Source: Hysterangium stoloniferum (Eukaryota; Basidiomycota; Agaricomycetes; Hysterangiales; Hysterangiaceae). Taken from it: a DNA stretch of 64,000 bases. This document shows positions 1 through 64,000 of this stretch, piece by piece. Each line of letters begins with the position of its first letter. Positions within the stretch are counted from its first letter, which is position 1. A program made the position numbers and the translations under genes. The notes beneath the pieces were generated by a model. That model made no database searches. It was not told the origin of the DNA and saw only the letters and a list, made by a program, of their open reading frames with translations. Where the stretch lies: the NCBI GenBank assembly GCA_015178975.1, contig WHVD01000030.1, forward strand, positions 124,001 through 188,000, given 5' to 3'.

Positions 1-642
1 TGAAATACTGCATGTCCTTCAACCGATTTACCAGCTCCAAGATGAGGGGGAGTGGGTATTGATTTTTAATGGTCATTGCATTAAGAGCCCTATAGTCCTG
101 TACTAATCAGAGGGAACTGTCCTTCTTCTTGATAAAGAAGACCAGAGAGGTCATCAGCAATTTCGACAGGTGTATACAACCAGTCACAAGATTCATTGCA
201 AGGAAGGCATCGAGTTCCACTTGTTCATTCAGTGACATGGGATAGACCTTGCAGTTGGGTGGCTTGGCATCAGGAACCAACTCAATCACATGATCCCAAG
301 GCTGTCAGTCTGGCAGGGAGTCAAACGACTCCTTAAAGAACACGTCTTCGAAATCAGGATGACCTCACGAAAGCCTTTTGGAGATGGTGCATGAAACCTC
401 ACCTCTGCCTCCACGAGTTGCTGTGAGGTGGTTGTGGTCATGCAAATTCTTTCTGACCTCTGATCGGGATGAATAGCAGTTGTGAATAGGTGATCACCAT
501 CCTCAAGGGATTCATCTGGCCAGTCCTCTTCATCATCCAAGTCTACAACAATCGAATCAGGGATCCCCTCTGATTCTTTGATCATGAAATCTGGGGCAGG
601 CACATCTATTATGACTTGCAGCCTGCAGAAACCACATAACAT
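1..642 (-). pseudogene. Ty3/gypsy pol fragment (start of reverse transcriptase)
   Basis: Fragment of a gypsy polyprotein read on the minus strand and running off the left edge of the window. One frame (642 to 286) holds the acidic linker before the RT (DEEDWPDESLEDGD, then HPDQRSE). A second frame (289 to 107) holds the start of the RT with KVYPMSLNEQVELDAF and PVFFIKKKD-like LVFFIKKKDSSL, the conserved entry to the gypsy RT palm. Frames change near 287, and the tract around 1-106 continues the RT only in pieces, so the copy is dead. Family assignment rests on these motifs; no LTR for this copy is visible. Confidence 0.85.
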
Positions 643-847
643 GGCAAAAAATCACTACATACACAGGTTAATATCTATAATAAAGACAAGACCTTGGTTT
701 ATGGCTTAATTATTCACCTATAATACTGTAGGATGTATGCATCATACATCCAAAACAGATGAGTGGTGGAATGAAGAGAACTGACAAGTTGGTGGATATT
801 GATTGCTACAAAATGGACACTCATTTTTCTTTGCCACACAAAACCAT
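643..847. other. short spacer, no gene seen
   Basis: AT-rich spacer between the gypsy fragment and LTR-H copy 1. It holds a small palindrome around 735-747 (GTATGCATCATAC) but no coding signal I can support. Confidence 0.5.
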
Positions 848-2294
848 TGTTAGGATCCCATCATTTTGGACCCCCATGACTTGTTTTTTACTAGAAAACC
901 CTTGTCATCTCATTATCAGAGTCCCCACCTACATCATTACCCTTGGTGGTGCCCCTGATACTTGTTTATAGTACATCCTGTCCCATTTCCATCTCCACTC
1001 CACCCATTCCTCCATTTCTATCTCCATGTATACTCTTATTTCCCACTAGTATGGTTTCTTAGTATCATACATTAGTTTCTATATCTCCCCACCTCATCAT
1101 CACTTCCCTCTGATCCATCCTACATTTTGTTTCTTTGATCAGCCTTCTGATCACCCATCTCAATGTAGTATAAAGTTCTTTCCATGTACACTACAGTTCT
1201 TTAGTTCAAATATCGACTTAGATTAGCCCCTCTTATGTAGTTCTTTTGCCCTTCCCTCATCGCTACACTCATAAGAGTGGTCTTTGACAAGTTGTTACGA
1301 CCGTGTCGCAACCCTATCAGTCCCGAGGTTATCGCCACTTGTCAACGTTTCAAGTCATCCTCTCGGAAACCATCGGCCCCGAAGCTGACGAATGTTTTCG
1401 CGAAGATCAAACTCTGTTTACGCCCACGTCAAAATAACTCGTATTGTCTGGTCAAACTTTGATACGTCCCCTTTATTATGTTGATCTGTCCAATCTTATG
1501 TCTCGCATATGTCTATCTATATTTGTAGTCCTTGAACTATTTCCTTTTATCGTAATCCCGCTCTCGGTTATCATCGGCCTCCGAACTAATCATAAACTTC
1601 CCATTCCTAGTCAAGCTTATTGTTAATACCGTGTTCCGCCCTTCTCCCCATTAGTATTTTCCAGACACCTGTTACTTGTATATGAACCCGCTGTAGTTGT
1701 AGTCACTAGGCAATCAGAATATCGACTCAGAATACCCTCATACGCCTGTATCAGTCTCATACTAAGAATCCCCCCATCCACCTTTGCATGCGCTCGCCCA
1801 CTCCCGGCCCCGACCCCTTGGCCCAACGCTTGACTTGTCCTTTGATTCCGATCGGTATCACGCCGAAAGGTACTCATTAGGATTAGTCTTCGCCCGCCCG
1901 AAATTTAAAAACATCCTACGGATATTTGCGAGGGCGCAGCACATAAGCTGAAGCCAAGTCCTTCCGATCGGTCCCTGTCAGCCACCGACATTAGTCAGTT
2001 TTCAGTTCTTAACACAAGTCACAACTCTCTACTTCTCTGCTTTAGCCCTCTGGTCAATTAAGCTAAGTGTTGACCCTTATTTATATCATATTATCTGCTC
2101 TGTTTGAAATACAGGAGCACTTTGACAGTTTGTATGAGGGCACAACACATAAGTTGAAGCCAAGCTCCACTATGGTTATAGAGTCAGATCTTCCAACTAG
2201 TATAATCTCTATCGTTGGCCCCCCAATTAACCCATTTCCCATCATTAGCCCTCCAACTAGAGCATTCTCCCTCTCCTAGGCTTAGATCTTAACA
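848..2294 (+). mobile_element. solo LTR, family H copy 1, split by LTR-A
   Basis: Begins TGTTAGGATCCC and ends GATCTTAACA, with a perfect 5-bp target duplication accat at 843-847 and 2295-2299. Its net length is about 720 bp once the nested LTR-A (1293-2014 plus its duplication) is removed. Related copies lie at 13086, 15376 (fragment), 17604 (minus), 52946 (3' part) and 61825. A solo LTR of an LTR retrotransposon is the simplest reading. It was in place before LTR-A inserted. Confidence 0.88.
1293..2014 (+). mobile_element. solo LTR, family A copy 1 (722 bp), young
   Basis: Starts TGTTACGACCGTGTCG and ends CAGTTCTTAACA, flanked by the 5-bp duplication caagt (1288-1292, 2015-2019). It is nearly identical to the minus-strand copy at 24647-25368, which has the same 722-bp length. 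It keeps many CpG sites that the copies at 39405 and 40268 have lost. It carries the shared GCAGCACATAAGCTGAAG block at about 1930-1963. Confidence 0.92.
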
Positions 2295-2859
2295 ACCATC
2301 AAGACCGGTAAGAAGATCCAGATGTAAGGGGACACTCACATTTTCACATTCCAACTTATTCACCGACATCTTCGATTGTCAGGATTGCTCTTCGACATGT
2401 TGAACCCTCTTTGACTTCATCGATCAGGATCTAGATCGACTGGGCATCTGAGGCCACACATGACTCAGACTGTACCTGGTTGGTCTTCCATGGCCAGTGC
2501 TTGGTAAGGGTAGGGTGGCTCACTGTGTATTTAAGTCTGTAGCTAGCAGAGGGCTCCTTAGATATTTTATCTTCAGATTCCCTTTGCTAGGTGAGATGTA
2601 TTGCACTGTGCTGGCACACATAATATATTTACTTCAGATTCCCTCTGCTAGTGTCCCACTCACCCAGTCATGTGAGTCGTGTGAGCTAGAGAGTTGCCCT
2701 TACAGAATAAAAGATCTCCCCAAGTGACTGGAACTGCCATCATCATACCTCAATTTGTGCTTGACGACTCCGACCTCAATAATAGAGATTCTGAGTTGAA
2801 CTCAACCAACTTCAAGTTGGTACACAGTTCCCCTCACTCCCCCACATGCTGCGAACACA
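2295..2859 (+). other. probable leader or LTR remnant before gypsy gag
   Basis: No gene. It contains a 20-bp near-repeat (CTTCAGATTCCCTTTGCTAG) at 2571-2590 and 2632-2651 and lies directly before the gag start at 2860. It probably contains what remains of the 5' LTR and leader of that gypsy element, but I could not find a second LTR in the window to prove it. Confidence 0.4.
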
Positions 2860-3957
2860 ATGTCTGATATCACCCAAGTGGTTAACCAGCACACTCAAGA
2901 CCTCCAAATCCTCCAGAATGAGCAGATGCAGAACATGACCCTGCTGCAGCAGATTCAGACACAGTTACAGGCCCTTCAAACTGCTCAGGCTGCTCCAGCT
3001 ATGCAGAACCCTCCCCCCACTGCAGCGGTACCCACCATGATACCCACCACATCTTTGACAACAGTCATACCGAAGATGCCTCTCCCAAATGACTATGACA
3101 GTGATCATTCAAAAGGTCGCACATTCTACAATTCATGCCTCCTTTATATCAGCATGAATGTCATGAAGTTTCTGACTGATTACCACAAGATCCATTGGGT
3201 TGTGTCACTCATGAAGATGGGTCAGGCAGCACTCTTTGCAAATCGACTTGTGAAGTTGTGGATGACAGGTAAGCTGACTGGGACTTGGGGGGAATTTGCA
3301 ACACTTTTCAGAAGGGAATTCTTCCCACTGAATGAGGCAAAGGTAGCACGCATGAAGCTCAAAGGCACGAGTTACTACCAGGATCATTGAACAGTCGATG
3401 AATACATGGACGAATTCCATGAGCTCATTGACCTTGCCGGTTACACAGACTCCCTGCAGATTGTTATGCAGTATCAGCATGGTCTGAACTGGGGCATCCA
3501 GACTTCTGTCATGACAATGGAGAAACCACCCAATGACAACGATGAAGAGGCTTGGTACACATCTGCAGCTCGCTTCAACCGAAATTGAAGCATGAACGAG
3601 GTGTTCCATTTGACCAACCCTTCGAACTCTTCGACTCGACCCCTGCCTGTTGTGCCCAAACCCATGTTCACCCCACGAGCAGCATCAGTGGTACCACTGT
3701 CACTGCCACCACCAAGAGCATCTGATGCTATAGATGTTGGTGCAACCAAGAGTTGCAGTCTCCAATCTGTGGTCTGCTACAACTGCCGCCAACCTGGCCA
3801 TATCAGCCGTCACTGTCCTCAGAGGCAACACAGGATCCATGTGCTATTGGAAGACCTCGATGATGAAGACCAGGACATTGCAAGGGAACTCCTGCTTGCA
3901 GAAGCCGACATCCGATTTGCTCAGGCAAGGACAGTCAAAGTCGAGGACTCCCCCTGA
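2860..3957 (+). pseudogene. Ty3/gypsy gag, one frame broken by two stop codons
   Basis: A single reading frame of about 365 codons from ATG 2860 to the stop ending at 3957, broken only by TGA at 3388-3390 and at 3586-3588. The N-terminal part is a Gln-rich coiled segment (QDLQILQNEQMQNMTLLQQ). The middle holds the Retrotrans_gag-like core (WGEFATLFRREFFPLNEA, then DEYMDEFHELIDLAGY). The C-terminal part ends in a CCHC zinc knuckle CYNCRQPGHISRHCP, the nucleic-acid binding motif of nucleocapsid. Both stops fit CGA to TGA change in an otherwise open frame, as expected from CpG decay. Protease follows downstream. Confidence 0.88.
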
Positions 3958-4149
3958 CACATTGAGTCGGAGGATTTTCCCACCAGCAGTGAGTGAAGGG
4001 TACACCCTCATTGCTTCATTCAAATAGATTTAGTGTTCTCTCGGTTGACAATGTACATACCTCCAATACATCCTCTGCTCAATCAAAACTGAGTGAACAT
4101 ACCATAAATTGAGCCGTACCTGACCCCATGACACCCTCCTCTCCCCGTC

Positions 4150-5395
4150 CTCATCTTAGGAGGCCTGCATGGGAGCACCATTTACCCAAATCATTCATTA
4201 TTTCCTCCACTGCATCTGCCAAATTCTTACACCTGAAGGTTGAGATTCAGACCATGGATACAGGGTGTTAAGAACTGGAACAGGAGGTTCTGGGAACTGA
4301 CAGGGACCAAACGGAAGGACTTGGCTTCAGCTTATGTGCTGTGCCTTCGCAAAGGTACCATCGAATGTCCTAAATTTCAAATGTATAGGGTAATACTCAG
4401 CAATCAGAAACCAAGCCATACGTGAACAGTCGGAAACCAAAGTGATGAATATTGAAGTCAAGGTCAAAGTTGTAGATGTAGGTTGGGTTGTGAAATCGGA
4501 TGGCATTAGAATGTGGAGGTCGTGAACAGATAGTGGAGTCAGAGACTAGAGGTGTATCTAAGTCAATATTCTGATTGCTTAGTAGCTACATTACAGCGGG
4601 TTTATATACAAGTTATTGGTGTCTAGAAAATACTAACTAAGGGAAGAGTGGAAATACCCCAAAGACAAATAAACTTGACCAAGAACAGGAAGGTTATGAT
4701 AAAGTCAGAGGCCGTGAATAACTGAGGGCAGTAACTATGAAAAAGGAAACAGTCCATGAGTTACAGGTATATATACGGGCATATGTGAAAATGGATCATC
4801 AAAAGGATAAAAGGACATATCAAAGTATAACCAGATAGTATGAGTATAACTTGACAGGGTTGTAAGCGGTGTTGATCGCCATGAAAGTATACATCAGTGT
4901 CAGGTATACCAATGGTTGCTGATATGAGGATGTGAACAATAACTAGGTGTTGTAAGCCGGTAGTATCATCGGTTACCTTTGTGTTGTGACACGGTCATAA
5001 CACAGGCTCCATCTATCCACTCATACTCTCATCGATTGTGGCGCAAATGACTTATTCATCAATCGGGACTATGTACATGCTAATCGGATCTCTACTCGGA
5101 TGCTGACCTACCTGATCTGCATCTATAATGTCGATGGGACACCCAACGAGGCTGGTTCGATCACAGAGATGGCCTGCACTACAAGGATCACTTGGAGAGA
5201 GCTCTGTTCACAGTCACCCAACTAGGAAAGGAGTCCATTCTCCTAGGTTATACTTGGCTCAGTGACCACAATCCCAAGAGAGACTGGCAGATCCAGGAGG
5301 TTAAGATGACTTGATGCTCTCCACAGTGCAAAGAGTGTTGAATCTCAACCATGAAAGGACCTGCTGAGATTCATGGCTTGCTATTCTGCACCATT
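4150..5395 (+). pseudogene. Ty3/gypsy protease region, split by an LTR-A-like insertion
   Basis: Continuation of the gag-pol at 2860. Before the insertion the frame reads LKVEIQTMDTG. After it the frame reads LIDCGANDLFINRDYVHANR, then VDGTPNEAGSITE and LLGYTWLSDHNP, the retropepsin-like segment typical of agaricomycete gypsy elements (active site DSGA, here DCGA). Frameshifts occur near 5210, and the pol sequence is lost after about 5395. The insertion at 4266-5002 separates the two halves. Confidence 0.78.
4266..5002 (-). mobile_element. solo LTR, diverged family A copy (A6)
   Basis: Reads TGTTAAGAACTGGAAC at its left end and CACGGTCATAACA at its right end, the reverse of family A. It is inserted in the gypsy protease. 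Flanks are caggg (4261-4265) and caggc (5003-5007), a 5-bp duplication with one mismatch. It is much more diverged from copies A1 and A3 than they are from each other, so it is an older insertion or a subfamily. It keeps the shared block at about 4318-4352. Confidence 0.8.
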
Positions 5396-6043
5396 GGTAA
5401 GCGATCCATGTGATTTGTCTTGCTCTATTGACTGTTTACATTCCAGACCCCAATCATTGTACTTTGGCATAACTATTGTGGAAGGAGATGTGGAGGATAA
5501 GGATGATGGATGGATAGGTGATGTTTTAGGATTGGGAATTTGGGTAAGCAGTTGGATGAATCACAATGAATGCTTCGAGGATGGCTATATAGAATCCAGC
5601 CCCCCTCCCTTTCTCACACTCTTGCTCAGTCATACAACCAATGCTTCAAAATTGACACCCCCTGCACTCGGTACAACATTTTTATGGATTCTTAGCTTCC
5701 CCTCATTTTTGACTTTATCTCTACTACTCAGAAACTGACAGGACTCTCTGAAAAGTGATAATGCAGCTTATTAGAAGGTCAATGCATTTTTTCATTAAGG
5801 ACAGAAAACTTTGGTGCCAAAACAACTCAGGGCTGCATTGGCTTGTAATTTCTGATCAGGATAAACATCTCTTTTTCATTTCACAGGCTCATGGTCAACT
5901 TGGACATAAACAAGCATTTTCTACTTGAAGGAATCTGTCAGAGATGTAGAGGATAAGGACAATGGATGGGTGGATGATGTTTTAGGATTAGGAATTTGGG
6001 TAAACAGTTGGATGGATCAGGATGGATACTTCAAGAACAGCTA
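5396..6043. repeat. non-coding tract with a ~105-bp direct repeat
   Basis: About 105 bp starting GAGATGTGGAGGATAAGG at 5486 recurs, diverged, at 5941-6045 (GAGATGTAGAGGATAAGG). Between them is unrecognised sequence. No credible gene. The second repeat unit ends where homology to the second Crypton copy begins. Confidence 0.55.
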
Positions 6044-6134
6044 GAGCATTTCCCTCCAGTATTGACCTCAACACCATTTTTACACTTTCACTCCCTTTCT
6101 TTGGGAGTACCATACTGGCTTCTCCATGGTTTAG

Positions 6135-6753
6135 GAGGATAAGTCACAATTCATTGAATATGCAAAATTTTATGGAAAAATCCTCATATTTTTAAGTGAG
6201 ACTATTTCCTCTGGCTATGACTACATATTTTAGGGGTTTATATTTCATTATCCCAAAATTTCATCTTTAAGACTTGTATGCTCTTCTAAAATATGCACAA
6301 ATATAACGGTTATACAAGATTATCTGGATTGTTACCTAATCTTTGGGATAAAATGCATTCTCTAGTATCTCTGTGACTTTTAAAATATCCACAAACATCA
6401 TAGTTAAACAAGATTTTTTGGGTTATGATTTAATCTTTGGGATAAGATGCATTCTCTTGTATATATGCAAACTTACAAATATAGTTCATATAACTTAAAT
6501 TTGTTTGGTTTAGAAAGTTAACCAGAACTATCTGGCCAACCAATCCATGTTGTGGAATTTATCCCCAAAAGGATAATCTATATATGTTTGTTTGACTAAA
6601 TTTTGTCAGATACAAGATAAATATTAATATTTCCTTATTCTCCAGAATGTCATCTGATAGACTGAATTTGATTAAATCTTAATTCTACAGCAAACAATAT
6701 AAATATATATACTTTAGTGGATAAATAACATTTAAAGTTTTGGGTTATTCTCC
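6135..6753. mobile_element. short TIR element K (619 bp) in the Crypton
   Basis: Absent from the same place in Crypton copy 2, where the sequence runs GGTTTAGAAGTACC without a break. Here it is flanked by TTAG on both sides (6131-6134, 6754-6757). Ends are short imperfect inverted repeats (GAGGATAA and TTATTCTCC). It is AT-rich and holds an internal duplication of about 90 bp (around 6293-6370 and 6384-6470). A diverged relative lies at 52224-52710. It is probably a non-autonomous DNA transposon (MITE-like). No ORF. Confidence 0.7.
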
Positions 6754-6883
6754 TTAGAAGTACCTTCTTCTTTAAGAGCATCCCTTAGTGCAAGGGTGAG
6801 CTCTGTTGTACCATTTACTGCCATTGGCCATTTTTTTTAGAAAGACCTCATTGTCATGTCCACATTTGTTCATGGAATTAAAA

Positions 6884-7511
6884 TCAAAATAGTATGAGTT
6901 TAGTAAATAGAATTTTAACACACTTTAAGATGTACTCTTCAGCTATTAGTTTACAAGCATGGTAGCTCATCACAAAAGCTGGGTGAGTCTTCCATTCGGT
7001 TGGCCAATCCTTCAGAGGTTTGTGGAGACCCCAACTTTCATCTATATTTTCCCAATCATGTACAAATGTGAGCCATTGCTCATGCCTTGGAATGCCTATT
7101 CGTGCAACTGGAATGCATAGTGTGGGAGGTGGAGATCGTAACAGTGATGATAATGGAAGTAGAATTGGCATCACATTGGTTGTGTTGGTGGTGCTGTTGT
7201 TGGGGTTGTATTCTGGTGTGTTCACCATGCCAGTGGGAGGCTGCTACAGGAGAAATTAAATGGGAGAATTCAGCTTTAATTTTTTTCCCCATAGATCTCT
7301 CCATAGAAAACCACAACTCTTTCATTTCTAAGAGTGACACTGGGTGGATATCCTTATGCTCACCAAGGAATGTCATGTTGACTTCACTTTGAATTGGTTG
7401 CAAAGCATCACCATGTCCCTCATCATAATAATGGAGCTCATCAAGTATCTTATCAGAGTATCTTGCTTTACCAATATTAAGACTTGTTAATATCTGTCCA
7501 AGGTTTAACAA
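6884..7511 (-). pseudogene. Crypton copy 1, C-terminal part with GCR1_C-like domain
   Basis: Two overlapping broken frames. 7511-7080 holds DELHYYDEGHGDALQPIQ and FLGEHKDIHPVSLLEMKELW, the region of the presumed nucleophilic Tyr. 7228-6884 holds IPRHEQWLTFVHDWENIDESWGLHKPLKDWPTEW and then a Tyr/Arg-type helix ending LIAEEYILKC, which resembles the GCR1_C DNA-binding domain reported for Cryptons. A frameshift near 7230 separates them. The parallel region in copy 2 confirms the order of parts. Confidence 0.72.
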
Positions 7512-7670
7512 AACTTACATGTTCAGCCTCTGACCATCCACTCCACCAATGAATTGTTGCAAGCATCCAGTGTTTTTCAACTGGTGCTAGCATGAAGCAA
7601 TATTGAGAGCCACCTCACTGGAAACAGTGAGTTGAAAGATGAGTGAGTGTGACATCAATGCCAGCCCCTT

Positions 7671-8486
7671 GTTAGGATACACACACAAGGTGGGTTTCCG
7701 GAGAAACCCGTGGGATATCCGGTAGGACTTGGCTTCAGCTTATAGGCTGCACCCTCGCTAGATCGTGTTGTCCAATTTCGAACAGGCAGATGAGAATCCC
7801 GGGGAGTCCGGGCGGGGTTCGTGGGTCATAAGTCATAGGTCGGAGGTCATGGGTCATGAGTCAAGATAGTCGAGAGAGATAGATGCGCTGGAGCCTGTGG
7901 GCTCCGACTAGTGAGAGCGATGTGAATCAAGCAAGGTTTTAGAGCAGAAAATGGATTAGATTACTGGGGGGAATCTAAGCTAATTTTCTGACTGGATCGT
8001 ATGTACAACATCTGCCAGTTTATATAGACCGTGGAGTGAATGACATACCAAATCCAGTAATGATGAAATGAAACTAACAAAACATAAAATGGGAATAATA
8101 AACACCAAGTTTGGTGTTAGGAACGGGACGGAACGGAGCAGAGTCCGAATCGTGACAAAGCATAACCCATAATGGGAAATGGAGCGGGAGCGGAGTTCAA
8201 ATCGTGACAGGTCATTTGACTAAAACGGGAACGGGGCTCGATTAGAGTGGTGACAGGATTCTGAGCGGGGTCCAGTGACTGATGTGTGGGACGAAGACGG
8301 ACATAGACAGAGATGGAGTCTGGGGGAAGTCCGGTGACTGATATGTGTCATAATGAGGTCGAATGTAACAAGTCTTGACGTATGGAGTCTGGGCAGGAAA
8401 TCCTATAAACAGACATTTGGTGTGTGTAGGGCGTGGTGGCGTACAGGTTAGTGCCCGGAGTCCGGCAGGATTGTCCGGTCGTAACA
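7671..8486 (-). mobile_element. solo LTR, family B copy 1 (816 bp)
   Basis: Full-length LTR: TGTTAGGATACACAC at the left, GTCCGGTCGTAACA at the right, with 5-bp duplication cccct (7666-7670, 8487-8491). It interrupts the Crypton recombinase; copy 2 reads straight through this site. It carries the shared block at about 7727-7760. It keeps many CpG sites, so it is probably younger than the Crypton. This is the reference copy for family B in this window. Confidence 0.92.
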
Positions 8487-9960
8487 CCCCTGTACAAAAC
8501 TCTTTGATCCATTTCTGGACCACATCATGAGACTTAGCAGATCCAGGTTGAACAATGCCATTGCTCCCTACAGATGGGAATAAAAAGTCCTCAGACTGCA
8601 ATATTCAACCATAGACATGTGATTCAAGGAAACTAATCCAGTTGTGCATGTGCTGATCCATATCAACACATGGTAGTTCAGGCTGTGGATATATTTCATA
8701 TATGTGTCCTATGCACTTTGTATCAATTTCTCAAAATATCTGTGACTGTGTACATACCTCACAAATCCACCTCATTGTTGAGCTTACTCTGCCAGTTCTT
8801 CCTCTTAACAAGAGATAATTTCCAATGTGGTATCTTAAATCCATCTTCTGTCACACATCCAATGTGAGATGCTTCCACTTCAGTTTCACAGTTTCAAAAT
8901 TCCTATTTTAGATGCCACAAACCCAGTTTACAATGGTACACATTAACATTGAAGAATTAATTGCATACCTGGTCCAGACAGTCCATGCAGTGGCAAATAA
9001 TGCATGCAACCCAGATACTTGTGCAACATTTGCCATTCATTCAAAGAGAGTTCAGTTGCATGATGGAGAGGAAAGGATACTGGAAAGACTCTCTGTGGCC
9101 ACTCAAAAATGCACTCCATATAGCTCAAGCTCATGGCCCCCCAAGTGTGTCTGAATTCCTTCTTTGCCATTTTTTTGCTTGCAGCATGAATAGTGTCCAT
9201 CACATCTGATGCAGTCACTGGATTTCCAACTGCAGTATTAGAAGATTTATGCCACCTCCACAGCCCTTGATAAATATTTTCACTGTCTCTGGAGAGGGAG
9301 AGGGGTCAGCATTCCATTAGTGAGCACAGTCTGGAAATAACAAATGGTTAAACTTATAAATTATCCTAATATTTCTTGAATGTAGCATGGGCACCATCTT
9401 CCATTGACTTCCCCAGATTATTTTCAAAGTACTTCTAGCTAATAAAACTGGCTAGTGCCTATGGGGATGCTTGATTTGGTTTGATATTACATACACGCAT
9501 GAGCTAAATCTACCATAGTCTACTTCCCCCCTTCTAGGCTATTGGGACAACCTCTTGGATTCTCTAATGTGCTTTTCAATTTAGAGTCTTGTTGCAATGA
9601 AAATATTTCAAAGAGGAACAACATATTTTATAACACAATGTAGGCACATACATACCCCAAATAGCATTGGAATATACATAGTGCAACAACCAATCCCTTC
9701 AACCATTCCTTTCCATGCCAGATATACCATCATAGCCATTAGAGCTATTACTTGCCATACCATGCTTTCTTTTCAAGGCTTGTTTGAGTTGTTCAGTATT
9801 GGCCACAGAGCTGCCTTTGACATTTGTTCTACAGTACTTTTGTCGTAATGTTGAGCAGCTAGTCATTGTAGAATGCTTCAATAAAAGATTTACTCAGAAC
9901 ATTTGAATGTGCAATTTAAATTTAACTCCCATGTACCACATTGAGTAGTATTGTCAAATA

Positions 9961-10246
9961 TATACATTGGGTAGATGACAAAAAAAACAATGAAATTTTA
10001 ACCCACAGATGAATTTCCAATGCCCAAAAACCAACCTCACACCATACATTAAGGACTCTGTAAATCCTATAATCAGTACTAAAAATTGCAGTATGTATCC
10101 TTGCTTTGCCATAGGAGGTGTATTGAGGTTTGCATCTTGATTATCCTTATCTGACCTAGGTTGAAATGCTAAAGAGTTGGCATGGCCAATTTGTCAGGGC
10201 TTATATATTTTATTTTATTTTATTTTATTTTAGTTTAGTTGTCATG
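9961..10246. repeat. spacer with TTTTA microsatellite
   Basis: No gene. A run of TTTTA repeats lies at about 10206-10236, just before LTR-B copy 2. Confidence 0.7.
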
Positions 10247-11170
10247 TGTTAGAACTGGAAAACCCACTGGGCTTCAGATCCCATCCTACATGCACCTGAC
10301 TCTCTAACCACCAGGTTACAGTGAACCGGAACACCCACTGGACCCTGGACTCTACTCTATATGCACCCGACCCTCTACACAGTACCCAAAGTATGTTGAA
10401 AATGAATCCCTAGAATATATCTCAGTTTCATATGATAGTACAACAGACTAACTAAGTACCTAGAATATATCTAATACATGTGTGATTAATATGAGAGTCA
10501 GTCGATATAGGAGAAGATTAGCTTACCTCAGTCTCGTATGATAGTACAACGGACTGAGGTAAAACTATGGTATCTGCATGATATATATATGAAAGATGAA
10601 CAATAGGTAGATGAGTGGCACAGAGGTGAGACATGGGAACAAGGGGAATAACAGCACAACAAAGGGTGTGCTATTTTTGTACCTTTGTTACCATTGTTCG
10701 CTTGATCCTGGTAACAGTCAACCCTGATCCATATATCCATATGTGCAGTGTCTTTGTTCCTCAACAAAGTACAGTCAACTGGATGCCAAACCTGTCTATG
10801 CCTGACCCTCTGTGTCTCACGCACCAATCATTGGACCCCACCAGGGCCCATGCACATCAAACCTGTCTATATCTGACTCCATCTCACGTACCAGTCACCA
10901 GATTCTGCCCAGACAATCTGACAGCTCTCTAACTGAACCCCACTCCCATTATGGTCAAATGACTTGTCATATTTTGGACTCTGCCTTCATTCCATTCTGT
11001 CCCTAACACCTAGTTTGGTGTTTACTCGTCTTGTTTCATGATTACTTGTTTGGGTTTTCATTATTACTGGATTTGGTATTACATACATTCCACAGTCTAT
11101 ATAGTCTGGCTAATGTTGTACATACAATCCAGTCAGAAAATCAACCTAGTTTCTGACCTAGTTCTCCCCC
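10247..11170 (+). mobile_element. LTR, family B copy 2, 3'-truncated, with nested copia LTR
   Basis: Starts TGTTAGAACTGGAAAAC. The middle is recognisable from the family-B core (AACACCTAGTTTGGTGTTTA near 11006, and CCAGTCAGAAAATCAACC near 11131). Homology stops near 11170, where gypsy gag sequence begins, so the LTR end with the shared block is missing. It contains a copia solo LTR at 10394-10766. Confidence 0.8.
10394..10766 (+). mobile_element. solo copia LTR (373 bp)
   Basis: Starts TGTTGAAAATGAATCCC and ends GTTCCTCAACA, with a perfect 5-bp duplication aagta (10389-10393, 10767-10771). It is related to the 343-bp LTRs of the full copia element at 54578 and 60930: same order of CCTAGAAT, CTCAGT and ACGGACTGAGG motifs and the same CCTCAACA end. 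It is inserted in LTR-B copy 2. Confidence 0.88.
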
Positions 11171-11179
11171 AGCAATGTA

Positions 11180-11615
11180 ATGCTCACTATTAGGAGTGGC
11201 ATGCCAAGATTAGTTGTGAAATGCCTTCAGACCACCTGGCAAAGAACAATCAAGACAATGAACAGGCATCCACATCAAACAGGAACAATAGCAATGGTGA
11301 CCAGTCTTCAAAGAAGTCTAAAAATAAAAACAGGACTGACTCAACCCCTACCAATGCTGTGGCCTCTCACGCAATAATGTCAGAACCTCCACAGCCAAGC
11401 CAAAAGATGATTTGAGTACCAAGTGTGGCACTGATGGTAAACTGACCCCAGAGGAAAGACAGTGTCAAAAGGATAATCATCTCTGCCTCTGGTGCAGTAC
11501 TCTGGGATATATGGCCAACAAATGTCCTTTAAACAACACCACAAAAGATTGTGCTGCTAAGGCTGAAAAGCCCTCAGAAACACCCAGCAACCAAGTCAAA
11601 AACAGCATAAGCTAA
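11180..11615 (+). pseudogene. Ty3/gypsy gag C-terminal fragment
   Basis: Two frames (11221-11415 and 11412-11615) cover an Asn/Ser/Lys-rich linker and then LTPEERQCQKDNHLCLWC with the knuckle CLWCSTLGYMANKCP. This is the gag zinc knuckle of agaricomycete gypsy elements, but the CCHC histidine is Tyr, which would disturb zinc binding. A frame change sits near 11412. The following 11616-12048 stretch is degenerate pol without a readable frame. Confidence 0.75.
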
Positions 11616-12048
11616 CCCTTAGGCCCCTGCACTGGTAAGGATCACCTTGGATTCCCCCATGCAATAGTGGCCAACCCCTCCCACAACACATCCACTCATA
11701 TATGTCTTCAAGTTACTTTTGCTTTAGCATTCTTTGGCCTTTTTTCTCTTTCAGATCCAACACTACCAGTCAATCTGGTCTCCCTCAGAACACTTGGACA
11801 ATGTTGTTAACAATATTGTCACCCTCCAAAAAAGACTTTCCTGTCATCCATTCCACAAGGAAGCTCTTTAGGTCAATTTTTGACAAAGTTGGTTCTTGAG
11901 TTTTGGTCATCCTAATGTGACTAACCCACCTGCTTATGATCCATTGATTGTTGGGTATTGGGTTATCATATAGTCCAGCCTCCCAACAGTCAATTTCCTT
12001 CTCTTGAGCTCAGCTAGGGTGCAGAGGCTCCACTAGCCACCCATCTTT
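11616..12048 (+). other. degenerate gypsy-derived sequence
   Basis: Follows the gag fragment in the position of protease. Short tracts such as LPVNLVSLRTLGQ can be read, but no frame is open for long. It ends where LTR-T copy 1 begins. Confidence 0.4.
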
Positions 12049-13075
12049 TATTAGTAATCAAGTCTTCGCATAAACCGGAATCGGAATCAAACTGTTACGA
12101 CCGTGTCGCAACCCTATCGGTCCCCGAGGTTATCGCCACTTATTGATGATTCAAGTTACTGTTCAAGTCACCACATCGGAAACCATCGGCCTCCCGACGC
12201 TGACGTATGCTTTCGCGATGATCAAACTCTGTTTACGCCCACGTCAAACATACTCGAACTATCTGGTTAAACTCTGATACATCCCCTTTATTATGATGAT
12301 CCGCTCTATCCTATGTTTCACCTATGTCTATATATATCTGTAACCCTCGAACTATTTCCTTTTACCATAGTTCCGCTCTCGGTTATCATTGGCCTCCGAA
12401 CTAATCATAAACTTCCCATTCCTAGTAAAGCTTATTGTTAATACCATTTTCCACCTTTCTCCCCATTAGTATTTTCTAGACACCTGTTACTTGTATATGA
12501 ACCTGCTGTAGTTGTAGTTACTAGGCAATCAGAATATCGACTCAGAATACCCTCTTACACCTCCAGAAGTCTCATACTAAGAATCCCGTCTTCCGCCTTC
12601 ACATGCGCTCGCCCCCCTTTGGTCCCTGACCCCTTGGCCCGACACTCGACTCATCCCTTGGTTCCGATCAGTAGTTTTCACCGAGAGGTATTCGTTGGGA
12701 CTAGTCTTCACCTGCCCGAAATTTAAGGACACCTGACGGACAATTGCGAGGGTGCAGCACATAAGCTGAAGCCAAGTCCTTCCGATCAGTCCCCATCGGT
12801 CCACCGACATTAGTCAGTTTCCAGTTCTTAACACAAACCTACAATGACGAGTGTATGTGCATATATGCGCATATATTGTAGTGCCGATAAGGGGGTAACT
12901 CCTAATTACAAATTTCTCCTGAATGATGCAATTGACTAGAAACTTTGAGCATCAAAATTTCCCCTTTTTACTCCCCTAATAACTCCCCTAAAATAATTAG
13001 AAAGTAAATAAAAAGTCGCAATATTTCGCCATATACCTCAGTGAAGTTTACTCACTCACTCACTGAGGTATTAAC
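12049..13075 (+). mobile_element. LTR family T copy 1, split by LTR-A copy 2
   Basis: Outside the nested LTR-A it matches the solo LTR at 42214-42639. It starts TTAGTAATCAAGTCTTC, contains TCTCCTGAATGATGCAATTG, and ends CTCACTGAGGTATTAACA. It is shorter than copy 2 because it has one, not two, of the GTGAAGTTTACTCACTC segments. No clear target duplication, and the first bases are TATTAG rather than TGTTAG. Confidence 0.72.
12094..12833 (+). mobile_element. solo LTR, family A copy 2 (740 bp)
   Basis: TGTTACGACCGTGTCGC to CCAGTTCTTAACA with a perfect 5-bp duplication caaac (12089-12093, 12834-12838). It is inserted in LTR-T copy 1 and carries the shared block at about 12747-12780. It is intermediate in CpG content between copies A1/A3 and A4/A5. 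Confidence 0.92.
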
Positions 13076-13085
13076 ACTTGGTTTA

Positions 13086-13785
13086 TGTTGGCATCTCATT
13101 CTTTCAGCCCCTGCAACTTGTTTGTACCCTTGTAACTCTCTGGCACCCAACATTGGAGCCCATGGAACATGGTATCACCACCTCAGCATCATGAAACCTG
13201 TTTCACTGTATAATACCCCTTTAGGCATTCTGTTCTATCTCTGTTCTGATGCTCTCCCTTCATCCATTCTATATGTAAACATTATTTGCCACCTCACACC
13301 CTTTCAGAATACTCTCCTATGTTGTATTTAGTCACATTTGGATCCCCACTCCTTCCCCCACTTCTTTTTGACCTGTCACTACTTCCACTTCCTTAATCAG
13401 ACCTCCAACTCTCCATTATACCTTTGTATAAAGTTCCTACCATGTATGCTACAGTTATTTAGTTTGAAACTTGTTTAAATCCTCTTATATTTCCCTTAAT
13501 ACTCTTTACTCTACAACTCTTAGTATTTTTGGTCCTCTGGTCAATTGAGCTAAGTGTTGATCTTTGTTCTTATTGTACTATCTGCTCTGTTTGAAATACC
13601 AGAGCACCCTAACAGTTCATGTGAGGGCACAACACATATGTTGAAGCCAAGCTACACTTTGCCTTATAGAATCAGATCTCCTGATTAGTACAATTTCCTA
13701 TTTTCAGACCTCCCAATTAGTACCATTCACTATTTTCAGACCTCCAAAATCACCCCCTTTTTGCCCCCTTGCTTAGATCTTAACA
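13086..13785 (+). mobile_element. LTR, family H copy 2
   Basis: Starts TGTTGGCATCTCATTC and ends TTAGATCTTAACA. The internal order matches H1 and H3 (CCTGTTTGAAATACC-like, AACACATATGTTGAAGCC, paired CCTCCCAATTAG units). No exact target duplication (gttta before, gttct after). It lies directly after LTR-T copy 1. Confidence 0.78.
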
Positions 13786-14371
13786 GTTCTGATGAAATCT
13801 CACAGCTTCATATAAACCTCAGTAAACAGCATGCTGAACACTTCAGACACCCTTCTTTTCATTTTGGGCTAGTTTTCATACTCTCTCTACATTCTCTTCA
13901 AACCTACTTGCATCTCATTTCTTTTCAGCACACTGACTTATGTATAGCTAGATGGTGGAACATCTGCCTTAAGAGGAGACCAGCTATAATGTACCCAACA
14001 CCCAGTATATCAGACCCCTGATATTTGCCAATCACTCAGTCCTAGTTGTTCACAAAACAAGCACTGTCTGACACCTTATAAAAAATTTCTTTTCTTTTTA
14101 GATCTCTGCTCTTTGGCACCCCAATATCCCTGGATTCATTACCATTACTCCTTATTCCCCCATGTCTCTTTTTACCTTTCTCTCATTCCTGACTTTCTCA
14201 TTTTTTCTTTACACTGACACATTTTAAGTCTTGATGATTTACAATTAATATTTTCTAATCTAGAATATCAATTTGAGGCTTCTCCTTTTCCTCCTCACCT
14301 CTGGACCTACTTCTGCTTCTCCTCTCAGCCACTAAACTAGTTCCAGGCCAATTTATAATACCAAATACACT
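13786..14371. other. no gene seen
   Basis: AT-rich and pyrimidine-rich tract between LTR-H copy 2 and the repeat protein remnant. Short frames exist but none carries a recognisable motif. Confidence 0.5.
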
Positions 14372-15200
14372 TTAACTCCCTTCAAATGGCATCTCTGGCT
14401 TAACTGGTACCCCCAATTCCTGTCTATTCTCTGCCACAGACCACCACTTCTCTGACTGACAACAACAGTAATAGGCTACTATTTCCAGCACACCTAAGAT
14501 CCCTTTCAGGGTCTCCCCAATCTCTTTCAGGGGCTCCCCAATCTCTTTCAGGGGCTCCCCAATCTCTTTCAGGGGCTCCCCAATCTCTTTCAGGGGCTCC
14601 CCAATCTCTTTCAGGGGCTCCCCAATCTCTTTCAGGGGCTCCACCACTGACTCCAATGATGTTGTTACAAAGGTACACCCTTTCTTGCTTCTCTTACACT
14701 GTGCACAGGCCTTATTGAAGCCCATGAGAGTGCATTAAATGCCCACCACTGTGCATCCTACACATGATGGACTCCCTGAAGCTGGAACCCTCCTGTAGTC
14801 ATGTCAGTATCAAAAGAGAAATAGGAAATAATGAAAAAAACTTACCATCTGGAACCTCCAGCCCCCTCAAGCTCATCATCCTCATCATCATCCACATGTT
14901 TCCTTTTTGTCTGTTTCTACTGTCAGTAAGGACAAAACAAAAGAAGAAAGCATGTGTCTTGGCTGGCCCTGCCATCACCTTACCCTTTCCCTTTCCCTTG
15001 CCCTTCATATCATTAGCAGCTTTCCACTTCATCGCTAACACTGCCTGATGACCCTCCTCCTCTCTTTGCTTCTTCTCAGTGGCTTCCCATTCAAGTTGTA
15101 ATTAATGCTGTTCCTCAGCCTCCCATAGTTGTTGATGAAGCTCCTCAATATTATCTTCATCACTGACACTTGGTAGGAAGAGAGGTAGAGGCATTAGGAA
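14372..15200 (-). pseudogene. unknown gene remnant: Cys motif, 7-residue repeat, charged N-terminal part
   Basis: Not recognised as a known family. On the minus strand, upstream pieces read as a very charged helix (SDEDNIEELHQQLWEAEEQH, with a stop shortly after) and a KGKGKGKGK stretch near 15000. A later piece (14725-14372) reads GFNKACAQCKRSKKGCTF, a Cys-rich motif like the first half of a fungal zinc cluster, followed by six or seven copies of a 7-residue unit EIGEPLK. Likely introns and at least one stop separate the parts. Related Cys-rich or charged remnants lie at 23159 and 25400, so this may be a repeated gene family spread with transposons. Function unknown. Confidence 0.45.
14500..14646. 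repeat. 21-bp minisatellite, 7 units
   Basis: Seven tandem 21-bp units (consensus begins TCTCTTTCAGGGGCTCCCCA), the central five almost identical. On the minus strand each unit encodes seven residues, EIGEPLK, so the array stays in frame whatever the copy number. Confidence 0.95.
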
Positions 15201-15375
15201 TGAAGACAAAGAGGCAATAATTTATTTTGCATTTTTTTGAATTTTTATATTCCACTAGCATCCATTTTGACTAATAGGTCATAGACATGAATATTTCAAA
15301 CAAAGGAGTACACAAGGCATACTAACATCATTTTCTAGAAACCTCTTAAAGGGTCTCAACCTAATGAGGGGATAC
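15201..15375. other. spacer, nothing recognised
   Basis: AT-rich stretch between the repeat-protein remnant and an LTR-H fragment. No coding signal. Confidence 0.5.
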
Positions 15376-15480
15376 TGTTAGGATCCCCATTGTTTCAGAC
15401 TCCCATGAGTTGTTTCAGTCTTGTAACCCTCCATCATCCTACTATCAGTGCTCATGATGTCATCAATAGGTTGTCATTGT
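15376..15480 (+). mobile_element. LTR family H fragment (5' ~100 bp)
   Basis: TGTTAGGATCCCCATTG followed by CCTCCATCATCCTACTATCA, matching H3 (61825). Homology stops after about 100 bp, where gypsy gag sequence begins on the opposite strand. Confidence 0.75.
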
Positions 15481-15508
15481 AGGAGGTAAAGCCATTCCAT
15501 GGGCAGCA

Positions 15509-16498
15509 TCAGAATGAGTCTGCACGTTTCGTCCTTTCAATTTTGGTGGAACCCATACAGGAAATGATAAATTTTAATTCTCCATTGAATGTAGTGAACA
15601 GGTGTCTCATGATTGTGGCTGACTTGGTGAAGTTCATGGCTTCCCATTCTAAGGCTAAGGATTCACACCAATGAGTTCCAAGTAATCCCTCTACAATGCC
15701 GCAAAGGAACGACCTGTGAGATTGACTGAATTCAGTACAATGTTCATGGTCCAGGGTGCTCCACCAGACCTTAGCATTGCCAGTGAGTCGTCTTGGTAGA
15801 GTGACACCTAACAACACACTCATGGAGTCTGATACCTCCGAGAGACTCATGATATCCATGATGTAGTCCAAAGCCTTGGATTGAGTTCCATCGTATTCGG
15901 GAAGGTCAGACCATTTTATCTTGATGTCATTGGTGTTAAGAGCAATCTTCTTATCCTTAGGTAAGTCATTGATAAACGTGCTGGCTCGAGGCTGCATTGG
16001 AGTTTGAAAGGGAGAGTTAGGTACTCCACTGTGATGCCCCCCATGTCTGGAATTCCCTCCACAGTCTGAATCATTCAAGCTCCTGGATGAACTGCTAGGG
16101 GGTCCTCCTGGTGGCAGAAAAGGATTCGAGGCGATTGGCAGAGAATGGTGGGGATCGTCTGGATTCAGCGATCCTCGACCAGTGACCTGACCAGCTATAC
16201 CCTCAGTGAATGCAGTAGAGAAGGAGGGTCGACCCTTGCTGGCAACTGATTGGTTCCTAACTGCAGGCTGTTCATCACAGAAGTTGGGGCTATCTGAAGC
16301 TCTTTCGAATGTGATGTGAAAGCAATGAATCCCCTGGTAGGGTGTGGGGCTGGGTTCCATTGCAATTTGTCTCTCAATTTTGGTTGTATCCAGAAGCCGA
16401 TGTGGCTGAGGCTGATGAAATGGAGTGCAGACTTCAATCCTTTTTTCCTGAAGGCGATCTATCACTTCCATCCTCATATCCAATGGGAAATCCCCCAA
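15509..16498 (-). pseudogene. LTR-retrotransposon gag (329 codons open), truncated
   Basis: Long open frame on the minus strand. The first half is Pro/Ser/Gly-rich and disordered (PPGGPPSSSSRSLNDSD). The second half carries a Retrotrans_gag-like core: DIKIKWSDLPEYDGTQSKAL, then RLTGNAKVWWSTLDHEH and LGTHWCESLALEWEAM. The WW motif and the order of helices match agaricomycete gypsy Gag. The zinc knuckle and pol are absent: the frame ends after CMGSTKIERTKRADSF, where coding stops near the LTR-H fragment. The methionine at 16498 may not be the true start; another Met before EPSPTPYQG is as likely. Upstream 16500-16667 is probably the element leader. Confidence 0.75.
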
Positions 16499-16667
16499 AA
16501 CTACAGGATGATTGAGTGAATGGGGTAACGAGTATCAGGAGACCTATTTAGGTTGCAAACGAATGAATTAGTCGTGGAGAGAGGTGAATTGGGAACTTGA
16601 ATCGAATTATTATAAGGGTGGAGCACCTCCAAAACCATCTTATTGAGTCTTCTTTGATTTCGCTTCG

Positions 16668-17418
16668 ACCGCTGCACCCTCGTGAGATCATGTTGTCCAA
16701 TTTCAAATGAGCGGACAGGAATCCTGGGGAGTCCGGGTGGAGTTTGTGGGTTGAGAGGTTGTGGGTTGAGAGGTCGCGGAGTAGAGATAGATAAGTTGGA
16801 GGTCGAGTGATAGATGCATCAGAGCCCATGGGCTCCGACTAGTAAGAGTGGTGTGATTCAAAGAGGAGTTTAGAGCCGAAAATATACTAAGATTACTGGG
16901 GAGAATCTAAGCTAATTTTCTAACTGGATTGTATGTACAACATCTGCCAGACTATATAGACTGTGGAATGAATAACATACCAAATCCAGTAATAATGAAA
17001 ATGAAACTAACAAACATAAAACGAGATAAGTAAACACCAAACTTGGTGTTAGGAATGGGACAGAACGGAGCAGAGTCTGAATCGTGACAGGTCGTAAAAC
17101 TATAATGGGAATGGAGTGGGAGTGAAGTCCAAATTGTGACAGGTCATTTGACTATAACAGGAATGGGGCTCAGTTAGAGGGATGATGGGTTTTCCAAGCA
17201 GGGTCTGGTGACTGATGCATGGGACAGAGTTGGACATAGACAGGGACAGAGTCTGGCAGGTATTCTGGTTACTGATACATGAAGTAATGAAGTCAAACGT
17301 GGAGAAGTCTGATGTACAGAGTCTGGCGGGAATTCCAGTAAACTGACAATTGGTGCATATAGGGTGTGGGTGCATATAAGTTAGTGTCTGGAGTCTGGTG
17401 GGAATTCCAGTCATAACA
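16668..17418 (-). mobile_element. LTR family B copy 3, truncated
   Basis: Family-B sequence from the GCTGCACCCTCGTGAGATC region to GGAATTCCAGTCATAACA. The outer ~70 bp present in copy B1 is missing at the left, where it joins the leader of the gag element. Its right end abuts the LTR-C fragment directly. Confidence 0.82.
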
Positions 17419-17603
17419 ATAGGCACTAGAATACATGGGTCTGGCACATATGCACCCACAAGAGTCTATGTACTGAATGCATAGGTCATTGAACTAAATA
17501 TATGTGTATAATAAAATAGAGAGAAAAATAGAAATAATAATGGGAATATAGTATGGGCTTGTCTAGACTATATTTCAGGGTATATTTTGCAGTACCTCTC
17601 ACA
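17419..17603 (-). mobile_element. LTR family C fragment (5' ~185 bp)
   Basis: Reverse of the start of LTR-C copies at 30073 and 60078 (ends AGTACCTCTCACA). It holds the CAAGAGTCTATGTAC and GAGAGAAAAATAGAAATAAT landmarks. It is cut by LTR-B copy 3 on its left. The following gtatt (17604-17608) would be its target duplication. Confidence 0.75.
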
Positions 17604-18327
17604 GTATTAGAGGGGTCTGAGGTGGCAAATGAGATGTGTAAGAGGGAGATGGTGACAGGAGAGTGAAATGGGACAGAGATGGAATGGAATGTGTTAAGTT
17701 CCGGATCTCGGGGCAGAATTTCCAATGGATATTCCGGACACTTCCCAGAAATATGTCCTCGGAGTTTCGGAGAATTAGTCCGGGAGTTTCCGGGGATTAG
17801 TAACGGGAGTATCGGAATATTACCAGAGTACAGATGGACTTGGCTTCAGCTTATGTGCTGCGCCCTCATGCACTCACTCGGGTGTCCATATTTCACAGGA
17901 TGAATATATGTCGGAATTTTTATGGATACTTGGAAGTTCCGGGAGTTCCGGATATCCGGAGTCCAGAGAGTTCCGGATATCCGGAGTCCAGAGAGTTCCG
18001 AAGATTGAGCGTACAGAAAGACAGAAGAGATACAAACTAATTCGAGATTAAAACTAAAGAGTAAGTACATGGCTATGGAAGACTATATAGATGTTCCAGT
18101 AATTGTACTACAAATCTAGAAGTATAATAAGACAGATTAGGACGAAGATTCTGAAATGGGAATACAACAAGAACAATAAACAAGCAAATGAATAACTGTT
18201 AACCTGTCAGTTACTAAATACAGAACAAGGATGAGGTTCAGAAATATGGAAACTACAAATGTTCCATAGTCGGAAGTCGGGTTGGATTTTGAGGTGGATG
18301 TCAGAAAGTCGGATCGGAGACTTGGGT

Positions 18328-18426
18328 GGGAGTCTGACCGGATGTCTGACTGGAAGTCTGACCGGAAGTCTGACCGGAAGTCTGACCAGAAGTCTGACCG
18401 AAAGTCTGACCGGAAGTCTGACCGGG
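18328..18426. repeat. 12-bp minisatellite, left part
   Basis: Diverged tandem units of GTCTGACCGGAA. Continues after element J at 20432-20659. Before the J insertion this was one array. Confidence 0.9.
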
Positions 18427-18927
18427 TGTTATGTATTTCTAAGTTTTTTCCAATTTTTTAAACAATTTCCCCTAACAAATTGCGAAAACAAATATTCAAA
18501 TGTAATTATATTGCGACGATTAAATTGTACAATATTTGTTGGATTTATCTTGAATTTATACAATTTATTTTGTATTTTTATTTAATAAATTGAGCAAATT
18601 ATTGAATTTCTACTTTTTATTCTTTTTTGATTAATATGTCGGCGACTCAGCGCTTATTCACAACGCGCGAGTAATCATGTGACATTCACATGATATTTCA
18701 AACTCCGACGCCGACAAAACGCGATTTGAAATACTCGCGCATTATCAAGGCGAAATATATATATATATTTTTATATTATTATAATAAAATATTATATTTA
18801 TAACTAACTAAAGGTAAATATAATAATTATATAATAATATAAAACCGGCCTGGCGTTTATTACACGGCGGGCGGGAAAATCGTCACAACGAGTGACAACC
18901 GTCATAACAGGTGACAGTTGTCACAAG

Positions 18928-19041
18928 GGCGCGCGACGGTCACAGAGGCGCGCGACGGTCACAGAGGCGCGCGACGGTCACAGAGGCGCGCGACGGTCAC
19001 AGAGGCGCGCGACGGTCACACAGGCGCGCGACTGTCACAAC
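18928..19041. repeat. 19-bp GC-rich tandem array, 6 units
   Basis: Six units of GGCGCGCGACGGTCACAGA, first five perfect or nearly so. Every unit has four CpG sites and a NotI/BssHII-like GCGCGC core, which is striking in an otherwise CpG-poor region. In J copy 2 the equivalent region is reduced to a few GTCACTTGTTGTGACAA units without CpG. Confidence 0.95.
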
Positions 19042-19479
19042 ACGTGACAGTCACAAGACGCGAAGGGTGTCATGCGCGCGCACAGGCGCGAGAGCATTAT
19101 GTCATCATATATGCTACTGCAACAAAAACAGGAAACTCTCTGGAACATTCCAGTGGCTTCCAATGGAACATTAGTTAATAGGTACTAATATTAGATAGAA
19201 TATTGTAGAATATTCTATAAAATTCTACAATGTTCCATTATGCCAAGAATATTCTATAGTGTCTTAGAAGTAGTTAGAACCTTCCACAATGCTCTAGAAA
19301 ATTCTAGAAAATTCTAAATGACATCACTCCTCCCAGAATGACATCATTAAATCTTCTAGAATCTTCTAAATGTCTCAGACTAAAATGTATATAAGGAGCT
19401 CAGCTCCAGCCTTGAATAAAAAAAATCAATCATATTATCACATCAACCCACCACATCTGTGTGTGTCACTGCAGCAAGC

Positions 19480-19690
19480 AGGCTATTCCACCCCTATCTG
19501 GGCAGTTGGACATCTCATTCCACCTCTATCTGAGCTGTTGGAAACCCTTGCCACCTCTATCAGAGTTGTTGGCCCAATCAGATCCCTTGTCACCTCAATC
19601 TGAGCTGTTGACTGATCTGCTGTTCCCCTGTCACCTCAATCTGAGTTGTTGACTTTTGTTCCCCCTTGCCACTTCTTAACTGAATAGTTG
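19480..19690. repeat. ~45-bp minisatellite inside J
   Basis: Repeated CACCTCTATCTGAGCTGTTG units separated by variable spacers. J copy 2 has the reverse, more regular form (AGAAGCTCAACTAGAGGTG) at about 22420-22615. Confidence 0.8.
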
Positions 19691-20431
19691 GCTATCTTTT
19701 ATATATTATTTCCACCTCAGTTAGAGCTGTTGGTTATCAACTAATAATATATAAATAATCTTATACTATAGTCATCTCTTAATTGAGTACTGATTATTAG
19801 TTTTCCTTACATTGTTATTTGTAGTTTAAGACTTCAGTCACCTCTAGTTGAGTAATTTGACTGTTTATTACATTGCAAATAATCCCGTTTCTTTGTTCAT
19901 TTATTGTGAATCAGTAAAGCATATTCACATAAACAAATACTGAGAATATCCTTGCAAGATCCTAAGACTACATTAAGATCCTGATAAGTTAATATCACAG
20001 TAGACCTTGTAGGTTAGTGTAAATAAAGCATATATTAGCCAAATAGTGTTTTATTCTATATCTAATCTTTTGACCCGTTTATAAATATTTTTACTGTTTG
20101 ACAAATAGTATAAAATATATATAAACTAGCTAGCATTGAAGTTAAATCTAGCTTCGGAATCAGTAAATTGTTATTCTTATTTTAGTGGTTGTTTTTACAG
20201 AAAAAGAACAAGCTTGCACAAGCAGCTCTCAAAACCTTCTTTGCGAAGTAGGGTGCATATATTCAAGTAAACTCTTGACTTCAGAGGTTCTAAGTCTATT
20301 TAGGCTGCCACTGATTAATATCAAATACTTAAATTATTTTACCTTGCAGTGAATTGAGTATTTGCACATTTTGATAGAGCATTGGACTCCTTTTTCGGAA
20401 AATAGTATTAAAATAAGGCTAATACATTACA

Positions 20432-20659
20432 CCGGGAGTCTGACCGGGAGTCTGACCGGGAGTCTGACCGGGAGTCTGACCGGGAGTCTGACCGGGAGTC
20501 TGACCGGGAGTCTGACCGGGAGTCTGACCGGGAGTCTGACCGGGAGTCTGACCGGGAGTCTGACCGGGAGTCTGACCGGGAGCCCGACTGGGAGTCTGAC
20601 CGGGAGTCTGACCGGGAGTCTGACCGGGAGTTTGACCAGAAGTCTGACTAGAAGTCTTG
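20432..20659. repeat. 12-bp minisatellite, right part
   Basis: About 18 tandem copies of GGGAGTCTGACC, most of them perfect. It reads in frame as repeated Ser-Leu-Thr-Gly. Because 12 is a multiple of 3 the frame is open by construction; I do not regard it as a gene. Confidence 0.95.
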
Positions 20660-20944
20660 AAGGGATGAGGGTCGGGTTCCAGTGGAATCTGGATCTTGAT
20701 ACTGGTCCAGAAGATGGTTTGGAACCAGAGATAATATCCAGGAAATACTCTGAAGAGTTTCCGGGAACGGATCTTTACAGAATGCTAGAAAGTCAAGTAC
20801 TATAATGAAACAAGTATTGGGGGTGCTACGAGCAATGATAGCTTGGGTGGGGGTTCCAACAGTGAGATGACAAGGGTGTTTTTAGTCTAAACCAGGTCAT
20901 GGAGGTCAAAAATGATGGGATTCTAACAATTGACCCTCAACTCA

Positions 20945-21092
20945 TGTAAGACTAGTATCTGCTGCAGGTGCAGACAGACACTAGAATGAGTGATGAGGAA
21001 TAAACCACTACTGTATTGAAATCCAAATGTACATAATATATACTAGTGGAGAACAATGGAATGGCAACAATGGGATGTGGACTACAATGGGA
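20945..21092 (+). mobile_element. LTR-like family F fragment
   Basis: Starts TGTAAGACTAGTATCTGCTG, identical over about 30 bp to the element at 53661, and includes GGATGTGGACTACAATGGG. Its end is replaced by LTR-B copy 4. Confidence 0.75.
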
Positions 21093-21759
21093 TGGCTCCA
21101 GACCCCATCCTATATGCACCTGACTCTTACCCACCAGGTCAAAGTTCACAACTGGAAAACCCACCAGGACCCAGACATCAAACCTGTCTATGCCTGAGTC
21201 TCTGTGTCTCATGCACCAGTCATTGGAATACCCACTGGGACCCATGCACATCAACCCTGTCTATATCTGACCCTGTCCCAAGTCCCAGTTTACCAGGACT
21301 CCTCCAACAACCTGTCAGCTCTCTAACAGAGCCCCATTCCCATTCCATTCCATCCCCACATATAGTTTGGTGTTTACTTGTCTTGTTTCATGATTACTCA
21401 TTTTATCTTTAATTACTACTGGATTTGGTATTGCATACATTCCACAGTCTATATATCCTAGCAATGTTTGTACATACAATTTGGTCAGAAAATCAACTAA
21501 GTCCTCCCCCAGTTACTTAACATATATCCTGCTCTATCTCTCATCTCTGAAACACAATGCTATTGATCTCATCGGAGCCCACAGGCTTTCCGAGCAACCT
21601 CCCAACCTATCGCCTATCACCCATCAACCTATCGACTACACCTGGACTCCCTGGGTTTCCTGTCCACCTGTCTGAAATTGGACACCACAATCTCATGAGG
21701 GTGCAGCCTATAGGCTGAAGCCAAGTCCTACCAGAATATCTGTGGGTTTCTCTGGAAAC
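21093..21759 (+). mobile_element. LTR family B copy 4, cut by J copy 2
   Basis: Family-B core in plus orientation (TAGTTTGGTGTTTACTTG near 21364, the shared block near 21697-21727, and GGGTTTCTCTGGAAAC before J2). The start is missing. It stops exactly at the J2 insertion. Confidence 0.82.
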
Positions 21760-23116
21760 TGTGATGTATTAGCCTTATTTTAATACTATCTTCTGAAAAA
21801 GGAGTCCACTGCTCTATCAAAATGTGCAAATACTCAATTCACTGCAAGGTAAAATAATTTAAGTATTTGATATTAATCAGTGGCAGCCTGAATAGACTTA
21901 GAACCTCTGAAGTCAAGAGTTTACTTGAATATATGCACCCTACTTCACAAAGAAGGTTTTGAGAGCTGCTTTTGCACTGTTCTTTTTCTGCAAAAATAAT
22001 TACTAAAATATGAATAACAATTCACTGATTCCAAAAATAGATTCAACTTTGATTCTAGCTAGTTTATATATATTTTATACTATTTAGCAAACAGTAAAAA
22101 TATTTATAAACAGGTCAAAAGATTAGTTATAGAATAAAACACTATTTGGCTAATATATGCTTTATTTACACTAACCTACCAGATCTACTGTGATAATAAT
22201 TTATCAGGATCTTAATGTAGTCTCAAAGATCCTGCAAGAATATTCTCAGTATTTATTTATGTCTAAAACCGGGAGAAACTAAAATTATATTTCTAATTTC
22301 AACAATGATGACCAAGATTGTTTATTACTTTTAATTGATAACCAACAACTCAACTAGAGGTGGATAAGTAATAAAGGAAAGCCAGCTACTCAATTAAGAG
22401 GTGGCAAAGGGGAACAAGATTACTTGTCAGAAGCTCAACTAGAGGTGACAAGGTTATAGGATTAATACCAGAAGCTCAACTAGAGGTGGCAGGGAATCCT
22501 GATTGGTCAGAAGCCAAACTAGAGGTAACCAGGGGGTAGGACTATTGTCAGAAGCTCAACTAGAGGTGACAGGGGATCCTGATTGGTGCCAGAAGCTCAA
22601 CTAGAGGTGGCAATAAACTGCTTGCTGCAGTGACACACAGATGTGGTGTAAATGGGTTGATAAAATGAGTTATATTTCATGGCTAGAGCAGAGCTCCTTA
22701 TATACACTGAGATCTGAGACATTTAGAGACATATTGAACTTTATTTCTATCCTATTTTAGCTATTTTACCTGGAATGTTTTAGACATTTCTGCCATTCTC
22801 TATTGTTGCATTTTGTGACTGTCACTTGTTGTGACAATGGTCACTTGTTGTGACAAATATTCCCACACATTGTGTAATAAGCACTAGGTGGCCGGTTTGA
22901 AGATGTATAGTTAAAAAAGAATAAAAGGTAGAAATTCCATAGCTCACTCAATTTATAAGATAAAAATACAAAATAAATTGCATAATTTCAATATAAATCA
23001 AGAGAATATTGTAAAATTTTTATTGTCACAATATAAGTACATTTAAAGAGCCTTTGTTAAGAAATTTGTTTTGGGGAAATTGTGAAAAATAGAACAAACC
23101 TTAAAAATACATGACA
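21760..23116 (-). mobile_element. element J copy 2 (1357 bp), CpG-depleted
   Basis: Reverse-oriented J with ends TGTGATGTATTAGCC and AAATACATGACA and a perfect duplication gaaac (21755-21759, 23117-23121). It is shorter than J1 (the GC-rich array region is contracted) and has almost no CpG, so it is older. J1 and J2 together form an inverted pair about 1.3 kb apart. Confidence 0.85.
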
Positions 23117-23158
23117 GAAACCCTCGAGACTGACCAAGAATGACAGAAGTCAAAGAAA

Positions 23159-23640
23159 ATGGCTCCAGTGCATCTGGAGTCAAAGAACAATCTGCGGTGC
23201 ACTTGGTGCAGTGACCAGAATGTGGAATGCTACTGGAAGTCTGGGTGGGGCCCAGGCTGTCGGCCATGTGCACACCTCAAAGTGAGGTGCTCACCCATTC
23301 ACGAGTCCATGGGGTCCATGGCATGGGAAGCAGGTGGCTTGGTGGAAAGGCCTGGGGGCTTTGGAGGAAGTTTTGGGATGGATAGTGGTGGGCATAGAGG
23401 CCCAGAATCAGTTGCTTGAAGAGAGCAACAGGGCACAAGAGACCATGGTGGAGAGTCTCCAGGGACTCCACAGGGGGTTCCAGGAGTTCTTGGTGGAATA
23501 TAGAGGGTATGTGTATGAGGAGTCTAAGAGTGGGAGTTCTGAGGATCCCAGGGAGGAGTCCAGGGTGGCCAAGGAGCTGGTGGATCTCCAAAAAGAGATT
23601 AAAGAAGTTGGGCAAAAACATAGCCCAATTAATATACATA
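23159..23640 (+). pseudogene. unknown Cys-rich protein remnant
   Basis: Two overlapping frames. The first reads NNLRCTWCSDQNVECYWKS, then GPGCRPCAHLKVRCSP: six cysteines in a CxxC...C...CxxC...C layout like the pseudo-zinc-cluster proteins common in agaricomycete genomes. The second frame continues QLLEESNRAQETMVESLQGL, FLVEYRGYVYEES and a charged helix KELVDLQKEIKEVGQKH. A frame change near 23420 joins them. It is a candidate fast-evolving or transposon-associated gene family. I do not assign a function. Confidence 0.45.
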
Positions 23641-23819
23641 GAGTAAAAAAAACAATTTTTTTTTTTTTAAATTTTCAAATAAAAGTGTGAAAAAAGTCTG
23701 TGGGAAGGTCTGCTAGGACTTAACAGACATGTCAGAAACCTGTAAAAGCAAAGAGAGACATAGGGTGACAAGGAAAAATGAAGCGAATCCAACATATGCA
23801 CAGGGTCTGCAGAATGCGG

Positions 23820-24428
23820 CTAGAGAGAGGATAATGGTCTAAATTTGAATGGGTAAGCTGTGTGAAAGTCAGTGATGATCTTTGTGGCATTCCCAAGTTC
23901 CATGGCCAAGATCCAAGATGTCTCTTTGTCAGTACCCTTGTAACCCACCCACTTGACCAAGTAAAGCAGTTTACAAGTGCATTGACACTTATCTATTTTT
24001 GAGTCTAAAATTTATGAGATTTCAAACTCGGGTTCTCTGTCAATAATGACTGGAGGGGGCAGAGATTGCACATGGTCTGGGATAGTGTTAGCAGTACACA
24101 GTTCTAGCATAGAGACATAAAATACTGGGTGTACCATGCGCATGCTATCCAGAAGCTGCAGGGTCCATGAAACTGAACCAACTTGTGCTAGTAACTCAAA
24201 TGGACCTAAATATTTTTCAGCAAGTTTTCTTTGATGGACAGGTAGTCTGGAAGAATTGAGCTTTAACATAAACATGGTCACCAATTTTGAAGTTGGGTGG
24301 TGGAATCCGGTTTTTGTCTGCTGAACACTGATATTGTTCTTGGGCAGATTTAATGCAGTCCGGAGTTCCTCATAGAGCTTGTTGAGGTCCATGATGAACT
24401 CTTGAGCATGGGAGAGGTAAGGTTCCAT
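23820..24428 (-). pseudogene. Ty3/gypsy chromovirus tail: integrase end plus chromodomain
   Basis: Minus-strand frame from 24428 reads EPYLSHAQEFIMDLNKLYEE, then KLAEKYLGPFELLAQVGSVS, QLLDSMRMVHPVFYVSML and PPPVIIDREPEFEIS: the integrase C-terminal (GPY/F-type) domain. After a stop at 24012 the same frame continues ILDSKIDKCQC, LLYLVKWVGYKGTDKETSW and ELGNATKIITDFHTAYP, a chromodomain with the aromatic residues of the Lys-reader cage (Y, W, W). Chromodomains of this kind target chromoviruses to heterochromatin. The rest of pol is missing upstream; the remnant is broken at 24430. Confidence 0.85.
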
Positions 24429-24429
24429 T

Positions 24430-24646
24430 CTGGGTGTATGTTAAGACATGGGACGTCCCTGTGGACCTGTGACTTACCTTTGTGGGCTCTCAGCCTCCCT
24501 CAGACTCTGACTGGACTTCTGCTGCTTTGTGCTAGAAAGAAATTGACTTATCTTGCCTGTGGCTCTCTCTGCAGCTGCTCTGGCACACTCCACAGCACCC
24601 ACACACCTCCTCTGCTTTTTTCTTTTTTTCCTCCTCAGCCTCCTTC
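24430..24646 (-). other. charged coding remnant, left of LTR-A copy 3
   Basis: CT-rich tract whose minus strand reads as a Lys/Glu-rich segment. It continues across the LTR-A insertion into 25374-25560. See that entry. Confidence 0.35.
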
Positions 24647-25368
24647 TGTTAAGAACTGAAAACTGACTAATGTCGGTGGCCGACAGGGACCGATCGGAAG
24701 GACTTGGCTTCAGCTTATGTGCTGCGCCCTCGCAAATATCCGTAGGATGTCCTTAAATTTCGGGCGGGCAAAGACTAATCCTAATGAGTACCTTTCGGCG
24801 TGATACCGATCGGAATCGAAGGACAAGTCGAGCGTCGGGCCAAGGGGTCGGGGCCGGGAGTGGGCGAGCGCACGCAAAGGTGGATGGGGGGATTCTTAGT
24901 ATGAGACTGATACAGGCGTATGAGGGTATTCTGAGTCGATATTCTGATTGCCTAGTGACTATAATTACAGCGGGTTCATATACAAGTAACAGGCGTCTGG
25001 AAAATACTAATGGGGAGAAGGGCGGAACACGGTATTAACAATAAGCTTGACTAGGAACAGGAAGTTTATGATTAGTTCGGAGGCCGATGATAACCGAGAG
25101 CAGGATTACGATAAAAGGAAATAGTTCAAGGACTACAAATATAGATAGACATATGCGAGACATAAGATTGGACGGATCAACATAATAATGGGGACGTATC
25201 AAAGTTTGACCAGACAATACGAGTTATTTTGACGTGGGCATAAACAGAGTTTGACCTTCGCGAAAACATTCGTCAGCTTCGGGGCCGATGGTTTCCGAGA
25301 GGATGACTTGAAACGTTGACAAGTGGCGATAACCTCAGGACCAATAGGGTTGCGACACGGTCGTAACA
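24647..25368 (-). mobile_element. solo LTR, family A copy 3 (722 bp), young
   Basis: TGTTAAGAACTGAAAAC to CGACACGGTCGTAACA with a perfect 5-bp duplication ccttc (24642-24646, 25369-25373). It is almost identical to copy A1 and the same length. It has high CpG content. Shared block at about 24700-24733. Confidence 0.93.
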
Positions 25369-25373
25369 CCTTC

Positions 25374-25615
25374 TCAGCAACCAACACCACCCAGTAATCT
25401 CCTCAAGCTCCTCCTCCTTCTCTCTTGCCCTTTTCTCTTCCTCCTCTCATCACTGTCACTGCTCTTCATGCTGCTCAAGTATTTGAGCAGCAGTGAGAGG
25501 AGCCTGGTAACTGGCCCCCATGGACAGCCATTGCAATTGGTCTTCTAGGTGTGGGCTTTGGACCCATAGTGAGCAGATGATGGAGGTATGAAAGAAGAGA
25601 AATTTTATTATTTTG
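25374..25615 (-). pseudogene. unknown gene remnant, Glu/Lys/Arg-rich helix
   Basis: On the minus strand the tract contains MGASYQAPLTAAQILEQHEE and, in another frame, EEKRAREKEEELEEI, a probable coiled coil. It resembles the charged N-terminal part of the remnant at 14372-15200 in style and in its position next to Cys-rich fragments. It is interrupted by LTR-A. No function assigned. Confidence 0.3.
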
Positions 25616-25710
25616 AATTTTTATATAGGCTCATTGTATTTGAACCTTACCTCCCAGATCACATGACTCTTTGATACATGTGTGTAACTGACATGACTCT
25701 TTGACACATA

Positions 25711-26178
25711 TGTATATAGACTGTGGAATGAATAACATACCATATCCAGTAATAATGAAACAAAACTAGCAAAAGATAAAACAGGATAAGTAAACACCAA
25801 ATTTGGTGTTAGGAATGGGACGGAATGGAGCAGAGTCCGAATCATGACAAATCATAAACCATAATGGGAAATGGAGCGGGAGCGGAGTCTGAATTGTGAC
25901 ACGTCATTAGACTAAAATGGGAACGGGGCTCAGTTAGAGGGATGTCGGGTTTTCTGAGTGGGGTCCGGTGACTGATGTGTGGGATGAGGTCGGACATAGA
26001 CAGGGACGGAGTCTGGCAGGTATTCCGATGACTGATACACGATGTAACGAAGTCGAACGTGGACAAGTCTGACATATGGAGTCTGGCGGGAATTCTGGTA
26101 AACTGACAATTGGTGCATATAGGGCATGGGTGCATATAAGTTAGTGCCCAGAGTCCGGTGGGAATTCCAGTCGTAACA
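25711..26178 (-). mobile_element. LTR family B copy, truncated
   Basis: Family-B half from ACTGTGGAATGAATAACATACC to GGAATTCCAGTCGTAACA. The other half, with the shared block, is absent; its place is taken by unrelated AT-rich sequence (25616-25710). Confidence 0.85.
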
Positions 26179-26285
26179 ATGACAATAGATTGAGAATTTG
26201 CATTGATAGACCATTAAAATTGTCTCAGAGTTTATTTGAATCTTTGGATTTGATTGAATTTACTTGCCTGCTTTTTACTTTGTTT

Positions 26286-26426
26286 GATTTTATTTTATTT
26301 TATTTTGATTTATTGTATTGTATTTTGATTTATTGTATTTTATTTTGATTTATTGTATTGTATTGTATTGTATTGTATTGTATTTTATTTTATTGTATTT
26401 TATTTTGATTTATTGTATTTTATTTG
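26286..26426. repeat. TATTTTGATTTATTGTATTG low-complexity array
   Basis: Interleaved 5-bp (TTTTA, TATTG) and longer tandem units. No other content. Confidence 0.9.
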
Positions 26427-26459
26427 AGCTATTCCCAATTTTATTGTAATATTCCCGGA

Positions 26460-26810
26460 AATCCTTGTAGACCTCCTCCAGGGATTTTGCAATCATTCTC
26501 CGGGGAATTGGTCTCAGAAATGCCTCCGTGATTGGCGCGGGAAATGCCTCCGGGAGAGTCATGAGAAATGTGTCTGAGCGCGGGAAGTGCTTCTGCATTG
26601 GTAAAATACTCCCACCTACTGTATGTATAAAATAGTTCCGCACATCACAAAATAGTCCTCAAAATACCTCCGCGCTTGCCTAAAATACTTCCACGCTGCG
26701 ACAGAATACTTCTGTACTGCGACAAAATACTTCCACACGTCACAAAATACCCCCGCGCTGCCAGAAAAGCTCCTGTGGCGTCAAAAGCTTTTTCCTTGTT
26801 GGGACGGTCT
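26460..26810. repeat. degenerate tandem repeat of AAAATACTTCCAC type
   Basis: Units of roughly 20-30 bp: AAAATACTTCCACGCTGCGAC, then AGAATACTTCTGTACTGCGAC, then AAAATACTTCCACACGTCAC, with GGAAATGCCTCCG units before them. CpG-rich and not coding. It sits between the LTR-B fragment and the host gene island. Confidence 0.65.
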
Positions 26811-27806
26811 GACTAAAATTTTCCTGCCTCATCCGGATACAGCCTTTTAGCGCCCACCCACAGCCCAACTTTCATAGATATGGGGAAAGGGGATCTATAA
26901 GTGGTGGCACAAGGAGTTTGATATCAGGTTTTATACCCAAATTAGACAGAAGTGCTGCCATTATTACCTATCTCGTGTGGTGTCTATTTATGTGATATTG
27001 TTAAGGATGTATTCGGGGAGCTGTTGAGGGCACCAATGGCTGTTCTGATCTCAAGTTGATATCCCAACTGATAATTGAAAACCACGGTATTCACCATATT
27101 TATAGTACACCCCCATGCTTCCAATCGAAAGTAATCACTCATTGGTGAATTGTGTGCAGGATGAACTCAAATTCCTATTCTCAGTCTACATCATACATGA
27201 CTCATTCCCTGGAATAACAGCTTGAAGGCTCCTTGTTGGGCTGGAAGGCTTGTTGCTTCAACTGGTGTAGAAGTGCAGCATGTAGTCTCCGACGAGTGTC
27301 CGCAAAATTCGCGAAGACAAGGGCTATAGTTAAGAGTTGTCTGAAATATCTGTGGGGGTTGTTTCTTCGTTGTGAAAGGTTGTCGTTATCAACTTCACTC
27401 AGTTAGTCACAGACAGGACAACGTTATCGTGTTTATAATTGTCCGGATATACAGTAAATGGTAGATACCTTTTCTAGGGGTGTTCTCGTGTATTTCATAT
27501 CTCTAATGGAACCATAGAATCGCGATAACAAAAGACATGTGAGAAACAAAGGAGTCTGAGTTCTTGATCGAGGCCAGAGAGAATGATAGGGATCCGATCA
27601 AAGCGGGGAGACAATAGAGTATGGTCTGATTGATGGAACAATGGTGGGGCGATCAGTGGTGAGGCTTTGTCTGTACCAGGATTACACGTTGCATGTTGCG
27701 CCAGGTTTGCAACAAGAATCACACGGCTTCTTGAATACGGAGAGCTATTTAAATTAAAGTTGGTGTGATAATAATATTTAACGCACCTGCTCGGTGATCG
27801 TTCCAG
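26811..27806. other. intergenic, no gene or repeat recognised
   Basis: Unique-looking sequence of mixed composition downstream of the TMEM163-like gene. It shows none of the repeat families above, so it is probably host intergenic DNA. Confidence 0.5.
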
Positions 27807-28800
27807 CTACTTTAAGTTCATCAGCCACAAATGATCGGCAACGGGAATCCTATGCAGCCTTAGCTTTGTTTCCTTCCGAATTCCTCCTAGTAAAGGGCAG
27901 CTCACCATGTTCATATCAGCCTTATTTTCTACATGGCAACCTCCCTCGTCCTCACTACATTTTTTCTCTCCAGAACAGCACGCTACGTCACCAACACGCG
28001 TCGAAATGTTATCTTTGGGTGCTGTCACGGCACAAGAGCCACAGCAGTCCCCGTTGAAGTCTGGGTTTCTAACCCATTTGATCATTTTGTAGCCTTCCCA
28101 GGCAAACAAAGTCCCCAGCACCAACGACGTTGCGCTGTCAATCCACCAACCTCCTTTCCAGAGTCGGTGAACCAGTGCTCCGATGAACAAAACAACTGTC
28201 ATTTGGATGCAAGAGAGCGAACAAGTTGCTTCGCCTTTCATGGCGCTGCTATTAAGTGCCTGTGCGAGATACCTTTTCGGAAGCCAAATCAGGACCATGA
28301 GGACTAAGGAGGAAGCAGCGACGATGAGAGTAGAATTTGATGAGTCGGGTTGTTGGCGCATGACTAAAGCAATGACCGATGTAATATAAGTCGCAAGACC
28401 AAGGAGAACGAGAAGTATTCCGATGCTCCATGTTGCAATTGACTCAAGCCTGCCACTTGATTCATTAAAAAGGTATTTTCAACTAGTGGCGGACATCACC
28501 GTACCTCAACTCCCTAACGCCTAAAGTAACATCCCTTTCCTCACCCGGTTTCGCAACCTTCTTGAACCGCCACACCACTATAGAAGCGGAAATCACCTCT
28601 ATACCTGATTGCACGCCAAAGAAAATTAATGATTTTGAGGAGGCGTCACTTCCGAATCCGATAGATACCCCGCCTTCGATGCCATTATAAACAATGCTGA
28701 GCACGCTGATGAGAAGAGCGTATATCTGCAGATGGCGATAAGATGGTGGCATAGCGCAAACGGGGGGGATCTGACGGTGGTCCGCGCACTGGACCCACAT
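27807..28800 (-). CDS. TMEM163/CDF-like membrane protein with Cys-rich tail
   Basis: Two exons on the minus strand: 28800-28505 and 28449-27807, joined by a 55-bp intron (GTACGG...GGCAG), giving an in-frame 312-residue protein. Six hydrophobic segments are visible: IYALLISVLSIVYNGIEGG, FFGVQSGIEVISASIVVW, IGILLVLLGLATYITSVIA, SLVLMVLIWLP, MTVVLFIGALVHRLW and SATSLVLGTLFAW. The order and the Asn/Glu/Asp residues inside the segments match the cation-efflux fold of TMEM163-type zinc transporters. The tail has clustered Cys/His (DCCGSC, ACCSGEKKCSEDEGGC), plausibly metal-binding. A second Met (28752, MPPSYRHL) could be the true start; upstream exons are not excluded. It probably moves zinc or a similar divalent cation across an internal membrane; this is inferred from family resemblance. 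Confidence 0.75.
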
Positions 28801-29033
28801 GGGGCACTTCTCTTGTTCTAAGAAGTCTCTAAACTTGAACTACCCTTGTTCCATTTGAGATCTCAAGTAATCGGCACCTGATTACCTTCGGTAGTATGTA
28901 TGTGGACCCCTGTGATCCACTATAGTGTAGTATAAAAGTGCATATACATATGCACATCATGAATAACTGTCTGTACTGTCACCTTGTTCCCTCCATCCTT
29001 TCTAATCCACAACCAATAAGCTCCAACATGATA
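28801..29033. other. short intergenic spacer with TE-like traces
   Basis: Upstream of the TMEM163-like gene. The part near 28960-29033 reads on the minus strand as GAYWLWIRKDGGNKVTVQTV and continues into the LTR-L-like fragment. I cannot place it in a family. Confidence 0.35.
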
Positions 29034-29123
29034 GTGTTGAAGTTTTGGCCATTTGGTAATAATCTCAACATGATGACACTTGTGGGTCCTAATATATTTT
29101 GTGATAAAGCGACTTAGTTCGCC
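29034..29123 (+). mobile_element. copia-like repeat L, ~90-bp fragment
   Basis: TGTTGAAGTTTTGGCCATTT to GTGATAAAGCGACTTAG matches 39011-39090 closely. The 3' end is missing and the fragment joins the broken endopolyphosphatase directly. Confidence 0.6.
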
Positions 29124-29611
29124 AATTTTAAGCCGCTTTTGGCCACCCGTTTTGCCTCCGTGCTCATCCGCGGGATAGACACTGACACAGAGACGTCCGC
29201 GCTGGCCCGCATGTCGGGGTATTATGGCACCCCGTACTCGAGCTGCGACTCGTCCCTGCGGTTTGAGAACCTCACGCTGGACTGGCTCGAGCGGGAATGG
29301 GCAGGCGAGGTTGATTTCGTCATCTGTGAGTATCTGCCCACGCATCGCCCTGTTGAGCGCCGATCTGAATGTGGCACCCCCGTGTGTGTTTGTAGGGACA
29401 GAAGACAGTGTGAGGTATGTCATGTCTATCTATTGCAGGGATGATGCAGGACTGATGTGTGCCGTGCGTGGTGGTGCGAGTTCAGATACGACGATGATAA
29501 TCTCAATCCTCCCACTCTCACAGAGATATATGCCATGAACACATATGTTGCCGCACGCATGGAGCAAAGCTTCACAAAAAGGGGCATCCCTGTTGTGCCA
29601 TTGCTAGGTGT
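29124..29611 (+). pseudogene. endopolyphosphatase (Ppn1-like) exon fragment
   Basis: Exon to 29325 reads GYYGTPYSSCDSSLRFENLT, LDWLEREWAGEVDFVI, which fits the calcineurin-like phosphatase Ppn1 family (cleaves long-chain polyphosphate, vacuolar). A 70-bp intron (29326-29395) then joins to a W-T-x-D motif matching the WTGDxxRH metal-site region; here the Gly is Glu and the Arg-His pair is Arg-Asp. After an unusually short gap (29415-29438, 24 bp) the sequence continues DLNPPTLTEIYAMN-like and SFTKRGIPVVPLLG, ending at a possible donor GTGTGC. The 5' end (before GYYGTPY) and everything after PVVPLLG are missing, the latter replaced by Crypton copy 2. A dead fragment. Confidence 0.72.
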
Positions 29612-30072
29612 GCATGTGTCTCACTTGCCATTTTTCTGCCCAATCTAATTACAGCTAACTACTAGTATCATCATCCTTTGTATCCCTCCTTGTCACAGTC
29701 ATGGGAATCATCCTACCTACTTCCAGTGTTTCCCTCCCATATTCACCTCAGCACTATTTTCGCACTTTTTCTCCCATTCTTTGGGAGTGCCATATTGCTT
29801 CTCTATGGTTTAGAAGTACCTTCTTCTTTGAGAGCATCCCTTAGTGCAAGGGTGAGCTCTGTTGTACCATTTACTGCCATCGGCCACTTTTTTAGAAAGA
29901 CCCCAGTGTCACATCCGCATCTGTTCATGGAATTAGAATTGAGATATTTTGAGTCTAATAAATAGAAGTTTAACACACATTAAGATGTACTCTTCAGCTA
30001 TTAGTTTATGAGCACGGTAGCTCATCACAAAAGCTGGGTGAGTCTTCCATTCGGTGGGCCAATCCTTCAGAG

Positions 30073-30703
30073 TGTGAGAGGTATGGCAAAATACACTCAG
30101 GAAATATAGTTGGATGTGCTCTTACTATATTTCCTTTATTATTTCTATTTTCTCTCTTTCATTATATCTATAATTAGTTCGACGACCTATGTATGCGGTA
30201 CATCGACTCTTGTGGGCGCACACACGCCAGACTTATGTATTCTAGCGCCCGTAGTTTAGAACTCAGACACTTTTTACACCGCAACTACGACTTATCCAGA
30301 CACCCATTAGTGTCCTGTAAGTTGTGATTGGTGTATCGTCTTGACCATCACAGACGGGCTTTAGCTACTCATTCAAACTGAGTTTCGAACTGTATCAGTC
30401 AAAACTCAATCTCTATCTCAACTCACGTGGACTACATCCACGCTACTCTATTATTCGACTCTCTAACTACTCTACTTGCACTCGAGCAGTTGTCCAGAAT
30501 CGCACTTAACCAGTCGATTCTGCTTATTCGTTCTAGCTATCTACCTTACTTTAGATAGCTACTTCTCTCTACCGTATTGAACTAAGTAGTCAATACGTGT
30601 TCGGTCCGTATTAGACTTAGACAGTCAATACATCGTGGTATCGTACTTCAACGGTCGATATTCTTCGTATATAGAACAGTTAGAACTTCTACCACTCTTC
30701 ACA
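30073..30703 (+). mobile_element. solo LTR, family C copy 1 (631 bp)
   Basis: TGTGAGAGGTATGGC to ACCACTCTTCACA, with a perfect 5-bp duplication cagag (30068-30072, 30704-30708). It interrupts the GCR1_C-like part of the Crypton, where copy 1 reads straight through. It is about 95% identical by eye to the LTR at 60078-60671. Confidence 0.93.
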
Positions 30704-30721
30704 CAGAGGTTTGTGGAGACC

Positions 30722-31883
30722 TCAACTTTCATCTATATTTTCCCAATCATGTACAAATGTGAGCCATCGCTCATGCCTTGGAATGCCTTTTCGTGCAGCT
30801 GGGATGCATAGCCTGGGAGGGGGAGATGGTGCTGATAATGATGATAACAGAAGTTGAATTGGGGTCACATTGGTTGCATTGGTGGTGGTGTTGTCAGGTT
30901 GTATTCCTGTGTATTCACCATGCTGGAGGGAGGCTGCTGCTACCCCAGAAATTGAATGGGAGAATTCAGCTTTAATTTTTTTTCCCATAGATCTCTCCAT
31001 AGAAGACCACAACTCTTTCATTTCTAAGAGTGACGCTGGGTGTGAGGAGTATGCTTTTACCACAGTTTCATTGTGGTAAAACACTCCTTTTATTTCATTT
31101 ATATTTTACATATTCTATTCATATTTTACTATCTTTCATATTCTTTGAATATCGCATATTTCATTAGTTCGAAGCATTGTGTATACTTGTGGGTGCACTC
31201 AGCACCAATTTGAACTCAGACACACTTTAACCCAAGAACCACCACTCGTAAGACACAAACTAGGTCTACTACGAGCGGTGATCAGGGTAACGTGTCAGCT
31301 ACTACATAAGTAGCAATATCTGAACTACTAAACACTTCTGGCCTCGAACTGTAATAGTCGAGGCCTCCACTCGAACCATTGCACTCGTTGACTCCTTCGT
31401 CATCTCGTGCTCTTTCTCTCACTTTCTCTTATATTGCACCGAATAGGTCAATATCCTTCCTTTCTACTCATTTCTTCGTATATAGAACGGTCAGAACTTC
31501 CACCACTCTTCACACTGGGTGGATATCCTGATGCTCACCAAGGAATGACATGTTGACTTCATGTTGAATTGGTCGCAAAGCATCACCATGCCCCTCCTTG
31601 TAATAATGGAGCTCATCAAGTAGGTATCTTATCAGAGTATCTCGCTTTTTCCCAATATTAGCTCTGATCAATCTCTGTCCAATATTTAATGAAACTTACA
31701 TGCTCTTCCTCTGCCCATCCACCCCACCAACAGATTGTTGCTAGTGTCCAACGCTTTCCAACTGGTGCCAGCATGAAACAATATTGAGAGCCACCTCTCC
31801 GGAAACAGTGAGTTGAAAGGTGAGTGTGACATCAATACCAGCCCCTGTACAAAACTCTTTGATCCATTTCTGCACCACATCAT
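30722..31883 (-). pseudogene. Crypton copy 2, catalytic core and tail (broken frames)
   Basis: Frames 31883-31686 and 31084-30722 plus the linking frames hold the recombinase core. The HCFRRGG box is intact here, unlike in copy 1. The C-terminal part, after LLEMKELWSSMERSMGKK, is a low-complexity linker and then the IPRHERWLTFVHDWEN tail. LTR-C' splits the two frames at 31041-31514. Confidence 0.75.
31041..31514 (+). mobile_element. solo LTR, family C' (474 bp)
   Basis: TGTGAGGAGTATGC to CCACTCTTCACA with a perfect 5-bp duplication ctggg (31036-31040, 31515-31519). Its last ~40 bp (CGTATATAGAACGGTCAGAA) and the TGTGAG start match LTR-C, but the body is different and shorter. It is a related subfamily. 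Confidence 0.9.
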
Positions 31884-32405
31884 GAGACATACATAGCAGA
31901 TCCGGGTTGAACAATGCCACTGCTTCCTACAGATAGGAATAAAAAGTCTTCAGACTGCAATATTCGGCCATATACATGTGATTCAAGAAAGCTAATCCAG
32001 TTGTGCATGTGCTGATCCATATCAACAGATGGTAGTTCAGGCTGTGGATATATTTCATATATGTGTCCTATGCACTTTGTGTGTCAATTTCTCAAAATAT
32101 ATGAGACTGGGTATATACCTCGCAAATCCACCTCATTGTTGAGCTCACTCTGCCAGTTCTTTCTCTCAACAAGAGATAATTTCCAGTGTGGTATCCTAAA
32201 TTCATCTTCCATCACACACCCAAATGTGAAATGCTTCCACTTCAGCTTTACAGTCTCGAAATTCCTATTTTAAATACCACAAAACCAGTTTACAATGGTA
32301 CACATATCAATAGTGAAGAATTAATTGCATACCTGGTCCAGACAGTCCATGCAGTGGCAGATAATGTATGCCAACCCAGATGCTTGTGTAACATTTGCCA
32401 CTCAT

Positions 32406-32853
32406 TCAAAGAGAGCTCTGTGGCATGACACAGAGGGAAGGATATCGGAAAGACACTTTAAAAATGCATTCCATATGACTTAAGCTCATGGCCCCTGAGT
32501 GTGTCCAAATTCCTTCCTCACCATGTTTCTTGCTTGTGGCATGGAGGGTGTCCATTACATCTGATGCAGTTGCTGGATTTCCAACTGCAGTGTTAGAAGA
32601 TTCATCCCACCTCCACCGCGCTCGATAAAGACCTTCACTGTCTCTGGAGGGAGAAGGATTAAAATCCATTAGTGAGCACAGTCCAACCTGGAAATAACAA
32701 ATAGTTAAACTTGCAAATTATCCCAATATTTCTTGAATGCAGCATGGGCACCATCTGCTGTTGACTTCCCCAGATTATTCTCAAAGCATTTCCAGCTAAT
32801 AAAACTGGCCAGTGCCCATGGAGATGCTCGATTTGGTTTGATATCAAATGCAT
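32406..32853 (-). pseudogene. Crypton copy 2, N-terminal part
   Basis: Minus-strand pieces read RWRWDESSNTAVGNPATASDV and MDTLHATSKKHGEEG, the helical N-terminal domain that precedes the catalytic domain in agaricomycete recombinases of this type. The parallel piece in copy 1 is at 8943-9260. Stops and frameshifts are present. Confidence 0.65.
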
Positions 32854-32898
32854 GGGCCAAATCTGCCATAGTCCATTTCACCCCTTTCAGGCTGTCGG

Positions 32899-34307
32899 TG
32901 TAGAGAGTTCAATCGGAAAGAGACTAATATGGCAATAGTTTCAAGTCACGTCACAAGCACAAATTCTTATATATACTTTGGCACTCAAGACGACTTCTAC
33001 ACAGCCAAATCAGTTTCATCAAACAGACGACCAAAACTCCATCATGTTCAACACTGCATCGTCCTCCAAAGTAACCCTCAGTTCCTACTCGAAACCGACT
33101 CTTCACTCCCAAATAGAACTCCAGCCAATAATGTCTCGCTTCTCCTCATCCTCAGACATCATTTCCAAGCCCCTACCAGCCCACTCATGCTCCTCCAAGA
33201 AATACCATCGTTTCCTCCATCGACAAGGTATTCGACTCCCATATGCTCCAGACGATCCTGTCTTCATTCGTATAGAGCACTATGATGGCTCCTCTGAAAT
33301 CCTCCACTATCGATTCGATCGAGTGTTCCAGCAGGACTGTTCCCCACCGTCATCAGGAATCTATTACATGGCAACATTCACTCCAGTAGGAAATCACAGA
33401 GGACCCAAGTTATTTAGGACCCCGGTTCCAGAGGGAAGTCAAGTAGAGCCTCGTCGAGGTCGCCGTCGATTCGTGTTCCTTGCGTGGTTGTGGAGCCTAC
33501 TCACCACCTGGTTCTAAATGGTGATTGATTGTGTCCCCTCCTTATACTGCAAAACTAGGAACACAATATGTCCAATCTCGGTTCATCGATTGGTAATATT
33601 GTCAAGATTTCGAAATCAAGCATAGCATTTGAGGGTGACGCATTATCGTGGGATTCTTGTGTTTCTGACTCATGTCATCGATGTTTCATCAGCCATCACT
33701 TCTATTACTCCATCATCCCTATTGTCTGACTCACTTCCCCTATTGTTCTATTGTGTTTCCCCATTTATCCATATCACATGTCTGATCTCATCTTTTGTTT
33801 GTCATTCTCTTATTGTTCAGCGCAGCCTCCCCCTATTATTGTTCACAGCTTTACTAACACTCCTATTGTGATGACTCAGAGATGACTCACACCATATTGC
33901 ATCGTTATTGTGTCGTTGTTTGTAGATGTTTGATTTGACCTGTGCTCTCTCATGTATATAAGGGCCTCTCTTTTGCCCACTATTGAACAAGCAATTTCGT
34001 TGTATCTCATTTCGAAGCTCATTCTTAAGGACAATCTCTTAAGTCTTACTCTCAGTCTCACTCCTACGGCCAGTAAGGGATACTGTAGTGTCTCTTATTG
34101 TTGACGTTCTACACTCCTCGACATTAGGCTTACGTCAGCCTTTTGATATCATCTTCGTTTACGTCATCCAAAGGTCCGATCTCTAGCCTCTCGCTCCGAG
34201 TGTGTTTGGTTATAGACTGGTTTCAAGAACGACTGTGTCAGTGACCGTCATAAAGACTTGACCGTTGCGTGCAGGTTATTAGGTCTTTTCCTAGTAACGA
34301 ACTTACA
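32899..34307 (+). mobile_element. element E copy 1 (1409 bp), LTR-like, carries a small gene
   Basis: TGTAGAGAGTTCAATC to AACGAACTTACA, flanked by the 4-bp duplication tcgg (32895-32898, 34308-34311). The site is empty in Crypton copy 1. Inside lie a TATA-like CTTATATATAC at about 32969, an ORF starting at 33044, and a second TATA box (GTATATAAGGG) near 33954 followed by a conserved tail. A diverged copy starts at 53637. It could be a solo LTR whose U3 codes for a protein, or a small autonomous or non-autonomous unit of another type. Confidence 0.8.
33044..33517 (+). CDS. small protein of element E (157 aa), unknown
   Basis: The frame is also open upstream to 32978, but the Met at 33044 is preferred because it aligns with the start in element E copy 2 (53977). 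The two proteins share the opening pattern MxxTxSSSK. The N-terminal third is Ser-rich and likely disordered. The middle, FIRIEHYDGSSEILHYRFD, then GIYYMATFTP, aligns with VYIHPYEEDFRVYPYEFD and QIYYMAQ of copy 2. The C-terminal end is Arg-rich (PRRGRRRFVFLAWLW) and then hydrophobic. A TATA-like box lies about 70 bp upstream of the start. Protein-level conservation despite nucleotide divergence suggests it was selected. No known family recognised; it is not Gag, RT or integrase. Confidence 0.5.
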   Translation: MFNTASSSKVTLSSYSKPTLHSQIELQPIMSRFSSSSDIISKPLPAHSCSSKKYHRFLHRQGIRLPYAPDDPVFIRIEHYDGSSEILHYRFDRVFQQDCSPPSSGIYYMATFTPVGNHRGPKLFRTPVPEGSQVEPRRGRRRFVFLAWLWSLLTTWF

Positions 34308-34529
34308 TCGGGACACCCTCTTGGATTCTCTAATGTGCTTTCCAATGTAGAGCCTTTGACCAATCCCTTCAACCATTCCTTTCCACGCTGGACATATCCA
34401 TCATAGCCATTAGAGCTATTACTCACCATACCATGCTTTCTTTTCAAGGCTTGTTTGAGTCGTTCAGTATTGGCAACAGAGCTGCCTTTGACATTTTTTC
34501 TACAGTGCTTTCCTCATGGTGTTGAGCTA

Positions 34530-34912
34530 TTCTCAAGGATGATCCCTCGGATGGCATGGGAATTTTGGGCAGCCAGGTCCAAGCCCACGCCGCTGCCGAT
34601 GGATTGGCCGTATATGATTATATTGGACACATGCTCAGCATTGCCTTGAGGTGAGTTGAAGATGGGGTGTGATGTCAAGTAGTCGAGCGCAGTCTGTAGG
34701 AAGGAGACCATGAGTGTGGGTAACTGTTGGGATCTGCTCGATTACTATTACGACAGCAATTGACGAACCTGCACATCAATATGGATTCCTGCAAGTGCCA
34801 TATTAGTACGAAGATATTATGATTGTGTGGGGGTAGATAAATCAATGCACACCTTTCTCTGATGGACTGCCTTCACTGTGTCCGTAGCTGACGGGTGCAA
34901 CCGGGGCATACC
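34530..34912 (-). pseudogene. Bem46/ABHD13-like alpha/beta hydrolase, 3' end lost
   Basis: Exons on the minus strand at 34912-34853, 34788-34769 and 34693-34530, with GT-AG introns of 64 and 75 bp. They read SYGHSEGSPSEKG, then IHIDVQ, then TALDYLTSHPIFNSPQGN and IIIYGQSIGSGVGLDLAAQN, ending ILEN. GQSIG is the nucleophile elbow (G-x-S-x-G) of the Bem46 family of membrane-anchored serine hydrolases. The catalytic Asp and His should follow, but the reading is cut off after ILEN where Crypton copy 2 begins. The upstream exon lacks the usual preceding sequence (it reads GYAPVAPV), and the N-terminal exons are not found. A broken host gene. Confidence 0.78.
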
Positions 34913-37460
34913 CTACAAGCCACATGTCAGTTTGACAAGGGTACCACAGGTTAGATGTAGGTACGGGATGCATAGGTGTGTGGGTGCGGGTGCAGAGGTG
35001 CAGGTGCGTAGTGCTTAGCCATGTATGTTGAAGGAGGATGGATTGAAGAGAGTCCCATGGTGATAGGGAATTCATCGACCAAGAAAGGACAGTTTCAAAG
35101 GATGAATGGGAATATGAGGAGAGGTGCAATACATAATAATAGCTCAGATAATGAAGGACAGATAACTGGTGGTACTAGAGTCCCCAAACTATGCTAGCTA
35201 CCTCTTGAGTTAATCTTGTTGAGTGGTCACTCTGTGTCAGCTGGTGTTTGCAATGGTGGAGTGATGACTGCCCTGATGCGCTTCCTGGTGTTAACTGGTG
35301 CACCATGCCATCCAGCACACACGAAATGTCGTAAAAGTTTGTGATAGATACCCACAAGGACATCACCTACTCACAACACTGTACTGAGGTCAATGGAATA
35401 GATGTCAATGTGGTAGGGTAAGAGGCAGGATTGGAGTCGAAAGAAAGGAAGTGGAGGGGATGTGGCCAGTATGGCAGAGGTCGTGTAGCTTCCATAGTTC
35501 CCCTGATCTGGGTTTCAAGCTCTTCGTATAGGAAACATTGCTTTAAAGAGACTAGTTAGATAACAAATAGGTCGTAGTAGCCGAGTCCCTTGGAAATATG
35601 TGCTAATTGTACTCCACATTCTCCAAGTGTGTTGAGACACTGCATCTAGGCGAACCAGTGTTAGTCAAAGCTGTATAGTCAGACACTTTGTCATAAACCC
35701 CACATCCATTATTGAACATCATCTATCGTCAAACTCCAGTGGCTAAGGTCGAACCAGGTCAAAGAAATATGAGCGTTCTACCTCCTTGAGCCCATGCTTG
35801 ATAGTATGGCTGCGGTGTTTCTGGCATGGAGAAAGGTGTAGTTGGTTATGCTTCAGAACGATGACAGGAAAGAGGTACATGCAGGAGATGCCACTGAGGA
35901 TAGCTACTTCTATTGCTAAACATAAGCGAAGGTCATTAATATCAATACCAAGATAGTCAACGAGTACGTCGCAGCCATGATTGCCATACCAATCTTTAAC
36001 TGTAATAATGAAGTACATCAACCAGTCCTTTCTCCTCTCTGTGTTAGGGTTCAGACATCCACAGAATGACATCAACCATCAGTGTCCAGAGACATCCTCG
36101 GCACCATTCGTGTGCAGGCGTGTCGTGGGGTTTGGGGCGAAGGTTTATGTTACAAACTGCCGCTGCACAGGAGGTCGAAGACGAGTTTGTGATTGGCATA
36201 CGGCATGTAATCTGCCATATCTCTAGCGTGAATGCAAACACACATCAGCATCTTTGACTGTTCAAGAATTGCCTCATATAGACTCTATACTCACTAGTAC
36301 CCAAAATGACCATTCAGAGATGGTTCAGTCCATTTTCCCTTTGATGAGTGGTTGCGGTAGACATTGAAAAAGGTGGCCCCCCAAAAATAGACATAGCCGT
36401 TAGAGAAATGACAGTGGTAAAGTTCACCCAGATGCACTAGCATGTATGTATGATGATGGTGGAGTAGCACCATGACACAAAAAAAACCCTCATGGTAGTG
36501 GTGATGTAAAAATGCGCTCAGAGGTGAGGGTAAGATGTCGATGCAGAGTGACACAAAGTTTCACAACTTGCTTACATAATCAAACATACTTCCCTTTCAT
36601 AGGCTCGAGTGTAGTTTATTTGATTGATCACCTTTTTGCACTGAAGATAATAATATATATTTTGATTTATAATGGCATAGAATTAATAATAAGACATTAT
36701 GGAGTTGGAAAGTGTGTTGGTTTCATAACAAACCACATGATAGCCACTTTTGCCCATAATATAATTGCAAGGCTCACCATCCAGCAGCCTTGAATGCAAT
36801 AAAACTCACTGAAAGGTTTTTTTGTATGTGAAGAGAATGAATAACAGTCAATATAAGCTACACAGAATTCTTTAGGTTGGATTTTAAGCATAAGTTGCAA
36901 TTAAGTCACCTACAAGGCCTAATTAAGTTAACCAAGCTTAATTTTAAGGCAAATTTTGAGGAATTTTAAGGGCTTGCATCAGCAAACCAGGTGATTTTAT
37001 AGTACAAAGATGGCTGCTAGACCTTTTCTCTACTATTAAAAGGCCAATTACCCATTTTATATAATATTTGAAGTGTAATACAGGCCCAACACATAATAAA
37101 TTTCATTGCACAGCCTATGGCCTTAAGCATGCGTCGAAGAAATGTAAGCTGCCCAATTTTGTACGACTATATGTATATATGATAAATGCTACATGAAAGA
37201 TGAATTAAATTCAAAATTATTTCCAGTTTCAATGGCAATGCAGTTAACTATGTGTCTCATCCATTGTGAGATTTGAATAAATTCAAGAAACTGTCTAAAT
37301 CATTATTTCTATGCATTAGAAAATCACAGCACCGACTTTGTAAAAAAGATCTAGAAAATTCCAAGAAAACTATTGTGCCATCTTAAATAAATATATTAAT
37401 CTATTCATTCATTCAATTATTTATTTATTTATTTTTCAGGAAAGAAATGAGCCATGTGAG
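34913..37460. other. 2.5 kb without a recognisable gene
   Basis: It should hold the 5' exons of the Bem46-like gene, but I could not recognise them. Frames such as 36075-35743 (minus) have no motif I know. 36600-37440 is AT-rich. No copy of the repeat families defined here. Confidence 0.45.
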
Positions 37461-39174
37461 CGTGACTGATGGTGTTCAGGGCACAATGAAGGTGGTTAGA
37501 GTGGGTGTTTGAGCAGGTTCACGGCAGTTTCCGAGGGATAATCCTACACTATCCCCAACTATCCCAATTTTAAGCGATTAGCGAATTTTAACACCAAAAG
37601 GCTTAAAATATTGGAGTTAAGGGGACATAGTTCTTGTCACGAATCGATTATTCTTCGATAAAGTCAAATAATATTCTATTAACCGAACTCAGCCTCGTTC
37701 GACAAAGTATATATTCGCCCTGTCGATGAAGTAAGAGGCTATTACCAGTCGTGAGAACTCACGGAAGTATTTGTCGAAGAAGTTACAACAAGATAGATTA
37801 CTAATACCACTAATATACAGATATTTCGACTGACTTCCCTCGCTCCTTTCATAGCCCTTTTATGCTTTTCGTCGTATCGTTATGACTATGTTATGAACTA
37901 ATTATGAAATCATATATGACATCGAAATGAGACATGTTGAAAGAGATTCGATGGTGTCGAATAATGTTTGGTTTTGTCGAGTTGCATTCAATATGTCGAA
38001 GAGTTGTCGAAAGTTACCTTTGAATGTTTGTGACAATATGTGACATGTGACGGTTGTGACAGTTCTGTATAGTAGCTTAGTAATATTAATGCTTTTTGTT
38101 CACATCCATGGTGTACCGATATATACCCCTCCCTTTACATCAACAGGTTATGGGCCCTGCAGACTTATCATCCAGATTTGTCACCACACATTTTCATTCC
38201 TTTGAGTGGTTACTTGTCATATCTTTTTAGGCAGCTGTATAGAAGGGCATAGAAGCTGCAGTATTTGCACAGGAAGGGGTCTGGGGCAATACAGTGACTT
38301 GCAGGAGTAGGTGGCTGTATTAAAGGGCTTAGAAGCTGCAGTACTTGCACAGGAAGGGTTCTGGGGTGGTACATCTGACTCTGCAGTTCATATGTTCTCA
38401 TGGGAAGGCTCCACAGTATCTGTTTTGGTGTGTTTTGAACACCAAGGGTGTGCTGACTTCATTGTCTGGCACTAGGCTTTTTTTTTAGCCACATTTCTTT
38501 TCCCAATTCATTGTTCATTATTCCACATCAACATCATTTTGCTTACCCCCTCTGGATCTCAATTTTGCACCAGACATTTTTTTTGGGTCACACTTTTCGA
38601 TTGCTGGGAATGGCTCCAGTTCTGGATGTTGGAGATGGTTTGTGTAAGTCCTCATGCATGCAAGGCATTACTGAGTTCACAACCCCTTTTTTTTCTTTTT
38701 GTATTGCCAAATTAATATTTTGCATGCCATCCCTTGTCACACAGGTTTCACTTTCTGCATACCATTACTCATAAACAATTGACTTTCACTGCCTGCATGA
38801 AGGACTGTACAGAATACTGAGCCAGGTCATATTTGTCCTGGATTGCTGTTTAGACATCACATCCACCATCACACTTCTCATAAAGGGCCTTGGGATTGAT
38901 TGGGAATGGGAGTTGCAGTGAGGGAGCTTGGGCTGGGAGGCTTTCTATTCACAGTAGAGACATTTGGTTTGGATAGGGAGTTGCTGAACTTCAAGGAGTA
39001 TGTTGAAGGTTTGGCCATTCAGCAATAATCTCAACATGATGACACTTGTTGGTCTTAATATATTTCACGATAAAGCTACATAGTTCTGTATAGTAGCTTA
39101 GTAATATTAATGCTTTTTGCTTATGTCCACAGTGTGCTGATGTACATATACCCCCCCCTTTGCATCAACTGATA
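37461..39174 (+). mobile_element. copia-like remnant L with short LTR ends and primer-binding-like site
   Basis: An LTR-like end (GTTCTGTATAGTAGCTTAG to CATCAACA, about 38064-38148) is followed at once by GGTTATGGGCC, the same primer-binding-like sequence seen after the mini-copia LTR at 62418 and beside the copia LTR at 60929. The same LTR end recurs at 39088-39167. The interval is non-coding, with a local duplication (GCTGCAGTATTTGCACAGG at about 38254 and again near 38336). Probably a decayed short-LTR copia element. Confidence 0.5.
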
Positions 39175-39404
39175 CAGTGCCTCAAAAAACCCTTCTCATG
39201 TTTTATACTTCAGATGTATATTCCATGTAATTCAAAGAATAAAAATGCAAAAGTATCAAAGATATTTGTGAATATGCTCTATCATATCTAGATTGTGGAA
39301 GTACAATACCATTACATAATCTCCAAATATGGAAATACTACAAATATTTATATACAAGAGATTCATGAGAAGGGTTTTTTTTGCTAGCAGGTTTGATGAC
39401 TATA
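39175..39404 (+). mobile_element. end of a Tc1/mariner-like element (different subfamily)
   Basis: TACAGTGCCTCAAAAAACCC at 39173 looks like a Tc1 end (TA then CAGTG), and CATGCTCTATCATATCTAG resembles the TIR of the Tc1 element at 40238 (ATGCTCTATCATGTATAG). It is cut by LTR-A copy 4; no transposase left. Confidence 0.5.
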
Positions 39405-40139
39405 TGTCATGACTGTGTCACAACCTGACAGTCCCCAAGGTTATCGCTGCCTATCAATGTTTCAAGTTATCGCTCAAATCAAAACTGTCAGTCTCCTGAT
39501 GCTGACATATGTTTTCACGGCGATCAAACCCCATTTACACCCCCATCAAAATATACTTGTACTATCTGGTTATACTCTGATACATCCCTTTTTATTATGA
39601 TGATCCATTCTACTCTATGTTTCACATATGCCTATATATACTTGTAACCCTCGGACTATTTCCTTTTCTCGTAATTCTGCTTTCGGTTAATCATGGCCTC
39701 CAAACTTATCGTAACCTTCCCATTCCTAGTCAAGTTTATTTGTCAGTAATGTTTCCACTCTTCCCTTAGTTAGTATTTTCTAGATGCCGAATACTTGTAT
39801 GTATATGAACCCACTGTAGTTGCAGTTACTAGGCAATCAGAATATCAACTCAGAACACCCACATTCATCTCTAGAAGTCTTATACTAAGTATCCCGCTCT
39901 CTGCCTACACATGTGCTTGCTCACTCTCGGTCCCCGACCCCTTGGCCTGACACTCGACTTATCCTTCAGTCCCGATTGGTAACTCACTGTGAGGTACTCG
40001 TTAAGACTAGTCTTCTCCCATCTGAAATTTAAGGACACCCGATCAATATTTGTGAGGGCGCAGCATATAAGCTGAAGCCAAGTCCTTCCGATCAGTCCCC
40101 ACCGGCCTACCGACATTAGTCAGTTTTCAGTTCTTAACA
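39405..40139 (+). mobile_element. LTR, family A copy 4, old
   Basis: TGTCATGACTGTGTCAC to CAGTTCTTAACA. Most CpG sites of A1 are TpG or CpA here. No target duplication: the left flank is Tc1-like, the right flank is LTR-B interior, so a rearrangement or deletion happened at this junction. Shared block at about 40053-40086. Confidence 0.85.
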
Positions 40140-40267
40140 AAAGAGGAGTTTAGAGTGGAAAATGTACTAGATTACTGGGGAGAATCTAAGCTGATTTTTT
40201 GACTGGATTGTATGTACAACATCTGCTAGACTATATACAGTGACTTACAAAACATATCCAATGTTTT

Positions 40268-41007
40268 TGTTAAGAACTGAAAACTGACTAATGTCAGTAG
40301 GCCAATGGGGACTGATCGGAAGGACTTGGCTTCAGCTTATATGCTGTACCCTCACAAATATCCATTGGGTGTCCTTAAATTTCAGATGGGAGAAGACTAG
40401 TCCTAACAAGTACCTCACAGTGAGTTACTGATTGGGACTGAAGGATAAGTTGAGTGTCAGGCCAAGGGGTTGGGGACCAAGAGTGGGCAAGCGCACATGT
40501 AGGTGGAGAGTGGGATACTTAGTATAAGAGTTCTAGAGATGAATGTGGGTGTTCTGAGTTGATATTCTGATTGCCTAGTAACTACAACTACAGCAGGTTC
40601 ATATACAAGTATTTGGCATCTAGAAAATACTAACTAAGGGAAGAGTGGAAACATTACTGACAAATAAACTTGACTAGGAATGGGAAGGCTACGATAAGTT
40701 TGGAGGCCATGATTAACTGAGAGCAGAATTACGAGAAAAGGAAATAGTCCGAGGGTTACAAGTATATATATGCATATGTGAAACATAGAGTAGAACAGAT
40801 CATTATAATAAAAAGGGACATATCAGAATATAACCAGATAGTATGAGTATATTTTGACAGGGGTGTAAACAGGGTTTGATCACCATGAAAACATACATCA
40901 GCGTCAGGAGACTGACGGTTTCTGATGTGATGATTTGAGTGATAACTTGAAATGTTGATAGGTGGTGATAACCTCGGGGACCGTCAGGTTGCAACATGGT
41001 CATAACA
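40268..41007 (-). mobile_element. solo LTR, family A copy 5 (740 bp), old
   Basis: TGTTAAGAACTGAAAAC to CATGGTCATAACA with a perfect 5-bp duplication gtttt (40263-40267, 41008-41012). It lies in the left TIR of the Tc1 element. CpG-depleted like A4, which it resembles most. Confidence 0.93.
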
Positions 41008-41331
41008 GTTTTGCAGTTTCAACCTGTATAGCTTATACCCTAGTAGATAAAATCATAAAAATCACCAAAATATTTGCCAACATGCTCTATCATGTATAGT
41101 CCAAGGCGCCATAAGGTTATTATGTAATATCCATATATGGTAACAATATGAATATTTTAATAGAGAGGGGTCATTGGATACCTTTTGTCACTGACAGGCT
41201 TTTGTATGAAAATCATATGACAATGTTGATTGTTTGCACTTGTTTATATTTTTCAACATGTCATGTGATCATGCTGTGCTAAGTATAAGTAGAAGGGCTT
41301 TCACAGCTAAGATTCTTCTAATTTCAACTAT

Positions 41332-42719
41332 GCATCCTCTGTCCCCTGCTGCCCAGCAAGAGATCCTTTCTCTACTTGATGCTGGCCATTCTGCCAAACA
41401 TATTTCAGTTTCCACTGGATATGGCTTTGCTACTATCTCTAGACTTCACTCTAACCACCACTCCCACCTTTCTAAGTCTCTGACAATCGTCCTTCCAAAC
41501 TCTCTACAGCCAATATCTGTTTCACACAACATCTTATCAGCTCTTGGGAAGGCTGATACAGCTGTAGATGCAACAAAGGCACTTTGCACTATCACCAACC
41601 AGTCACTCAATCCTCAAACAGTACATCATGGACTCAAGGCAGCTGGGATGAAGCCTGTGGTAAAGAAGAAAAGGCCTCTTCTTTCTAAGAAGCATAGGAA
41701 AGAGAGGATGGACTTTGCCTTGGCACATCAGGATTAGACTGTGGAGGACTGGAAGAAGGTGGTGTGGTCTCATGAGACAAAAATCAATAGGCTGGGGTCA
41801 GATGGTAGGAAGTGGGTGTGGAAAAAGGCAGGGAAGGGCTTGAGTGACAGGCTGGTTGGGAGAACCCTGAAGTTTGGTGGTAGATCTTTGATGATGTGGG
41901 GTGCATGCTGTGGAGGTTGGTTGGTTATGCATGCAAGATTGATGGAAGGATGGATGGGGATCTCTACATACAGATTCTGGAGGATGACTTGCAAGCCAGC
42001 CTCAGGGATTATGGTAAATCTGCAACCCCAAGCATACCTGCAAGAAATGGTTTCAGGGTTCTCTCATGGCCAGCACAGTCTCCTGACCTGAATCCCATTG
42101 AACACTTATGGAATCACCTGAAGAGGAGGTTGGCAGGGTATGAGAATGCACCCCAGGGGAGGGAAGAGCTCTGGGAGAGGGTGGTGGAGGAATGGTACAA
42201 GATTGATGCAAAGTGTTAGTAATCAAGTCTTCACGTAAAACATAACCGAAATATGGATCCGATGACGAGTATATGCACATATATGCACATATATTGAGGT
42301 GCCGTCAAGGGGGGGAATAACTCCTAATCACGAATTTCTCCTTAATGATGCAATCGACTGGAAACTTCGAGTATCTAAATTTCCCCTATTTACTCTCCTA
42401 ATATCTCTCCTAAAATAATTAGAAATTAGATTAAAAGTCGCGACATTTCGCCATATACCTCAGTGAAGTTTACTCACTCACTCACTGAGGTATATGCACA
42501 ATCATTCATTATCATTCTATTACTAAATATCTTGTAGCTTCGCAAACAGGTACTATAATACATAGTGAAGTTTACTCACTCACTCACTGAGCTTTGCAAA
42601 CAGACTCAATCCTTTCGAAATCTTGTCTACTACTTAACACAAAGGTGTGCCAGGATTTGATTGAAAGTATGCCTAGGAGGGTTGCAGATGTATTAAAGGC
42701 AAAGGGTGGCTATACCAAG
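41332..42719 (+). pseudogene. Tc1-family transposase, dead
   Basis: Starts MHPLSPAAQQEILSLLDAGH, a helix-turn-helix paired-like N-terminal region (HISVSTGYGFATISRLHS), and continues to KKHRKERMDFALAHQD. TAG at 41735-41737 replaces what is normally Trp before TVEDWKKVVWS. The catalytic start WSDET reads WSHETK, so the first Asp is His. A frameshift near 41930 leads into DGDLYIQILEDDLQASLRD. A small deletion removes the second catalytic Asp region. SWPAQSPDLNPIEHLWNHLK carries the final Glu. LTR-T splits the gene at codon Lys-Val (42213/42645), after which it ends QDLIESMPRRVADVLKAKGG and YTKY-stop. Family certain; function lost several times over. Confidence 0.93.
42214..42639 (+). mobile_element. 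solo LTR family T copy 2 (426 bp)
   Basis: TGTTAGTAATCAAGTC to CTACTACTTAACA with a perfect 5-bp duplication caaag (42209-42213, 42640-42644) inside the transposase gene. It contains two copies of GTGAAGTTTACTCACTCAC, 102 bp apart (42463, 42565). LTR-T copy 1 has only one. Confidence 0.93.
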
Positions 42720-43477
42720 TACTAAATATAAGTAATTTCTTGCCAAAAGCCTGTCAGTGACAAAAGGTATCCAATGACCCCTCTCTATTAAAATATTCAT
42801 ATTGTTACCATATATGGATATTACATAAGGACATTATGGTGTCTTGGATTATATATGATAAAGTATGTTGGCAATTATTTCGGTGATTTTTACAATTTTA
42901 TCTACTGGGGTATAAGCTATACAAGTTGAAACAGCAAAACATTGGATACATTTTGTAAGTCACTGTAGACTGTGGAATGAATAACATACCAAATCCAGTA
43001 ATAATGAAAACGAAACTAACAAACATAAAATGAGATAAGTAAACACCAAATTTGGTGTTAGGAATGGAATGGAATGGAGCGGAGTCCAAATTGTGACAGG
43101 TCATAAACCATAACAGGAATGGAGCGGGAGCGGAGTCCGAATCATGACAGGTCATAAACCATAATGGGAATGGAGTGGGAGCAGAGTCTGAATTGTGACA
43201 GGTCATTTGACTATAACGGGAATGGGGCTCAGTTAGAGGGATGATGGGTTTTCTGAGCGGGGTCCGGTGACTGATGCATGGGACAAGGTCGGACATAGAC
43301 AGGGATGGAGTCCAGCAGGTATTCTAGTGACTGATACACGAAGTAATGAAGTCGAACATGGACAAGTCTGATGTACAGAGTCCAGCAGGAATTCTGGTAA
43401 ACTGACAATTGGTGTGTATAGGGCACGGGTGCGTATAAGTTAGTGCCTGGAGTCCGGCGGGAATTCCAGTTGTAACA

Positions 43478-43610
43478 ATATATAAACTAGCTAGAATCAA
43501 AGTCGAATCTAGCTTCGGAATCAGTGAATTGTTATTCATATTTTAGTAGTTGTTTTCACAGAAAAAGAACAGCTTACAAAAAGCAGCTCTCAAAACCTTC
43601 CTTGTGATTT
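43478..43610 (+). mobile_element. element J fragment
   Basis: Matches J1 20115-20240 (AAACTAGCTAGAATCAAAG, CTTCGGAATCAGTGAATTG, AAGCAGCTCTCAAAACCTT). Starts right after LTR-B and runs into LTR-G copy 2. Confidence 0.75.
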
Positions 43611-44043
43611 TATTATGGTGCTTGCCAATTGGTGGAAGTGTGCCATTTATACTCCCATATTTGTAGTACAATAATTGGAACAACTACATATAGTCTTCCA
43701 TAGTCATCTACTTACTTTCCAGTTTGTATCTCAAATTAGTCTTGATCCAATCTACTCCTTTGTTATTCCTGTATGCTGAATATCTGGAACTCTTCAGAAC
43801 TCTGAATTTCCATAAACTCTCTGGCATATATTGGCCTTCTGAAATATGGACATGCAAATGAGTGTATGAGGGTGCAGCACATATTATAAGCTGAAGCTAA
43901 GTCCATCTCATAACCTGGTAATATTCCAATACTCCTGAGACCAATCCCCAGAAGCTACCAGACTAATTCCCTGGAACTCCATGGACTATTTCTGGGGAAG
44001 TGTCCAGAACATCACCAGAAAGTCTTAGATCTGGAACTTAACA
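43611..44043 (+). mobile_element. LTR family G copy 2, truncated
   Basis: Reverse of G1 17692-18110: ends GATCTGGAACTTAACA and carries the shared block at about 43870-43905 with a 4-bp insertion (CACATATTATAAGC). The minisatellite half is absent. Confidence 0.8.
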
Positions 44044-44518
44044 ATCCAAATTCATCTCACACTTCTTCAAATCACTTGGAACAGCTCTTGACATGAAATT
44101 ACACTTCAATTTGGGATACCATCTGGAAGGTGATTGACAGACTGAATGAGTCAATCAAACATTGGAACAATACCTGTGAATTTATCTGTTAAGACCCAGA
44201 CCCAGACCCCATTCAGGACCCAACTTGTTGTTACCATTTTCTCCCATTTCAACTCTAGTTACTTTTCCAAGTCATATTCCTCTTCACTCCAGAGCCCAAG
44301 GCTCCTCCAAAAATATGCTTGTCATGAGTATTTCCTTTTAGGACAATCCTTGTCTCCCAAGTAGGACTTTCTCTGACAATCCTTTGTCTCTAGTTTAGGA
44401 TTACCTCTGACTATCTGATTACACTGTACCTGCCTCTGCTTTATGCTTCTGAACTGTATGGGGCTTGGGCATATTTAGAGTGGAAATGTGAGATTCTTGA
44501 GTATCTGGTTCACTGCCT
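44044..44518. other. no gene seen
   Basis: A stretch of mixed composition with CCCAGACCC duplication near 44190-44210. No recognised repeat or gene. Confidence 0.45.
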
Positions 44519-45078
44519 TCACTCAACTCTGCCCATGCTGTATAAATGTATGAGCATTAATCTACAGTATATTAGATTTTGAAAGTGATGATAGTACAAT
44601 ACCTGATATTCAGTCTCCTCTGGTTCAGAAAATATCACCTTCATTCCAGGAGTAGGGAATAAAAAAATATGGACTCCATTTATTCTGATGATTATGTGCA
44701 TTGAATCCCCATTGTTGAAAGCTGGCTGGCCCTGCTGCTTTTGACATCTCAAACATTTCATGCTCAAGTAATCCAATGACTTCTTTGTCAACATCTATGG
44801 CAGGGGATGGTAGTACCTGGCAATAATGTACATATCATGGCAATATCCATTGAAGAGAGATTTCCAGAAAACAATATGAGATGGTTTTTGAGATAAATGG
44901 ATTCAGCCTTCAACTCTGAAATAGCCTTCTCAGTGTACAAGTAATCCAAAGCAGGACATTCTTCTCTCCTGACTTGCTTTGGTGTCTTCACCAGCTTGTT
45001 CAGCAATGGAAAGTCAGGTAACTGTTGCAACATACATATTTTTGATGTAAACCTAGAACCCATGTGTTTAGATGTCAC
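44519..45078 (-). pseudogene. unrecognised coding-like fragment
   Basis: Two minus-strand frames, 45078-44788 and 44794-44519, look coherent: PDFPLLNKLVKTPKQVRREE, CPALDYLYTEKAISELKAES and YLKNHLILFSGNLSSMDIA, then SLDYLSMKCLRCQKQQGQP and NGVHIFLFPTPGMKVIFSEP. A frame change at 44790 joins them. The composition is that of a real globular protein, perhaps a transposon accessory domain, but I do not know the family. Confidence 0.35.
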
Positions 45079-46716
45079 GTTTTGTTATTTAACACTCTAA
45101 TGACTTTATTTGAGTATGTATATTACTCAATTAAAGGCTAAAACTAGTGATGTGCCAATTAAAGCGGTACACAAGGTGTATTTCAGCAAGAAAATGTATA
45201 CTATATGTAGCATTGCTTGTTTTGAGGTCTTAAAGTCAAATATAATCGCATTTTGACAATTTTCCAACCCAAAATTAATGAGGTAAATACTTACTTTGAA
45301 AAAAAAACATGTCACGGCATTTGCGCGGCACTTTCCTGTAGCCCCCTGTTTAACTGGCACAAGCTCCAAATTAGAATGCCTGGAGAGTTATGTCGAAGCA
45401 GGAAATTACGGTAGGACTAACTGGCTTGTATTCTTTTCTTAATTACATCATTCTGATCACTATTATGGACAGTTCTAACTGACCGGGAAATCGGAGAGCT
45501 TAAAGCTGCTGGTGCTGTGGGTCCTCCAAATGGGAAAAGGATTCAGAGAGCAAGAGTCGTTGTTATGGCAGCGGCTGCCACAATCCTCTGGAGAGCCTCA
45601 CGGTTTCTAGCGTTTTAAGGTGGCATATATCATTCTTGATAGCACGGCACATTAACACTGCTACACTGTTTCTGAGTGGAATTCACCTCAATCTATGGGA
45701 TGTATACGGTTCTTTTTCGAACTCTCCCATTCCCCCTGGCCCCATTATGCACACTTGAGAAATGTTCATTAGTTGATTTTAAAGAATAATTGTAGGCGCT
45801 CAATGTTTTCACGCAGTAGGCAACAAGCAAGGGATGGGTCATTGGAAACCATCTCTGTTTCGTTCGGTGGATCGGAAGAAAATACTCAGGGCCATAGGCG
45901 AGTGTATCTATTTATTTAATATTTCCGGAAGTTCGTGACATTAAAGTCTGCGCCGCCATGCCGAATTGTAATGGTCGAGTGTAATTCGACAGCTTGCGCC
46001 ACCAAATATGCACAGCGAGTTCAGCCCGCGTTGATGAAAAGGCGTGGGTTCTGTCATCACTGTATAGGATTAGGATTCTTGTGAGAGCTTATGACGAGTG
46101 CATGCTTAAGGCGTCTCTGAAGTAGATTTTCCCATTCTTTGATCACAAGAAAGATCGAACCAATAATTAAGTGTTAGTTGGCGTGACCAGCCTGCCGGAT
46201 CAGGCTCTTGGTGGCGATTTGTGACGTGTGGCACCTGAATGGCGTTCACGACACAGACGATGGACCCGCCTGTGAAGAACGAAGCTGCAAGACTATGATG
46301 TGTTCAATGATATTAATTAACTGACACTATTCCACTGTGGCACTGTTCCATGAGAGGTACTGATACTTTTCAGAGTGTGAGTTTCTCACGTGCGAATCTC
46401 CTTCACGTGAAAGTAATATGACCTGAACTGCAGCAAAAGACTTAATCCTCAAACACCTTCCATGCCGCTATGCGTAGACTATCTTGTATCAAGTTTAAGT
46501 ATATCCTGTCCTGCTCGCATAGCAATTTAAGTTATCGATATTACATAATCGAATTTAAGTTTTTTGATAATTGAGTAATCCGTTGACCGATCACAAATTA
46601 GGCGGTAGTAGTTTTAGTTCGAGGCCGAGTCTGGTATCTACGGTTCACCCGTTCATTGTACCTTACTCTGACCCTCCTTTATTTCACTCTTCCGTTCTTT
46701 TCTTTCTCCTTCCTCC
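45079..46716. other. intergenic, upstream of the palmitoyltransferase gene
   Basis: Unique-looking. A short plus-strand frame, 45481-45618, reads DREIGELKAAGAVGPPNGKR and RIQRARVVVMAAAATILWRA before a stop; it could be a last exon of something, but nothing upstream supports it. The final 150 bp before 46717 are pyrimidine-rich (CCTCCTTTATTTCACTCTTCC), as in many fungal promoters. Confidence 0.4.
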
Positions 46717-48640
46717 ATGTCCGATTTAATTGCCCTCAGCGATGCTGCTGCCTTACCACTACCGCCCTCCCCAACAACGCCGTCCCCAACCTATCTCCAG
46801 GTTCCTCCATCTCCACAACAGTCAACGCATTCTTTGACACAAACACCGTCAGTACAACCGCACGCGTCATTTTTCCATCAGTCGCGTTCGGGCGACATGT
46901 CTGTGACGACAGGAAGCATGCCGTTGCCTTCATCGCTCCTATCAACGAGTCCACCCGGCGTAACCAGCCCAGGAGGCGCGATCCTACTCGCAACACTCAA
47001 TCGCCAGCCGTCAAATGCTTCTGTATCTGCCTCGGATTTCTCTTCGTTAGCGGCTCGACGCGCAAATAGCGCAATCAAGCACAGCAGAGAACCACTGTTG
47101 CCGATTGGTGTCGGACAAAAGTCACCGACCAGTCCAACATTTGCTCCTGTTGATCCGCCGTCCCCATCACCAAGTGCCAGTGCCGCAGCAGCGAAGATGC
47201 GGAACAGTTTTGAGAGGCTTCTCAGGCGTGGGACAGCTGCTGTGGCGCCCACATCTCCTACTTCTGTGAGCCCCCAACCCAGCCCGAGTCCTCGCCAGGC
47301 AAGATTCGCCACCACCGACCTCGACATGCCGTCACCGCGTACGCCGCGCTCACAAAATACTCATTTTGTGATTGCGGATGCACAGCGGCAACGCTCTCCT
47401 GCGCCATCGATAGCGGCCGTTGCCCAATTCTCAGCTCTTCCGCCTCCTGGCCCAACACCTTTTGTTCCATATATTTCCACAAAAACTGGAAAGCCTGAAC
47501 GAAACTATGAAGGATATCCATCGCATAATAAATTCTTCTTAGGCGGACGAATTCTTACTGGTGGAGATACAATAATCCCCTTTATCTTGAGTTTCATGAT
47601 GGTACTGGGAATTGCTGGGACTTGGTTTGCTACGACAGCTGTATGGTGGTGGCATAATGAGAGTCCGGCTGTCGCCGCCATAGGGGCATATCTCTGCCTG
47701 ATCACGATATCAAGCATGCTTGCAACGGTAAGCCATTTACAGTACCATCCCATCAACTGTTGTTCATGAGCTTTTCCACAGGCCTTGAGAGACCCGGGGA
47801 TACTTCCTCGAGGACTTGACCCCGACCCACCCTATGCAGCTTCAACGTCATCTGATGACAGCCCAAGATTGCCACTTCCCCGCGATCTGTGTGTGGGCGA
47901 CTCCTAGTACGTCACGTTTGTCTTTCTCAACTTCTACTAACAACATTCACCATTCAGCGTCCGTGTAAAATACTGTACGACCTGCAAAACATATCGTCCC
48001 CCACGCTCTTCCCACTGTAAAACCTGCGACAACTGCGTCGACGGATGTGATCATCATTGTCAATGGGTCAATAACTGCGTTGGGCGACGAAATTATACCT
48101 CCTTTATAACCTTTATTGTTGTTGCTGTGAGTCTCTCGTTTCTGTATCATGTCCTATGCTAATTGGGTATTTCTCAGAGCATTACACTAGCACTCGTAAT
48201 TATCACATCCGCCATTCATTTGGCAGATGTAACACGACAAACGCATATTTCATTTGGTGGCGCGCTACGAGCCGCTCCGGGAAGTGTTGTCGTCTTTATC
48301 TTGGGAAATCTAATTATATGGCCATTAATGTCCTTATTGGCTTTCCACGTGAAGGTACATTAGCTTGCCAACCTTCCTTGTCAATTGCGTAACGATTAAT
48401 GACTTGCTCTCGCAGCTGCTATTCTATAATATCACTACGATCGAACATCTCCGCAACAAAGTCGAAATCAAGCATTCTCCCGAGCCCCTTCCGCCGAACG
48501 CTTTTTCACTTGGCAGATGGTACCGCAATGTCGCCTACCTACTCTGTCGACCACAAGGGTACTCATGGATTGCCGCATCCGAGGTGCGGATGGAGGATAA
48601 ACGCGAAATTAACCCCGGAGCTAGGTGGGATGCCGAGTGA
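46717..48640 (+). CDS. erf2: DHHC palmitoyltransferase (Erf2-like), 5 exons, intact
   Basis: Exons 46717-47727, 47782-47906, 47958-48126, 48178-48354 and 48416-48640; introns of 54, 51, 51 and 61 bp, all GT-AG; total 568 residues in frame. Residues ~1-250 are Ser/Pro/Thr-rich and disordered. Then come two membrane segments ([36 protein letters not shown]), the DPG motif ([11 protein letters not shown]), and the Cys-rich domain [18 protein letters not shown] with [17 protein letters not shown] holding the catalytic DHHC. Two further membrane segments and a C-terminal LCRPQGYSW segment follow. The family transfers palmitate from acyl-CoA to Cys of proteins such as Ras at the ER/Golgi, usually with Erf4/Shr5. 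The Met at 46717 is the first in the frame. No repeat interrupts it. Symbol by family resemblance. Confidence 0.92.
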
Positions 48641-50397
48641 AATGGGTGACATAGTCTGGCTTTATGATTGCTTCTGAATTCTGCTTCGCCTTTCGAGTGC
48701 TTCTCATCGTCAGCTTCGTTTTCATCCCCATTGTTTATTATCTACATACGCTCATCATTGCATTATTCCATGTCTTCACCTTCCGCCTTTTCCTCTCTTC
48801 TCTTCTTCGTCTTCGTCTTCGTTGTTTCGTTGTTCCTCTCCAAGGTGCTCATACTATATTCAATTAGAAGCTGCCGTCCTCTTCCCTCCTGATTCATGAT
48901 TGTGTTAATTTGTTCAATGTAGACGACAGGACGGGTTTCAGAAACCAAGATGGGTATAATGATTTTTCATGTGACAATACGTACATACGTACATTGAATA
49001 AAGGGATTTAAACTTCCAATATGCATACCTCTTTGTCCAATAATTAATTGGCAATTAGTAAGGAACATGATAAGCGTCCAGATTCTTAGATGCGTGACGC
49101 GGAAATCACATGATCGGTCAAACACAACTACAAGCGCATCGATAGCATAGTATTGTAAATTACTCCACTCCATTCCTCACCTTCCCATAGCCTCCCCCCT
49201 TCCCTCATGACTTCCGAAAGCGATGCCGCATTTTTATGGCAGCACTCACCGTCATGATAGCCAATCACTGAGGTCGAATACGAAGAGGTGAATGATCTAA
49301 ACCAAGACCACCCCACCAATTCTGTTCCAAATAATCCAGATTGAACTCAATGTAGGACTCGAACTAACATTCGTATGTTTGAATGAGCACAAATTTCGTG
49401 AAGACCGGGATATTCACAACCTTGGGCTACCAAGCATCGGAGCGGGTCGTGCACGTAGGTAGATAGGCCGAAGCTGCGTGATTAATATTATGGTCCTCCA
49501 AAATTAAGGTACAATATTATTGTATCTATAAAAACTTTATTTTGAGCATTACACTTCACTTTTAGCATCCACCGCAATTGTCTCATGCTACATTAGTGTT
49601 CAGGTAAAGACTCTGAGAAAAGCTGGAGCGTGGAGGAGTCAGCGGAGGCCATTTTCTTCATTTTTGTTTACTGTCGCAGGGCAATAATTTACTAATGGGT
49701 TCCACTAAAAGCTTTCTTTAACTGTTGGGTTGGGTCGTACTTAGGAGCACCGGGTTCTGGGACGCCCTGGCACGGGAACTTGTGAAGACTGAGAGTAGCC
49801 AACGAGTTCATCCAACGGAGTCGCTATAATCAATAATATATGATCACATCCTTGCGAAATATAATGGAAAGATTTATTAACAGTTCCGCGCTCTAGTTAT
49901 GGCCCTGAGTTCATCTCAAGCTTTTGCCGAATAAGCTACTTGAGAATCACAGAAGATTTTGGCATTTCTCAGTGTTCACACCGCGCGTGCTGCATAGAAG
50001 CTCAAACCCTCGATCATGCTCCAAGGCTCATGGCTCTCTGAGAATTTGAGATGCCCGGGGAATTTTCGGTATTCTAAAGAATTCTTGGGGCTTCGGGGTA
50101 AATATTATATTAATATATATATATGTAGCACACTTTGGAAACTACTATAAAGTTCTCCGAGCATTTTCAAAAGATGGAACTTATTCCCAGCAAAACTTCA
50201 CATGGCTCTCACGAATTTTAGATATTACTCCGAAATCGGGACTTAAAGCCTCACTGCACGTCCATTTGTGAAAACGTTGTGAATGATCGATCAGGACTTG
50301 AATCCCAATCAATAAGCATAACAGAGTTGGGTCAATTGATCAATCAAATAGTGCTAAATTCCACACGTTGCGCAAGTTACATTTTCTCAAACCAAGA
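48641..50397. other. intergenic region between two host genes
   Basis: No gene. 48760-48840 is a pyrimidine-rich tract (TCTTCTTCGTCTTCGTCTTC). 49345-49440 has tRNA-like A- and B-box words on the minus strand but no cloverleaf. The last part is the 3' flank of the cupredoxin gene. Confidence 0.5.
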
Positions 50398-51263
50398 TTA
50401 CAAAGCCAGAGCAACAATAACCGCAACAGCAAGCAAGAGTTTCCCAGTACCTAATGAAACAGCACCATTGGAGGAGGTGGCGGCAGGGGAAGCAGCACTG
50501 GTGCCGCTGGGGGTGCCGCTGGGGGTGGGCGAAGCGAGAGCCATTGCAGCAGCCTACAGCAGAACAGTCATGCTCAGTAGATGGAATAATGGAAAGAAAA
50601 CATGCATGAAAATCATACCTGGAATTGCTGGAATGTCTTCGAGGCTGGTGGGTTAACGGCACCCACCATGCCCAGTTCGCAATGGTTGGCAGGGATGGTT
50701 TGTCTGTGAAAACGAGGGGAGGGGAATGAGTAGATGTGGGTAAAGCGGTGAAAAAGACGGTGTGCATACGGGCAGTAGAACCAGATTGGGTCGGTGCTAG
50801 TAACTAGGATGGTGACCTGTGGGATCAGAGCTGCACCAGGAGCGACGGGGAAGCTAGAAAGGGAAGGAGAGCATGGCTTAGTGCCGCGAATGAGAGCAGA
50901 CCGCTATGAAATACGAACAATTGATTTGTGAAGCCTTGTGAGGTGCATGGGGCTGCGAATGTGCTTTGCCAGACGGACTAAGGGAGTGAGAGTAAGTGAT
51001 TGAGTTGTGGATTGAAAAACCAGAATTTAAACGGGATACGAACGTGGTTTTTGCTTTGGAAATTGAAAACGAGGGTGTCGTTGACGTTAGCGGTCATTGA
51101 TGGCGGGTCGAAAGCAAGTGCATTGCCAGCACCAACATTGATTGTGATGTTGACCTGGGGAATACATGATGAGGATCGTCAAAGGAATGATAGAGTGTAC
51201 GTATATACGCACAGCAGAGGCAGCGGCAACGAGAGCAGTAGCGAAAGCAAGCTTGGTGAACAT
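50398..51263 (-). CDS. GPI-anchored cupredoxin (plastocyanin-like) secreted protein, 6 exons, intact
   Basis: Exons on the minus strand: 51263-51213, 51154-51044, 50977-50919, 50853-50770, 50703-50619, 50553-50398; introns are short with GT-AG ends (two donors read GTTCGTAT). They join in frame to 181 residues. Residues 1-17 (MFTKLAFATALVAAASA) are a signal peptide. The cupredoxin domain starts VNITINVGAGNALAFDPPSM. Type-1 copper ligands are all present: His in SKNHSV, Cys in IWFYCP, His in IPANHC, Met in ELGMVG. A Ser/Thr/Pro/Ala-rich stem (ALASPTPSGTPSGTSAASPA) and a hydrophobic C-terminus (LLLAVAVIVALAL) indicate a GPI anchor. Proteins of this type sit on the cell wall or surface of mushrooms; the redox partner is unknown. 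Confident model. Confidence 0.9.
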
Positions 51264-52223
51264 CTTATAGACGGGAAGTGATCGTTTATTGATTATTATG
51301 GAGCTTTATTGATTGTAGTAGGGATGGCTATGTATGACATAACAGTTAGTCAATTAGATATGTATACGCCGCAACACAGAGAAAGTACGAAAGAGACGCA
51401 CCTCGCTCGACGAGGCTGCTAGAAATTGACCGACCGGGCGGGGGCGTGAAAATGCAAAAAGATAGATGATGAAATTTCAACTGAATGGGCGCAGTTTTTA
51501 TAGTGTGAGGCACACCAAGTGACATAACAACAGCACACATATCACAGCCGCTTCGTTCGACCAATCACATTATATTGTCGCATCAAGATGCGTTGATTCA
51601 AATGTTTGTACATATCATTGATGCAAATTTTAGTATAGCCTTTTTGATACCATGTCTGGTGAAACTTGAAGTTGAGGGATCCTTTAGAGTATTGAAAACG
51701 ACATGAAGCCTTCGCCTTGGCGTCGACAGAGCACCTTAAATTAATGTCCCTGGCAATATCGTAAAGTAGAGGGTGTCACATTGGCCATTTTCGCGCCGCT
51801 TTCATGCAGTTTTCGAACGGTTGTGGGGATAATTTTGGATCTGCGGGAAGTCCCGAAAACTGGTGATACCCCTTGAGTTCAGAGTGTTTTCGCTAGTTCT
51901 TGTGTATTAATTTACCAGTCACTTTTGGAGTGGAGACAGAATTAAGTCCCACGGTATGTAGATTTAATAAAAGTCTAATGGTGCACGCAAATGGCTCAGA
52001 GGCTTTTTCGTCATCCCAAAATGAGAAATGAAAATGGCATCACAACGGTGCGAAAACGGCCACTGTGATACCCCCTATTCATACCCCTGTGATCTACAAT
52101 CGACTTCATCATAATGAATGGGTTTAAGCTGGAACTGCCAAAGTAAGCAGTAAATTTGAATGCAAACTGCATCCTGCGTAATGCATGGACTTGGCATGGG
52201 TTATGGAAAATGGTCACATCTTC
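51264..52223. other. promoter side of the cupredoxin gene and intergenic
   Basis: No gene or repeat recognised. A TTTTTATAGTG stretch near 51491 could be a TATA box for the minus-strand gene only if its 5' leader is long. Confidence 0.4.
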
Positions 52224-52710
52224 AATGTACAAAATTTTACTGAAAAATCCTCATATTTTTGAGTGAGACTATTCCTTCTGGCTATGACTACAGATTTTAC
52301 AAGTTTATATTACATTACCCCCAAGATTTTATCTTCAAGATTTTCCAAATATGCAATAATGTCATGGTTAAGCAATATCATTTGGGTTATGACCTAATCT
52401 TTAGGATAGGATATTCTCTGGTATCTATGTGACTTTTTAAAAATATAATCTAACTTTATTTGATTCAGAATCATCATCAGAAAACTATCTGGCTTACCAA
52501 TCCTTGTTGTAGAATTTATTCTGAAAGATAATACATATGTAAATGATTGTTTGACTAACTTTTATCTGATGCAGGATATGTATTGATATTTCCCCATTTC
52601 CCAGAGTGTCACCTGATGAACTGAGTTTGATGGAATATTCATTCTATACCAAACAATGTAAATATGTATACTTGATTGAGGAAATAAGTTATAAAACTTT
52701 TGATTATCCT
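52224..52710. mobile_element. element K copy 2, partial
   Basis: Diverged copy of 6168-6753: GAAAAATCCTCATATTTTTG, GGCTATGACTACAGATTTT, GATTATCCTCC end. Left end unclear, no target duplication found. Confidence 0.65.
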
Positions 52711-52921
52711 CCTATCCAATCCTAGAATGGTATTATGTATATGTATTCAGTCAGCTGTCAGTGCTGTGGCAATGCAAGTCTGTTTCAGGCACTGCTTATG
52801 TAAATTCAAGGATTTTTTTGATTAACAAAGCAAGATTGTGAGTATATGTTAAGTTTCATTCCAGAGGCTTATTTCAGAAACTGGAAAGTAACCAGAGAAT
52901 TTGGGTACTTCAGGTAGGGTC

Positions 52922-53101
52922 AGGACTTGGCTTCAGCTTATGTGCTGGCAACACATAAGTTGAAGCTAAGCTCCACTACAATTATAGAGTCAGACCTCCC
53001 AACTAGTATGATCTCTATTGTCAGCCCCCCAATTAGTTCATTTCCAATCATTGGACCCCCAACTTGGAGACTTCCTTCCCCCATTAGCTTTGATCTTAAC
53101 A
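52922..53101 (+). mobile_element. LTR-H 3' end joined to an inverted copy of the shared block
   Basis: 52946-53101 is the 3' part of LTR-H (ends TTTGATCTTAACA). Directly before it, 52922-52946 is the same block in the opposite orientation, as found in LTR-A, B or G, so the junction is a near-perfect hairpin. No complete LTR on either side. Confidence 0.75.
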
Positions 53102-53111
53102 TTGTCCCAGC

Positions 53112-53375
53112 AAAGGGTATGCACATACTTCATCCCAGATGAAGGGATGCACACAGGCATATGTATCTCTTCATCCTGGACAAAGGGGTATGCACACACA
53201 TTTCTCTTCATCCCAGAAAAAGGGATATGCACACACAAATGTCTTTGTCCCAGATGAAGGGATGCACACAAGCATATCTCTTCCTCCTGGGAGAAGGGGT
53301 TTGCACAAGCACAGCTATTCATCCCAGAAGAAGGAGTATGCACAAGCATATCTCTTTGTCCCAGATGAAGGAGTG
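53112..53375. repeat. ~37-bp minisatellite, about 7 units
   Basis: Units of 36-41 bp built on CATCCCAGATGAAGGGATGC and ACACAAGCATATCTCTT. Both plus frames stay open across the array. The frame 53139-53528 continues 50 codons beyond it (HKHPYATFCLIPYYPHSCTI), so it might be a small repeat protein, but I see no further support. Confidence 0.85.
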
Positions 53376-53581
53376 ATAAAGGTTTACATTTTAGCTGAGC
53401 TTGATGGTGAGGTTCACAAACACCCCTATGCCACTTTTTGCCTCATCCCTTACTACCCGCACTCTTGCACTATCATTCCTGTTACATCTCTCATCAATCT
53501 ATCTGACATTCCTGCTGATGACAGTTAAACTCTGATGAGTAGGTTCACTGGGGGACAGTCAACATTAAAGTCCCAAGGAGG

Positions 53582-53857
53582 TGTAAAAGAGTGAGACTCC
53601 CTACACTATGATCCAATAGGTGTGATGTCATGTGTTGTAGAGAGTCCAATTGGAAAGTGATGTAAGACTAGTATCTGCTGCAGGTGCAGTGTACTAATGG
53701 AGAACAATGTGATGTAAGCACAATAGGATGTGGACTACAATAGGATGTGGACTACAATAGGATGTGGACTACAATAGGATGTGGACTACAATGGAGTGGA
53801 TAACAATGGAGACTCAATATTACCAAATCACAGTGTAGGGAGTCTCACTCCCTTACA
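53582..53857. mobile_element. LTR-like element F (53661-53857) and an inverted F end
   Basis: F runs from TGTAAGACTAGTATCTGC to CTCACTCCCTTACA (197 bp) with the 4-bp duplication gtga (53657-53660, 53858-53861) inside element E copy 2. It holds four tandem 17-bp units GGATGTGGACTACAATA. About 37 bp at 53582 (TGTAAAAGAGTGAGACTCCC) are the reverse complement of the F end, so a truncated inverted F precedes E. Confidence 0.75.
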
Positions 53858-53976
53858 GTGACTTAAGACTATTCAAGGCCTGAGTCATGGTCAAAGTCAC
53901 ACTCTTGAATACATATATATTTTGGCACTAACCACAGCCTCTATCATCACACAGCCTAGTCAGTTTCATATTCATC

Positions 53977-54511
53977 ATGTCTAGCACCACTTCATCATCT
54001 AAACTCCTGATTTATAAGATTGCTCTAAGCTTCCTCCCATTGTCAACATCCCCCTTTTACGTTGAATGCCTAACAACTCAATCCCTTTCCTCCACATCAT
54101 CAACCACCTTCTTACCTGAACCAAAACCTGTCTACATTTCCAGACAGTATCTTTAAAGCCTTCACAAAGTTGAGATTTGACCTCCATTCATACAAGGAGA
54201 TATGTATTGTCTACATTCACCCATATGAAGAAGACTTTAGGGTCTATCCATATGAGTTTGATCAGCTTGTCCCATGTTATATTCCTACAGTAGACCAGCT
54301 TGTCCTCTGTTACATTCCTACAGCAGATCAGCCTGAGCAAATCTACTATATGGCACAGGAGTGGAGATCATCACAGTCCTTATATCATATTGTTAGGTCC
54401 CAGAAGACTTTGTATGGGAAAAGCCTTATTGGTTCAAACCTCCCGAGTTTGTCACACAGTTCAGGAGCATGTTCTTCTCCTGGTGTTGACTACTCTATGT
54501 TCAATGTATGA
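53977..54511 (+). pseudogene. element E gene, copy 2, frameshifted
   Basis: Starts MSSTTSSSKLL, matching MFNTASSSKVT of copy 1. The first frame stops near 54151. The homologous core then continues in the next frame: RFDLHSYKEICIVYIHPYEE, FRVYPYEFDQ, QIYYMAQEWRSSQS. A 39-bp segment (LVPCYIPTVDQ / LVLCYIPTADQ) is duplicated in tandem near 54260-54330. The C-terminal Arg-rich end of copy 1 is not conserved. Unknown function. Confidence 0.55.
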
Positions 54512-54577
54512 TATCTGATGAATGAGTGAATATGATGCTGTGTTGGGTCAAAGAGTGAGCAGGTTCTCTTTGTCTGT

Positions 54578-54920
54578 TGTTAAAATTGATACCCTAGAAT
54601 GTAGTTCTCAGTCTCATATATTCGTAGTATAACGGACTCTGCAATAGGTACCTAGAATGTAGTTCTAGTACATGCAAGATTAGTTAAGGAAATGGTCTAT
54701 TTGATAAATAGACGGCTCACCTCAGTCTTGTATATTCATAGTATAACGGACTGAGGCAAAGCTATAATTGACACCCAATATATATGTGTGTGACAGTCAA
54801 TGTGACTGTGATTAGTACAGAGGATGTGATGGAGGCAAAGGGAATATTCATTTGCCTGGTTTCAGATTCAGTCATCCTTAATGCATGTAGAAGCATATGT
54901 GGTGTCTCTCTTCCTCAACA
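54578..54920 (-). repeat. copia 3' LTR (343 bp)
   Basis: Direct repeat of 60930-61272. The solo LTR at 10394 is a relative. Confidence 0.93.
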
Positions 54921-54949
54921 CTCCTCCTCACTGCAGTACTCCTCTGTTA

Positions 54950-57804
54950 TTTGTGCCTATTTTAGGCCTAAAAATCCGCGAAGACATGTGAATTGTGGGC
55001 CCTCAAGTGCTTTTGTGAATATATCTGATAAGTTATCTTTGGTGTGGATGTATTTGAGTTTTAGTTCTCCAGATGCGGCACATTCTCGTAGAAAATGATA
55101 CTTAATATCTATATGTTTCACTCAATCATGTAGAAGTGGATCCTCTGAGAGGCAGATGGTGGCATTGTTATCGCAATGGATGGTTGTGGGTTTGTTGAAA
55201 GGTATGTTGATACCTCAAAGCACCGAACGTAGCCAGGAGTTTTCCTTTGCAGCAGAGAATGCTGCAATATATTCAGCTTCACATGATGATGCTGCGATGG
55301 TTTTTTGTTTGTGGGCGCTCCAGGATATGACACCTGAGCCTAGAGAGAATGTGAACCCCCCCCCACACTTCTATGGGTGTCGAGGCAATTTGCCCAATCA
55401 GAGTCGCTATGACCCAATAGAGTGACCGGGTCAGTGCCCCCCAAGTGTAGTTGTAGATTTCTGGTGCCTTTGAGATACCAGACAACCCGAATGGCAGCAG
55501 TCCAATGCTCATATGAGTAACAGTCAAGATATTGGGAGAGCTGTTGTACAGCATAGGATATGTCAGGGCGGGTGGAGATGGCAAGGTATAGAAGCGAGCC
55601 TACAAGTGAGCGGTAAGGGGGCTTAAAGAGGTAAGATTGGTCATCTGGAGGGAGGGAAGAATGGAGGGTGTGCCGTAGTTTTAGGCCTGGGGCCATAGGG
55701 ATAGACACTGGTGCAGAATCTGCTTGTCCAAACTGAGAGACTATGTGATCAATGAGGGCAGTCTGGGACAATTTGACAAGAGAATTTGGTCTGTCCCATT
55801 TGACAGCAATGCCAACGACAAAATTGACAGTACCGAGATCTGATATGCTCCAGGCTGACTTCATTTGTTGTTTGAAGCGGTCATTTTCAGCCTCAGTAGA
55901 GGCAATAGATAAGAAATAATCGACATGGACAGCCACAATGATGATTCCCGAAGTAGTCTTTTGGTAATAGATGCAGTCTTTTGGTAATAGATGCAGGGTT
56001 TACTGGGCAATGGAGTAAAACCCCAGTTGAGCATTTTCTCATGCATTGTGCGATTCCAAATGTGACCAGCTTGTTTCATACCATATGGTCCTCATATGAC
56101 CTTCCAGACCCACAATTCTTTTCCTGGCTCTTCGAAACCTTCAGGCTGGAACATGAATTGTGTTTCATTATCTGGAAGCAAGCCATATAAGAAAACTGTT
56201 TTGACATCGATTTGTTGGGCATCCCACCCTAAATGTGCTGCTAAGTGCAGTAAAATGTGCCAGGATTCCATACAAGCTGTAGGTGAAGTCGTCTTATCAT
56301 AGTCACATCCATATACTTGCTCGAAACCTTTAAAAATGAGCCTCGTTTTTGGACGATAAACTTCGCCAGCAGCATTCCGTTTTATATGAAAAATTGGCTT
56401 CCCTTTGTGCACCTTGGTACCGATGGGAATTTCTGAAGGTGGTACAAGTTCGTATACTCCCATCTCTTTCAGCAATTGAAGTTCCTCTTGATAGCTGGTG
56501 CACCATGCTTCCTTTTGGGGGGAGTTTTTTGTTTCATCCCATGTACGAGGGTCTGTTTCGTATGGTGTGGGGCCATTGGATACAGGTAAGCTTGAGATTG
56601 CAGTTAATTCATCGGCATCGGACTCTCCTGGGTGGCGAAAACTGTTGAGCATGGTGCACAGCTCATCCGCAACATTAACATTGGGGGGGTCACCATCGTG
56701 TAACTGCTGAATGTCTAGGTGGCATTGTTCCCGTTGGGCACAGACATGTGCAGCACTCACTATGGCATCCTGGACTGCGGTCTCCAGCCGTGAAGGATGA
56801 TTAGGGAGACGTGCTGCTATCCGAGTGGAGTGCCAAATGCCATCATTGGGAATAGGTGCTGGGGCATCATCTGGGATGGGAAATGGTGGAGGCACAGCAC
56901 CATTGGGTGGTAGAGGTGGAGGTGCAGGGTCGTTGGGTGGCAGGAGTGGAGGTGCAGTGTCGTTGGGTTGCGGTATAGGCATGATGGGTTCCAACTCCTC
57001 AATCTCTGAGGGTTGAAGGGGTGGCATTACTATCTGTGGGAGTGTGATGTTATGTGATGGTAAGGCAGACACGGTGGGTTGGGATATGCATAGGTGACCA
57101 TTGTGGCTTTCAAGGAATTTCACGTGGTAAGAAGTGTATATCTGCTTGGTTTTTGGGTCATAGCAGTGGTATGCCTTTGAATTTGGCTCATATCCAAGTA
57201 GGATACATTCTATTGATCGTTCATATATTTTTGGATTATTTTTGTTGAGTATGAGGACGAATGCCCGACAGCCAGCCTCTCGCAGGTAAGAGAGATCTGG
57301 TTTGCGACCATACCATAATTCCCAAGGGGTTCTCCCTTTTGATTGTTGGGTCGTTGTCTTACCATGTACATGAGCTGCAGTGAGGTAAAATTCTTCCCAA
57401 AATTGGGGAGGTAATCCTGCATATAAGTGGATAGTCTGAGCTTTGCCCATTAGTGTGCGGTGCATCCGCTCGATGCGGCCTATATGTGCTGAGGTATAAG
57501 GTGCAGTGAACTCATGTGTAGTACCTTGAGATTCTAGCCATTGGTGCATTTCATTGGTTTTTAATTCTCCATTGTCTGTCCTGTAAATGCCAACTTTCAA
57601 CCCAGTTTCCATTTCTCGTGCATGCTCCCAATGTTGGAGTGCACGAAAAGCATTGCTCTTGTTTTTAAGGGGGATAGACCATGGAAAGCTTGAGTAATCA
57701 TCTACGATATTCATTATATACAGTGATCCTGTGTGAGACACTACATCATTTGGTCCTGCCAGATCCACCCAGATTTTTCCACCTTATGCCCATCTCCCTG
57801 TGTT
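54950..57804 (-). pseudogene. copia integrase, reverse transcriptase and RNase H
   Basis: Integrase core from about 57780: VDLAGPND...VDDYSSF, RTDNGELKTNE, then IGRIERMHRTLMGKAQ (D, D, E all present), and a Pro-rich linker (PPLLPPNDPAPPPLPPNG). RT follows in the same frame (IFHIKRNAAGEVYRPKTRLI, QIDVKTVFLYG) until a frame break near 56092. The next frames hold MKQAGHIWNRTMHEKMLNWG, then AVHVDYFLSIAS where the YVDD-type box reads VDY, so the second Asp is lost. LGTVNFVVGI and PYRSLVGSLLYLAISTRPDI follow. RNase H (CEAEYIAAFSAAKE, IHTKDNLSDIFTKAL) lies in another frame near 55300-55000. The element cannot replicate on its own. Confidence 0.9.
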
Positions 57805-58423
57805 CACGTTTTTGGTACTGAGTTCTTGGTCTGTTTGCCAAGGATGCAAAAATCACATTTGGGAGGAGGCTGGCAGGTAGAATTTGGTGTACCTCTAATA
57901 ATGCCATTATTGATCATATCAGTGATGGATTGGTAGTTTGCATGACCTAGACAGCAGTGCCAAGTAGCAATATCTGGGGCACCATGGGTATAGAGTGCGT
58001 GTTCGACTGTGGCAGACTCGAGTGATAGTGAATATAAATCTTTGTGGGAGAGTAAAGAGCCACATGCAATGGTTGCACCTGAGTTGGCGGTCAGCCAGCA
58101 TGATGATGCATTAAAGTGTGCCACAATCTTGGAGTCCCTGGTAATACATCTAACTGAAATGAGATGGACCGAGGCAGTCGGGATATAAAGGACATCGCGA
58201 AGGGTAATATGTACTCCCCTACTGACGTGAATGTGGACATCACCCATGCCAATTGCTAATACATAGGATCCCCTGAGTCCTTTGACAGGTTGCGGTGGAA
58301 TGGGTCGCAAGGTTTTGAAGTCAAGGGGATCTGGTGTGACATGTATGCTTGCACAGTGGTGATCCAGGCTGGACTGCTCTTTCCCTATGAAGAAAAACAT
58401 TTATTTCAACTATCAAATTCTAA
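57805..58423 (-). pseudogene. copia protease end and GAG-pre-integrase domain
   Basis: Minus frame 58400-57804 reads ASIHVTPDPLDFKTLRPIPP, VLAIGMGDVHIHVSRGVHIT and LRDVLYIPTASVHLISV, then the zinc-binding HHCC segment WHCCLGHANYQSI...CDFCILGKQTK. The protease active site (normally DSGAS) reads DHHCAS, so it is lost. A TGA stop lies between this part and integrase at about 57804. Confidence 0.85.
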
Positions 58424-58431
58424 GCATGTAA

Positions 58432-59136
58432 ATGACCACTGGCAAGAACCAAATGCTGAGATCTTTGATGACCCCGAGTAGTTCAAAACCTGGTCAAAGA
58501 CCTGCAAGTCTGGAACCACCCCGTAACGTCACCATGAGGAAGTCTTCATTGACTTTTCAAAAACCAGCTCCTCCCAGAAGTTCTGTCGAAGCAGTAGCTG
58601 GACCGTCAATGGATTCCCCTCCAAGTCCACGAGAAGAACATCCGTCAACTGAGCAGTTGAACATCCCCGGAGCTAATGTTGAAACTACCCGTGCTCCTGA
58701 ACCCGTTCTCTCGTTCCCGCCTAAACAGGTCATCCTTAAGCAATTATTTAGGGGTCATATGATTTACGCCCAGCCCATCGACTTACAATGGGATGCGTAC
58801 TACGCCGACCGAATTTCTACGGATCAGGTTACTCCCTATTCTCTTATATCACCATCCTCATCCATACCCAAGCCTCCTCCAGCACCGCAGCCAATCTCAC
58901 CCCTCCGCACGTCACCTGACCCTCTCGTCACCTCCCACTCTACTCCGATGCCTTTGGTCCCTGCGGTGTCTAACATTCCCCTCACTTCCTTGACAACGCG
59001 GAGTCCACCACCCGCCTCTCCCTACTCCCCTTGCATTTCTCTGGGAAACCCCATTCAGCATCCTAACGATACATTAATGGATATTGATCACCCTATCCCG
59101 GAAGTTCTCGCAACACCTATGGAGGAAGTCCTCTAA
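58432..59136 (+). CDS. Pro/Ser/Thr-rich protein remnant in the LTR-C element (234 aa open)
   Basis: Open frame starting MTTGKNQMLRSLMTPSSSK and ending in IPEVLATPMEEVL. It is Pro-rich throughout except for a compact segment KQVILKQLFRGHMIYAQPID, LQWDAYYADR. Shorter frames follow, e.g. 59504-59785 with LRLAEDIERVELSMFRSLLV. By position before a polypurine tract and LTR it is retrotransposon sequence, perhaps an unusual gag or a third ORF. I cannot name the domain. Confidence 0.4.
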   Translation: MTTGKNQMLRSLMTPSSSKPGQRPASLEPPRNVTMRKSSLTFQKPAPPRSSVEAVAGPSMDSPPSPREEHPSTEQLNIPGANVETTRAPEPVLSFPPKQVILKQLFRGHMIYAQPIDLQWDAYYADRISTDQVTPYSLISPSSSIPKPPPAPQPISPLRTSPDPLVTSHSTPMPLVPAVSNIPLTSLTTRSPPPASPYSPCISLGNPIQHPNDTLMDIDHPIPEVLATPMEEVL

Positions 59137-60077
59137 GTGCCTCTCTCAGCCACAGACGTCTCCAAGGAACCCCCCCCCGGCAATGGAAGCCTTCAAGGAG
59201 CCTCCCCCCTTAAGCGAAAAAGCAAAAGGGAAATGAAGAACCGATACTCAGGCCGACGAGCCCCTTGTCATGGACCCCCCCCCGGCCCACCCCATTCGCA
59301 GCCTCCCGCTGCAGCCGTCCTCTCCCCTCCACTCTGAGGATACGGCTGGCCCCTCCCGTCCCTTCCAGTCAAGTTGGATGTGCGTGTCCATTAATTACCC
59401 CTCCGACATCTTCACTGTGGGATGCACATTAACGTGACTGGGACCAACCCTGCGGCACCCCCTTCTTAAAGGGCATATCCAGGGGTATAGTGGGTCTCTC
59501 ACATTGTCGGACCGCATGAGTGCATTTTATTTATGCGTCAACGACCCTAAGGAACAGCTGCGTTTAGCGGAGGATATCGAACGGGTGGAACTCTCCATGT
59601 TTCGGTCCTTACTTGTCAACTCTTCTTGTGTTCTTCCTGACCACACACCAACCCACTCTGCAGTGGACCTCGTTGACTTGTTGGAGCAACTGTTGCCGGA
59701 TTCGGACACCTCGAGAGGAATCCCCCCTGGGGGAGACATGAGCTCCACACCGCTCATCACTACCCCACCATCACTACACCCTTGACCCCCTCTCATTGCC
59801 CATATTACTGATGCTTCTGCTGATCGCGTTCGCGCCATAATTTGAATGTGCCAGAAGGCCTACGGTCGTTGGGTCTCGTCGATCCAAAAACTGGATGGGT
59901 TGACATCCGCCAATGACGCTTCAAGGCAGGAGGACATCGCTCTTTCCTTTCGTGCCAAGCATCTCGCCTGGGGCAACGCTATCCTACACCTTGGGGGTTC
60001 ATCGCAGGACGCATGGGGAGGAGTTCCAAGCGTCCTTCGACATCTTCTTTGACATAGCTCTTCGACCTGGGGGGCAC

Positions 60078-60671
60078 TGTGAGAGGTATGGTGAAATACA
60101 CTCAGGAAATATAGTTGGATGAGCTCTTACTATATTTCCTTTATTATTTCTATTTTCTCTCTTTTATTATATCTATAATTAGTTCGATGACCTATGTATG
60201 TGGTACATCGACTCTTGTGGGCGCACACACGCCAGACTTATGTATTCTAGCGCCCGTAGTTTAGAACTCAGACACTTTTTACACCGCAACCACGACTTAC
60301 CCAGACACCCATTAGTGTCCTGTAAGTTGTGATTGGTGTATCGTCTTGACCGTCACAGACAGGCTTTAGCTATCTACTCTATCAGAGTTTCGAACTGTAC
60401 CAGTCGAAACTCAATCCTTATCGCAACTCGCATGGACCACATCCACGCTATTCTATTATTCGACTCTCTAGTACTCTACTTTACTCTCGAGCAGTCATTC
60501 AGAATTGCACTTGACAGTCGATTCTACTTATTCGTTTAGCTCTCTACCTTATTCTAGATAGCTACTTCCTTCTACCATATTGAACTAAGTAGTCAATACA
60601 TCTTAGTGTCGTACCTAAACGGTCGATATTCTTCGTATATAGAACAGTTAGAACTTCCACTACTCTTCACA
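60078..60671 (+). repeat. LTR family C copy 2 (594 bp)
   Basis: TGTGAGAGGTATGGTG to ACTACTCTTCACA, close to C1 at 30073. It lacks about 37 bp present in C1 near its 3' end. No matching duplication (ggcac / gtcag). Confidence 0.9.
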
Positions 60672-60929
60672 GTCAGGGATGGGGACAGTGCCAAGGGCAT
60701 AGGAGATCAACCCTGTGATTGTAAGGTAGTGTTTTGCACTACGGTACCACTCCTTATAATTTCCTTCAGACTTGTCAAGTTTAGCCTCTGTGTAAGCAAG
60801 GGATGTCTGCAAGAGAGGGATAAGGGGGTGATTGCTGTAGTATTGGACATGTTGTAGACCAACAAAAAAAATGCCTCAAGACGCCAGAAAGGTAGGTGAT
60901 TTCAATAGGGACACAATAGGCCCATAACC
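60672..60929 (-). pseudogene. copia gag N-terminus and leader
   Basis: Minus strand next to the 5' LTR: GGTTATGGGCC, about 70 bp of leader, then a start MSNTTAITP and, after a small frame change, KLDKSEGNYKEWYRSAKHYL, TITGLISYALGTVPIPD. This is the first part of a copia Gag (UBN2/DUF4219-like). It is cut at PIPD by the LTR-C element. Confidence 0.78.
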
Positions 60930-61272
60930 TGTTAAAATTGATACCCTAGAATGTAGTTCTCAGTCTCATATATTCGTAGTATAACGGACTCTGCAATAGG
61001 TACCTAGAATGTAGTTCTAGTACATGCAAGATTAGTTAAGGAAATGGTCTATTTGATAAATAGACGGCTCACCTCAGTCTCGTATATTCGTAGTATCACG
61101 GACTGAGGCAAAGCTATAATTGACACCCAATATATATGTGTGTGACAGTCAATGTGACTGTGATTAGTACAGAGGATCTGATGGAGGCAAAGGGAATATT
61201 TGTTTGCCTGGTTTTGGATTCAGTCATCCTTAATGCATGTAGAAGCATATGCAATGTCTCTCTTCCTCAACA
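60930..61272 (-). repeat. copia 5' LTR (343 bp)
   Basis: Direct repeat of 54578-54920; about 97% identical by eye. Differences are mostly C/T and G/A changes. Confidence 0.93.
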
Positions 61273-62303
61273 TCTGTACCTTCACATCCTCATCTCATGC
61301 ATACCTGGAGCATGTCTAATTGTAGTTCTCTGTGATGAGATCCAGTATGAAACTTATTAACCCTACTATTCAACTGGCAATCACTGTGATTTGATGCCCT
61401 TTATCCTTACTCATGTCTATCATTTGACCTTTCTCTTACTCATCACAACTCACCATTTCCCCATTTATCTATAATTCTTTAGTAATTCTCTTCTGATGTT
61501 CTCACATGCCACACACATGCTTTATTTCTTCTTTCTTATTGGACAGTTGCCATATGGTTCAGTGCAGTCCCCCTCTATTATTCACAGCTTTACTAACATT
61601 CTTACTAATGATGACTCAGGTACAATGACTTGCACCATATCACATTGTTATTGTGTTGTCATTTGTACATGTTTGTTTTAATCTTTGTTCCCTCATATAT
61701 ATAAGGGTCTTTCTTTTGCTCACTGTTGAACAAGCAATTTCATTATACATATCTCATTTCAAAGCTCATTCTTAAGAACAGTCTCTTAAGTCTTATTCTT
61801 TCTCTTACTCATAATCTTACTCTGTGTTAGAATCCCTGTCATTTTAGACCCCTGCAACCTGTTTTTAGTTCCTATAACTCTCCATCATCCTACTATCAGT
61901 ATCCCACTCATGGTAGCACCACTTGCAATGCTCCTGACACTTGTTTTTGTATAGTTTGACCCTTTAGCTTTCTGTTCTGTGTCTGTCCCATTTTCTCCCC
62001 CATCACCATCTCCCTGTATATGTCTCACTTGCCACCTCAGACCTTTTTAGTATTGTTTAGTACTTTACATTTAGTCTCCCCACCTTGTCATTGACTTCGT
62101 ATGATCCATTTCACCCTTCCCTTCCTTGATTGGCCCTGCAGTCATCCGTCTCAATGTAGTATAAAGTTTTTTTCATGTATGCTACAATTCCTCAGTTCAA
62201 AAATCAACTTAGATTACCCTCTACTAGTTCTCAATCTCTTTCCTCCCTTCTCAATACTCTCAAAGACATTTTTGGCAAGCTGTGAACTCTTACCTTATGA
62301 CTC

Positions 62304-62417
62304 TGTTAGAAGTCATAGTGTTGCACATCATTGACACTCGGCTATTTCATACTTTACAGTAGCTTAGTCATCATAAATAAACTTTGTCTATTTTCACTAT
62401 ACTGTCAACATCGTACA
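62304..62417 (+). repeat. mini-copia 5' LTR (114 bp)
   Basis: Perfectly delimited by the target duplication on the left and the primer-binding-like site on the right. Confidence 0.92.
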
Positions 62418-62477
62418 GGTTATGGGCCCCGCCCCATTGCTTTAAAGAGTCACATTAATACTATCTCATTATCCTAT

Positions 62478-63289
62478 GTATGTCCAACATCAACGCCTTA
62501 CTTGCAAGTATCCCAAAACTCTCAGGTGATAACTACCACGAATGGAAGTTTTCACTGTCATTGGTTTTACATAAAACATGCTGGATCATGGAGTGTTGTT
62601 AGTGGTGGAGCAAAGGCACCTAAAGATGAGAATATAAGGAGTATTTGGAATGGGAAAAGCATTCGGAGGATGGTTGTTGGACTCACAATCACATCAAGCC
62701 AACAATCATATATTTGGGATTGCACTACTGGACCAGAGGCATGGCAAGCACTTGCAAAAATCTATCAGGCAATTAATTGGGCCAATCAGATTTCATTGAA
62801 ATGCCAGCTCTATATGTACCAGCATGATGTCAAAAAACCAGTGATGGAATATGTCCATGGTATTTTGACACTTGCTTCGCAGCTTTGAGTGATTGGAGTT
62901 GAGTTACATGATGAGGATGTGCTGGATGTCCTCATCTATTGTTTTCTCCAGAATTTAGTGCAGTAGCAACTGCTCTTATGCAGCACATGGGATCACTTAC
63001 TGGTGAAGAAATTTCCACAGTGCTGGTAGAAGAAGAAAGCCATCTAAAAGGGTGGAAAGAAAATGAGAATCAGATTGCCATGAAAATGAAAATCGACTCA
63101 CCAAATGGGCAACAGCCGAAGAATTGCTATAGGTGCAATGGTGAAGGTCACATTGTGTGTTTTTGTCCCATGCCGAGGCCAGTTGGTTCGTCTTCAAGTG
63201 GATTACCTACCGAAAACCTGGAGATCCCCACTGATAGCACAGGGAAGAGTGCTTATGTTTTGCATGTTCGAAATCGTTGTGTGGACTAG
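62478..63289 (+). pseudogene. copia-type gag, frameshifted
   Basis: Start MSNINALLASIPKLSGDNYH, EWKFSLSLVLH, then a frame change near 62575 into SWSVVSGGAKAPKDE, IWDCTTGPEAWQALAKIYQA and PVMEYVHGILTLASQL (UBN2-type Gag core). A TGA at 62886 and another frame change lead to LMQHMGSLTGEEISTVLVEE and the CCHC knuckle CYRCNGEGHIVCFCP, ending before NRCVD-stop at 63289. The gag runs in the correct order to a natural-looking stop with nothing of pol behind it, so the element lost pol or never had it. Confidence 0.82.
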
Positions 63290-63611
63290 GAGTTGTGAGC
63301 AGGGCTCCAAGGTCCAGCATTTTTTTAATCTGGAAGGTTGGGGGAATGCATTCTAGGAGCGAGGATGCTCTGAGGTTCGGTTCAATGCCAAATGTACCAG
63401 ACAGATATATATTGCATCTAGTGGGCACAGCAGGTTTCTCAAAATATTTGAGCAGAATCTGTGTCTAGTGGGTGCAGTGGTTTTTTCGTGTCAATTTTTG
63501 GACGGATTTTGTGTCAAGTGGGCACATTTTTCTTTGTGTTAAAAGGATGTTTAATCTTTGGCTGGTATGTATGGATCTACTATGGGCTCTCAACGACATG
63601 CAAAGTAGGCA
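63290..63611 (+). other. non-coding 3' interior of the mini-copia
   Basis: GT-rich tract with a loose repeat GTGTCTAGTGGGTGCAG / GTGTCAAGTGGGCACAT near 63460-63530. No pol sequence and no clear polypurine tract before the LTR (CAAAGTAGGCA). Confidence 0.6.
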
Positions 63612-63725
63612 TGTTAGAAGTCATGGTGTTGCACATCATTGACACTCAGCTATTTCATACTTTACAGTAGCTTAGTCATCATAAATAAACTTTGTCTGTT
63701 TTCACTATACTGTCAACATCGTACA
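63612..63725 (+). repeat. mini-copia 3' LTR (114 bp)
   Basis: Three A/G differences from the 5' LTR; followed by the target duplication gactc. Confidence 0.92.
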
Positions 63726-64000
63726 GACTCTTAGTATTTTGGCCCCCTGGTTGATTGAGCTAAGTGTTGATCTTCATATTTATTGTACTATTTGCTCTGT
63801 TTGAAATACCAGAGCATCCTAACAGTTCATGTGAGGGTGCAACACATAAGTTGAAGCCAAGCTCCACTACATTTATAGAGTCAGACCTCCCAACTAGTAC
63901 AATCTCTATTGTCAGCCCCTCATTGGCTCATTTCATATTATCAGCCCCTTCAACTTAGAGCCTTCCTCCCCCATCTTGCTTAGACCTTCAGTTAGGAATA

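Follow-up and report, generated by a model that had tools for sequence, protein, structure and literature searches.

Accessory genes located in the U3 region of the long terminal repeat (LTR) are known from retroviruses, namely sag in MMTV, nef in lentiviruses and the bel genes in foamy viruses. In these cases an accessory frame lies within U3 and is present in both LTRs. Among retrotransposons, p22 of Ty1 is a copy-number factor that restrains new copies. Ty3/gypsy elements (Metaviridae) of the Agaricomycetes have the layout LTR - gag .. integrase - purine tract - LTR, an integrase with H2C2 and rve domains, and 4-bp target duplications. A fungal retrotransposon with a gene inside its LTR was not found in literature searches. 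The crapaud element of Podospora anserina has LTRs of 339-443 bp, of which the 5' half (U3) diverges among subfamilies and the 3' half is conserved, and it has left many solo LTRs; one figure legend lists gag and a pol-like frame as its two ORFs, and the cited portions of that report describe no ORF within the LTR (PMC10787394).

The window analysed here is a stretch of 64,000 nucleotides from Hysterangium stoloniferum (C224:124001-188000), and the genome searched comprised 111 Mb in 554 contigs. A unit on the forward strand at positions 32899-34307 of the window, designated Element E, was identified as an LTR that belongs to a Ty3/gypsy retrotransposon of ~9.0 kb. The bounds given in the first-pass annotation are exact: the unit starts with TGTAGAGAGTTC and ends with AACTTACA, has TGTA..TACA ends, and is bordered by the TCGG duplication (32895-32898 on the left, 34308-34311 on the right). 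The 157-aa ORF reported in the same annotation was found at 33044-33517 (forward strand), as were the two TATA boxes. TATA1 (TATATATA, 32968-32975, forward strand) is a candidate promoter of the small gene and precedes the ATG of the ORF by ~75 nt, while TATA2 (GTATATAAGG, 33954-33963, forward strand) is a candidate promoter of the genomic RNA. Both boxes, and an A at position -3 of the ORF, are kept in 33/33 copies read, and a pattern consisting of TATA1 plus its leader gave 187 matches in the genome versus 10 in the control. With its limit placed from TATA2, the U3 region would extend over about 1.09 kb and include two candidate transcription units. Like crapaud, Element E has a U3 that diverges among subfamilies, a conserved 3' part and many solo copies; unlike crapaud, it is a longer LTR and carries an ORF (PMC10787394).

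The parent element is seen on contig C547, where two LTR copies in the same orientation (85756-87163 and 93342-94749) with TGTA..TACA ends and differences at 2 alignment columns enclose an internal region, and the duplication GAGG is present at both outer sides. Direct LTRs with TG..CA ends, an internal region and a target duplication identify an LTR retrotransposon. Just after the 5' LTR, in the direction of the element, TATTGGCTGC represents a possible primer site, and ~280 nt beyond it is a Gag-like ORF with a CCHC motif recognised by eye (Pfam zf-CCHC at E 0.74 only). The last ORF before the purine tract AAAAGAAGGGTGGA, which directly precedes the 3' LTR, encodes an integrase (PF17921, H2C2, E 1.6e-18; PF00665, rve core, E 9.9e-8), relatives of which in the protein database include named proteins from Rhodonia placenta, Somion occarium, Phanerochaete sordida, Agrocybe and Mycena. 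An integrase beside the 3' LTR is the Ty3 order, and the class was assigned from the LTR layout and the integrase, the element having been read for ~1500 bases inside each LTR. Just inside the 5' copy, a stretch of 1500 bases matches a second locus (L012) at 99.1% identity, and 1500 bases inside the 3' copy match another locus (L010) at 99.7%. The same 157-aa ORF is present in both C547 LTRs (L023 and L028). In its layout, integrase domains and 4-bp duplications the element is like other Ty3/gypsy elements of the Agaricomycetes, from which it differs in having an additional conserved ORF, preceded by a separate TATA box, in each LTR and in a near-strict N-CG-N target. The first-pass annotation had asked whether paired or single copies exist; both do, the pair flanking gag..integrase on C547 and the single copies being solo LTRs.

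A genome search scored at least 40 copies of Element E at 97-100% identity from 283 candidates, and 39/40 of them span all 1409 positions. A 22-base pattern from the LTR 5' end, with up to 3 mismatches allowed, was matched 201 times (99 + 102) in the 111-Mb genome versus 7 times (4 + 3) in the control. Internal sequence of the gag side was found at nine loci (C547, C24, C356, C220, C529, C70, C553, C212 and C531) and that of the 3' side also at nine (C356, C547, C24, C529, C70, C553, C212, C508 and a fragment on C220), together with short hits at 70-79%, giving about ten loci for both sides combined. As ~200 LTR 5' ends contrast with about ten loci with internal sequence, most LTR copies are solo.

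The integrase of this family has a near-strict CpG-centred 4-bp target. An identical 4-bp duplication is present in 21 of the 30 loci with both flanks and has the form N-CG-N in 21/21. L005 and L027 have similar flanking repeats and may not be independent loci. Five further loci have N-CG-N on one side and one CpG-type change on the other, and the remaining 4/30 belong to elements that retain internal sequence. Among the dinucleotides in the flanks of the 30 loci, CG accounts for 2.9%, and the GAGG of the C547 element is an exception to the N-CG-N form. No near-strict CpG-centred target of an LTR element was found in literature searches.

Some copies have unusual arrangements. On C531, at about 140085-144061, a palindromic insertion consists of LTR and gag joined head-on to gag and LTR at 142031/142032, with gag reaching query positions 537 and 620 on the two sides; the structure resembles a product of foldback reverse transcription with a loop of 83 nt. 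Facing LTR ends are likewise seen at C124:805718 and 806617. The two LTR ORFs of the C24 element (837965 and 845547) are 91% and 97% identical to the window ORF, whereas the C547 pair is near-identical, and conversion or recombination between LTR subfamilies is a possible cause.

A second copy of Element E in the window, which the first-pass annotation placed at 53637, starts at 53636. It does share with Element E the 5' end (first 25 bp, 88%, E 0.003), the TATA1 leader (LTR 71-121, 74%, E 8e-5) and the 3' tail around TATA2 (33775-34066, forward strand, corresponding to LTR 877-1168; 78%, E 6e-63), but the tail is displaced to 61514-61813, as a copia-like element sits between. The 5' part of this copy (53636-54577, forward strand) is a sister-type LTR with a repeat insertion and an ORF remnant (53977-54508) that has an 11-codon tandem duplication and frameshifts, and the 3' part (61273-62069, forward strand) lies beyond the copia-like insertion, its end (TTTACA) having been set by eye and being tentative. 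The intervening element (54578-61272) has TGTT..AACA ends and a TCTGT duplication, both assigned by eye, and is putatively classed as copia-like from its ORFs; part of its end repeat (236 bp) recurs at about 30 other places with 87-99% identity. The repeat of ~200 bp in the U3 of the second copy (53656-53862) contains a 17-bp tandem repeat, is found at 97-98% on C112, C8 and C464, and is possibly a MITE. A 37-bp tandem array is located just left of the second copy (53128-53371).

Agreement of the two window ORFs at the protein level, on which the first-pass annotation had relied, was not confirmed in that form, and the similarity is marginal. The second ORF is frameshifted, and the score of 42 in a frameshift-tolerant comparison was equalled or beaten by 9/200 shuffled proteins and by 1/200 other stretches of the window. 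Homology of the window pair was therefore rejected as too weak to be proof of function, and it is the other genomic copies that support a conserved protein.

The ORF was read in 33 distinct copies, which comprise 30 loci of the nucleotide search (40 matches) and 3/20 loci of a translated search, the other 17 being the same places. Indels are absent from it in 33/33 copies, against six or seven indel sites in the LTR outside the ORF. An internal stop is lacking in 30/33, and the three stops are all CGA to TGA changes. Among 150 places scored in the translated search (from 255 candidates, some of them partial matches), 69 are stop-free, distributed by amino acid identity as 43/52 at 95-100%, 19/52 at 90-94%, 2/27 at 78-89% and 5/19 at 57-70%. 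Of the LTR ORFs that could be placed beside internal sequence, 9/13 are without a stop (two each on C547, C24 and C553, and one each on C356, C70 and C529), and 4/13 have stops (C212, 2; C220, 2; C531, 3 and 2).

Part of this pattern would be expected of an accidental ORF, from which nothing is made and whose frame is intact since most copies are young. The length of the ORF is unremarkable, as 157 aa or more was reached in 16/1000 dinucleotide shuffles of the LTR, and was dismissed as proof of a gene. Stops in young copies are uninformative, given that only 0.3-0.5 are expected in a neutral simulation at 97% identity, and the stop-free copies below 90% identity are few, as seen at 78-89%. On the other hand, the absence of ORF indels from all copies read speaks against an accident, as do five stop-free relatives at 59-68% identity. 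The 19 divergent places (57-70%) have a mean of 1.9 stops versus means of 3.0-4.6 in neutral simulations to 60-68% amino acid identity; since the zero-stop relatives may share one lineage, this deficit is support for a gene and not proof.

With all variants pooled, codon position 3 accounts for 22/53 variable sites and is barely enriched, and raw codon-position counts were rejected as evidence of selection. As this small enrichment is due to the dominance of CpG decay, CpG-type variants were separated from the others in 32 copies (L049, with a ragged end, was omitted), using the real copies L001, L008 and L025 as references. The non-CpG changes in the ORF were nonsynonymous and synonymous in ratios of 11:11, 8:11 and 6:11, respectively, at an expected nonsynonymous fraction of about 0.74, which corresponds to N/S ratios of 0.36, 0.26 and 0.20 (P 0.014, 0.004 and 0.001). 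The other two frames of the same stretch gave ratios of 0.93-1.72, and control stretches were flat except for one 3' U3 frame (ratio 0.41-0.53, P 0.04-0.12, with 0.04 for one reference). CpG-type changes in the ORF ranged from 22:11 to 26:12 (ratio 0.55-0.68, P 0.08-0.18). The 157-aa frame, the conservation of which had been proposed in the first-pass annotation, hence shows signs of purifying selection at non-CpG sites, in a small sample of 17-22 variants that is not tree-based and partly reference-dependent. One reading of these data is that constraint acts in the lineage that replicates, and that inserted copies then decay at CpG in a near-neutral way.

No homologue of the 157-aa protein was found outside the genome among 5.8 billion proteins (15 candidates with the single sequence and 222 with an alignment), as would also be the case for an accidental ORF; the same database does contain the fungal integrase relatives. 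Nevertheless, the excess of synonymous non-CpG changes is specific to the frame of the ORF, and an accidental origin is considered unlikely. Profile searches and structure prediction, proposed in the first-pass annotation, gave 0 Pfam families and no confident fold (pLDDT 43 for the whole model). The only match in the PDB (E 1.6) was to an unrelated protein and was taken as chance, no sequence relation to the MMTV Sag, Nef or Bel families was found in Pfam, the protein database or the PDB, and nothing in the window matched Rfam. The predicted protein is of 18 kDa and basic (pI 9.9). Its N-terminus is rich in Ser, strands are predicted for the core at low confidence, and the C-terminus has RRGRRR and a hydrophobic helix, which together form the sole part with ten-residue blocks averaging above 70 pLDDT.

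Element E is a solo Ty3/gypsy LTR, and the ORF in its U3 probably encodes an accessory protein of the element. The element at 32899-34307 has been cut down to a solo LTR by LTR-LTR recombination. TATA1 (32968) would give rise to a small mRNA for the 18-kDa basic protein, and TATA2 (33954) to the genomic RNA. Being inside the LTR, the accessory gene would be copied at each round of replication and would be useful to the replicating lineage, while solo LTRs would retain stand-alone copies that later decay by CpG mutation, and the protein would act in trans. Since decay of the copies at CpG resembles that of methylated DNA, our guess is that in regulating the element the protein most likely aids it against host silencing; alternatively, the C-terminal basic patch and hydrophobic helix could point to membrane association. 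Like the retroviral accessory genes, the frame lies within U3 and in both LTRs; unlike them, it lies wholly in U3, has its own TATA box, persists in solo LTRs and occurs in a fungal host.

The protein could instead be a product of solo LTRs that limits new copies in the manner of Ty1 p22, rather than one that helps the element. A separate TATA box and many solo gene copies would allow such control to depend on dose, and the loci with internal sequence are indeed few relative to the solo LTRs. However, solo LTRs arise anyway through recombination, and no relation of the protein to Gag was seen in a comparison that was not detailed, which makes a self-limiting role rather improbable.

Relatives of the ORF down to 57% amino acid identity were detected in the same genome by the translated search. 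Divergent ORFs lie 146-150 bp inside an exact LTR terminus on C27 (63%), C334 (65%) and C112 (81%), on C212 TATA1 and its leader precede the ORF of a relative (66% identity) by 51 nt, and the TATA2 tail adjoins diverged or second-type ORFs on C334, C101, C335 and C508. The ORF evolves much faster than the remainder of the element. For the two window copies, blastn gives no alignment of the ORF DNA, against 78% identity in the tail. On C212, the ORF with 66% amino acid identity is accompanied by 91% DNA identity in the integrase, while C508 has a second-type U3 beside an integrase at 84-85%, and on C532 integrase fragments at 70-75% accompany an ORF of the first type (60%). This pairing of ORF or U3 with integrase of unequal divergence, as seen in the match tables, suggests that U3 modules were exchanged between lineages. 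In crapaud, the histories of the LTR and of the internal sequence are similarly reported to differ (PMC10787394). A fuller picture would combine a selected accessory gene with its own promoter wholly in U3, dozens of open-frame cassettes left by LTR-LTR recombination, and a U3-gene module swapped between lineages independently of gag-pol; we hold it tentatively, at slightly less than an even chance.

Stop-free frames of 305-329 codons were found at C441:1414514, C525:210098, C221:20843 and C532:354183, with 59-61% identity to the ORF, and may belong to a younger subfamily, encode a longer protein or have been domesticated. If the ORF were a captured host gene, or had been taken over by the host, these relatives would be its longer or domesticated forms, and among the matches listed C221 and C441 are without an exact LTR terminus at the expected place. 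Such a host gene is very improbable, since the relatives on C27, C334 and C112 (63-81%) do lie at the usual distance inside an exact terminus and the search of the protein database gave no host homologue.

Of the two options considered in the first-pass annotation, an LTR with a U3 accessory protein agrees with the C547 pair and the purifying signal at non-CpG sites, and a new small-gene mobile unit is rejected, since on C547 the unit lies on both sides of gag..integrase and the single copies bear LTR-type duplications. Element E is therefore not the undescribed system it was suggested to be but the LTR of a known kind of element. What may be new is the apparently selected gene with its own promoter-like box wholly inside U3 of a fungal Ty3/gypsy retrotransposon, of which literature searches gave no example.

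If the ORF works, the retrotransposon could seed the genome with many stand-alone accessory genes by losing its body, and solo LTRs, usually seen as regulatory debris, would need annotation as potential genes. LTR-borne accessory genes, familiar from vertebrate retroviruses, would then extend to a fungal Ty3/gypsy element, and the family would offer a tractable test of the service of such a protein to a transposon. The integrase offers a second property open to testing, its near-strict CpG target.
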